This document shows positions 1 to 37,166 of a stretch of DNA of 37,166 bases, piece after piece. The stretch spans positions 1 through 37,166 of the IMG/VR virus record IMGVR_UViG_3300034111_000097. One strand, 5' to 3'. A program made the position numbers and the translations under genes. The notes below the pieces were generated by a model that was not told the origin of the DNA, did not search any database, and worked only from the letters and a program-made list of their open reading frames with translations. Each line of letters opens with the position of its first letter. Positions within the stretch are counted from its first letter, which is position 1. The stretch is from a virus.

Positions 1-246
1 CAATCCATGCAGCCCATGTGTCAGCCAATGCAAGGCTATGGCCAATATGGCTACAGCAACAATCACGGCTTTAACGCCACCACCAATGGCATCCCAAGCC
101 AGCCATTTGGCGCCATGCCCAAGTGGACCAACCCAGAGCTTGATGAGTCTTGGACCCCTGGTCCACCACCCACAACGCCACCGGACCATCTTGAGGATGA
201 CCATGAGCGCGAGCAATTGGCAGCGGCCAGACAGGAGACTGATTGA
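1..246 (+). CDS. C-terminal part of phage membrane protein (holin candidate), cut by window start
   Basis: This is the hydrophilic tail of the protein complete at 36400-36912. It is rich in Met, Gln, Gly, Tyr and Pro: a short MQPMCQPMQ stretch, then Gly/Tyr/Asn repeats, then an acidic end. It is open from base 1, so the start lies outside the window. The stop codon (244-246) overlaps the ATG of the Rz gene by one base (TGATG), consistent with translational coupling in a lysis cassette. The right-hand copy has one extra Gly and an Asp to Glu change. After circularisation only one copy would be kept. Function is discussed under the complete copy. Confidence 0.8.
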   Translation, partial: QSMQPMCQPMQGYGQYGYSNNHGFNATTNGIPSQPFGAMPKWTNPELDESWTPGPPPTTPPDHLEDDHEREQLAAARQETD

Positions 247-500
247 TGTTACCAATACCCCTACCCTGGCTCATTGTTGGTGTCTTGGTCTCATTATTCG
301 GTACATACCGAGTGGGCCACCACTACGGGTGGCTAGAGCGAGACAATGACATGAAGATTGCCATTGCCAAAAAGAATGATGAAGCCAGAGCCAAAGAGGC
401 AGAGCTTGGCACTAAGTTGATTGACCAGGAAACGAAACTCAGAAAGGCCCAAGATGATGTCAAGAAAAAACAGTCTGCTATGCATGAGCTTGCTAGGACT
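1..500. repeat. Left copy of diverged terminal repeat
   Basis: This segment matches 36664-37166 with about 12 substitutions and one 3-base indel. The last ~117 bases (384-500) are identical. Eleven of the 12 substitutions are synonymous, one is Asp to Glu, and the indel adds one glycine codon in the right copy. The pattern means the sequence runs once round a circular or terminally redundant genome of about 36,663 bp and re-enters it on a slightly different strain haplotype. A packaged direct terminal repeat would normally be identical, so population variation joined by assembly is the simplest reading. Confidence 0.9.
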
Positions 501-722
501 GGCCGGCTGCGCCTCCCAACCGCAAGTTGTCCACAAGCCAGTCCAAGTGCCACCATTACCATTGGAAATCCACAACCCAGCCAGCCCGATGAAAGCGAAC
601 TTGAGCGACAGACTATTGCAACTCTTATCGACCTCGCAGCCGAAGGAGACAAAGCCATCACCAAGCTCAACGCCTGCGTCAGCGCCTACGAAGAAGTAAG
701 GAGCATAGTCAATGGTCAATAG
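246..722 (+). CDS. Rz: Rz-like inner-membrane spanin (i-spanin)
   Basis: A 158-residue protein starting at the ATG that overlaps the upstream stop; a TTG one codon earlier (243) is less likely. It has the i-spanin layout: a short N-terminus, one membrane anchor (about residues 4-20, rich in Leu, Ile, Val and Pro), then a long charged, Lys/Glu/Ala-rich periplasmic coiled coil. A second reading frame inside it carries a lipoprotein (454-699), the classic Rz/Rz1 nested arrangement, and an endolysin overlaps its 3' end. In known phages i- and o-spanins bridge the inner and outer membranes and fuse them in the last step of lysis. The role is inferred from architecture and position; spanin sequences are poorly conserved. 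Confidence 0.85.
   Translation: MLPIPLPWLIVGVLVSLFGTYRVGHHYGWLERDNDMKIAIAKKNDEARAKEAELGTKLIDQETKLRKAQDDVKKKQSAMHELARTGRLRLPTASCPQASPSATITIGNPQPSQPDESELERQTIATLIDLAAEGDKAITKLNACVSAYEEVRSIVNGQ
454..699 (+). CDS. Rz1: Rz1-like outer-membrane spanin lipoprotein, nested in Rz
   Basis: An 81-residue protein read in the +1 frame wholly inside Rz. The start is the ATG at 454 (or 457), six bases after AGAAAGG at 441-447. The N-terminus is basic (MMSRKNS), followed by a short hydrophobic segment ending in the lipobox LAGC, which places the lipidated cysteine at residue 19. The mature part is Pro-rich (VPPLPL and later PSPSSTPASAP), as is usual for Rz1. The protein should be an outer-membrane lipoprotein pairing with Rz to disrupt the outer membrane. 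A lipobox inside a Rz-like coiled-coil gene next to an endolysin is strong evidence; both genes depend on the same DNA, so mutations in one constrain the other. Confidence 0.85.
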   Translation: MMSRKNSLLCMSLLGLAGCASQPQVVHKPVQVPPLPLEIHNPASPMKANLSDRLLQLLSTSQPKETKPSPSSTPASAPTKK

Positions 723-1305
723 TGAGCAATTAGCACGGCTGCACATTGGCCCAGAGTGGGTCGATGCGCTTAATGAGACTTTTCAGCGCTTTGACATTTC
801 CACGCCATTGCGCCAGGCTGCCTTTATTGGCCAGTGTGGCCATGAGTGTGGCAACTTTAAAATGCTTCAAGAGGGTCTGTCATATTCTGCTGCCGGACTG
901 ATGAAGACATGGCCCAAGCGCTTTGATGCTGAAAAGGCTCAAGCCTGTCAGCGAAATCCAAGGCTCATTGCCAATACTGTTTACGCAAATCGGATGGGCA
1001 ACCGAGATGAAGCCTCTGGGGATGGGTATCGTTTTCGCGGCAGGGGTTGCATCCAATTGACAGGCTCTAGCTCGTATTTTCACGCTGGCAAGGCGCTGGG
1101 TGTTGACTTCTGGGCCGATCCAGACCTGGTGGCCACGCCCCAGTATGCTGCACTAACAGCCGGTTGGTTTTGGAACACCCACAAGCTCAACCAGTATGCG
1201 GACTCCCAAGACTATAAAACCTTAACCAAGAAGATCAATGGCGGCTTTATTGGTCTGGATGATCGGATCAAACACATCAACCATGCACTGTCTGTCCTGA
1301 CATAA
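712..1305 (+). CDS. Endolysin, glycoside hydrolase family 19 (chitinase-like lysozyme)
   Basis: A 197-residue single-domain GH19 enzyme, the normal size for phage endolysins of this family. It is expected to cleave the glycan strands of peptidoglycan. Visible signatures are the GHECGNF motif with candidate catalytic Glu45, the second candidate Glu54 nine residues later, and the substrate-cleft block RFRGRGCIQLTG (about 107-118). There is no signal peptide or membrane segment, so export needs a holin; the two-helix protein upstream is the candidate. The ATG at 712 overlaps the end of Rz by 11 bases, and TAAGGAG at 697-703 gives good spacing (8 nt). It closes the lysis cassette. Confidence 0.93.
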   Translation: MVNSEQLARLHIGPEWVDALNETFQRFDISTPLRQAAFIGQCGHECGNFKMLQEGLSYSAAGLMKTWPKRFDAEKAQACQRNPRLIANTVYANRMGNRDEASGDGYRFRGRGCIQLTGSSSYFHAGKALGVDFWADPDLVATPQYAALTAGWFWNTHKLNQYADSQDYKTLTKKINGGFIGLDDRIKHINHALSVLT

Positions 1306-1312
1306 TTACCCC

Positions 1313-1963
1313 ATGTCCAGCCAAACACAACAACTTGAAAACCCTGCACCACCGACCCTTGGTTATCCGACCGAGGTCTATGAGCGCAGGCATTTCAATG
1401 AGAACAATGGTTCTTTAACCATTTATTTTAAAAAGTTGGCCAGTGTGCTTGGTTCTTTGTTTGGACCAAGAGGCGGTCGGTTTATGAATACCCCCCATGG
1501 GGCTTTCCAAGATTCGACCGACCAGACTGCGGCCAGCACCACAGCGGCCTATGCGGTCACATTTAACACCACAGACTTTTCCAATGGTGTGACAATGGCC
1601 AGCGGGTCAAGAATCACTGTGGCCGATGCTGGCATTTGGAATTGTCAGTTTTCCATTCAGTTTAAGAACACCAGCAATGATGGTCAGGATGTTGACATTT
1701 GGTTTCGAAAGAATGGGACAAACATTGATAATTCAAATAGCAGATTCCACTTGTCGCAAAGAAAATCGGCAGGCGATCCAAGCCATTTAATTGCAGCCAT
1801 GAACTTCTTTGTAAGTATGGACAGCGCAGACTATATTGAGATAATGTGGCGTACCACAAGCACTGCTGTAAGTTTGGAACATTTCAGCACTAGCACCAGC
1901 CCAACACGACCAGCAGTCCCATCAGCCATTGTCACAATGAGCTTTGTCTCAAACATTACCTAA
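1313..1963 (+). CDS. Virion protein with putative C1q/TNF-like jelly-roll domain
   Basis: A 216-residue protein. The first ~65 residues are linker-like with a short hydrophobic stretch. From about residue 66 a beta-rich domain begins with a phrase common in phage jelly-roll proteins (dehydrated-looking FQDSTDQTA start, then SGSRITVADAG and WNCQFSIQF) and ends in repeated short strands (YIEIMWRTTS, AIVTMSFVS). This order resembles C1q/TNF-like beta-sandwiches used as surface decoration or fibre heads in aquatic phages. It lies between the endolysin and the tail hub gene. No catalytic residues are apparent. No clear ribosome binding site precedes ATG 1313, eight bases after the endolysin stop. 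Fold assignment is by eye only. Confidence 0.6.
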   Translation: MSSQTQQLENPAPPTLGYPTEVYERRHFNENNGSLTIYFKKLASVLGSLFGPRGGRFMNTPHGAFQDSTDQTAASTTAAYAVTFNTTDFSNGVTMASGSRITVADAGIWNCQFSIQFKNTSNDGQDVDIWFRKNGTNIDNSNSRFHLSQRKSAGDPSHLIAAMNFFVSMDSADYIEIMWRTTSTAVSLEHFSTSTSPTRPAVPSAIVTMSFVSNIT

Positions 1964-1971
1964 ATACTGCC

Positions 1972-3450
1972 ATGTACATACCTTTAAAGTTACCCCCAGG
2001 TGTTTTCCGAAATGGTACTGAGTACCAGGCAGCAGGCCGCTGGTATGACGCAAACCTAGTGCGCTGGTATGAGGGGACACTGCGCCCCATCAATGGATGG
2101 CGCACCAGGTCAAGCTCACAGATGACAGGCTCATGCCGAGGCATCATCACTTGGCGCGATAACAGTGGCAACCGATACATTGGCGCTGGAACGCATTCCA
2201 AGCTCTATGCCATGAACGAGGCTGGGACACTCAAAGACATCACACCCACAGGCTTCACAAGCGGTTATGCCAGCTCCACAGTGCTAACGGGCTATGGTTA
2301 CAGCACCTATGGCACATTTGCCTATGGCGTGGCACGGCCCGACACTGGGACACCCATTGCAGCCACCACCTGGTCACTCGATACATGGGGCGAGTATTTG
2401 ATTGCTTGCTCTAGCACCGATGGCAAGCTCTATGAGTGGCAATTAGGTTTTTCAACACCCACATTGGCAGCGGCCATTGCCAATGCGCCAGTCAATAACA
2501 AGGCGGTTTTAGTCACCCAAGAGCGCATTATCTTTGCCCTTGGCGCTGGTGGAAACCCACGCAAGGTGCAGTGGTGCGACCAAGAAAACAATACCCTTTG
2601 GACACCAGCAGGCGACAACCTTGCAGGCGACTATGACTTGGCCAGCCCTGGCACATTGATCGCTGGCAAGCGGGTCAAGGGTGTCAATCTACTGTTTACC
2701 GATGTGGATGTCCACACGGCCCAGTATGTTGGCGCTCCATTTGTCTATGGATTTGAGAAGGCCGCAAGCGGCTGCGGTCTCATTTCGGCCCAGGCTGTGG
2801 CGGCCATTGATACGGCAGCCATTTGGATGAGCAATTCTGGCTTTTGGATTTATGACGGCTATGTCAAGCCACTGCCAAGTGATGTGTCAGATTACATTTT
2901 TGCCAATATCAACTTTGCCCAGGCATCTAAGATTTATGCGGTCCATGTCAGCAAGTTTGGTGAAATCTGGTGGTATTACCCAAGTGCAGCCAGCAATGAG
3001 AATGACAGCTATGTCACTTTCAACTACCGCGAAAATCACTGGAACATTGGCACATTGGCCCGCACTGCTGGGGTTGATGCTGGCGTGTTTACCTATCCTT
3101 TGATGGTGTCTACCACTGGCTACATCTACGAGCATGAGGTCGGCTTTAACTATGACAGCGCCAGCCTTTACGCTGAGTCTGGTCCAGTTCAATTAGGCAA
3201 TGGCGACAACATCATGTCGGTGCGCCAAGTTGTCCCAGACGAGCAAACACTGGGTGAGGCGGTGGTTTCATTCAAAACCCGCAATTACCCGACTGGCACA
3301 CAATCCACATTTGGACCATATACGGCAGCCAACCCGACTTCTGTCCGGTTCTCTGGCCGGCAAGTCAACATGAGGGTGACTGGCAACACTTTGGCCGACT
3401 GGCGTGTCGGGGTGATGAGGCTTGAGGCTGTGGCCAGCGGGAAGCGATGA
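1972..3450 (+). CDS. Tail hub/nozzle-like structural protein (P22 gp10-like)
   Basis: A 492-residue protein opening with a pattern typical of the P22 gp10-type packaged-DNA stabilisation or tail-hub proteins: a basic, loop-rich N-terminus (LPPGVFRNGTEYQAAGRWYDANLVRW), here given only as a motif around residues 6-30, followed by repeating short beta strands with Trp and Tyr (ITWRDNSGNRYIGAG, TWSLDTWGEYLIACS) suggestive of a beta-propeller. The length is close to P22 gp10 (472). There are no membrane segments. It is followed by an ATGA-overlapping small gene and the ejection-protein block, the right neighbourhood for a neck or tail component. Specific homology was not tested, so the call is inferred from architecture. 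Confidence 0.55.
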   Translation: MYIPLKLPPGVFRNGTEYQAAGRWYDANLVRWYEGTLRPINGWRTRSSSQMTGSCRGIITWRDNSGNRYIGAGTHSKLYAMNEAGTLKDITPTGFTSGYASSTVLTGYGYSTYGTFAYGVARPDTGTPIAATTWSLDTWGEYLIACSSTDGKLYEWQLGFSTPTLAAAIANAPVNNKAVLVTQERIIFALGAGGNPRKVQWCDQENNTLWTPAGDNLAGDYDLASPGTLIAGKRVKGVNLLFTDVDVHTAQYVGAPFVYGFEKAASGCGLISAQAVAAIDTAAIWMSNSGFWIYDGYVKPLPSDVSDYIFANINFAQASKIYAVHVSKFGEIWWYYPSAASNENDSYVTFNYRENHWNIGTLARTAGVDAGVFTYPLMVSTTGYIYEHEVGFNYDSASLYAESGPVQLGNGDNIMSVRQVVPDEQTLGEAVVSFKTRNYPTGTQSTFGPYTAANPTSVRFSGRQVNMRVTGNTLADWRVGVMRLEAVASGKR

Positions 3451-3815
3451 GCGACCAAGAACAACTGGAGAGACTGCGCCACCATGTGGAGGCTGCCTTA
3501 GAATACAGTGGAGGCACACACAATTTTGACGATGTCGCTGAGATGGTCGAGGATCACAGATTACAGCTGTGGCCGGCCAAGGACTCGGTGGTGTTGACAG
3601 AGATCATTGTCTATCCGCGGCTAAAGAATTTGCATTATTTTCTGGCTGGTGGCGACCTAGATGAACTCTCAAGGATGAGACCATTGATCGAATCCTGGGG
3701 CAAATCAGTTGGTTGCACCAGGGCGACTTTGGCAGGCCGAAGAGGCTGGGCAAAGACATTTTTGAAAGACGAAGGTTACAGTCCACAATGGTCTGTAATG
3801 GCAAAGGAACTTTAG
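3447..3815 (+). CDS. Small protein resembling a degenerate GNAT acetyltransferase fold
   Basis: A 122-residue protein whose ATG overlaps the previous stop (ATGA), so it is translationally coupled. The middle part (LTEIIVYPRLKNLHYFLAGG, then LIESWGKSVGCTRATLAGRRGW) and the ending around DEGYSPQW recall the beta4-alpha3-beta5 part of GNAT proteins, where a C-terminal GF/GY motif follows a CTRxxL strand. The acetyl-CoA binding loop (R/QxxGxG/A) is not visible, so enzymatic activity is doubtful. Phage T7 gp13, a GNAT-like morphogenesis protein, is a precedent for such a gene beside internal virion proteins. It may act in virion assembly. Fold call is tentative; the gene itself is certain from coupling and codon usage. 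Confidence 0.65.
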   Translation: MSDQEQLERLRHHVEAALEYSGGTHNFDDVAEMVEDHRLQLWPAKDSVVLTEIIVYPRLKNLHYFLAGGDLDELSRMRPLIESWGKSVGCTRATLAGRRGWAKTFLKDEGYSPQWSVMAKEL

Positions 3816-3824
3816 GGGATAAAT

Positions 3825-5063
<1,239 letters not shown>

Positions 5064-5072
5064 GGTGGCAAT

Positions 5073-6008
5073 ATGTCAAAAGGTGGAACAACAACGTCAA
5101 CAAGCTCCATTGATCCACAGATCAAAGAAGCATTCTTGGCTAACTTTCAGCAGGCCCAAGGGGTCGCTGGTGCATTGCCGGTCCAGCAGTTTGCTGGCTA
5201 CAACCCCATGTACCAGGCAGGCGAGGAGGCTCTGGTCAACACGGGCCTCGCTGGCCCAGGCATTACTGGTACAGACTTGGCCGCGCAGATGGCGGCTTAT
5301 GGCGGTGTTTATCAGCCTGCACAACTTACAGCGCAGCAGACTAATTTGGGATTGACTGGACCAGGCTCAATTAGCAGTTACATGAACCCATATACATCAG
5401 CTGTGCGCACCAATGCATTGGCTGATCTGGAATCTGCAAGACGCGCTGCCATCCAGCAAACTGGTGAGCGCGCCACACAAGCCCGTGCATTTGGTGGATC
5501 ACGCCAAGGTGTGGCCGAGGCTCTGACAAACCAAGGATTTGCCAAGCAGGCCGCCACACTTGGCACAACCTTAAACGAGCAGGCATTTAACCAGGCAATG
5601 GCCATGCAGCAGGCAGACATTGCGCGCAGATCAGCAGCCGACATTGCCAATCAGCAAGCAGGCTTGCAAGGCGCTCAATTGCGTTTGGGCGGTGCAAGCC
5701 AGCTAGGTAATTTGGCTGCACAGCAACAAGCATTGCGTCTTGGTGGCGCTCAAGCGGTCATGGCCGCTGGCGGTGCGCGTCAGGCTTTGGACCAGCAACA
5801 AATGGATGCAATCCGAAATATTGGCTTGCAGCGTTTGGGTGTGGTCCAGTCTTCACTGGGTGCGCAGCCTGCCAACCTTGGCATGGTGGCAACGACTCCA
5901 TACACAAGAAATGTGGGTGCGGGTATTCTTGGTGGTGCTGCGGCTGGGGCGCAAATAGGCGGCCCTTATGGCGCAATTGCTGGTGGAATTCTTGGCGCAC
6001 TTGGTTAA
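5073..6008 (+). CDS. Ala/Gln-rich internal virion (DNA ejection) protein
   Basis: A 311-residue protein, very rich in Ala, Gln and Gly. It starts Thr/Ser-rich, has a long predicted helical stretch with Gln/Ala heptads (about 120-235, for example QQADIARRSAADIANQQ), and ends with a Gly-rich hydrophobic segment (about 275-311, GAGILGGAAAGAQIGGPYG then AIAGGILGALG) like a glycine-zipper membrane-insertion element. This composition and its place among similar genes match ejection proteins that form a conduit through the host envelope. The ATG lies nine bases after the previous stop with AAGGTGG just upstream. The function is inferred from composition and context. Confidence 0.6.
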   Translation: MSKGGTTTSTSSIDPQIKEAFLANFQQAQGVAGALPVQQFAGYNPMYQAGEEALVNTGLAGPGITGTDLAAQMAAYGGVYQPAQLTAQQTNLGLTGPGSISSYMNPYTSAVRTNALADLESARRAAIQQTGERATQARAFGGSRQGVAEALTNQGFAKQAATLGTTLNEQAFNQAMAMQQADIARRSAADIANQQAGLQGAQLRLGGASQLGNLAAQQQALRLGGAQAVMAAGGARQALDQQQMDAIRNIGLQRLGVVQSSLGAQPANLGMVATTPYTRNVGAGILGGAAAGAQIGGPYGAIAGGILGALG

Positions 6009-6018
6009 GGGGTAAAAA

Positions 6019-7566
6019 ATGGCTGATTTTGATTTTGCAAATTTAGGCAATTTATTTGGTGGTGGCGGTCTTGGTGGCACTCCATCAGGACTTGATGCAT
6101 TGTTGACAGAAGACCAGCGCAAACTGCTTGGCCGTAATGCGACACTTTCAGCGGCTGCCGCACTATTGCAGGCCAGTGGCCGAAGCACAACGCCAATCAG
6201 TTTGGGCCAAGCACTTGGATCAGCTTTGCAGGCTGGTCAACAAGGTTATCAGCAGGCAAGAGCTGGATCACTGCAAGATTTAATGCTTGGTGAAAAGCTA
6301 AAAGAGTCACAACGCGCAGCTAAAGCTGACGCTGATTTTTACAAATTGTTTGAAGCACCACAAGCTGCGCCAATGCAGCCATTGACGGGTGAGTCGGTCT
6401 CGGTAATGGAGCCAGCACCAGCACCAATCAATCCATTGGCTAATTTGAATCCACAGCAAATGGCCTTAGTTCGCACTCTTGGCCGTGAGAAGGGTACTCA
6501 GTATTTGCTTGAAACTATGAAGCCACAAGAAACAGTGGGTCAGCCATTTTTGGGTAAAGACAATAAGTATTACATTCAGACCAAAACTGGCGGTGTTATT
6601 CCAGCACCTATCGCCCCAGCGGCCAAGCCGGTTGGTCCGCCACAGCAAGTATTAGGTGCTGACAGAAAGCCTGCTTTAGTGCAATATTACGATGATGGCA
6701 CTTACAAACCAGTTGGCGGTGTATCTCCATTGATACCCCCAGAAAAAGTTGATACGGGTGCTGGAATTCAATTTATTGACCCTTATGCCCAAGCGCCTGG
6801 ATCAATAATTCCAAAAACTTTAGCGCCACAAGTTGTTGGAAATGCTGAAGATGGGTTCTTTGTTGTTGGCGGTGGCGGTGGAGCTAGACCTCGCCCAGCT
6901 GCCGCCCCATCAGCGGTAGCAGGCCCAGCTCCAGCAGCAGCTCCAGCAGCAGCCCCAGCGGTAGCAGGCCCACCTCCAGCAGCAGCCCCAGCTCCAGCAG
7001 CCGGTCCAGTGCCACTAATCCCTGGAACTGGAAAGGCGTTTGCAAGGGAAAAAGATTTAAGGGCTACTTTCACAACTGAAATGAAGCCGTTTACAGATTT
7101 GGCTCAAGCCTTTAGAAAAGTTGAGGCGGCAGCATTAAACCCGTCAGCGGCTGGAGACATTTCATTGGTTTATGGTTACATGAAAATCCTAGACCCAGGA
7201 TCAACTGTTATGCAGGGTGAGCAGGCTACAGCGGCAAATGCTGGTGGAGTTTCAGACAGGGTCAGAGCTATGTATAACAAGGCTTTGACCGGAGAAACCT
7301 TGGCCGACAATGTCAGGCAAGACTTTTATGCTCAGTCAAGAAATCTGATTGAGTCTCAAAGACCATTGCAGCAAGACATATCAGAGAGATATGGCCTAAT
7401 TGCTACACAAAACAAATTAGACCCAAATCAAATTGTTTTTGATCCATTCAAGCGGATTAGAACACCATTAGAAATTGCCGCTGAAGCTGCCAAAGAAAAA
7501 GAAAAAGACAAAAAGAAAAAGCCTGCTTCATATAACAATTTATACAACCTTTTACCAAGGAACTGA
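6019..7566 (+). CDS. Internal virion/ejection protein with Pro-Ala linker
   Basis: A 515-residue protein. The N-terminal ~110 residues are helical, with a motif-like Gly/Leu-rich start and an ASGRSTTPISLGQALG stretch. A region rich in Pro and Ala follows, peaking in a Pro-Ala linker (about 295-335). The C-terminal ~180 residues form a conserved helical domain (LVYGYMKILDPGSTVMQGE, then ANAGGVSDRVRAMYNKALTG), a block found in many podovirus virion proteins, ending in a Lys/Glu-rich tail. No transglycosylase catalytic glutamate motif is seen. The start has AAGGGGT upstream and the stop overlaps the next ATG by one base. It probably travels with the DNA; the exact role is unknown. Confidence 0.6.
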   Translation: MADFDFANLGNLFGGGGLGGTPSGLDALLTEDQRKLLGRNATLSAAAALLQASGRSTTPISLGQALGSALQAGQQGYQQARAGSLQDLMLGEKLKESQRAAKADADFYKLFEAPQAAPMQPLTGESVSVMEPAPAPINPLANLNPQQMALVRTLGREKGTQYLLETMKPQETVGQPFLGKDNKYYIQTKTGGVIPAPIAPAAKPVGPPQQVLGADRKPALVQYYDDGTYKPVGGVSPLIPPEKVDTGAGIQFIDPYAQAPGSIIPKTLAPQVVGNAEDGFFVVGGGGGARPRPAAAPSAVAGPAPAAAPAAAPAVAGPPPAAAPAPAAGPVPLIPGTGKAFAREKDLRATFTTEMKPFTDLAQAFRKVEAAALNPSAAGDISLVYGYMKILDPGSTVMQGEQATAANAGGVSDRVRAMYNKALTGETLADNVRQDFYAQSRNLIESQRPLQQDISERYGLIATQNKLDPNQIVFDPFKRIRTPLEIAAEAAKEKEKDKKKKPASYNNLYNLLPRN

Positions 7567-9569
7567 TGATGGCCACGATGTCAAATATTGAGAGATTGCA
7601 GGAAAATGTGCGCAGAATGCAAGAGCAAAATGCGCCTGCAAATGATGTTATCGGCTATCTCAAATCTGAAGGATTTACCCCAACCAAGTTTGAGGCAGCA
7701 GTCGCAAGCTCCAGAAAGTTAGGCGGTCCACCCGTAGAGGCTGGGTTTGGCCGATCAGTTTTGCAGGGTCTTAGTTTTAACTTTGCCGATGAAATTGAAG
7801 CGGCACTCAGGTCTGGGTCTTTGTCAAACAAAGATTATGAAAACCAATTGGCAAGAGTCAGGGCTGGCATTAAAGAGTATGAACAGCAATACCCTGGTCG
7901 CGCATTTGCTGGTGAGATGATTGGTAATTTAGCCCCTACAGCTGCCGCGCTCATTGCTGCGCCATTTACTGGTGGCGCTACAGCACCAGCAGTTGTTGCT
8001 GGTGCAACACGCATGGCAACCAAAATCCCAACTCTTGGAGGCATTGCTTTGCGTGGTGCGGGTTATGGTGGTGTATCGGGCGCTATCTCCGGTGCTGGTG
8101 GTGCTGAAGGTGGATTAGAAAAAAGATTAGCAGGCGCAGGCATAGGCGGTGCAACTGGTGCAGTGCTTGGTGGTGCAAGTCCAGTAGTTACTCAGGCGGT
8201 AAGCTCTGGTGGTAAAGCAATAAAAAGCGTTTTCAAACCAACTCAGCCTCAAGATGCGCTAAGTAAAGCGCAAGAACTTATCGCAAAGAAGCTGGCCCAA
8301 GAGGGTATTGACCCAGCAGAATTGGCAAGACAGCAAGCAATGAGAAATCTTACGCTAGGTGCAAAAGACGAAACCTTGGCAGATTATGGTGGCGAGTCAA
8401 TGAGGCGCTTGGCCCGTGGTGCTATGGCAATCCCACAATCCGCACAAACTGAAACGCGCCAAATGCTGATTGAGCGCGCTCAAGGCGCTGGACCAAGAAT
8501 TACACAAGACATTACCAACCTTACAGCTGTAGGTGCGCGTGATATCCAAGAGGTGGCCAATGAAATTGTTGCAAATCGGTCTAGGTTAGCAGCCCCACTT
8601 TATGAGGAAGCTAGAAGTGCTGGACAAATTAGTTCGCCTGCACTTAATAATTTGCTGACCAAATCTAAAGACATTCAACAGGCCATTGGCGATGCAAGAC
8701 GATTGCCCCAGTTTGCAGATTTGCCTGACAACGACATGGTCATGTTAGACAAGGCTTACAAATATGTTGGCGGCATTGCAAATGAAGCAAGAAAAGCTGG
8801 CAAAACTAATCGTGCAAATGACCTTGATGAATTGCGCGTTAATTTGCTTGATGCAATCAAAAAAGAAGTGCCAGTTTATGGCAAGGCCGTACAAACCTTT
8901 GCAGATGAGTCATTGCTAAATGACGCGCTTGAAGCTGGCTCAAAAAACTTTTTAAAGAAAAGACCATCAGACATAAACAGAGAGCTTGCCAAATTTTCTG
9001 ATGAATCAGAAAGACAGATGTATCGTTTGGGCGCGATTCAGTCTGTGCGCGATGATATTTATGGGGAAAAAGAATTAAAGAATATTGCTGACAAATACTT
9101 GAATTCACGCGAAATGCGTGATCGTATGCGCACAGTATTTAACTCTGAAGGCGAATACGAGGCTTTTGTTAAAAATCTTGAGCGTGAGCGCCAAATGGCA
9201 ATCACTCGATCACGCATTGAGGGTGGCTCACCAACTGCGCTAATCGGACAAGATATTGCTGAACTGGCTGGGCCTGCACCATCTGAGGTCATCTCTGCTG
9301 GCGGTCAATTGATGCGTGGAGACCTTATCGGTGGCGGTTTGAACTTGATGGGCCAGTTGGCTCCAAGGCTTCAAGGCATGAATGAGAATGTGGCCGAGCA
9401 AGTGGCGCGAAATGTTTTAAACCCTAGTTTTGCGCAGCAGCAAGAACTTTTGACCAGCCTTACGCCAGTCATGGATGAGCTTAGAAGGCGAGCATTGCAG
9501 CAGCAAACCCGTGCTGCTGGTGTGTCAACAAGCGCTGGTCAATTTGTGCCAGGCTTGTTGGCCGAATAA
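7566..9569 (+). CDS. Large internal virion/ejection protein with glycine-rich membrane-active segment
   Basis: A 667-residue protein, the largest of the block. The first ~70 residues are charged and helical, suggesting a coiled coil. Residues about 115-215 are strongly Ala/Gly-rich and hydrophobic (ATAAALIAAPFTGG, GGVSGAISGAGG, GATGAVLGGASP), resembling glycine-zipper segments that insert into membranes. The rest is long, charged and helical. This is the layout of podoviral ejection proteins. The ATG at 7566 shares a base with the previous stop and follows AAGGA at 7557-7561; a second ATG follows directly. The stop at 9567-9569 abuts a convergent minus-strand gene, and a bidirectional terminator lies just beyond. 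Confidence 0.62.
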   Translation: MMATMSNIERLQENVRRMQEQNAPANDVIGYLKSEGFTPTKFEAAVASSRKLGGPPVEAGFGRSVLQGLSFNFADEIEAALRSGSLSNKDYENQLARVRAGIKEYEQQYPGRAFAGEMIGNLAPTAAALIAAPFTGGATAPAVVAGATRMATKIPTLGGIALRGAGYGGVSGAISGAGGAEGGLEKRLAGAGIGGATGAVLGGASPVVTQAVSSGGKAIKSVFKPTQPQDALSKAQELIAKKLAQEGIDPAELARQQAMRNLTLGAKDETLADYGGESMRRLARGAMAIPQSAQTETRQMLIERAQGAGPRITQDITNLTAVGARDIQEVANEIVANRSRLAAPLYEEARSAGQISSPALNNLLTKSKDIQQAIGDARRLPQFADLPDNDMVMLDKAYKYVGGIANEARKAGKTNRANDLDELRVNLLDAIKKEVPVYGKAVQTFADESLLNDALEAGSKNFLKKRPSDINRELAKFSDESERQMYRLGAIQSVRDDIYGEKELKNIADKYLNSREMRDRMRTVFNSEGEYEAFVKNLERERQMAITRSRIEGGSPTALIGQDIAELAGPAPSEVISAGGQLMRGDLIGGGLNLMGQLAPRLQGMNENVAEQVARNVLNPSFAQQQELLTSLTPVMDELRRRALQQQTRAAGVSTSAGQFVPGLLAE

Positions 9570-9956
9570 CTAAGACCCAAAAAACGCGGCCACAAGTGGG
9601 TCGCGTTTTACTACCCGTCTTTTCTGCCTACGTCTGGCAGCGTCAAAGTCTTTGTCGTCTGCACTCATTTTGTCTCGGTATTTCCTGATTCGGTCTGAGC
9701 CTGGCACTGGCCCAGGCGCTTCAGCGTCAATGCCATCACCCCATGACCACAGAGGCCGCCACTGACCATTGGCGCTCACTCTGGTATATCCACTGATATA
9801 TACCAATTCATGGCGGTGCAAATCAAACAGAATCCTCGCAGCACTGCGCCTGGCACAAAAGCACAACTTGGCCAGATCAAGGTCTGACAGATTGCCTTTC
9901 TTTTGGAGCGCTGCCTCAATGGCAGGGCTTACACGGGGTTTTAAGCCTCTGGCCAT
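9570..9956 (-). CDS. Winged-helix-like DNA-binding protein
   Basis: A 128-residue basic protein (start ATG at 9956, GGAGA seven bases upstream). The N-terminal half fits a helix-turn-helix: a helix ending in LQKKGNLSD, then LDLAKLCFCARRSAARIL as the candidate turn and recognition helix, then a short beta wing (LVYISGYTRVS and QWRPLW). The C-terminus is Arg/Lys-rich. Such winged-helix proteins are common phage regulators or DNA-architecture factors. It is the last gene of the minus-strand operon, overlapping its upstream neighbour by 16 bases. The target is unknown. Confidence 0.6.
   Translation of the reverse strand: MARGLKPRVSPAIEAALQKKGNLSDLDLAKLCFCARRSAARILFDLHRHELVYISGYTRVSANGQWRPLWSWGDGIDAEAPGPVPGSDRIRKYRDKMSADDKDFDAARRRQKRRVVKRDPLVAAFFGS
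9579..9609. terminator. Bidirectional intrinsic terminator between convergent operons
   Basis: A hairpin has arms AAAACGCG (9581-9588) and CGCGTTTT (9602-9609) around a 13-base loop. The A-run on the left (from 9579) and T-run on the right give a U-tail in both directions. It lies just past the end of the plus-strand virion genes and inside the 3' end of the minus-strand gene, where it can stop both transcripts. Confidence 0.6.
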
Positions 9957-10120
9957 GTGCTGGTCTCCATTCTGGCTTTTAAGCGCTCCAGCATTGTTTT
10001 GACAACGAATGCACGGGTTTTGACTTCATTGGGGATTGCATGGCCAAAGACTTCTGGGTGCAGTAAGTCATTGACCAGGTCAAGGCAGGCATCAAGGGCT
10101 GGGGGTAGGTCTTGGGTCAT
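9941..10120 (-). CDS. Small hypothetical protein coupled to the methyltransferase gene
   Basis: A 59-residue protein whose ATG (10118-10120) overlaps the methyltransferase stop (ATGA), implying coupled translation. It is mostly helical with acidic and Leu-rich turns (LDACLDLVNDLLHPEVFG, then VKTMLERLKARM). An alternative upstream start at 10174 would run into the methyltransferase gene and is less likely. No ribosome binding site of its own is clear. No family is recognised. The overlaps on both sides and the operon position support a real gene. Confidence 0.6.
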   Translation of the reverse strand: MTQDLPPALDACLDLVNDLLHPEVFGHAIPNEVKTRAFVVKTMLERLKARMETSTWPEA

Positions 10121-11685
10121 TTGATTTGATTCTGTATGCGTTGACCAATCCATGCCACAACTGGCACGGCCCAACTGTTACCAAGCGCTTTATACCTTGG
10201 CCCATCAGGTGATTCAGCTGCTTTACGCCATGGGATGTTTGTGTAACCATCAGGGAAACCTTGGAGACGTTCGCATTCAGTCGGTGTGAGTCTACGCACG
10301 GCCATGTCTACACGAACTGCACCAATGCTTTCGGTGACTCCACCACTTGGTGATTTCAATGTTTGCGTAATGTTTCCCGTTTCGCAAAGATTGTATGAAT
10401 CAACGCCAACTGGTTGTGCCACCTTTGTAAGCAAAGGCGGGTGCTGACCTTTAGCCAATGTAAAACACGGGTCACCAGGTTGTGGATTTGATCCATTTTG
10501 TGGCGAGGTAATATTTGTTGTGTCCCAAACCATTGGCTGCGAAACCATTGGAGCATTACCACCGCCAGTCCCCCATCTTGCTCTAACAGTAGAGCTGACA
10601 TCTCCTAATTCTGTGACTCTGCTATCGCTAGGATGGTTCTCATAGACAGCCACAGGCTGCGACAAGAATGTCTCGCTACCACCACCCGCAACACCACCCG
10701 AAGCCTTAATCGTTCCACTTACATTGGCCTCTCGGTACTGAGCAAGACTGCTTTCATAAAACGACTTAACAGGAAGTAAATGCCCACTTGCGATGGTTTG
10801 ATGGCTCATCTTGTTGCCACCGCATTCGGTATCCAAAGCACCAACGAGCTCTTGAACCACAGGAATCATCTTGGCCGAAATCTTGTTCATGCCATCTGTC
10901 CCTGCATCTTTGTAGTCCCGAGCCGAGAGCGGACCTGATAGCTCTACTCCACAGTCATCTCTTCCTTGAAGTCCACCGCTACTGACTCGAGAGCCGACTT
11001 CAGCGCTGGTGGTAGGTCTTTGCCCCGCTTTTCGGCTCTGCGGAGTATCCCTGCGCACGCCCTCGAACTCAAAAAGAATCTCGGTGAGATTAATGTCGTC
11101 TCTAGCACTTGCGACAACGAACACACGTCTCCTACGTTGGGCCACTCCGAAATGTTGGGCATCGAGGACTCGCCACGCGACTGCTCTTTGGGGACCAAAC
11201 ACACAACCAGCGTTTGACCATCTCTCCCCTGGCGGTTTGATCGGATCACTTTCCCCGGCAAGCGCTCCAAGAAAGCAGCCGAAGGCATTGTCTTTGGTGT
11301 TGAGGACTCCTGGGACATTTTCCCAGAAGACGATTGCTGGAGAATCTCCTCGAAGAGATCGAACATGGTCAATTGCATTGGCGATACCTACAAATGTGAG
11401 TGAAAGATTGCCTCTGGCATCATCTAAAGAATTGCGAAGGCCAGCCACAGAAAAGGCTTGGCATGGTGTGCCACCACAGAAAAGGTCTGGGGCTTCAACT
11501 TGGCCAGACAAAATCTTCTCTGGCAAAAGTGTCATGTCCCCATGGTTAGGGACATCAGGGTAGTGGTGCTTCAAGACTGCACAAGGGAATGGCTCAATCT
11601 CAGATAACCATGCAGCAGTCCATCCAAGGGGATGCCAAGCCACAGAGGCCGCCTCAATGCCAGAGCAAACAGAGCCGAACTTCAT
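10117..11685 (-). CDS. DNA (cytosine-5) methyltransferase
   Basis: A 522-residue C5 methyltransferase with the family motifs in order: motif I FGSVCSGIEAAS (3-14) for S-adenosylmethionine, motif IV with PCQ at 74-76 (catalytic Cys75), motif VI ENV (122-124), motif VIII QRRRRVF (183-189), then a long target-recognition region rich in Gly/Ser/Thr (about 230-455), motif IX around RRLTPTECERLQGFP, and motif X with GNS at 502-504. It methylates cytosine at C5 in a specific site, probably to evade host restriction. No restriction endonuclease is next to it, so it looks like an orphan enzyme. AAGGAAAA lies eight bases upstream of the ATG; the previous gene overlaps by ATGA. Confidence 0.95.
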   Translation of the reverse strand: MKFGSVCSGIEAASVAWHPLGWTAAWLSEIEPFPCAVLKHHYPDVPNHGDMTLLPEKILSGQVEAPDLFCGGTPCQAFSVAGLRNSLDDARGNLSLTFVGIANAIDHVRSLRGDSPAIVFWENVPGVLNTKDNAFGCFLGALAGESDPIKPPGERWSNAGCVFGPQRAVAWRVLDAQHFGVAQRRRRVFVVASARDDINLTEILFEFEGVRRDTPQSRKAGQRPTTSAEVGSRVSSGGLQGRDDCGVELSGPLSARDYKDAGTDGMNKISAKMIPVVQELVGALDTECGGNKMSHQTIASGHLLPVKSFYESSLAQYREANVSGTIKASGGVAGGGSETFLSQPVAVYENHPSDSRVTELGDVSSTVRARWGTGGGNAPMVSQPMVWDTTNITSPQNGSNPQPGDPCFTLAKGQHPPLLTKVAQPVGVDSYNLCETGNITQTLKSPSGGVTESIGAVRVDMAVRRLTPTECERLQGFPDGYTNIPWRKAAESPDGPRYKALGNSWAVPVVAWIGQRIQNQIK

Positions 11686-11957
11686 GGCGTGTTTTCCTTA
11701 TATTTCTCAAGCGCAGAGACCTCAATATGGTCCACCAAGCCCTGCAAGATCATGTGCGCAATGTCCACATCAGTGCCAGCGATGTATGCGTTATTAAGGG
11801 TCATTGATTCATCAAGGTCTGGCTCATAAGGTGAGCCATGGGAGTCTGTCGAGCCTTTCTCTTCTGGGCTGTATTCCAGAAAACATATAAGGTCCACATC
11901 CTCCACAGTGCAGTCGAACTGGAACAAGCCTCTGGGGCAGTTAGGTGTTTTGCTCAT
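11682..11957 (-). CDS. Small acidic hypothetical protein
   Basis: A 91-residue acidic protein (many Asp and Glu; LICFLEYSPEEKGS, then YEPDLDESMTLNNAYI). The start chosen is ATG 11957 because GGAGGGG lies about seven bases upstream, while a longer frame to 12020 would overlap the preceding tiny gene. The stop overlaps the methyltransferase start (ATGA). The N-terminal MSKTPNCP and the central Asp/Glu-rich part show no recognised domain. The operon position ahead of a methyltransferase may suggest an accessory or regulatory role, but none can be shown. Confidence 0.65.
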   Translation of the reverse strand: MSKTPNCPRGLFQFDCTVEDVDLICFLEYSPEEKGSTDSHGSPYEPDLDESMTLNNAYIAGTDVDIAHMILQGLVDHIEVSALEKYKENTP

Positions 11958-11959
11958 GC

Positions 11960-12052
11960 TCAACCCCTCCAAGCCAACATCACGCCAATGCCACCAAAAA
12001 TAATGATGGCCAAGGTCCATTCGATCAGGGTGGTAATGATTTTCTGTTTCAT
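11960..12052 (-). CDS. Tiny single-pass membrane protein
   Basis: A 30-residue reading frame: a short basic start (MKQK), one hydrophobic helix (about residues 5-28, with LAIIIFGGIGVMLAW), then Arg-Gly. It ends two bases before the ATG of the next gene and begins the minus-strand operon, which supports it despite its size. Its ribosome binding site is weak (AAAGAAA). Candidate roles include membrane signalling or superinfection exclusion; nothing in the sequence decides. Confidence 0.5.
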   Translation of the reverse strand: MKQKIITTLIEWTLAIIIFGGIGVMLAWRG

Positions 12053-12085
12053 CGGTTTCTTTCGTTTAAGTTGAACAGTAGTAAC

Positions 12086-12115
12086 AGTGTAAGACACAAT
12101 TTAATTATCTTGCAA
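12086..12115 (-). promoter_or_regulatory. Candidate promoter for the minus-strand operon
   Basis: Read on the minus strand: a -35 TTGCAA (12110-12115), an 18-base spacer and a -10 TACACT (12086-12091), each 4/6 to the sigma-70 consensus. Transcription would start near 12079, ahead of the tiny membrane gene. It lies in the 117-base gap between divergent genes. Confidence 0.4.
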
Positions 12116-12133
12116 GAAGTAATTCTGTCCATG

Positions 12134-12163
12134 TTGTTTTTATACATAAAGCGCAATTAGAAT
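12134..12163 (+). promoter_or_regulatory. Candidate promoter giving a leaderless repressor mRNA
   Basis: A -35 TTGTTT (12134-12139) and -10 TAGAAT (12158-12163) are 18 bases apart. The expected start is at or next to ATG 12170. As there is no Shine-Dalgarno before that ATG, the mRNA would be leaderless, as for lambda cI from PRM. The -35 is weak. Confidence 0.35.
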
Positions 12164-12169
12164 GCGGTC

Positions 12170-12370
12170 ATGCAATCAATTCACGATATCAAGGCAAAGG
12201 CCAAGGCTCATAAGATAACCATGGCTGCGGTGTGCAATGAGGCTGGCATCCAGCAGTCCCAGGTAAGCCGATGGTTATCTGGGACTGTTGAGCCACTGTG
12301 GACATCAGTCAATCAATTGCACTTGGCCCTTGAAAAACTGATTGACAGATCACCAGTCGTTATCGACTGA
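12170..12370 (+). CDS. XRE/Cro-type helix-turn-helix regulator
   Basis: A 66-residue protein that is essentially one HTH domain: a Lys/Ala-rich helix 1, then helices 2-3 across MAAVCNEAGIQQSQVSRWL (about 18-36), where AGIQQSQVSRW is the turn and recognition helix, then a C-terminal helix (VNQLHLALEKLI). It is the size of Cro, with no separate dimerisation or peptidase domain. It is divergent from the minus-strand operon and its last 21 bases overlap the end of the convergent DUF2815 gene. It probably controls the divergent promoters at 12086-12163, and perhaps the early promoter near 13000. Not proof of lysogeny: no integrase is seen. Confidence 0.8.
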   Translation: MQSIHDIKAKAKAHKITMAAVCNEAGIQQSQVSRWLSGTVEPLWTSVNQLHLALEKLIDRSPVVID

Positions 12371-12916
12371 TTCGGCAGCTGGCGCGGCCTTGCTGGCCAC
12401 CACGCCAAAGTCACTGGCAGCTGTTGGCTTTGCACCACCCAGCGAGTCACCCTTAGACAAAAGCATGATGTTATTGAGTCCATACGACACGCCCTTGTTG
12501 CCTGCCTGGTCATAAGCATAGGCATTCAGACTGACTCGGCCATAGTCGCCAGAGACAATATCTTGTGATCCAAGAATGTCATGGCCATGGGCATCCACTG
12601 CACCAGGCTTGTTTGTGCTTTTGGTGTTGAAGAAATAATGGCCAGCGTACTCAGCCCCCAGTGGTGATCCATCAGATTTGACTTCTGTATCGCCATCACG
12701 CAAAGGATTGCGCACTGTTTTCGGAATCTTGTCTCCGAACTTGGCTGTCAATGCGGCCTTGGCTGCCGCTTTCAATTGGTTCACTGTCTCGGTGTCTGTC
12801 TTTGGGACAAGCACTTGCGTTGAGAACTCTTCTTTCCCGTTCATTTCATTCTTACGCGCAGTCAAAGCGCTGAAGTATGAGAAACGAACTTTTCCGGTTA
12901 CGACTCTGGTGGACAT
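12350..12916 (-). CDS. DUF2815-family single-stranded DNA-binding protein
   Basis: A 188-residue protein matching the DUF2815 family, which is thought to have an OB fold like T7 gp2.5. The start region (GKVRFSYFSALTAR), the KFSTQVLVPK-type strand, the central DGDTEVKSDG and the aromatic-rich GHYFFNT fit the family. It ends in an acidic tail with a terminal Trp (ESVDNDW), as in SSB proteins that recruit partners. It would coat ssDNA during replication and recombination, alongside the neighbouring helicase and nuclease. AAAAGGAA precedes the ATG. It is transcribed divergently from the replication operon and convergent with the repressor. Confidence 0.8.
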   Translation of the reverse strand: MSTRVVTGKVRFSYFSALTARKNEMNGKEEFSTQVLVPKTDTETVNQLKAAAKAALTAKFGDKIPKTVRNPLRDGDTEVKSDGSPLGAEYAGHYFFNTKSTNKPGAVDAHGHDILGSQDIVSGDYGRVSLNAYAYDQAGNKGVSYGLNNIMLLSKGDSLGGAKPTAASDFGVVASKAAPAAESVDNDW

Positions 12917-12947
12917 GGTTTTTTCCTTTTAAGGGTTTACGAGGTTT

Positions 12948-12978
12948 AACGATTTATCGTTTTCTGCGTTTGCAGAAA
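12948..12978. promoter_or_regulatory. Tandem inverted repeats, likely operators
   Basis: Two perfect inverted repeats are adjacent. AACGAT-TT-ATCGTT spans 12948-12961. TTTCTGC-GTTT-GCAGAAA spans 12961-12978, with seven-base arms. They lie in the divergent region between the DUF2815 gene and the helicase gene, just upstream of the -35 of the helicase promoter. Operator sites for the XRE protein or another regulator are the likeliest use; a transcript hairpin is possible. Confidence 0.55.
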
Positions 12979-13007
12979 TTGCACTTTAGCACAAATGCAG
13001 ATATGAT
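12979..13007 (+). promoter_or_regulatory. Candidate early promoter for the replication operon
   Basis: A -35 TTGCAC (12979-12984), a 17-base spacer and a -10 TATGAT (13002-13007, 5/6 to consensus). Transcription would start near 13014, leaving a short leader with GAGGAAA before ATG 13036. It directly follows the paired inverted repeats. Confidence 0.5.
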
Positions 13008-13035
13008 CGCAACAACTTAAAACGAGGAAACCGAA

Positions 13036-14262
13036 ATGCAGTTATTCCCCCATCAGCAAGAGGCCAAGCTCTTCTTGCTGTCCAGGCGCAGGGCCATACT
13101 GGCCGACCAGCCACGGGTTGGCAAGACGCTACCCACAGCAGCTGCTGCACTTGAAAACCTACCGGCCCTCATCGTTTGCCCAGCCATTGCTAAGACAGTC
13201 TGGGAGTCTGCCTTTGCTAGGCTGGCCCCCAACGTCTCGGTCCATGTGGTCAACGGCAAACGTGAGGCTTCAGAGGTAAACAGTGCAGATATCACCATCA
13301 TCAATTACGATGTTTTGCAATATGCACAAACAGATTTGGACAGATATAACACACTAGTTTTGGATGAGTGCCACAGGATTAAGAATCCAAAAGCCCAAAG
13401 AACCAAGGCTGCCATGCTGGCCATGAAGAAGGTAACCCAAGTCTATGCATTGTCTGGCACACCCATCCCAAACAGGCCGATTGAGCTGTGGCCCATTCTG
13501 CACGGCCTTGGCATTTACAGGGGTGGCTGGTTTGACTTTGCGGCCCGATACGCAAAGATGTGGAACGCGCCATGGGGCTTGGATACCAGTGGCGCGTCTA
13601 ACCTGGTCGAACTCAAAGAGCTGATGAAGCCCCATGTGCTGCGCAGAAAGAAGGAAAACATCTTCAAAGACTACAAAGACCCACAAGTAAGCCTGATCAC
13701 CTTTGACCTACCCAATGACAAACGCGAGCAAAGTTTTGATGCCGATGCCTTGATGGCAAACCCCAATGCCTTGATGGCCTTTGAAGGCTTGGCCGAGATC
13801 ATGCGGGAAGCTGGGATGCGCAAAGTGAAGGCTGCCAGTGAATTCATTGATGATTTGCTCCAGGCCGAAGAGCCGGTGGTGGTGTTTGCGCATCACAAGG
13901 ATGTGGTCCAAGCCCTGCAAGATGAGCTGAAAGAACACAAACCCGTAGTTATTACGGGTGATACATCACGGGCCAAGCGCGACCAGGCGCTCAAAGACTT
14001 TCAGTCTGGCCAGACCAAATGCATCATTGGCAACATTGCTGCCATGTCTGAAGGTGTGGACCTATCCGCTGCCGACACGATTGTCTTTGTCGAATGCACT
14101 TGGTCCACGTCAGCACTGGAGCAGGCCAGCAGCAGGGTCGAGAACATCAACAAGTCAGGCATTCCACCCGTCATCTACATTCTGACCATCAAAGCCAGCT
14201 TGGACCATACAGTCTTGGCCAAGGTCTTAAAGAAGCTCAATATCGTCAACCAAATCATTTAA
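13036..14262 (+). CDS. SNF2-like superfamily 2 helicase
   Basis: A 408-residue SF2 ATPase of the short phage SNF2 type. Motif I is QPRVGKT (25-31), motif II is DECH (110-113), motif III is SGTP (140-143). The second lobe has VVVFAHHKDVV and the motif V/VI block GNIAAMSEGVDL, then SSRVENINKSG, which replaces the usual QxxxRxxRxGQ. It translocates on DNA with ATP and likely helps replication or recombination. GAGGAAA lies upstream of the ATG. It is the first gene of the replication operon and is followed 13 bases later by a Cas4-like nuclease, a common pairing in phages. Confidence 0.9.
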   Translation: MQLFPHQQEAKLFLLSRRRAILADQPRVGKTLPTAAAALENLPALIVCPAIAKTVWESAFARLAPNVSVHVVNGKREASEVNSADITIINYDVLQYAQTDLDRYNTLVLDECHRIKNPKAQRTKAAMLAMKKVTQVYALSGTPIPNRPIELWPILHGLGIYRGGWFDFAARYAKMWNAPWGLDTSGASNLVELKELMKPHVLRRKKENIFKDYKDPQVSLITFDLPNDKREQSFDADALMANPNALMAFEGLAEIMREAGMRKVKAASEFIDDLLQAEEPVVVFAHHKDVVQALQDELKEHKPVVITGDTSRAKRDQALKDFQSGQTKCIIGNIAAMSEGVDLSAADTIVFVECTWSTSALEQASSRVENINKSGIPPVIYILTIKASLDHTVLAKVLKKLNIVNQII

Positions 14263-14275
14263 CCCAGGAGAAACC

Positions 14276-15283
14276 ATGCAACACGAAACCCGTAAACACG
14301 CCCGACTCTCAGCATCCAGAACAGACCGCTTCATGTCTTGCCCTGGCTCATACAGGCTTGAATCCCTCATGCCTTACGAGCCAGCAGGCGAGGCGGCTGC
14401 CATTGGCACAGCGATCCATGAACTGTCTGAGATCATTCTGCGCGGTGGTCAGATACCAACCGGAACTGATCCGGACCATCTATCTATGGCCCAAGGCTAT
14501 GCCAACTTTGTCAACACTTTGGTCGAGAATCCACGCAAAAAGCTAATCGAGGTCAACCTAGATGAAGGTCTGAAGTCTCTGCACCCAGCGCTTGGTGGCA
14601 CGGCTGACGCCATCCTGGTCGATGGGGACCACCTCCATGTCATTGACTTGAAGACTGGCCGTGTGGCTGTGGATGCCCAGGACAACAAGCAGCTGCTGAC
14701 CTATGCCCTTGGAGCAATGCGCCAGCTTAAAGCGCCAAGCACCATTGAATGCACCATGCACATTTTCCAGCCGCGAGTCGGCCACAGCAAGTGGACAGTG
14801 TCTGGCAATTACTTAAATCTGCATGGTGAGCGCTTGAAAGAAGCAGCCGAGCTGGCGCTGACAGGCGATGCACCCACAAATCCAAGCCCCGATGCCTGCC
14901 GATACTGCAAGGCCAAGACCATTTGCCCCAGTATGCGTGAGAAGGTCCAAGAGGTCGCTAGGAACGATTTTCTGCCAGACACAAGCATTACCCCAGAGAT
15001 GCTGGATAACGCGGTTTTGGTGGCCGCATGGGCCGATGCAGTGCAGTCTGCTGCCAAGGCTCAGATTACTGATGGCAAAGCCATTGAAGGCTGGACCATG
15101 CGCGCAGGCCGTAAGACAAAATTTTGGAAAGACGAGGCGCTGGTCATGGAAGCATTCAAAGACACGCCTACAGCATGGGAACTGAAAAGCCCCAGTGCTG
15201 TCTTAAAACTTGGTGTCGAAGTCAGCGAAGACCTAGTCGGTGAGAAGCAGGCTGCGCCAAGTCTTGTCAAGGCGAAGGAATAG
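14276..15283 (+). CDS. DUF2800 PD-(D/E)XK nuclease, Cas4/AddB-like
   Basis: A 335-residue nuclease. Conserved parts are SCPGSYR with Cys22, GTAIHE (44-49), the GGTAD block (107-111), the catalytic DLKTG (124-128, with D and K of the PD-(D/E)XK core) and a Cys cluster (C208, C211, C217). Cys22 plus this cluster would hold a 4Fe-4S centre, as in Cas4 and AddB. The C-terminal ~80 residues carry a basic helical domain with GWTMRAGRKTKFW. It is expected to be a 5'-3' exonuclease for recombination or end processing. It sits between the helicase and the primase; AGGAG precedes the ATG. Confidence 0.85.
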   Translation: MQHETRKHARLSASRTDRFMSCPGSYRLESLMPYEPAGEAAAIGTAIHELSEIILRGGQIPTGTDPDHLSMAQGYANFVNTLVENPRKKLIEVNLDEGLKSLHPALGGTADAILVDGDHLHVIDLKTGRVAVDAQDNKQLLTYALGAMRQLKAPSTIECTMHIFQPRVGHSKWTVSGNYLNLHGERLKEAAELALTGDAPTNPSPDACRYCKAKTICPSMREKVQEVARNDFLPDTSITPEMLDNAVLVAAWADAVQSAAKAQITDGKAIEGWTMRAGRKTKFWKDEALVMEAFKDTPTAWELKSPSAVLKLGVEVSEDLVGEKQAAPSLVKAKE

Positions 15284-15308
15284 AATCACATCCCCTGCCA
15301 AAAGAAAA

Positions 15309-15338
15309 GACCTGACAGCGCGTTAACACTGCCAGGTC
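15309..15338. repeat. Inverted repeat between nuclease and primase genes
   Basis: Ten-base arms (GACCTGACAG and CTGCCAGGTC, one A/C mismatch) enclose a ten-base loop holding GTTAAC. No T-run follows, so it is not an intrinsic terminator. It may be an operator or an mRNA hairpin that adjusts translation of the primase, whose start lies about 55 bases on. Confidence 0.55.
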
Positions 15339-15393
15339 AAAGGTCAACTCTCATGGCAACTTACAAATGAAACCCCAACTTAAAGGAATTTCA

Positions 15394-17523
15394 GTGTCAA
15401 CTATAACTGAAACACCCCTGCCAGATACATTCAGCCAGTCCCAGTCTGTCGCCTGCAAAATAGGCGCTGTGGCGCCAGATGCGGTGTTTTGTACCTTTGC
15501 CCTGCAAGGCTCAAAGAAAATCCCTTACAAGCGATCTGGCCAAGGTGTGGCACGGGATACAGACCCAAGTGATCTGTATAACGCTGAAGATGTCTGGACC
15601 ATGGAAGAGGCCCCACATGGCCAGTATCTTGGCCTAGTGCAGCAGCGCCCCATCATCAGCGCATCAGGCAACTATCTGGTTTGCCTTGATGTGGATATGA
15701 AACACGCATCAGGCCCCACCAACGTGGCCATTCAGCGCATGGCCAAGTATGTCAAAACCAACAAGATGCTGACCGAGGTTTCTGTCTCAGGCCGTGGCCG
15801 TCATGTCTTCTTATGGGTCCAACCACCCAAAGAATCTGACCTGGTGCTGCCGAAATACAAGCTGGGCGGTGGCCAAGAGCTTGAGGTATTTGGCCTCCCA
15901 AACAGTGCCGGAAAGTCAGTCTTACTCAGTGGCAATGCGGTGGTCGGTGAATTCCAAGAGGCAGTGGACCTTTATGCCTTGCTCCAAGAGTGGGGGATCA
16001 TTGAGCAGCACCAGCTGCAAGAGCCAAAGCCTGCACCACCAAGCCAATCATTTGATTTCACGCAATTAGGCTCAAGACTGGATGACAGCGATCTTGATCG
16101 TGCCATCAAGGCTTTGCACCACATTAGCCCAGACTGCGACTATGACCAGTGGATTGAGCTGGGCCAAGCGCTGCACACTGAATTCGGTGAGGCTGGTCTC
16201 GGCCCATGGATGACATGGTCCATGGCAGGCAACAAGTTTGCAGGCACAAAAGACATTGAAGTCCACTGGAAGAGCTTTCACCAGGGCAAAGGTGTTGGCA
16301 TTGGCACACTCTTCAAACACGCCAAAGATTGTGGGTGGGAAGCTCCAACTAAGCAGGCCGAGCGCAAATCAGCGGTGGAAGACTTTGCCGCGGTGATCAA
16401 TGCACCAGCTCCAACTGACGCACCAGACCCGTCATGGCCAGAGCTGACGTTAGATTTGACCCACCTCAACCCCATCGATTACCTGATCGAAGGTTTCATG
16501 GCCCATAGCTTTTTCATCTTGGCGGGTCAGCCTGGAGTCGGAAAGACTACGGCAGTGCTGTCAATGTGCATGGTCATGGCAGGGTTTTCAGTGGATGGAT
16601 GTGAGATTCACGCTAAAAAGAAACGCAAGTCAATTATCGTGACAGAAGATAGTGACCAGATAATCCGAACATTATTTGCATATTCAAAGCATTATGGGAT
16701 AAATAACCTAAACGACTGGTTTGTGGTTATTGATGCCAGAAGGTCTAATGTCAAGGATTTACTCAGACTTGCACATAATATTGAGCGCCACACTGTTTAT
16801 GGCATTAAGCCATTATTAGTTTTAGACACGGCCAATGCCACCATGGACATTGACAACGAGAATGACAACTCAGAAGTCGGAGCCTATATTGCCGCCATCA
16901 AGCAGACCATCTTTGTCCAGCAAAAAGCGCCAGTCTGCATCCTGACCCATACCAACAAAACAATAAGCCGCCAAGACTCCGATGCCATGGCCCGTGGCGC
17001 ATCAGCATTCACAGGCGATGCAACCCTCACCGGAGTGCTTTTCATGGATGAGGATAACCAGCGCTACCTAAAGCTGACCAAAACGCGCTATGAGCCGCAA
17101 TTCAGAGAAATCAAATTCGACTCCATCACATTCCCAGAAGTTGTTTTAACCCCAGCTGGTGATCTGCAAGAGATTATTTGTCGGGTGGCTATTCCAGCCA
17201 TGTCGTCAGAACAAGACCGGATGGCCGCCAAGCAGTCCCAGCAAGACACCGCCAAAGAGCAGCGCATCCAAGACAAGTGCGATGAGGTCTGCAACCATGT
17301 CCAAGCCATCATCAATGATAAAGGCAGCGTCATTATGCGAAGAGGACCAGGCAGGCCCGTTGTGCCAAAAGAACTCCAAAACGCCTATCAACTGGATTGG
17401 ACTGAAATCTTCAGCAGCGTCAAAGGCAGTGACGCAGGCTATATCCGCAAGCACATTGGCACGGCCATCTTCACCAGATTCGCACCAAACGAGCCATTGT
17501 CTGGCTGGGTAAGGTTGATGTGA
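15394..17523 (+). CDS. Primase-helicase (Prim-Pol N-terminus, PriCT, RepA/AAA helicase)
   Basis: A 709-residue replication protein starting at GTG 15394, chosen because AAAGGAA (15382-15388) is well spaced; an ATG at 15367 lacks a site. The N-terminal ~200 residues look like an archaeal/phage Prim-Pol: CLDVDMK with the DxD acidic pair, then SGRGRHVFLW and a Glu-Val-Phe strand. The middle (about 230-325) matches PriCT_2, with DCDYDQWIELGQAL and WHSF-like WKSFHQGKG. From about 370 follows a RepA-type AAA ATPase: Walker A GQPGVGKTT, Walker B near LLVLDTANAT, sensor ILTHTNK. It should prime and unwind at the origin just downstream (17529-17763). No separate DNA polymerase gene is seen. Confidence 0.88.
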   Translation: MSTITETPLPDTFSQSQSVACKIGAVAPDAVFCTFALQGSKKIPYKRSGQGVARDTDPSDLYNAEDVWTMEEAPHGQYLGLVQQRPIISASGNYLVCLDVDMKHASGPTNVAIQRMAKYVKTNKMLTEVSVSGRGRHVFLWVQPPKESDLVLPKYKLGGGQELEVFGLPNSAGKSVLLSGNAVVGEFQEAVDLYALLQEWGIIEQHQLQEPKPAPPSQSFDFTQLGSRLDDSDLDRAIKALHHISPDCDYDQWIELGQALHTEFGEAGLGPWMTWSMAGNKFAGTKDIEVHWKSFHQGKGVGIGTLFKHAKDCGWEAPTKQAERKSAVEDFAAVINAPAPTDAPDPSWPELTLDLTHLNPIDYLIEGFMAHSFFILAGQPGVGKTTAVLSMCMVMAGFSVDGCEIHAKKKRKSIIVTEDSDQIIRTLFAYSKHYGINNLNDWFVVIDARRSNVKDLLRLAHNIERHTVYGIKPLLVLDTANATMDIDNENDNSEVGAYIAAIKQTIFVQQKAPVCILTHTNKTISRQDSDAMARGASAFTGDATLTGVLFMDEDNQRYLKLTKTRYEPQFREIKFDSITFPEVVLTPAGDLQEIICRVAIPAMSSEQDRMAAKQSQQDTAKEQRIQDKCDEVCNHVQAIINDKGSVIMRRGPGRPVVPKELQNAYQLDWTEIFSSVKGSDAGYIRKHIGTAIFTRFAPNEPLSGWVRLM

Positions 17524-17528
17524 CTAGT

Positions 17529-17580
17529 CTAATGCGGAAAGGCGGAACTAATACGGAACTAATGCGGAATTCCGTATTAG
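17529..17580 (+). repeat. Iteron cluster (three abutting 11-bp units plus one)
   Basis: Units at 17548, 17559 and 17570 abut exactly; the last two face each other as a perfect-looking inverted pair centred on GAATTC. The first unit (17529) is followed by AGGCGGAA, and the same 20-base string recurs at 17664-17683. Exact spacing of 11 bases places protein-binding sites on about the same face of the helix. Confidence 0.9.
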
Positions 17581-17598
17581 ACAATGGCAGGGATTGTT

Positions 17599-17629
17599 GG
17601 ATAAGTGGGGTCATTAGACCCACTTATCC
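17599..17629. repeat. Inverted repeat overlapping a DnaA box
   Basis: A 13-base-pair stem with one bulged G and an ATTA loop; the right arm ends inside the DnaA box TTATCCACA (17624-17632) and the left arm holds its near-mirror GGATAAGTG. There is no T-run, so termination is unlikely. A binding site or a cruciform within the origin fits better. Confidence 0.75.
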
Positions 17630-17661
17630 ACAGACCAGTCTCGGCTTGGAAGGTACTTCAG

Positions 17662-17712
17662 TTTCTAATGCGGAAAGGCGGAAAATTCCTTAAGGGCTTT
17701 CCGTATTAGAAA
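17662..17712. repeat. Long inverted repeat built on two iterons
   Basis: Sixteen-base arms TTTCTAATGCGGAAAG (17662-17677) and CTTTCCGTATTAGAAA (17697-17712), one mismatch, flank a 19-base spacer. Each arm contains one iteron, so it is also a face-to-face pair of iteron sites. Confidence 0.9.
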
Positions 17713-17745
17713 CGAGCATTTGATGGTCCAACACAAAGGAAAGTT

Positions 17746-18066
17746 ATGCACAGGTTATCCACAAATTTAGATTTCATCGAAGATGAGCGCGTTTTCTGCC
17801 ATCAATGCGCTAATGCGGAAATGGTCGAGCAGCGCCAGTCGATGCCAGCAGAGCAGATGGAAAGACACCGAAAGGTCAACGCAAAGCCACTGCAATGGAT
17901 GTTTGACCAAGCAAAGGTCAAAGGTGGATGGGCAACAGTCACATGGTCCGAACATCAGTGCAGCCAAACTGGACTGGCTGCATTCCCGACCGACGTTAAG
18001 CACCGATGCCACCTATTCCAGACCAAAGCCTCGGCAGTAGAATCCGAGGAATGGTGGTTGACTTAA
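17746..18066 (+). CDS. Small putative zinc-binding protein beside the origin
   Basis: A 106-residue protein. AAAGGAA ends three to four bases before ATG 17746, giving a good site, but the start region overlaps two DnaA boxes (17744-17763). Cysteines at 18 and 21 (CHQC), 72 and 88 plus His at 70, 86 and 89 suggest a zinc-binding unit. The middle is Gln/Glu-rich and helical. Its own coding sequence carries the seventh iteron (17810-17820). No family is recognised; a DNA-binding or replication-control role is plausible from position. Its 3' end overlaps the VRR-NUC gene. Confidence 0.65.
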   Translation: MHRLSTNLDFIEDERVFCHQCANAEMVEQRQSMPAEQMERHRKVNAKPLQWMFDQAKVKGGWATVTWSEHQCSQTGLAAFPTDVKHRCHLFQTKASAVESEEWWLT

Positions 18067-18419
18067 AACGCAAAAGAAAAAGCATTGAACACATTGACCA
18101 GGTCAAGGTGGTCCAACACTTTCGAGCGTTCTATCCGGACATCATCATTGCAGCAATACCCAACGGAGGCGACAGAACGGCCTCAGAGCGCGTCAGATTG
18201 CATTCTGAAGGGGTATTGGCAGGGATGCCTGACCTTTGCGTCTTGGAGCCTAAAAACGGCTTTCATGCGTTATTTGTGGAGATGAAGACCAAGGCCGGTG
18301 TGGTTTCGAGCAAGCAAAGTGCTGTAAATTTGCAGTTAAATGCAAAAGGGTATCGAGCAGTGGTCGCCAGATCAGCTGCCGAAGCAATCAAAACAATTGA
18401 GGAATATCTGAATGGCTGA
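18006..18419 (+). CDS. VRR-NUC domain nuclease
   Basis: A 137-residue stand-alone VRR-NUC protein, the usual size in phages. Signatures: the IPNGGDR segment (51-57), GMPDL (73-77) with the metal-binding Asp76, VEMKTK with Glu92 and Lys94, then SSKQ (Gln104) and GYRAVVARSAAEAI near the end. The family cuts branched or ssDNA and may resolve packaging or replication intermediates. The start is uncertain: ATG 18006 lacks a clear site, and ATG 18051 has GAGGA directly touching it; the domain needs only the region after residue 27. The stop overlaps the next gene by eight bases. Confidence 0.85.
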   Translation: MPPIPDQSLGSRIRGMVVDLKRKRKSIEHIDQVKVVQHFRAFYPDIIIAAIPNGGDRTASERVRLHSEGVLAGMPDLCVLEPKNGFHALFVEMKTKAGVVSSKQSAVNLQLNAKGYRAVVARSAAEAIKTIEEYLNG

Positions 18420-18930
18420 ACCAAAACGTAAAGCACAAACACTTGCAGAAGTGGCCGACAACATTGCCGAAAGGCAGATGGGTCTCAAAGAGCAAGCAGC
18501 TCTTGCACGCAAAGAAGCTACTGATGTCAACAAGAAGATTCACGCTGCCGGTGGCGAAATTACCATCCTAGACAGACTCTCCGAAGGCGAGACCATTCTC
18601 AGCTTGGCAAGGTCGTTGAAGGTAAGCCACACAGCTTTCTATGATTGGATCGATAGAGGGGGCGAAGCACGGGCTTCTGCCCTTGCGCGTGCGCGGGCGC
18701 GTGGTGGCCGAAGTTTAGCAGAGGAAACGCTAGAAATCGCAGACACGGCCACGCCTCAAGAGGCGCAGGTGGCCAAGCTACGGGTGGACACAAGGCGCTG
18801 GCTGGCCTCTAAGCAGGCTCCAGACGAGTATGGTGACAAGCAGCAGCCACTGGTCAACATCGACCTGGGGAGCATGGCACTTGATGCCCTGCGCAAGCGC
18901 ACTGTCGTGTCACTAGACGATTCTGAGTAA
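18412..18930 (+). CDS. terS: Terminase small subunit (Sf6-type)
   Basis: A 172-residue protein. Its N-terminal ~45 residues are charged and helical. Residues about 46-90 contain a DNA-binding helix-turn-helix (ILDRLSEGETILSLAR, then VSHTAFYDWIDRG). The following helix and the sequence LRVDTRRWLASKQAPDEYGDK match the hallmark of Sf6-like small terminases. It should form a ring that recognises viral DNA and hands it to the large subunit. The large subunit begins 1 kb downstream after the second DnaA-box cluster and four tiny genes, so the packaging site may lie in or near this stretch; this is not shown. Confidence 0.85.
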   Translation: MAEPKRKAQTLAEVADNIAERQMGLKEQAALARKEATDVNKKIHAAGGEITILDRLSEGETILSLARSLKVSHTAFYDWIDRGGEARASALARARARGGRSLAEETLEIADTATPQEAQVAKLRVDTRRWLASKQAPDEYGDKQQPLVNIDLGSMALDALRKRTVVSLDDSE

Positions 18931-19244
18931 ATGAATACCGAAGCATTCAGTCACTTTATACAACGACCATTATGTTAAGTGGATAAGTTGTTATCCACAG
19001 AATTAAGTGCATCAAAGTATTACATGACCAGTTATGCACAGGAATCTGTGGATAAGGTTGGCCAAAATCCGTGGATAACCCCGCGGTGGCCAGCTGGCGG
19101 TCGGTGGCCGTGACCCCCCCCTTGGCCGGTTTGGCGGGGGCGACTGTGGCGGCACTAAACACCTACAAAAAAAATTTTTTAAAAAAGTAACAACTAAGTC
19201 AAATTGTGCAAAAATGTCAACTCCACAAACAACGGAGCTAAACC
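18931..19244. other. Gene-free stretch with DnaA-box cluster, GC-rich patch and AT-rich tract
   Basis: No convincing gene is present. DnaA boxes: TTATCCACA at 18991-18999, TTATGCACA at 19032-19040, inverted TGTGGATAA at 19047-19055 (all perfect TTATNCACA), plus 8/9 matches at 18978-18986 and 19070-19078. The first two face each other as GTGGATAA-GTTG-TTATCCAC (18979-18998). A GC-rich patch with a run of eight C follows (19080-19150), then an AT-rich tract (about 19165-19198). The pattern fits a DnaA-bound origin with an unwinding element or a DnaA titration site; a packaging site near terS is another option. Confidence 0.7.
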
Positions 19245-19409
19245 ATGAAAACGAAGCAGGCGACAGTGGTCATCAAGGACCAGGAGTGGATTGTGTTAGA
19301 CACTGATGAGGCTCAAGACAAGAAAGTGTTCTGCAAGCTAATGAGCTTGGATGGGACAATTGTCTGGCACACTTGGGTGGACATTAACCAGATCGTGGGG
19401 ATAATATGA
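19245..19409 (+). CDS. Small hypothetical protein (54 residues)
   Basis: A 54-residue reading frame with CGGAG seven bases before its ATG. The protein has alternating hydrophobic residues suggesting a small beta-sheet (ATVVIKDQEWIVLDTDEAQD, then IVWHTWVDINQIVGII). Its stop overlaps the next ATG (ATGA), and the next three genes are linked in the same way, which supports it as a real coupled gene. No family is recognised. Confidence 0.7.
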   Translation: MKTKQATVVIKDQEWIVLDTDEAQDKKVFCKLMSLDGTIVWHTWVDINQIVGII

Positions 19410-19567
19410 ATATCACGTTATTAACTAAAGTCAGGAAGTTATTCTGTGTCGATTATGTGCCTACTAGCACTAACCGACATAATCAATTGCAATATATTAA
19501 GGCATTAAGAATATTGGGTGATAAGTGGTTAATTCACCCTGATAATAAAGTGCAGAAAATACAGTGA
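19406..19567 (+). CDS. Small hypothetical protein (53 residues)
   Basis: Begins in an ATGA overlap and ends in a GTGA overlap with the following gene, so it is translationally coupled on both sides. It is basic, with a first half of mixed strand/helix and a second half that looks like a small wing or helix pair (LQYIKALRILGDKWLIHPDN). Base composition is noticeably AT-richer than its neighbours, hinting at separate acquisition. Function is unknown; a small DNA-binding protein would fit. Confidence 0.65.
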   Translation: MNITLLTKVRKLFCVDYVPTSTNRHNQLQYIKALRILGDKWLIHPDNKVQKIQ

Positions 19568-19764
19568 AAAGTAATTTTGTAAATAACCATGTGAGATTGA
19601 ATGGGAATGTGCATGGCCACAAATTACAGCTTTGTAATAAATGCGCTTTGAAAAAGCCGCCAGAGGGTGGGGTGGAGATGAGTGCGACGAGGTGGCTGTG
19701 TGCATCGTGTTGGACCGACAGGATCACGGGCCAGAACTTAAAGCAAGCGAGGATGGATAAATGA
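19564..19764 (+). CDS. Small zinc-ribbon protein
   Basis: A 66-residue protein starting at GTG 19564 (overlap GTGA). It has two CxxC knuckles (C24/C27 and C46/C49) separated by 18 residues, a typical zinc-ribbon spacing, on a Lys/Asn-rich N-terminus with a basic C-terminal tail. Zinc ribbons of this size bind nucleic acid or partner proteins. It lies just ahead of the large terminase and ends in an ATGA overlap. Confidence 0.7.
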   Translation: MKSNFVNNHVRLNGNVHGHKLQLCNKCALKKPPEGGVEMSATRWLCASCWTDRITGQNLKQARMDK

Positions 19765-19964
19765 CTGATTTATTGACAGCGCTGCACTTGTCGGTACTAC
19801 TTCTGGACCTAAAAATTCGGATGATGGAGGCGATTGAAGAGGATCGGTTTGACCTGGCGATGACGTATCACTTGCTGATACTGGTGCGGACTGATGAGCT
19901 AGAGGCGCATAAGTGGGCGATGAGTCCCAAGGCTTGGGCCATCTATGAGACGATCCACCCATGA
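19761..19964 (+). CDS. Small helical protein upstream of large terminase
   Basis: A 67-residue mostly helical protein (LLTALHLSVLLLDLKIRMMEAI, then acidic ERF and TDELEAHKW), starting in ATGA overlap with the zinc-ribbon gene and overlapping the terminase start by four bases. The hydrophobic first helix is amphipathic rather than clearly transmembrane. The tight coupling suggests a role in packaging or its regulation, but no family is recognised. Confidence 0.65.
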   Translation: MTDLLTALHLSVLLLDLKIRMMEAIEEDRFDLAMTYHLLILVRTDELEAHKWAMSPKAWAIYETIHP

Positions 19965-21367
19965 AAGAAAATGTTTTCAGTCAGTGGGTAGAGAGGTATC
20001 AACCGGACCCAGTGCTGTTTGTGCGGGAGGTTTTGGGGGTTGACCCTGACCCATGGCAGGTGAAGTTTCTTGGGGCGATTGCTAGGGGGGATAGAAAGAT
20101 CAGCGTTAGAAGTGGCCACGGGGTGGGAAAGAGTACGGCAAGCAGCTGGGCCATGCTCTGGTACTTTATGACCAGATCGCCCGTCAAGGTGGTGGTGACT
20201 GCACCGACAAGCTCACAGCTGTATGACGCGATGTTTGCCGAGCTAAAGCGCTGGATCAATGCGATGCCTTTGCCTTTGCAGGGGTTACTCACTGTCAAGC
20301 AGGAAAGGATTGAATTCAATGCTGCACCGACTGAGATGTTTATAAGTGCCAGGACATCAAGAGCAGAGCAGCCAGAGGCTTTGCAGGGGATTCACTCGGA
20401 GAATGTGATGCTGGTGGCCGATGAGGCCAGTGGTGTGCCGGAGCAAGTGTTCGAGGCCGCGGCTGGCTCGATGTCTGGCCACAATGCTGTGACGCTGCTT
20501 TTGGGGAATCCGGTGAGGTCCAGTGGGTTTTTCTATGACACCCACACGCGCCTGGCAGATGAGTGGACCACGTTTCAAGTGGCCTGCACTGACTCGCCAC
20601 GGGTGTCGGATGAGTACGTCAAAGAGATGGCCATGCGGTATGGCGAGGAAAGTAACGTCTACCGGATCAGGGTGATCGGGGAGTTTCCCAAGGGGGATGA
20701 TGACACTGTGATTGCCATGGACCTACTTGAGAGCGCGGTCAATCGGGATGTGGCGCCAAGTGACTATGCGCCCATGCTTTGGGGCTTGGATGTGGCGCGG
20801 TTTGGAAGTGACAGATCAGCGCTGTGCAAGCGCCAAGGGAATGCGGTCACTGAGAATATCCGGACATGGAAAAACTTGGACCTGATGCAATTGACTGGTG
20901 CGGTGGTGGCCGAGTACCAGGCGCTGCCACCGAGCCAGCAGCCAAAGGAAATACTGGTCGACTCGATTGGATTAGGCGCTGGGGTGGTGGACAGGCTGCG
21001 GGAGCTGGGCCTGCCAGCCAGAGGGATCAATGTGAGTGAATCACCCGCGATGGGTGGAACGTATAGGAACTTAAAGGCAGAGCTTTGGTACAAAGCAAGA
21101 GCGTGGCTTGAGGCACGGGACTGCAAGATGCCAAAGGATGAGGTGCTGATTGCTGAACTGGCCACAGTGCGGTACTCATTCACCAGCAACGGCAAGATCG
21201 CCATCGAAGGGAAAGATGAGATAAAGCGCAGAGGCCTGCCAAGCCCAGACAAGGCCGATGCCTTTGTTTTGACATTTGCAAGTGATGCAATTTCTGGAAT
21301 GTACGGGTCAAGTGGATCAGGAAAGTGGTCTCAGCCCCTGCGCAGAAACCTTGTGCGGGTTGCATAA
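19961..21367 (+). CDS. terL: Terminase large subunit
   Basis: A 468-residue packaging motor. The ATPase domain has Walker A SGHGVGKST (51-59) and Walker B VMLVADEAS with Asp154/Glu155. The C-terminal RNase H-fold nuclease shows GLDVARFGSDRSA with Asp277, ILVDSIGLG with Asp334, and a third acidic site at D430/D433 (SPDKADAF). The length is usual for the family. It drives DNA into the prohead through the portal and cuts the concatemer. The start overlaps the preceding small gene by four bases. The presence of the complete acid triad suggests an active enzyme. Confidence 0.95.
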   Translation: MKENVFSQWVERYQPDPVLFVREVLGVDPDPWQVKFLGAIARGDRKISVRSGHGVGKSTASSWAMLWYFMTRSPVKVVVTAPTSSQLYDAMFAELKRWINAMPLPLQGLLTVKQERIEFNAAPTEMFISARTSRAEQPEALQGIHSENVMLVADEASGVPEQVFEAAAGSMSGHNAVTLLLGNPVRSSGFFYDTHTRLADEWTTFQVACTDSPRVSDEYVKEMAMRYGEESNVYRIRVIGEFPKGDDDTVIAMDLLESAVNRDVAPSDYAPMLWGLDVARFGSDRSALCKRQGNAVTENIRTWKNLDLMQLTGAVVAEYQALPPSQQPKEILVDSIGLGAGVVDRLRELGLPARGINVSESPAMGGTYRNLKAELWYKARAWLEARDCKMPKDEVLIAELATVRYSFTSNGKIAIEGKDEIKRRGLPSPDKADAFVLTFASDAISGMYGSSGSGKWSQPLRRNLVRVA

Positions 21368-21375
21368 TTCGGGTA

Positions 21376-21404
21376 TTGACAAACCAATGGGGGAAACCTA
21401 TGAA
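21376..21404 (+). promoter_or_regulatory. Candidate promoter after the large terminase
   Basis: A perfect -35 TTGACA (21376-21381) and a -10 TATGAA (21399-21404, 4/6) are 17 bases apart. The -10 overlaps the start codon of the next gene (ATG 21400), and transcription would begin near 21411, so it would serve genes downstream of that start. It may supply the head genes. Confidence 0.35.
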
Positions 21405-21588
21405 GGCAATGAGTAAAGCGCAAAAGAAGGTCGGCAAGGTAATGGGTGAGTACAAGGCTGGCAAGCTGCATAGTGGCAAGGGCGGCCCAGTGGTCAAGAA
21501 TCCCAAGCAGGCCATTGCCATTGCAATGTCTGAGGCAAAGATGCCCATGCGCGGTCAGCGCACGGCAAAGAACAAGGCGAAAAAATAA
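21400..21588 (+). CDS. DUF6496-family small basic protein
   Basis: A 62-residue Lys-rich protein beginning at ATG 21400 with GGGGAAA upstream (a longer frame to 21325 runs back into terL). The stretch YKAGKLHSGKGGPVV then NPKQAIAIAMSEA is the signature of DUF6496, found in many phages and some bacteria without known function. Positive charge suggests nucleic-acid binding. The stop shares a base with the next ATG. It starts a run of five overlapping small genes before the glycosyltransferases. Confidence 0.78.
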   Translation: MKAMSKAQKKVGKVMGEYKAGKLHSGKGGPVVKNPKQAIAIAMSEAKMPMRGQRTAKNKAKK

Positions 21589-22067
21589 TGGCTACCTTAA
21601 AACGCACCATGGATCAGGTCATGGACCGAGAAGAGGGCGAGGACATGGGCGCAGGCGAGAACTGCCCATTGCCCACGCAAGACATTACCCTCAACCTAAA
21701 AAACCGCGCCAAGGCAATCACCAGCGCGGCCTATGGTCCTGAGAATCCCAAGCTGCCAAACGAGGCTTTTTGGCGCAAGAAGGCTGACCAATGGGATGTG
21801 AGCATGGATGACGCAAAGCAAAGCCTATGCGGTAACTGCGCGGCATTTAATGTGTCCGACAACATCAAAGAGTGCATTGCACAGGGCATTGGCATGGAAG
21901 CAGACCCATGGGGGACAATCAAGCTGGCCGATCTGGGCTACTGCGAAATCTTTGATTTCAAGTGCGCAGCCAGCCGAACTTGCGATGCATGGGTGGTCGG
22001 TGGCCCGAACACGGGTGAGCAAGAGGGCGAAGAATCTGAAGACTATGAAGAGGGAGAAGAAGAATGA
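21588..22067 (+). CDS. Cysteine-rich protein, possibly HiPIP-like
   Basis: A 159-residue acidic protein with six cysteines: C81 and C84 (CGNC), C96, C119, C126 and C132, in the order CxxC ... C ... GYC ... FKC ... RTCDAWV. A CxxC followed by spaced Cys and a GYC/GWC motif recalls high-potential iron-sulfur proteins, so metal or Fe-S binding is possible. The tail is Glu-rich. Similar proteins occur in aquatic phages beside DUF6321. Start is the ATG joined to the previous stop; the stop overlaps the next gene by ATGA. Function unknown. Confidence 0.7.
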   Translation: MATLKRTMDQVMDREEGEDMGAGENCPLPTQDITLNLKNRAKAITSAAYGPENPKLPNEAFWRKKADQWDVSMDDAKQSLCGNCAAFNVSDNIKECIAQGIGMEADPWGTIKLADLGYCEIFDFKCAASRTCDAWVVGGPNTGEQEGEESEDYEEGEEE

Positions 22068-22216
22068 AAGGGTTATATGCAAACATTCATGCAAAACGCG
22101 AAAGAATTGCTGCTGGAAGCAAAGAGAAGATGCGCAAGCCTGGGGCAAAAGGTGCTCCAAGCGCTGCTGACTTTAAAGCAGCGGCTAAAACCGCCAAGCC
22201 AGTAAAAAAGAAATGA
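22064..22216 (+). CDS. Small basic phage protein (50 residues)
   Basis: A 50-residue Lys/Arg/Ala-rich protein starting with MKGLYANIHAKRERIAAGS and holding KPGAKGAPSAADF, a pattern recurring in many phage genomes at this spot between terL and the portal. ATGA overlaps link it to genes on both sides. It has no recognisable fold; nucleic-acid binding or a role in virion assembly is possible. The small size explains why it is easily missed. Confidence 0.8.
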   Translation: MKGLYANIHAKRERIAAGSKEKMRKPGAKGAPSAADFKAAAKTAKPVKKK

Positions 22217-22509
22217 AGACCCCAGCTTGGCAGCGTAAAGAGGGCAAGTCACCCTCTGGCGGCTTAAATGCCAAGGGCCGTGCCAGTGCGAAGGCGCAGG
22301 GTATGGATTTGAAAGCGCCAGTCAAGGCTGGCGACAACCCAAGACGCGCATCATTCTTGGCGCGCATGGGCAATATGCCTGGTCCTGAGATGAAGGGCGG
22401 TGAGCCGACAAGGTTGCTGCTGTCATTGAAGGCATGGGGCGCAAGCTCCAAGGCCGATGCCAAAGCCAAGGCGGCTGCGATCAGTGCCAGGAACAAGGCA
22501 AAGAAATGA
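22213..22509 (+). CDS. DUF6321-family protein
   Basis: A 98-residue basic protein matching the DUF6321 family: WQRKEGKSPSGGLNAKGRAS near the start, then GDNPRRASFLARMGNMPG, and LLLSLKAWGASSKADA in the last third. The family is common in phages and has no established role. The start overlaps the previous stop (ATGA) and the stop overlaps the next start (ATGA). High Lys/Arg content suggests nucleic-acid or protein binding. Confidence 0.82.
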   Translation: MKTPAWQRKEGKSPSGGLNAKGRASAKAQGMDLKAPVKAGDNPRRASFLARMGNMPGPEMKGGEPTRLLLSLKAWGASSKADAKAKAAAISARNKAKK

Positions 22510-23198
22510 TTTGTCCAATTGTCATTGCCACTGTCAAGGGCCATGGTCTGGCCGTGCTGCTGGAATCCATCAAGCAATACGCGCCAGAGTGTCCGGTCTA
22601 TCTGCGCGGCCCAGAGTCGGTGATTGAGCGTTTTGATGCCGATTACAAAATTTATGGCCAGCCAAGGAACTTTGGCGAGGACTACAACGAGGTCATTGAG
22701 GCAGCGCTCAAAGACTGGTCATCATGCATTGTGGCCAATGATGACATTGTGCTGACACCCACCAGCGTGAAGGTGCTGATGGAAGATGTGGCCATTGTCA
22801 GGACCATGAACAGCTACAAAGCTGGGTGGGTGGCGGCTCGAAGTGATGCGGCAAGGTCTGGCCAGAATGTGCGCATTTGCCAGCCTGGTGAGCGATTGAG
22901 CTTCTACAAATTCCCGTCTGAGGCCCACATCAAACTGGTCCAAGAGGTTAGCCCAATCTTTGCATGGATATCAAGTGACGCATTTGAAGAGGCAAAGTTT
23001 CCCCCTCTGAATTGGTACAGCGATGATGTGCATTGTATGGACTTAATCCAAAAAGGCTACGGCCACTATGTCAGCGCAAGCTATGTCCACCACATTGGCA
23101 GCAACACCATTGGCATGAATGCCAAGCAGCTGCATGAGGATGCAATGCCATGGCTCAAAGAGAATCGACCCGAATATGCGAAGGCATGGTTTGATTGA
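22506..23198 (+). CDS. Glycosyltransferase-like protein (GT-A fold)
   Basis: A 230-residue protein starting at ATG 22506 in an ATGA overlap. It begins with a strand-rich MICPIVIATVKGHG and reaches an acidic SCIVANDDIVL motif with Asp79-Asp80, the place of the DxD metal/nucleotide-sugar site of GT-A enzymes. The C-terminal half (SSDAFEEAKF, YSDDVHCMDLIQKGYGHYVSASYVHHIG) resembles GT2-type acceptor-side segments with His residues. Likely transfers a sugar onto a phage or host glycan. It overlaps a second glycosyltransferase. Confidence 0.7.
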   Translation: MICPIVIATVKGHGLAVLLESIKQYAPECPVYLRGPESVIERFDADYKIYGQPRNFGEDYNEVIEAALKDWSSCIVANDDIVLTPTSVKVLMEDVAIVRTMNSYKAGWVAARSDAARSGQNVRICQPGERLSFYKFPSEAHIKLVQEVSPIFAWISSDAFEEAKFPPLNWYSDDVHCMDLIQKGYGHYVSASYVHHIGSNTIGMNAKQLHEDAMPWLKENRPEYAKAWFD

Positions 23199-23784
23199 TG
23201 TATTCGCGGTGGCCTATGAGCGCACCAATGAAATGCGGGTGTTTGTCCAGTCTTGGATAAATCAGAGCGCAGATAACTGGCGACTTACAGTCATTCACGA
23301 TGGGCCAAGCACCGAGTTTGAAAAGGCAATGCGGCCACTGGCCAAGCAGATGCCAGAGAAAATTAAATATTTTTGCACAGAGTCTAGATTTAACGACTAC
23401 GGGCATTCTTTGAGACAGATTGGGATTGAGCAGGCCACGGGCGATTATTTGCTGCTAACCAATGCAGATAATTACTTTATCCCCAGGGCGGTAGAGATTT
23501 TGAACGTGGCCACTGGGCAGCCTGATGTCATTTTGTTTGACATGGTGCATTCCCATGATCGACCTGGCGGTAGAGATTTGCCGCCTTATTCTTACTTTGA
23601 AACAAGTTATAGGCGCAATTCAATTGACATAAGCGCTGCAATTGTGAAGACAGACAGAGCTAAAAGGGTTGGATTTCGAGACAAAGGCTATGCTGGAGAT
23701 GCAAGCTATTTTGAAGATATCTTGCTAGATGACCAAGAGATTTTGGTGGTAAAACTACCGCATATTTTGTTTGTTCACAATTAA
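23176..23784 (+). CDS. Family 2-like glycosyltransferase
   Basis: A 202-residue GT2-like protein. The N-terminal core (VFAVAYERTNEMRVFVQS, then LTVIHDGPS) is a standard GT-A nucleotide-binding start; LLLTNADNYFIP with N96-A-D-N is the DxD-like site. The start is uncertain: ATG 23176 or the TTG at 23191, which has GAAGG about six bases upstream and a more usual GT2 N-terminus. It overlaps the previous gene and is separated by 32 bases from a methyltransferase. Together they look like a glycan-decoration cassette. Confidence 0.75.
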   Translation: MRRHGLIDVFAVAYERTNEMRVFVQSWINQSADNWRLTVIHDGPSTEFEKAMRPLAKQMPEKIKYFCTESRFNDYGHSLRQIGIEQATGDYLLLTNADNYFIPRAVEILNVATGQPDVILFDMVHSHDRPGGRDLPPYSYFETSYRRNSIDISAAIVKTDRAKRVGFRDKGYAGDASYFEDILLDDQEILVVKLPHILFVHN

Positions 23785-23816
23785 AATTGATCTAAGCCAT
23801 ATATAAGGATTTTTGC

Positions 23817-24332
23817 ATGAGTCACCAGCAGCAACTTAGTTTTGTGACCAGTGTCAAAGCCCAATTCCCAGAATACTTCAGCCAGACCAAGGTCTTGGAA
23901 GTTGGCTCTTTGAACATCAACGGCAGCGTGAAGCAGTTTTTTGAGAATCCAGACAAATACATTGGCTGTGACTTGGGGGAAGGCCCAGGGGTGGACATTG
24001 TGTGCCGAGGCCATGAGCTGCCATACCCAGACGGGATATTTGATGTGGTGATCTCATGCGAGTGCTTTGAGCATGACAAGCACTGGGAAAAGACGTTTCA
24101 AAAGATGATTGACTTAGTGCGGGAGGGTGGTCTGGTGATTTTCTCCTGTGCCACAATAGGCAGACCAGAGCATGGCACGAGTCGGGCATCACCGATAGAC
24201 GCGCCATTTACAAACGATTACTACCAAAATTTGAGGGAGGAAGATTTCAATGACTTCAAGCCTTTCTTCAAACAATACAAATTTGGCCAGTGCCTTAGTG
24301 CAAAAGACCTATATTTTTGGGGATTGAAATGA
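23817..24332 (+). CDS. Class I SAM-dependent methyltransferase
   Basis: A 171-residue methyltransferase of the small Methyltransf_11 type. Motif I is VLEVGS (26-31), the acidic ribose-binding residue is Asp52 in GCDL, and post-I/II motifs are FDVVISCECFEH (75-86) and GGLVIF. AAGGA precedes the ATG. The neighbourhood with two glycosyltransferases suggests it methylates a sugar; a small-molecule or protein target cannot be excluded. The stop overlaps the portal start. Confidence 0.8.
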   Translation: MSHQQQLSFVTSVKAQFPEYFSQTKVLEVGSLNINGSVKQFFENPDKYIGCDLGEGPGVDIVCRGHELPYPDGIFDVVISCECFEHDKHWEKTFQKMIDLVREGGLVIFSCATIGRPEHGTSRASPIDAPFTNDYYQNLREEDFNDFKPFFKQYKFGQCLSAKDLYFWGLK

Positions 24333-26536
24333 ACGATATTGAAAACCTATCCACCGACATTGCAGCCACCGAGCCAATGGATGATGCAGAGCTGCAAGCC
24401 ATTGTCACGCAAGACCTGACCGATGCCATCAGCTATGTGGACAGTGATCTGTCACCCACACGCGCCAAGGGGACTGAATACTATCGCGGTGATTTATTTG
24501 GCAATGAGGTCGAAGGCAACAGCAAGGTGGTGGCCATGGAAGTGCGGGACACTGTCTCGGCCATGCTGCCAAGTCTGATGCGCGTTTTCTTTAATTCTGA
24601 GAATGTGGTCGAGTTTGCACCGCGTGGCCCAGAAGATGTGAAGATGGCCCAGCAGGCGACCGACTACGCAAACTATGTTTTCCAGAATGACAACAACGGG
24701 TTTCTGACCAGTTATGCCATTTTCAAAGATGCACTGGTGCGTAAATGCGGCATTGCCAAATTCTGGTGGGAAGACGAAGAGAAGGTCCGAATTGAAGAGT
24801 ACACCGGCCTCGATGACCAGACCTTAGAAATGCTGATGCAAGAGCCTGGTGGCGAGGTCAAGATCATCACATCCTACCCAGACCCTGCCATTGATGAAGC
24901 GCAGCTCACAACTGTGGACCCCATGACTGGTCAACCCATGGTGATGCCTGCACCGATGATCCATGATGTGCAGATCAAGCGCATCACAAAGGATGGCCGG
25001 ATCAGGATCATGGCCGTGCCACCAGAGGAATTGCTACTGGACAGACGCGCCAGATCGTTTGACGATTCGACCATCATTGCCCACCGGCAAATGGCCACCA
25101 TGGCTGATTTATTGGCCATGGGCTATGACCAGGATGAGATCGAAGAGAATATGTCATCGACTGACTTAGACAGCAATGATGAGTATTTAGCGCGCCAGCC
25201 ACTGTCCACGACATTTGGCACAAATGACGCTGCCAACCCGATGATGCGCAGAGTGCTGTACATCGAGGCTTATTCCCGCGTTGACTATGATGGTGACGGC
25301 ATTGCAGAGCTGCGCAAGGTCTGCTGCATGGGTGGCGGCTATAAGGTTGTCAGGAATCTGCCTGCCAGCTACATCCCCTTTGCTGACTTTCCATGTGACC
25401 CAGAGCCACACACAAGCCCACTTGAGGCAATGTCGATTTTTGACATCACCCGCGACTTGCAAGAGATCAAGTCTGAAATACTCAGGAACACATTGGACAG
25501 TCTGGCCCAGTCAATCCACCCGCGCACAGCGGTGGTCGAAGGCCAAGTCAATATCGATGATGTCTTGAACAACGAGACAGGCGCGATCATTCGCATGAGA
25601 GCGCCTGGCATGGTCCAACCCCTGACAACCCCATTTGTGGGTCAGGCCGCATTTCCGATGATGGAATACATGGACCAGATCAAAGAAGATCGCACTGGCA
25701 TGAGCAAGGCCGCAATGGGTCTGAATGCTGACGCATTGCAGTCAAGCACTAAAGCAGCTGTGAATGCAACGATCAATGCCAGCCAAGGCCGAATTGAGCT
25801 GACAGCCCGAATCTTGGCTGAAGGCATGAAAAAGCTATTCAAAGGCATTTTGTTCTTGGCCACAACGCACCAGGACAAAGCCCGAATGGTGCGAATGCGC
25901 AATGAGTGGGTGCAGATCGATCCAAGATTCTGGGACATCAGCATGGATGCCAACATCAACATTGCTTTGGGCAATGGCGACACCAACGAGAAACTGCAAG
26001 CGCTGATGATGATCATGGCCAAGCAAGAGCAAATCTTGCAGCAGCTTGGCCCGACCAATCCCTTGGTCACGCCACAGCAGTTTAGTAATACCCTGCGAAA
26101 AATCGTAGAGTTATCGGGTTTCAAAGATTCGACCAGCTTTTTCCAAGATATCCCTGCCGACTATGTGCCACCCACGCCAACACCAAAACCATCACCCGAA
26201 GAGGTGCTGGCTCAAGTGCAGGCCGAGTCGATCAAGGCAGATATCCAGAAGAAAGCAGCCGAGCTAGAGCTAAAGCGCCAGCAGATGATGATGGATGACG
26301 ATCTGACCCGCGACAAGATGGCCCAAGATTTGTATCTCAAAAAGTATGAAATTGAGTTAAAGTACAAATCACAGATCAGTACAGCCGAAATTGATGCGGC
26401 CCAGAATATTGATCGTGAAGCAATGCGTCAGCAGGCATTGTTGGCCCAGCAGCAGGCGGCACAGTTTGTGTCCCAGCCGCAGCCACCAGCGCCTGAGATG
26501 ATGCCCCCATCAACCTTTCAAGGAATGGCACAGTAA
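24329..26536 (+). CDS. Portal protein (P22-like)
   Basis: A 735-residue portal protein, close to P22 gp1 (725). The ATG at 24329 overlaps the methyltransferase stop. Typical parts are an early acidic stretch (TDAISYVDSDLSPTRAKG, then EYYRGDLFGNE), a core with VRDTVSAMLPSLMRVFF, the phrase DFPCDPEPHTSPLEAMSIFD and the later NTLDSLAQSIHPRTAVVEG segment, then a long Gln/Glu/Ala-rich helical C-terminus (about 600-735) that would form the barrel. Twelve subunits form the DNA channel at one vertex. It is followed by scaffold and capsid genes, as usual. Confidence 0.9.
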   Translation: MNDIENLSTDIAATEPMDDAELQAIVTQDLTDAISYVDSDLSPTRAKGTEYYRGDLFGNEVEGNSKVVAMEVRDTVSAMLPSLMRVFFNSENVVEFAPRGPEDVKMAQQATDYANYVFQNDNNGFLTSYAIFKDALVRKCGIAKFWWEDEEKVRIEEYTGLDDQTLEMLMQEPGGEVKIITSYPDPAIDEAQLTTVDPMTGQPMVMPAPMIHDVQIKRITKDGRIRIMAVPPEELLLDRRARSFDDSTIIAHRQMATMADLLAMGYDQDEIEENMSSTDLDSNDEYLARQPLSTTFGTNDAANPMMRRVLYIEAYSRVDYDGDGIAELRKVCCMGGGYKVVRNLPASYIPFADFPCDPEPHTSPLEAMSIFDITRDLQEIKSEILRNTLDSLAQSIHPRTAVVEGQVNIDDVLNNETGAIIRMRAPGMVQPLTTPFVGQAAFPMMEYMDQIKEDRTGMSKAAMGLNADALQSSTKAAVNATINASQGRIELTARILAEGMKKLFKGILFLATTHQDKARMVRMRNEWVQIDPRFWDISMDANINIALGNGDTNEKLQALMMIMAKQEQILQQLGPTNPLVTPQQFSNTLRKIVELSGFKDSTSFFQDIPADYVPPTPTPKPSPEEVLAQVQAESIKADIQKKAAELELKRQQMMMDDDLTRDKMAQDLYLKKYEIELKYKSQISTAEIDAAQNIDREAMRQQALLAQQQAAQFVSQPQPPAPEMMPPSTFQGMAQ

Positions 26537-26800
26537 GTGACAAACGAAGACCAAGTAAATAAAGGCCGAAAGGCCAAGCAGCTGCTAGAGGATGAAACCC
26601 TCAACAATGCAATTGCAAAATTAGAAGGCGACCAACTTTGGGTATTTCGTTCATCGAAACCCGAAGAGTCTGCGAGGCGCGAGACAGCGTGGTGTATGTT
26701 GCAGGCCATTGATGGCCTAAGACAAGAGTTGATCAAAATAATGGACAACGGGAAAATTGCACAGAACGCTATCAGCAAATCACAGAAAACCTTAATTTAA
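26537..26800 (+). CDS. Small helical protein between portal and scaffold
   Basis: An 87-residue charged helical protein. The only suitable start is GTG 26537, immediately after the portal stop. LLEDETLNNAIAKLEGDQLWVFR and the conserved WCMLQAIDGLRQELI segment are seen in small phage proteins at this position; function is unknown. A coiled-coil role in prohead assembly is possible. The nine bases after its stop lead to the scaffold gene. Confidence 0.7.
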   Translation: MTNEDQVNKGRKAKQLLEDETLNNAIAKLEGDQLWVFRSSKPEESARRETAWCMLQAIDGLRQELIKIMDNGKIAQNAISKSQKTLI

Positions 26801-26809
26801 GAAAATACT

Positions 26810-27790
26810 ATGGCAGAAATACAATCAATGAATATGGCCGATGCGGCCAGTGCTATCTCGGCAATGTTAGCCCCCGAACAGGGACAAGCAGAACTTGACG
26901 AGACGCAGCCAGCCGAAGAGTCTGAAGAGGACTTAGAGGCAGCGGCTTCTGAGGAGGATGAGTCTGGTGTGGAAGACGCGCCAGATGAAGAGACCCCAGA
27001 AGAACAGTCCGAAGAACAGGAAGAGGCCGAAGAGGGCGAACAGCCACAGACTTTCACTGTCAAAGTTGACGGCAAGGAAGTTTCTGTCACGCTAGACGAA
27101 CTTCAGAAGGGCTATTCCAGGACTCAGGACTACACTCGGAAAACGCAGCAGATTGCCGAAGTGCGAAAGCAAGTCGAGCAAGAAACGCAAGCAGTCCGAG
27201 CCGAGCGTGAGCAATACGCTCAATTGTTGGGAGCATTGCAAGCCCAACTTCAGTCTTCAGAGCCTCAGATCGATTTGGAACGTCTTTATCACGAAGACCC
27301 AATCGAGTGGGTGAGGCAAAAGGAAGTCATGCGGGAGCGACAAGAGAAATTAGGTGCTATTCAGTCCGAGCAGCAACGACTTTCTCAGGTGGCCCAGTAT
27401 GAACAGCAGCGAGCCATGGAAGCCCAATTTGCCAGCCAGCAAGAAGCTCTCTTGGCCGCTTTGCCCGATTGGAAAGACCCCAAAAAGGCAAAGGCCGAAA
27501 AGGCGCTGGTGATTGAGTCTGCGAAGGCAGCAGGCTTTTCCGATGAAGACTTGAAGAGCGTTTACGACCACCGACTGGTTTTACTGCTGCGTAAAGCAGC
27601 ACTGTTTGACCAGATGGTAAGTAAACGCCAAGGCATTAAGCCTGTGGTGAACAATGGCCCACGAACAGCCAAGCCTGGTGCAGCTGGTCGGGTTTCGACA
27701 ACAACTGAGAGTGTGCGAGCAAAGCAGCGTCTTGCAAAAACTGGTCGCATCGATGATGCGGCTTCTGCAATTGAACATTTATTGAAATGA
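26810..27790 (+). CDS. Scaffolding protein
   Basis: A 326-residue protein with the features of podoviral scaffolds: very acidic first third (Glu/Asp/Ala, about 20-85), a short beta segment (TFTVKVDGKEVSVTLDE), a long Gln/Glu-rich coiled coil (about 110-220), and a basic C-terminal end (AKPGAAGRVSTTTES then Lys/Arg-rich) that could bind the capsid. It lies between portal and capsid. It would guide assembly and leave the shell before packaging. Confidence 0.85.
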   Translation: MAEIQSMNMADAASAISAMLAPEQGQAELDETQPAEESEEDLEAAASEEDESGVEDAPDEETPEEQSEEQEEAEEGEQPQTFTVKVDGKEVSVTLDELQKGYSRTQDYTRKTQQIAEVRKQVEQETQAVRAEREQYAQLLGALQAQLQSSEPQIDLERLYHEDPIEWVRQKEVMRERQEKLGAIQSEQQRLSQVAQYEQQRAMEAQFASQQEALLAALPDWKDPKKAKAEKALVIESAKAAGFSDEDLKSVYDHRLVLLLRKAALFDQMVSKRQGIKPVVNNGPRTAKPGAAGRVSTTTESVRAKQRLAKTGRIDDAASAIEHLLK

Positions 27791-27797
27791 GGAAATT

Positions 27798-28534
27798 ATG
27801 GCTATCGTAAGTAACACATTCCTGACCTACTCTGCAAAGGGTATTCGGGAGGATTTGAGCAATATTATTACAAATATAGCTCCAGAGGAAACTCCATATG
27901 CTTCAAACATTGGCCGTGAAAACGTGTCCAATGCTTTGTTTGAGTTCCAAACAGATACCCTTGCCGCAGCTGCTGCCAATGCACAGCTTGAGGGTGACGA
28001 TGTCGCATCGTTTGACGCTGTGACTGCAACTGTGCGTATGCAAAACTACTGCCAGATTTCACGCAAGACAATCATCTTGTCGGCCACTGAAGAAGTGGTC
28101 AACAAGGCAGGGCGTCGCAGTGAGCTGGCCTACCAAATCGCGAAAAGGGGCGCTGAATTACGTCGCGATCAAGAATTCTCTATGCTGAATGGCGCAGTGG
28201 CCGCAGCTGGTGATTCTACGACTGCCCGTGCGACTGCTTCTTTGGGTGCGTTTATCAAAACGAACACAGATAAGCAGACCAATGGTACTGATCCATCTTA
28301 TACAACGCTGCCAAACAGCGCCCGTACAGATGGCACAGTGCGCACATTTACTGAAACCATTCTCAAGAATGTGATTCAAAAAGTGTGGTCACAAGGTGGT
28401 ACACCTAAGATTTTGATGTGCGGTCCTGTTAACAAGCAGCGCGTGTCAGGCTTCTCTGGTATTGCCTCAAGCCGTTTCAACATTGATGGAGGCGCAAAGC
28501 CAGCAACCCTCGTGGGCGCTGTCGATATCTACGT
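27798..28534 (+). CDS. Major capsid protein, exon 1 (gene split by group I intron)
   Basis: The first 245 codons plus two bases of a DUF5309 (SU10-type) major capsid protein. It opens NTFLTYSAKGIREDLSNI, characteristic of the family, followed by IAPEETPYASNIGRENV. Read on without splicing it meets TAA at 28539-28541, truncating the shell protein to 247 residues in mid-domain at VDIYVN. The joined product (27798-28534 plus 28799-29024) has 320 residues, normal for the family, and reads VDIYV-SDFGNVQV across the junction. GAGGAAATT precedes the ATG. Gene-callers would report this as a shortened ORF. Confidence 0.92.
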
Positions 28535-28798
28535 TAACTAATGGCGTCGATAAGCAGTAATGCTTATTTGTAACTAGGTGAATTCGGTGAACCTCCTAAC
28601 TGTCAAGCCGGACAAAGGACAATACCGAGCCAAGCCGAGAAATCGGAAGGTGTAACGACTAGAGGCGGGAGCCTCGTAGGACCAAGCGGTCCGAAGTGCC
28701 TAGCCCCAGAAATGGGTGAAGAGATAGTCTGATCTACCAGGTAACTGGTAGCCTCGAAAGAGGGATGAGAAGGTAGCGAGTCTCATTTAACATTGATG
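28535..28798 (+). ncRNA. Group I self-splicing intron (IA-like) without homing endonuclease
   Basis: P1 pairs the exon end (28526-28534) with the guide at 28544-28552 with a U-G pair at the splice site. P2: 28551-28556/28561-28566. P3: CTAGG 28574-28578/CCTAG 28699-28703. P4: TCGGT 28584-28588/ACCGA 28624-28628. P5/P5a: 28592-28618. P6: 28635-28646 with a GAAA loop. P7: GACTA 28657-28661/TAGTC 28725-28729. P7.1 (28662-28675) and P7.2 (28679-28692) mark subgroup IA. P8: 28705-28716. P9-P9.2: 28734-28785. The intron ends in G (28798). No endonuclease is encoded, so it is not self-mobile now. Confidence 0.93.
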
Positions 28799-29024
28799 CA
28801 GTGATTTCGGCAATGTGCAAGTGATTGCAAACCGCTTCCAGCGTGAGCGCGATGCATGGGTGATTGATCCTGACTACGCCAAGATGACTATGCTGCGCCC
28901 TTACAGCCAAGTCGAATTGGCCAAGACTGGCGATGCTGAAAAGCGTATGCTGATCGTTGAGTGGGGTCACAAGGTGACTTCTGAGCTGGCCCATGGTTTG
29001 GCCGCTGACTTGATCACTTCTTAA
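28799..29024 (+). CDS. Major capsid protein, exon 2
   Basis: The last part of the capsid gene: CA GTG ATT ... read in the phase set by exon 1, giving V-S-D-F-G-N-V-Q-V-I-A then NRFQRERDAWVIDPDYAKM and ending in GLAADLITS. The first base completes the Val codon begun in exon 1. An unspliced call would start at GTG 28815 and give only 69 residues. The NRFQ/WVIDP block is conserved in DUF5309 proteins, so an intact capsid requires both exons. An intrinsic terminator follows 15 bases after the stop. Confidence 0.92.
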
Positions 29025-29039
29025 TCGAAGGTAAACGGA

Positions 29040-29068
29040 AAGGGCCAGGGAAACTTGGCCCTTTTTTT
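29040..29068 (+). terminator. Intrinsic terminator after the capsid gene
   Basis: An eight-base-pair stem AAGGGCCA (29040-29047)/TGGCCCTT (29056-29063) with an eight-base loop, followed by T to 29068. It would end or attenuate the head-gene transcript, and the next gene starts only three bases later. Confidence 0.88.
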
Positions 29069-29071
29069 AAA

Positions 29072-29389
29072 ATGATTCACAAAAGACTATTTAGCGAAAA
29101 CAAAGATCAAGGCATCAAACGAATCTGGCATGAAAACCCAGAAACTGGCGATGTGACCATTGAGACCCAACAAGATGTCACAGCGGTGATTGAGGCCAAC
29201 AAGGCCATCTATAACGCTGTGGATGAGAAAGCCAACTGGACTGGTGAATGGCACTTGGTGGCATCCATCCCCGAATCCCTTTATTACAAGATGAAGGCCG
29301 AGGGCAAGATCGATGACCAGGAGTACATGAAGCGCTGGCTCAACGATTCCGACAACCAATTTTTTAGAACTCGCCCTGGGAAAGTATGA
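29072..29389 (+). CDS. Hypothetical virion-assembly protein
   Basis: A 105-residue protein starting at ATG 29072, right after the terminator, without a clear ribosome binding site. The opening HKRLFSENKDQGIKRIWHE and the later TIETQQDVTAVIEANK and KRWLNDSDNQFFRTRPG are familiar from small genes between capsid and adaptor in many podoviruses, but the role is not established. The stop overlaps the next ATG. It may be a head-completion or tail-attachment factor. Confidence 0.7.
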   Translation: MIHKRLFSENKDQGIKRIWHENPETGDVTIETQQDVTAVIEANKAIYNAVDEKANWTGEWHLVASIPESLYYKMKAEGKIDDQEYMKRWLNDSDNQFFRTRPGKV

Positions 29390-30036
29390 ACTACATTGCT
29401 GTATGCACACCGGCCCGTGATCAGGTCCACACAAATTACACCTATTGCATGGTGAATATGGTGGCCTATCACACACTCAACACCACAGACGCAATCAGTC
29501 TGAAATTGATGCAAGGCACGATTATCCAAAACCAAAGGGCTGACCTTTGCTTGGATGCCATGGCCGAGGGCTGCACACACATTCTTTTCATTGATTCGGA
29601 CATGACGTTTCCACAGGACATGGTCCAGCGGCTCTTGAAGCACGACAAAGAGATTGTGGCTGCCAACTGTGCCAGGCGCAGAATGCCCACTGGACCAACT
29701 GCCCAGAACTATGACGAGAACGGCAAGCGCCAATCGGTCTACACCATGCCAGAATCGACTGGATTGGAAGAGGTGGGAAGCATTGGAACGGGCATAATGC
29801 TGATCAAGCGCGAGGTGTTTGAGGGCATGAGTGAGCCATGGTTTGATATGCCATGGCAGACCACCAGAGGCTACATGGGAGAAGATGTGTTCTTTTGTAA
29901 GAAAGCTCAAGAGCTAGGTTACAAGGTCTACATCGACCATGATGTCTCAAAGGAAATTGGCCACATTGGCACATTTGAGTTTCGCCATGAACACACTTGG
30001 ATTGTGAAAGAAGAGATGGAAAAAGAGGCCCAATAA
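29386..30036 (+). CDS. Family 2-like glycosyltransferase
   Basis: A 216-residue GT-A protein inside the head genes. The N-terminal MNYIAVCTPARDQVHTNY is followed by the DSD metal site in ILFIDSDMTFP (Asp70, Asp72), a GTGIMLIKREVF acceptor segment, and GEDVFFC (164-170) with the likely catalytic acid, then His184 and His192. Phages carry such genes to decorate virion proteins. Unlike the pair at 22506-23784 it is flanked by structural genes, so a capsid or tail target is likely. Overlaps at both ends. Confidence 0.78.
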   Translation: MNYIAVCTPARDQVHTNYTYCMVNMVAYHTLNTTDAISLKLMQGTIIQNQRADLCLDAMAEGCTHILFIDSDMTFPQDMVQRLLKHDKEIVAANCARRRMPTGPTAQNYDENGKRQSVYTMPESTGLEEVGSIGTGIMLIKREVFEGMSEPWFDMPWQTTRGYMGEDVFFCKKAQELGYKVYIDHDVSKEIGHIGTFEFRHEHTWIVKEEMEKEAQ

Positions 30037-30659
30037 TGGCACTGACTACATACGCGGAACTGAAGACATCCATTGGTGACTGGCTGAACCGGTCAGACCT
30101 GACTTCTGTCATTCCTGACTTTATCTCTCTGGCCGAGGCACAAGTGGAACGCACACTGCGCACCAGGCAGATGATTGTCAGGGCCAATGCGTCTTTTGAT
30201 GCGCAATATGGCGCAGTGCCAAGTGACTTTTTGGAGGTTAAATCCCTCAAACTCACAAGCACAAACCCCCAGACACCATTGCAGTTTTTGAGCATTGATG
30301 CCTTGGATAATGAGATGACCAAGTACACGGCCAGCGGCAAGCCCAAATTCTTTGGTGTGGTCGGTGGCCAATTCCGAATTGTCCCGACACCAGACAGTAA
30401 CTACACGACCGAGCTGACCTATTACGCAAAGTTGACAAAGTTATCAAGCAGTGTCTCAAGCAATTGGCTTTTGGCCTCAAGTCCCGACATTTATCTGTAT
30501 GGCGCATTGCTCCAGGCTGCCCCATACTTGCAAGATGATGCGAGAATCCAGACATGGGCAACGCTGTATGAGCGAGCCTTAAATGACGCGCAAACTGCCG
30601 ATGATCGCGGTGCATCTTCTGGTGGTGCATTGCTAACCCGTGCAAAGACTTTTGGATAA
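30036..30659 (+). CDS. Head-tail adaptor protein (P22 gp4-like)
   Basis: A 207-residue adaptor starting at ATG 30036, which shares a base with the previous stop. It is all helical, with DWLNRSDLTSVIPDFISLAEAQVERTLRTRQM in the N-terminal part (given as motifs: WLNRSDL, DFISLAEAQ, RTLRTRQM) and a central strand pair FRIVPTPDSN/ELTYYAKL. This matches podoviral adaptors that bind under the portal. It closes the head-assembly block; tail genes follow. Confidence 0.8.
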   Translation: MALTTYAELKTSIGDWLNRSDLTSVIPDFISLAEAQVERTLRTRQMIVRANASFDAQYGAVPSDFLEVKSLKLTSTNPQTPLQFLSIDALDNEMTKYTASGKPKFFGVVGGQFRIVPTPDSNYTTELTYYAKLTKLSSSVSSNWLLASSPDIYLYGALLQAAPYLQDDARIQTWATLYERALNDAQTADDRGASSGGALLTRAKTFG

Positions 30660-30669
30660 GGACTAGACC

Positions 30670-31065
30670 ATGTCATCTTTCAGCGACTACACCGAAAACC
30701 TAGTTTTAAATTTTCTATTTACAACGAACACGGCCACGCGCCCCACTGCCTGGTATGTTGGCCTTTTCACGGCTGCCCCAAGCGACACGGGTGGCGGCAC
30801 TGAGGTGTCTGGCAGCGCCTACGCACGGGTGGTCACTGGCACGATCTCCGGCTCTGGCACGGCCACGACATTCACCAATGCAGCGGCCATCGAGTTTGCA
30901 GCTGCTTCTGGCGGTAACTGGGGATCAGTAGGCTGGGCTGGCATTTTTGATGCAAGCACATCCGGCAATCTATTAGCCTGGGCTCCACTCACCACAGCGC
31001 GCACCATCAATGATGGTGATGTCTTGCGCATTCCAGCCGCATCTTTGAGCATCACATTGGCCTGA
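30670..31065 (+). CDS. Phage tail fibre-like protein (Gp80 family type)
   Basis: A 131-residue protein with the pattern TAWYVGLFTAAPSDTGGGTEVSG then YARVV, and a C-terminal GNLLAWAPLTTARTINDGD followed by SLSITLA. This is the signature of the Gp80-like tail protein family (a beta-rich, trimer-forming domain of tail fibres). ATG 30670 has AAGGACT upstream. It sits at the head of the tail/fibre block. Confidence 0.78.
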   Translation: MSSFSDYTENLVLNFLFTTNTATRPTAWYVGLFTAAPSDTGGGTEVSGSAYARVVTGTISGSGTATTFTNAAAIEFAAASGGNWGSVGWAGIFDASTSGNLLAWAPLTTARTINDGDVLRIPAASLSITLA

Positions 31066-31066
31066 T

Positions 31067-31879
31067 ATGGCAGCCTATGGATCGGGGAATTTTGGTGCTG
31101 GCCAATACTCTGATCCGAGGGTAGGCTACGGCTACGGCTCCTACGGCAAGGGAAACTACTCCAGAGGCACATTTGAGCCTCAAGTAATTATTTCAGACAC
31201 CAGCACCATGGCGGTGGCTGGTTCAACTGTTTCCAACGCGCAATTTGAGATTTTTGACCAGTCCACCATGGCGGTGGCTGCCATCAGGTATGTGTCTGCT
31301 GCAATAGCAATCACATCCACTAGCACAATGTCTGTGCAGGCCAATGAGGTCTTTGACGGGGCAATGGCCATCACTGGCACAAGCACCATGGCCGTGGCGG
31401 CCAATAGGCTCACAACTGCATCAGCCACAATCAGCGACACCAGCACCATGGCCGTGGCAGGGGTGCGCTATGCGGTGGGCGCAGCCGCCATCAGCGACAC
31501 AAGCACCATGGCGGTGGCTGGTCTAAGATACGCCATTGGCGCGGCCACTATCACAGACACATCAACCCTGACAGTGTCCACCACCATCATTGGCAATTCT
31601 GGCTTTGCCATGACTGGCACAAGCGTCATGGTGGTAAATGCGCAGCGCAGGCAGCCTGGTGCAATTGCATTCACAGAAACATCATCCATGGCGGTCAATG
31701 CAAGACTAAAATGGGAAGCAGAAAGTGACACGGCAGAATCTTGGGGTGCGATCTCTGATAATTCAGAAACATGGACCCCAATCTCTGACCAGTCAGAAAC
31801 ATGGACTGCAATTAGTGATTCAAGTGAAACTTGGACTCCAATTGCTGATAATAGTGAATCTTGGCAAATTGCCGCATGA
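31067..31879 (+). CDS. Tandem-repeat tail protein
   Basis: A 270-residue protein in three parts. Residues 1-39 are Gly/Tyr-rich. Residues 40-219 are nine exact 20-residue repeats built on (S/T)DTSTMAVA followed by about ten variable residues. Residues 220-269 are five 10-residue repeats (SDxSETWxxI, such as SDNSETWTPI). The repeats suggest a beta-solenoid or fibrous stalk, as in tail fibres. It lies between the Gp80-like protein and a fibre gene with a [12 protein letters not shown] start. Start ATG overlaps the previous stop region. Function is inferred. Confidence 0.75.
   Translation: MAAYGSGNFGAGQYSDPRVGYGYGSYGKGNYSRGTFEPQVIISDTSTMAVAGSTVSNAQFEIFDQSTMAVAAIRYVSAAIAITSTSTMSVQANEVFDGAMAITGTSTMAVAANRLTTASATISDTSTMAVAGVRYAVGAAAISDTSTMAVAGLRYAIGAATITDTSTLTVSTTIIGNSGFAMTGTSVMVVNAQRRQPGAIAFTETSSMAVNARLKWEAESDTAESWGAISDNSETWTPISDQSETWTAISDSSETWTPIADNSESWQIAA
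31184..31723 (+). repeat. Nine 60-nt tandem repeats (20-residue protein repeat)
   Basis: The phrase ending CACCATGGCGGTGGC recurs every 60 bases at the same phase, from 31205 to about 31690, with later units more diverged. Units 5 and 6 are the most alike. The exact period and a codon-preserved core point to duplication by unequal recombination, and copy number could vary between phages. Confidence 0.9.
31724..31873 (+). repeat. Five 30-nt tandem repeats (10-residue repeat)
   Basis: A second repeat family abuts the first, with a 30-base period coding SDxSETWxxI. Trp is kept in all five units and the two-residue turn alternates GAI/TPI/TAI. It probably forms the end of the stalk. Confidence 0.85.
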
Positions 31880-31887
31880 GGTGAAAA

Positions 31888-32703
31888 ATGGCTGATACAA
31901 CCACCACGAATCTATTGCTGACCAAACCAGAAGTCGGTGCATCCACCGACAGCTGGGGAACGAAGATCAATTCTGACCTAGATAGCATTGACGCATTGTT
32001 TGATGCAGGCCCAGTGCTAAAGGTCACAAAAGGTGGCACGGGTGGCGCTACTGCATCAGCAGCCAGGACAGCACTTGGCTTGGCCATTGGCACTGATGTG
32101 CTGGCCTATGACTCCAACTTGCAGAGCTTTGTCACGGCATTCACATTGCCCACAGCTGACAGCACGGCCAATTTTGTCTTGAAGACAAACGGCTCTGGCA
32201 CTTTAGGTTTTGCAGCTCCAGCTGCTGGTGATGCTGTGCTTTCAGCAGATCAAACCTTTACAGGCACAAACACCTTTTCTGGCTCTAGCAGTAAAACAGC
32301 CATTGTCCTAACCGATGCAGCAGAGGTCGCTACAGTATCTGCAACAGCAGCTACAGGCACGATTGCTTACGACATTACTACTCAGTCTGTTCTGTATTAC
32401 ACAAGCAACGCAAGTGCCAACTGGACAGTTAACTTCAGAGGCTCTAGCGGTACATCATTGAATACTTTGATGAGTACAGGTCAATCAATGACTGTGGCTT
32501 TCTTGGTGACTCAAGGCTCTACTGCTTACTACAACTCTGCTGTGCAAGTTGATGGCACTACATCAGGTGTTACGACTAGGTGGTTAGGTGGTGCGCCTAC
32601 TGCTGGAAATGCTAGTGGAATAGACAGTTACCGCTTCGCAATTCTGAAAACTGGAAGTGCTACATTCACTATCCTTGCCTCAGTAACACAATTTAAGGCT
32701 TAA
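31888..32703 (+). CDS. Tail fibre protein
   Basis: A 271-residue protein. The beginning [19 protein letters not shown] then [14 protein letters not shown] is the common start of phage tail fibres that attach to a baseplate or hub. The middle is Ala/Thr/Gly-rich with [10 protein letters not shown], and the C-terminus is a beta-rich, Thr/Ser-rich domain ([16 protein letters not shown]) that may be an exposed tip. AAGGTG-like sequence lies upstream. It is the first of two consecutive receptor-directed genes. Confidence 0.8.
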
Positions 32704-32706
32704 ACC

Positions 32707-34647
32707 ATGCCATTACAAGCAACTTCTGGTGCAGCTAGTTACGATGCCTTTGGTGGTGGTGTTCCTGTTGTGCCTAACTACATTGAGGAAGTGTTTTCTT
32801 GCTTCCTTTACACAGGAAATGGCTCTACACAGACCATTACCAATGGTATTGATTTATCTACTAAGGGTGGCTTGGTTTGGTGTAAGGGGCGTAATTATGT
32901 TGAATATCATGGATTATTTGACACCGTAAGGGGGCGCACTAAAGCACTGTATTCAAACGATGCAGCAGCCGAGGCTAATGCCGCCGATACAATTGGCTCG
33001 TTTAATTCCAATGGGTTTTCTTTAGGGTCTGATTCTTGGATAAATACAAACACAAAATCAATTGTCTCATGGACATTCCGCAAGCAACCAAAGTTTTTTG
33101 ATATTGTGTATTACACGGGGACAGGTTCTAACAGGACTATTGCACACAATCTTGGGTCTGTGCCTGGTTGCATTATTATTAAAAGCACAGACACAGTAAC
33201 AAATTGGGCGGTTTACCATAAAGATTTAGCCAACACAGAATATCTTGTTTTAAATAGCACGGCTGCCAAAGCAACTGGTGCAACTTGGTGGAATAGCACA
33301 ACCCCCACATCCTCAGTCTTTAGCGTTGGTACAAACTCAACTGTTAATGCATTAGGTTCTGCTTACATTGCTTATGTATTTGCACATGACGCAGGAGGCT
33401 TTGGCCTAACTGGTACAGACAATGTGATTTCGTGTGGGTCGTTTACATATAGCGGAAGTGAAGTACCAGTAAATTTAGGATATGAACCACAATTTATTTT
33501 AGCCAAAACTGTTAATCGGACTATTGGTTGGGAAATGCATGACGTAATGCGAGGAATGCCTGCTGGTACAGGTTCAAATGTCGCACTATTAAATCCTAAT
33601 AGTTCTGGTGCTGAAAGTGTTGCAGGATATCCATATCATCCGACAGCAACTGGATTTATTGTAGACGCTGGTTACTACACTAATCCAACTACTGTCATCT
33701 ACATAGCCATTCGCAGAGGCCCGATGAAAGTGCCTACGAGTGGGACTAGTGTGTTTAGCCCTGTAACATACACAGGTAACGCTACCGCAAGGTCAATTTC
33801 TGGGCTTGGGTTTCCACCTGATTTAGTGTTTCCTAAAATTAGAGATAATGGCGGTGGATTTAATGGAACAATGACTGATAGACTTCGTGGTGCTACAAAT
33901 TATTTAATTCCAAATGACACATCTGCTGAAGCAACAAACGCTAATTATGTGACTGTACTTGGTCAAGATGGTTTTTCTCTTGGTTCTGGTGCTGATGTGA
34001 ATAGAAACACAAGCACTTTTATTTCTTGGAACTTCAGACGCGCCCCTAGCTTCTTTGATGAGGTTTGTTATGCAGGGGATGACACAGCGATGATAATAAA
34101 TCATAATCTTGGTGTGCCTCCTGAATTGATTATTGTTAAAAAAAGAAACGATGCACAAAATTGGACTGTTTCCAGAAGTTCAGATTTAACTAAAAATATT
34201 TCTTTAAATGTAGCAACTGCTGAAAATTCGTACACGACATATTCGTCGCTGACTTCAACGACAGTTACTTTTAACAGTGCTGGTACTGGCTTAACAACTA
34301 GTGGTAGCACATATGTTATGTACTTATTTGCCACTTGCGCAGGTGTTTCCAAAGTATTTTTATACACAGGCAATGGCTCATCACAGACTATTAATTGTGG
34401 CTTTACAGGTGGGGCGAGGTGGATTCTAATAAAGCGCACCGACTCTACAGGAGATTGGTATGTGTGGGATACGGCACGAGGTATCGTGTCAGGAAATGAC
34501 CCTTACCTTAGATTGAATTCAACAGCCGCTGAAGTAACAACAAATGACACAATTGACACAGACTCAACTGGCTTTGTAGTAAACCAAGTTGCGGCAACTA
34601 ATGTAAATGTATCTTCTGCAACCTATATCGGACTCGCAATAGCGTAA
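32707..34647 (+). CDS. Receptor-binding tail protein with repeated modules
   Basis: A 646-residue protein built of repeated beta modules. Each has a FLYTGNG(S)xQTI start, a LxxxKxR-W-V stretch, DTxRG, then NSTAAEA-like and FxxSWxFRxxPxFFD sections. Copies start near residues 33, 128, 254, 340, 450 and 548. Such DUF7483-type arrays form exposed fibre tips that touch the host. Coding here is visibly AT-richer than in neighbouring genes, suggesting replacement from elsewhere. A chaperone-like gene follows. Confidence 0.75.
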   Translation: MPLQATSGAASYDAFGGGVPVVPNYIEEVFSCFLYTGNGSTQTITNGIDLSTKGGLVWCKGRNYVEYHGLFDTVRGRTKALYSNDAAAEANAADTIGSFNSNGFSLGSDSWINTNTKSIVSWTFRKQPKFFDIVYYTGTGSNRTIAHNLGSVPGCIIIKSTDTVTNWAVYHKDLANTEYLVLNSTAAKATGATWWNSTTPTSSVFSVGTNSTVNALGSAYIAYVFAHDAGGFGLTGTDNVISCGSFTYSGSEVPVNLGYEPQFILAKTVNRTIGWEMHDVMRGMPAGTGSNVALLNPNSSGAESVAGYPYHPTATGFIVDAGYYTNPTTVIYIAIRRGPMKVPTSGTSVFSPVTYTGNATARSISGLGFPPDLVFPKIRDNGGGFNGTMTDRLRGATNYLIPNDTSAEATNANYVTVLGQDGFSLGSGADVNRNTSTFISWNFRRAPSFFDEVCYAGDDTAMIINHNLGVPPELIIVKKRNDAQNWTVSRSSDLTKNISLNVATAENSYTTYSSLTSTTVTFNSAGTGLTTSGSTYVMYLFATCAGVSKVFLYTGNGSSQTINCGFTGGARWILIKRTDSTGDWYVWDTARGIVSGNDPYLRLNSTAAEVTTNDTIDTDSTGFVVNQVAATNVNVSSATYIGLAIA

Positions 34648-34657
34648 GGGAAAAATC

Positions 34658-35170
34658 ATGCAAATACGAATCGCACAAACAGGCGCAGTCATGTACGAGA
34701 GTGAATTTCGTGCATACACAAAAGCCAATGGTGGCCCATCATGGGAAACAACAACAACTGAAGTCTTAGAGGCTTTGGGTGCTGATGTAGTCTTTGAAGG
34801 CCCACAAGCTACAGGCGGTACTATTTACCAATACTCTCAAGCCTCTGGTGTTGAGCAGATTGATGGTAAGTGGTACACAAAACACATCTTAGGCCCAGTG
34901 TTTACCGATACAGCTGCCACTGAGACAGAGCCAGCCAAGACTGCTGCCGAACATGAGGCTGCATATAAAGCCACTAAAGATGCAGAGCAGGCCAAGTCTG
35001 TGCGCACAACACGCGACACCAAGCTGGCCGAATGCGACTGGCGCGTCATTAAGGCTGCTGAGACTGCAACAACATTGGATGCAGCCTGGGCAACTTATCG
35101 CCAGGCGCTGCGTGATGTAACTGGCCAGTCTGGATTCCCTTGGACCATCACATGGCCAGATGCGCCTTAA
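34658..35170 (+). CDS. Tail fibre assembly chaperone (Phage_tail_APC type)
   Basis: A 170-residue protein. Its C-terminal half has RDTKLAECDWRVIKAAE, then AWATYRQALRDVTGQ and a GFPWTITWPDAP ending, the hallmark of phage tail assembly chaperones. The N-terminal half (MYESEFRAYTKANGGPSW) is a variable adaptor. It lies directly after the receptor-binding gene and probably helps fold or trimerise it. GGGAAAAATC upstream gives a fair site. Confidence 0.85.
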   Translation: MQIRIAQTGAVMYESEFRAYTKANGGPSWETTTTEVLEALGADVVFEGPQATGGTIYQYSQASGVEQIDGKWYTKHILGPVFTDTAATETEPAKTAAEHEAAYKATKDAEQAKSVRTTRDTKLAECDWRVIKAAETATTLDAAWATYRQALRDVTGQSGFPWTITWPDAP

Positions 35171-35176
35171 TGAATC

Positions 35177-35374
35177 ATGGATGCCGATGTTGACAAAAGG
35201 CTTGCCGTGCATGAAGCAATCTGCCTAGAGAGATACAACAACATAGACAAGTCATTGCGCGATGGGGACAAGCGCATGACGAAGATTGAATATCTTCTCT
35301 ATGCGGTGATCATTGCCGTGTTGTTTGGACCAGGGGTGGCTGCCGAATTCGTCAAGAAGATTTTCGGGCTATGA
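35177..35374 (+). CDS. Small coiled-coil plus transmembrane protein
   Basis: A 65-residue protein: a charged helix (MDADVDKRLAVHEAI, then DGDKRMTKIEYLL) followed by one transmembrane helix (about 42-60, YAVIIAVLFGPGVAAEFV). A coiled coil before a membrane anchor is seen in some phage holin or anti-holin proteins. It starts a chain of overlapping tiny membrane genes. Function undecided. Confidence 0.65.
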   Translation: MDADVDKRLAVHEAICLERYNNIDKSLRDGDKRMTKIEYLLYAVIIAVLFGPGVAAEFVKKIFGL

Positions 35375-35463
35375 AAGACTGGGCCGTGGCAATCATTGCT
35401 GCGGTATGCATCACTGTCTTTGTCATTTGGGGCAGTTTTGTCATCATTTTGATGTGGCCGTGA
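35371..35463 (+). CDS. Tiny transmembrane protein (30 residues)
   Basis: Thirty residues starting MKDWAVAI and continuing into one long hydrophobic helix (IIAAVCITVFVIWGSFVIIL). It begins in an ATGA overlap and its stop overlaps a GTG start. The size and coupling suggest a lysis or membrane-regulation peptide; easily missed by gene finders. Confidence 0.65.
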   Translation: MKDWAVAIIAAVCITVFVIWGSFVIILMWP

Positions 35464-35582
35464 TCTATGCTCTAGTCTTATTAGCAGCTGCCGAATATCG
35501 ATGCATCAGGTGGACATGGACCGGTGATGTTTACAATCGAAGGGTTGTTTGCCTTGAATGGAAAAAGGTAGAAAAGAAATGA
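35460..35582 (+). CDS. Small basic protein (40 residues) with a short hydrophobic N-terminus
   Basis: Forty residues starting at GTG 35460 (GTGA overlap) and ending in an ATGA overlap. The first ~11 residues are hydrophobic (IYALVLLAAAEY), then Arg/Trp/Thr-rich (RCIRWTWTGDVYNRRV) and Lys-rich. The WTxTGDVYNRxVxCLxW pattern recurs in phage genomes. No function is known. Confidence 0.65.
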   Translation: MIYALVLLAAAEYRCIRWTWTGDVYNRRVVCLEWKKVEKK

Positions 35583-36082
35583 TTCCCATCGATCCTCTAA
35601 CAGCCCTAGCAGGGATACAAAGCGCCATTAGCATGGTCAAGAAGGCAGCAGGTGTTGCCCAAGACCTTGGCTCACTCGCGCCAATGATTGGCAAACTTTT
35701 CGATGCCAAGTCAACTGCTACCAAAGCAATGCTTCAAGCCAAGCAGTCTGGCAAAGGCTCCAACATGGGGACAGCTTTGCAGATTGAGATGGCCCTAGAG
35801 CAGGCCAGAGCCTTTGAGGAAGAGCTGAAAATGCTCTTTATGCAGACCGGCAAGATCGATGTCTGGAACAAAATCAAGGCGCGCCAGGCTGAAATGGACC
35901 TTGCTGATGCCAAAGAATTGAGCGCTTTAAAAAAGGCAGAAAAAGAAGCCAAAGCCAAAGAAGATGAAATGAATGAAATTGCCATGATCATTGGCGGTGT
36001 GGCTTTTGTTCTGTTTTTGGTGTTCATTGGAGTCAATGAGCTGATGGAATTCTGTGCCACAACAAGAAGGTGCGGTCGGTGA
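35579..36082 (+). CDS. Coiled-coil protein with C-terminal membrane anchor
   Basis: A 167-residue protein, mostly helical. An N-terminal hydrophobic/Ala-rich part (LTALAGIQSAISMVKKAAG), a long charged Lys/Ala/Glu coiled coil (about 60-135), then a transmembrane helix (IAMIIGGVAFVLFLVFIGVNEL) near the end. ATG 35579 overlaps the previous stop; a longer start at 35558 is less likely. Such proteins occur just before phage lysis genes and may be holin-associated or entry factors. Confidence 0.7.
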   Translation: MIPIDPLTALAGIQSAISMVKKAAGVAQDLGSLAPMIGKLFDAKSTATKAMLQAKQSGKGSNMGTALQIEMALEQARAFEEELKMLFMQTGKIDVWNKIKARQAEMDLADAKELSALKKAEKEAKAKEDEMNEIAMIIGGVAFVLFLVFIGVNELMEFCATTRRCGR

Positions 36083-36234
36083 ATGAGTACCAGAAGACCT
36101 TTGACCTATGCCTCAAGATATTCGTTTACGGGTGTGTGGCTTTATATGCCCTTGGCTTTCTCAAATTTTTGCCGGATGACTTGTCGGACCGGATCGTTAA
36201 TTTACTGCTGGGTAGAATAGGATTGGGCAAATGA
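36079..36234 (+). CDS. Small single-pass membrane protein (51 residues)
   Basis: A 51-residue protein starting at GTG 36079 in a GTGA overlap and ending in ATGA with the next gene; these two couplings select this frame over a competing one from ATG 36083. It has one hydrophobic helix (LKIFVYGCVALYALGFLKFL). Related short proteins precede lipoproteins in other phages. A holin-like or membrane-signalling role is possible. Confidence 0.65.
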   Translation: MNEYQKTFDLCLKIFVYGCVALYALGFLKFLPDDLSDRIVNLLLGRIGLGK

Positions 36235-36422
36235 GATATCTATTGCTTCTTTTACTGCTGACTGGCTGCGAAGATCGCTACAGGTACAAGTGCCAGAATC
36301 CTGACCATTTCCATGCGCCAGAGTGCCAGAAGCCAAAGTGTCTATTCACTCAGCAATGTCCAGAGTATCTGGTCGCACCCATACTGGAGAAAAAAGTTGA
36401 TGAAGTTAAACCTAACAACTGA
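36231..36422 (+). CDS. Small Cys-rich phage lipoprotein
   Basis: A 63-residue lipoprotein: MRYLLLLLLLTGCEDRYRYKC gives a lipobox ending in LTGC, so Cys13 would be lipidated after signal peptidase II cleavage. The mature part has four more cysteines (in CQNPD, PECQK, PKCLF, QQCPE) that could form disulphides in the periplasm. Similar lipoproteins next to phage lysis genes may affect the outer membrane or exclude superinfection. Confidence 0.8.
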   Translation: MRYLLLLLLLTGCEDRYRYKCQNPDHFHAPECQKPKCLFTQQCPEYLVAPILEKKVDEVKPNN

Positions 36423-36912
36423 AGAGATCGAGGTCAGGGTCTGGGGCTTTGTGGTCATTGCGGTGACTTGCATTCTCTGCTTCATTGTGGTGGCGCTTTT
36501 GTACTCAGTGACCTTTGTCACCCAGCCCATCAAATCAATGGCCCCCATTGACCAGGCATATACAAAGATGCTGAACGATATCGTTCTATTGATTGTGGGT
36601 GGCATTGGCGCGGTTATGGGTAAGAAGGCTGTGGGGACTGCCGCCAAGGCTTTTGGTGGCCAACAATCCATGCAGCCGATGTGCCAGCCCATGCAAGGCG
36701 GCTATGGCCAATATGGCTACAGCAACAATCACGGCTTTAACGCCACCACCAATGGCATCCCAAGCCAGCCATTTGGCGCTATGCCCAAGTGGACCAACCC
36801 AGAGCTTGACGAGTCTTGGACCCCTGGTCCACCACCCACAACGCCACCAGAGCATCTTGAGGATGACCATGAGCGCGAGCAATTGGCAGCGGCCAGACAG
36901 GAGACTGATTGA
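36400..36912 (+). CDS. Two-helix membrane protein, holin candidate
   Basis: A 170-residue protein starting at ATG 36400 (GGAG at 36386-36389, 10-base spacing); a longer frame from 36313 would overlap the lipoprotein gene. It has two hydrophobic segments, about 16-40 (VIAVTCILCFIVVALLYSV) and 60-75 (DIVLLIVGGIGAVMG), then a Gln/Met/Gly/Tyr-rich cytoplasmic-like tail. Its stop shares a base with the Rz start, and Rz, Rz1 and endolysin follow. Holin is the natural guess from position, but the tail is long for a holin. Its 3' part repeats at 1-246. Confidence 0.7.
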   Translation: MKLNLTTEEIEVRVWGFVVIAVTCILCFIVVALLYSVTFVTQPIKSMAPIDQAYTKMLNDIVLLIVGGIGAVMGKKAVGTAAKAFGGQQSMQPMCQPMQGGYGQYGYSNNHGFNATTNGIPSQPFGAMPKWTNPELDESWTPGPPPTTPPEHLEDDHEREQLAAARQETD

Positions 36913-37166
36913 TGTTACCAATACCCTTACCCTGGCTCATTGTTGGCGTCTTGGTCTCATTATTCGGTACATACCGAGTGGGCCACCACTACGGATGGCT
37001 AGAGCGAGACAATGACATGAAGATTGCCATTGCCAAAAAGAACGATGAGGCCAGAGCCAAAGAGGCAGAGCTTGGCACTAAGTTGATTGACCAGGAAACG
37101 AAACTCAGAAAGGCCCAAGATGATGTCAAGAAAAAACAGTCTGCTATGCATGAGCTTGCTAGGACT
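36912..37166 (+). CDS. Rz: Rz-like i-spanin, 5' part cut by window end
   Basis: The second copy of the start of Rz: the first 85 codons, same one-base overlap with the upstream stop. The differences to the left copy in this part (Leu, Gly, Gly, Asn and Glu codons) are all silent, so the encoded i-spanin N-terminus and coiled coil are identical. It runs off the window at 37166. Confidence 0.85.
   Translation, partial: MLPIPLPWLIVGVLVSLFGTYRVGHHYGWLERDNDMKIAIAKKNDEARAKEAELGTKLIDQETKLRKAQDDVKKKQSAMHELART
37120..37166 (+). CDS. Rz1: Rz1-like o-spanin, 5' part cut by window end
   Basis: The nested o-spanin start repeats at ATG 37120 with the same AGAAAGG upstream and the Met-Met-Ser-Arg-Lys start. 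The window ends before the lipobox Cys. The identical sequence in both copies across this stretch fits constraint from two overlapping frames. Confidence 0.7.
   Translation, partial: MMSRKNSLLCMSLLG

What the first reader, a model, noticed from the sequence alone, without database searches (positions are those of the whole stretch)
31184..31873. Two abutting tandem repeat systems in one tail protein
Nine exact 60-base units followed by five 30-base units, phase-locked to codons. A change in period from 20 to 10 residues within one protein suggests a stalk of two textures. Unit count may vary and could tune fibre length or host contact.
Basis: partly seen in the sequence, partly recalled or inferred. 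Interest (0 to 1): 0.58.

Follow-up and report, generated by a model that had tools for sequence, protein, structure and literature searches.

The report
String protein of a phage fibre
A phage gene encodes a chain of repeated segments that most likely serves as the string on which small partner proteins are threaded to build a host-contacting fibre, and across related phages the string grows or shrinks only by whole segments.

Summary
The arrays are real and correctly placed (nine 20-residue units, then five 10-residue units), but the units are imperfect, not exact. The gene lies directly behind a homolog of gp80, the fibre I protein of podophage GP4 (Pfam PF23140; PDB 8jou). Of 294 distinct complete proteins encoded right after gp80 homologs, 277 have 20 or 40 residues as their strongest period and 269 pass z>4; among 1575 control ORFs only 9 do, 8 of them displaced copies of the same protein type. 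In the window's clade (146 distinct proteins) the long array holds 5, 6, 9, 17, 21 or 22 units, nearly always on an exact 20-residue lattice, while close relatives keep nine. The gene after gp80 in a GP4-type phage shows the same period, although sequence homology to it is not detectable. The rule reaches mycobacteriophages and, tested as a prediction, a myophage. Best reading: a string ("rope") carrying gp80 subunits, whose unit number sets fibre length. Rope-gp80 contact and stoichiometry are inferred. Reader partly supported.

The parts
29997..30659 (+). SU10-type adaptor (tail adaptor gene ahead of the fibre module)
   Evidence: PF24175 E 6.6e-40; phrog_2941 E 3.1e-55
30670..31065 (+). gp80 homolog (GP4 fibre I subunit), proposed bead
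   Evidence: PF23140 E 1.4e-39; 8jou_a E 5.4e-11; phrog_240 E 2.9e-24
31067..31879 (+). repeat protein, 270 aa, proposed string ('rope')
   Evidence: ORF; 89 of 89 relatives with enough upstream sequence have gp80 directly upstream
31076..31177 (+). two Y/G-rich 17-residue N-terminal units (residues 4-37), proposed end connector
   Evidence: 17-residue length difference between 253- and 270-residue relatives
31184..31723 (+). nine 20-residue units (residues 40-219), consensus about xxIxDTSTMAVAAxRxAxGA
31724..31873 (+). five Trp decapeptides (residues 220-269), 5, 3 or 2 in relatives
31888..32703 (+). fibre protein with MADTTTTN...LTKPEVG start; proposed next component of the fibre
   Evidence: phrog_5906 E 8.2e-25, phrog_24210 (tail fiber) E 0.0011; a gene with this start follows the repeat protein in 142 window-clade cases
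32707..34647 (+). tail fibre / virion structural protein
   Evidence: PF24299 DUF7483 E 7.2e-110; phrog_19943 and phrog_24898

Best explanation
The protein is the string component of a two-part fibre of the kind seen in podophage GP4. Its 20-residue units, each an amphipathic beta segment, form a row of seats for the neighbouring gp80 subunits, which line up along it like beads. The number of units, which changes only in whole 20-residue steps, sets how many gp80 subunits a fibre carries and how long it is. The Y/G-rich N-terminus and the Trp decapeptides join the two ends to the virion collar and to the next fibre protein. Shown here: the repeats, the link to gp80, the whole-unit variation, the same arrangement in a GP4-type phage. 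Inferred: physical binding to gp80, one unit per subunit, which end is proximal, the effect on fibre length.
For: (1) gp80 directly upstream in 89 of 89 repeat-protein loci with enough upstream DNA. (2) Reverse direction: 269 of 294 distinct proteins right after gp80 have z20>4 and 277 have 20 or 40 as top lag; 9 of 1575 control ORFs do, 8 of which are the same type displaced. In 17 low-scoring loci inspected, a repeat protein lies elsewhere in 6 (L315, L300, L339, L295, L302, L107). (3) Window clade, 146 distinct proteins: 9 units in 129, 6 in 12, 22 in 2, and 5, 17, 21 in one each; 140 of 146 exactly on the 20-residue lattice, 6 off by one. (4) L438 carries a gp80 identical to 8jou_a over 138 residues; its next gene (325 aa) has lag 20 on top and 11 clear units, against 10 gp80 chains in 8jou. 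(5) Annotated phages of other groups: local z20 of 5 or more near the gp80 homolog in 16 of 25 loci, one of these doubtful, including mycobacteriophages Oline, Jubie and MkaliMitinis3; null maximum 2.1 in 47 ORFs. (6) Prediction test: PMC13243795 section 16 reports a payload protein beside a badly predicted domain and a partner resembling 8JOU_g; the relative in phage Slicko01 has a 20/40-residue array (the strongest of 131 ORFs) and a phrog_240 member two genes away. (7) The 'rope linking five gp80 dimers' in GP4 is recalled from the abstract of J Mol Biol 2023;435:168258, which I could not open; one search shows its citation.
Against: No sequence homology between the window protein and the GP4-type gene (hhalign probability 0.2%, E 0.34) or BcepIL02 gp56: the link there is position and period only. 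The GP4-type protein has no match in the PDB sequences, so the solved structure does not show it as the rope by sequence. In JC1 virions mass spectrometry found the gp80 homolog gp53, but gp54, the repeat-protein homolog, is not among the proteins listed in the text and table passages that I saw. Some phages with gp80 homologs show no such array nearby: phiM5 (2.8), ACP17, YB07, Venkman, RYC. AlphaFold2 gives a solenoid, not an extended chain. 11 units against 10 gp80 chains is close, not equal, and the unit count depends on the segmentation (14 with weak ones).
Confidence: 0.66

Rival explanations
1. A self-standing beta-solenoid or trimeric stalk: each 20-residue unit is one coil or one shaft repeat, and gp80 is merely a neighbour in the operon.
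For: AlphaFold2 models residues 39-210 as beta structure, with pLDDT 62-87 in the ten-residue blocks from 41 to 170; VIA-align Z up to 18 to solenoid proteins, all unrelated.
Against: No Foldseek match under E 0.05 in the PDB; AlphaFold2 is known to invent such solenoids for repeat sequences (PMC11795689 abstract); nine coils at the usual spacing would make only a short stub (inference); the partnership with gp80 holds across unrelated phages and when gene order is broken.
Confidence: 0.2
2. Unit number is neutral: slippage adds or removes in-frame units, with no effect on fibre length or gp80 number.
For: L328 has recent tandem duplicates, adjacent units 90-98% identical in DNA; the decapeptide count changes between close relatives (L034, 96% identical, lacks two).
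Against: Nine units are kept in 129 of 146 distinct proteins, with each unit position conserved across proteins (49% identity at the same position against 26-29% at different ones), which argues for selection on number and order.
Confidence: 0.25
3. The repeat protein is a cell-surface adhesin in its own right (as the label 'serine-rich adhesin' on some homologs suggests), contacting the host through the repeats.
For: Database labels; Ser/Thr-rich units.
Against: Labels are probably automatic; the adhesin-like domains in distant cases are separate domains beside the array (Gly_rich_2 in Oline gp32; lyase-like domain of LSH1 gp34).
Confidence: 0.1

Closest known systems
Fibre I of Ralstonia podophage GP4 (gp80, PDB 8jou; rope protein recalled from the abstract of J Mol Biol 2023;435:168258)
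   Same: gp80 homolog (E 5.4e-11) with a 20-residue-period protein encoded directly behind it
   Different: no detectable sequence homology between the two repeat proteins; here Trp decapeptides at the C-terminus, there a different C-terminal part; unit number 9 against about 11
BcepIL02 gp56 / phrog_19041 (Bcep22-like phages)
   Same: virion-associated in the record, directly behind the gp80 homolog, lag 20 on top
   Different: hhalign finds no homology to the window family
Alishewanella phage LSH1 module gp34-gp36 and its Slicko01 relative (PMC13243795)
   Same: gp80-like partner and, in Slicko01, an array with a similar D-x-S-T core (BLASTP 3e-5 for the single comparison)
   Different: array fused to payload domains, in a myophage
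Neck fibre of Anabaena phage A-1(L)
   Same: bead-chain fibres, five per virion, on a 15-fold neck ring (passages)
   Different: beads are trimers joined head to tail, no string protein described in the passages seen

Membership tests
GP4-type fibre I module | gp80 (PF23140) gene present | tested here: met
   E 1.4e-39, above the curated cut-off; 8jou_a E 5.4e-11
GP4-type fibre I module | a 20-residue-period protein encoded next to gp80 | tested here: met
   window and L438, the GP4-type phage
GP4-type fibre I module | sequence homology of the repeat protein to that of GP4-type phages | tested here: inconclusive
   hhalign probability 0.2%, E 0.34: none detected; repeats diverge fast, so absence is weak evidence
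GP4-type fibre I module | repeat protein present in the virion | tested here: inconclusive
   BcepIL02 gp56 and BcepMigl gp57 annotated virion-associated; JC1 gp54 not among the proteins listed in the passages shown; nothing for the window phage itself
GP4-type fibre I module | rope physically threads gp80 dimers | not testable with these tools
   no multimer prediction; the 2023 structure paper is not in the library
trimeric beta-fibre shaft (T4/T7/adenovirus type) | trimerisation and a known shaft fold | tested here: inconclusive
   no Foldseek match with E under 0.05; trimer not modelled
beta-solenoid proteins | stacked coils with a buried core | tested here: inconclusive
   AlphaFold2 solenoid-like model, pTM 0.57, mean pLDDT 55.5; known artefact class

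The most novel reading that the evidence does not exclude
A general two-part phage fibre: PF23140/phrog_240 beads seated one per 20-residue unit on a string protein, in podo-, sipho- and myophages including mycobacteriophages, with the string acting as a molecular ruler whose unit count (5 to 22 here) equals, or tracks by a fixed ratio, the number of beads. It would also explain the badly predicted domain beside the LSH1 payload as a string array.
Probability: 0.38. Interest if true: 0.8.

Novelty: new variant of a known kind. Interest (0 to 1): 0.6.

Why it matters
It gives a sequence rule (20-residue period next to a gp80-family gene) that suggests a function for hundreds of unannotated phage proteins, offers an explanation for an open puzzle stated in a 2026 paper (PMC13243795), and turns fibre length control into a test: read the unit number from the genome, count beads by cryo-EM. 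If unit number sets bead number, natural length series (5, 6, 9, 17, 21, 22 units) are already available.

Tried and rejected
Pfam, PHROG and PDB sequence searches with the repeat protein alone gave nothing useful (best phrog_31951, unknown, E 3.7e-4). PDB searches with repeat proteins of phiM5, MEP401, BcepMigl, BcepIL02 and the GP4-type phage gave no relevant hit. Foldseek and VIA-align matches are a mixed bag of unrelated beta-helical proteins; families absent from that list are not excluded. A two-unit quantum for the decapeptides (5 or 3) was dropped after cases with 2 were found. My unit parser gave 10 units for the 270-residue forms because it cut the 39-residue N-terminus at 19; these are nine units. 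A strict dimer parity of unit number was dropped because of the 6- and 22-unit proteins. GP4's own record was not held, nor three relatives. The genome-contig scan gave one short, weak hit. Literature: the listings showed no paper describing the 20-residue rule; the GP4 structure paper is not in the library, so I cannot say whether it names the rope gene.

Full report
OBSERVATION. ORF 31067-31879 encodes 270 residues. Residues 40-219 split into nine 20-residue units and 220-269 into five decapeptides; both periodicities exceed all 2000 shuffles. The repeats are degenerate at DNA level (52% at lag 60, 61% at lag 30; adjacent units 35-75%), so the word 'exact' is wrong while the coordinates are right. 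Across 43 non-redundant family members, position 7 of the unit is Ser in 379 of 387 units, and positions 3, 9 and 11 are mostly Ile, Met and Val, an alternating pattern typical of a one-faced beta segment (inference). The decapeptides continue in the same 20-residue register in an unsupervised segmentation.

CLOSE RELATIVES. A scan with the protein returned 80 loci, 69 of them with exactly 270 residues. With a second scan, 95 loci carry a full-length copy: all 95 have nine long units; 91 have five and 4 have three decapeptides (some loci overlap on one contig, 8 truncated copies were left out of the 95, and 2 of 105 loci gave no ORF to the script). L034 is 96% identical and lacks exactly two decapeptides. 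So among close relatives the long array does not vary.

NEIGHBOUR. The gene directly upstream is a homolog of gp80, fibre I protein of podophage GP4 (PF23140, E 1.4e-39; 8jou_a, E 5.4e-11, 10 chains in one entry). gp80 is directly upstream in 89 of 89 repeat-protein loci with at least 420 bases upstream. I then reversed the question: four gp80 scans, with the loci already held, gave 417 loci with a gp80 homolog. 5 had no ORF behind it and 13 were cut by the contig end; the rest gave 294 distinct complete downstream proteins. Top lag is 20 in 259 and 40 in 18; z20 exceeds 4 in 269 of 294. Of all 1575 control ORFs from the same loci 9 exceed 4, and by my reading 8 of those are repeat proteins of the same type that were not taken as directly following gp80. 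In MW202481 the repeat gene sits 7 kb from gp80, next to a gene resembling the window's next gene.

UNIT NUMBER. In the window's clade (146 distinct proteins beginning MA[AST]YG) there are nine long units in 129, six in 12, 22 in two, and 5, 17 and 21 in one each; decapeptides number five in 118, three in 21, two in 7; 140 of 146 lie exactly on the 20-residue lattice, six are off by one (the parser's '10 units' are nine with a 39-residue N-terminus). The Y/G-rich N-terminus differs by one 17-residue unit. In a second clade the first Trp sits mostly at 162, 222 or 242, again 20-residue steps, with a few one- or two-residue offsets and some other N-termini. L328 shows recent duplication (adjacent units 90-98% identical in DNA). 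The same unit position is more alike across proteins (49%) than different positions within one (29%): in nine-unit proteins the units are not being reshuffled.

GP4-TYPE PHAGE. The GP4 record is not held. Its next gene, 325 residues, has 20 as top lag (in three of the other four close contigs 10 ranks just above 20, in the fourth likewise) and 11 clear units plus three weaker ones in the C-terminal part; it has no match among PDB sequences. Homology to the window family is not detectable by hhalign, while the L116-clade protein is clearly related (probability 96.5%). The structure paper (J Mol Biol 2023;435:168258) was seen only as a citation; that it describes five gp80 dimers linked by an elongated rope protein is recalled.

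HOW WIDE. In annotated phages, a local z20 of 5 or more occurs near the gp80 homolog in 16 of 25 loci (CRP-4, ctXG6705, MEP401, DB2, PVJ1, ct2t2046, C72C1, DC1, BcepIL02, PBC5, POI1126, Oline, Jubie, MkaliMitinis3, Mvi-JY20, Slicko01; Mvi-JY20 is doubtful). It is 3.5-4.2 in BcepMigl, Itty13, prophi86-1 and GordTnk2, and not seen in phiM5, ACP17, YB07, Venkman and RYC; Venkman's 5.0 and YB07's 4.2 are other proteins. The null, 47 ORFs of the Slicko01 early region, has a maximum of 2.1. DB2 gp11 also ends in Trp decapeptides, and Oline gp32 couples the array to a Gly_rich_2 domain.

A PREDICTION TESTED. PMC13243795 (section 16 read) describes in phage LSH1 a payload protein next to a domain that AlphaFold draws as a poor beta helix, asks whether it is repetitive, and reports a partner matching 8JOU_g. 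If the reading here is right, that domain should have a 20-residue period. LSH1 itself was not searched, but its relative Slicko01, named in that paper, does: residues about 1001-1500 and 1601-1720 of an 1843-residue protein have lags 20 and 40 on top, the strongest of 131 ORFs; two genes away lies a phrog_240 member (E 1.7e-9; PF23140 E 0.0036, below the curated cut-off).

STRUCTURE. AlphaFold2 on 43 sequences gave mean pLDDT 55.5 and pTM 0.57, with beta structure over residues 39-210 and both ends under 50. Matches are to unrelated beta-helical proteins. Because AlphaFold2 is known to build unrealistic solenoids from repeats (PMC11795689, abstract), I give this little weight.

MECHANISM. Best reading: a string on which gp80 subunits sit, one per unit or in another fixed ratio. 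11 clear units in the GP4-type string against 10 gp80 chains in 8jou is suggestive only. Against it: JC1 gp54 is not among the virion proteins in the passages I saw although gp53 (gp80) is; no contact between string and gp80 has been shown here; several phages with gp80 homologs lack a visible array.

VERDICT. Interest 0.6: a known kind of fibre, with a new and testable sequence rule.

Noticed in passing
window 1-500 and 36664-37166: The two ends repeat each other at 97% identity (503 aligned columns, 12 mismatches, one gap opening), so the record probably runs slightly more than once round the genome and joins two variants, although IMG/VR classes it as linear.
   Followed up: partly
window 4188-4255: Eleven copies of a GGCACA hexamer give a (GT)n run in ORF 3825-5063.
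   Followed up: no
L328 (22 units) and L325 (21 units): Recently expanded long arrays; in L328 neighbouring units 5-10 are 90-98% identical in DNA.
   Followed up: partly
L433 (Oline gp32/gp33), L448, L450: Mycobacteriophages carry a gp80-family gene (PF23140 E 2.9e-32 in Oline gp33) beside a minor tail protein with a 20-residue array; 650 Mycobacterium phage records match gp33.
   Followed up: partly
L428 1077-1496 (DC1 gp53) and phrog_240: The gp80 homolog is labelled 'major capsid protein' in the DC1 record and 'head protein' in PHROGs; by homology to 8jou this is a fibre protein, so the labels are probably wrong.
   Followed up: no
L108 3671-4486 and clade: In Methylophilales/roseophage relatives the C-terminal Trp repeats have spacing 13-14 (YVKxxGxW) instead of 10, and the N-terminus carries RITE-type repeats.
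   Followed up: no
L114 5402-6427 (Psychrobacillus phage PVJ1): The array forms the N-terminus of a longer protein that looks baseplate-like by its place next to a baseplate J gene (local z20 5.7).
   Followed up: no
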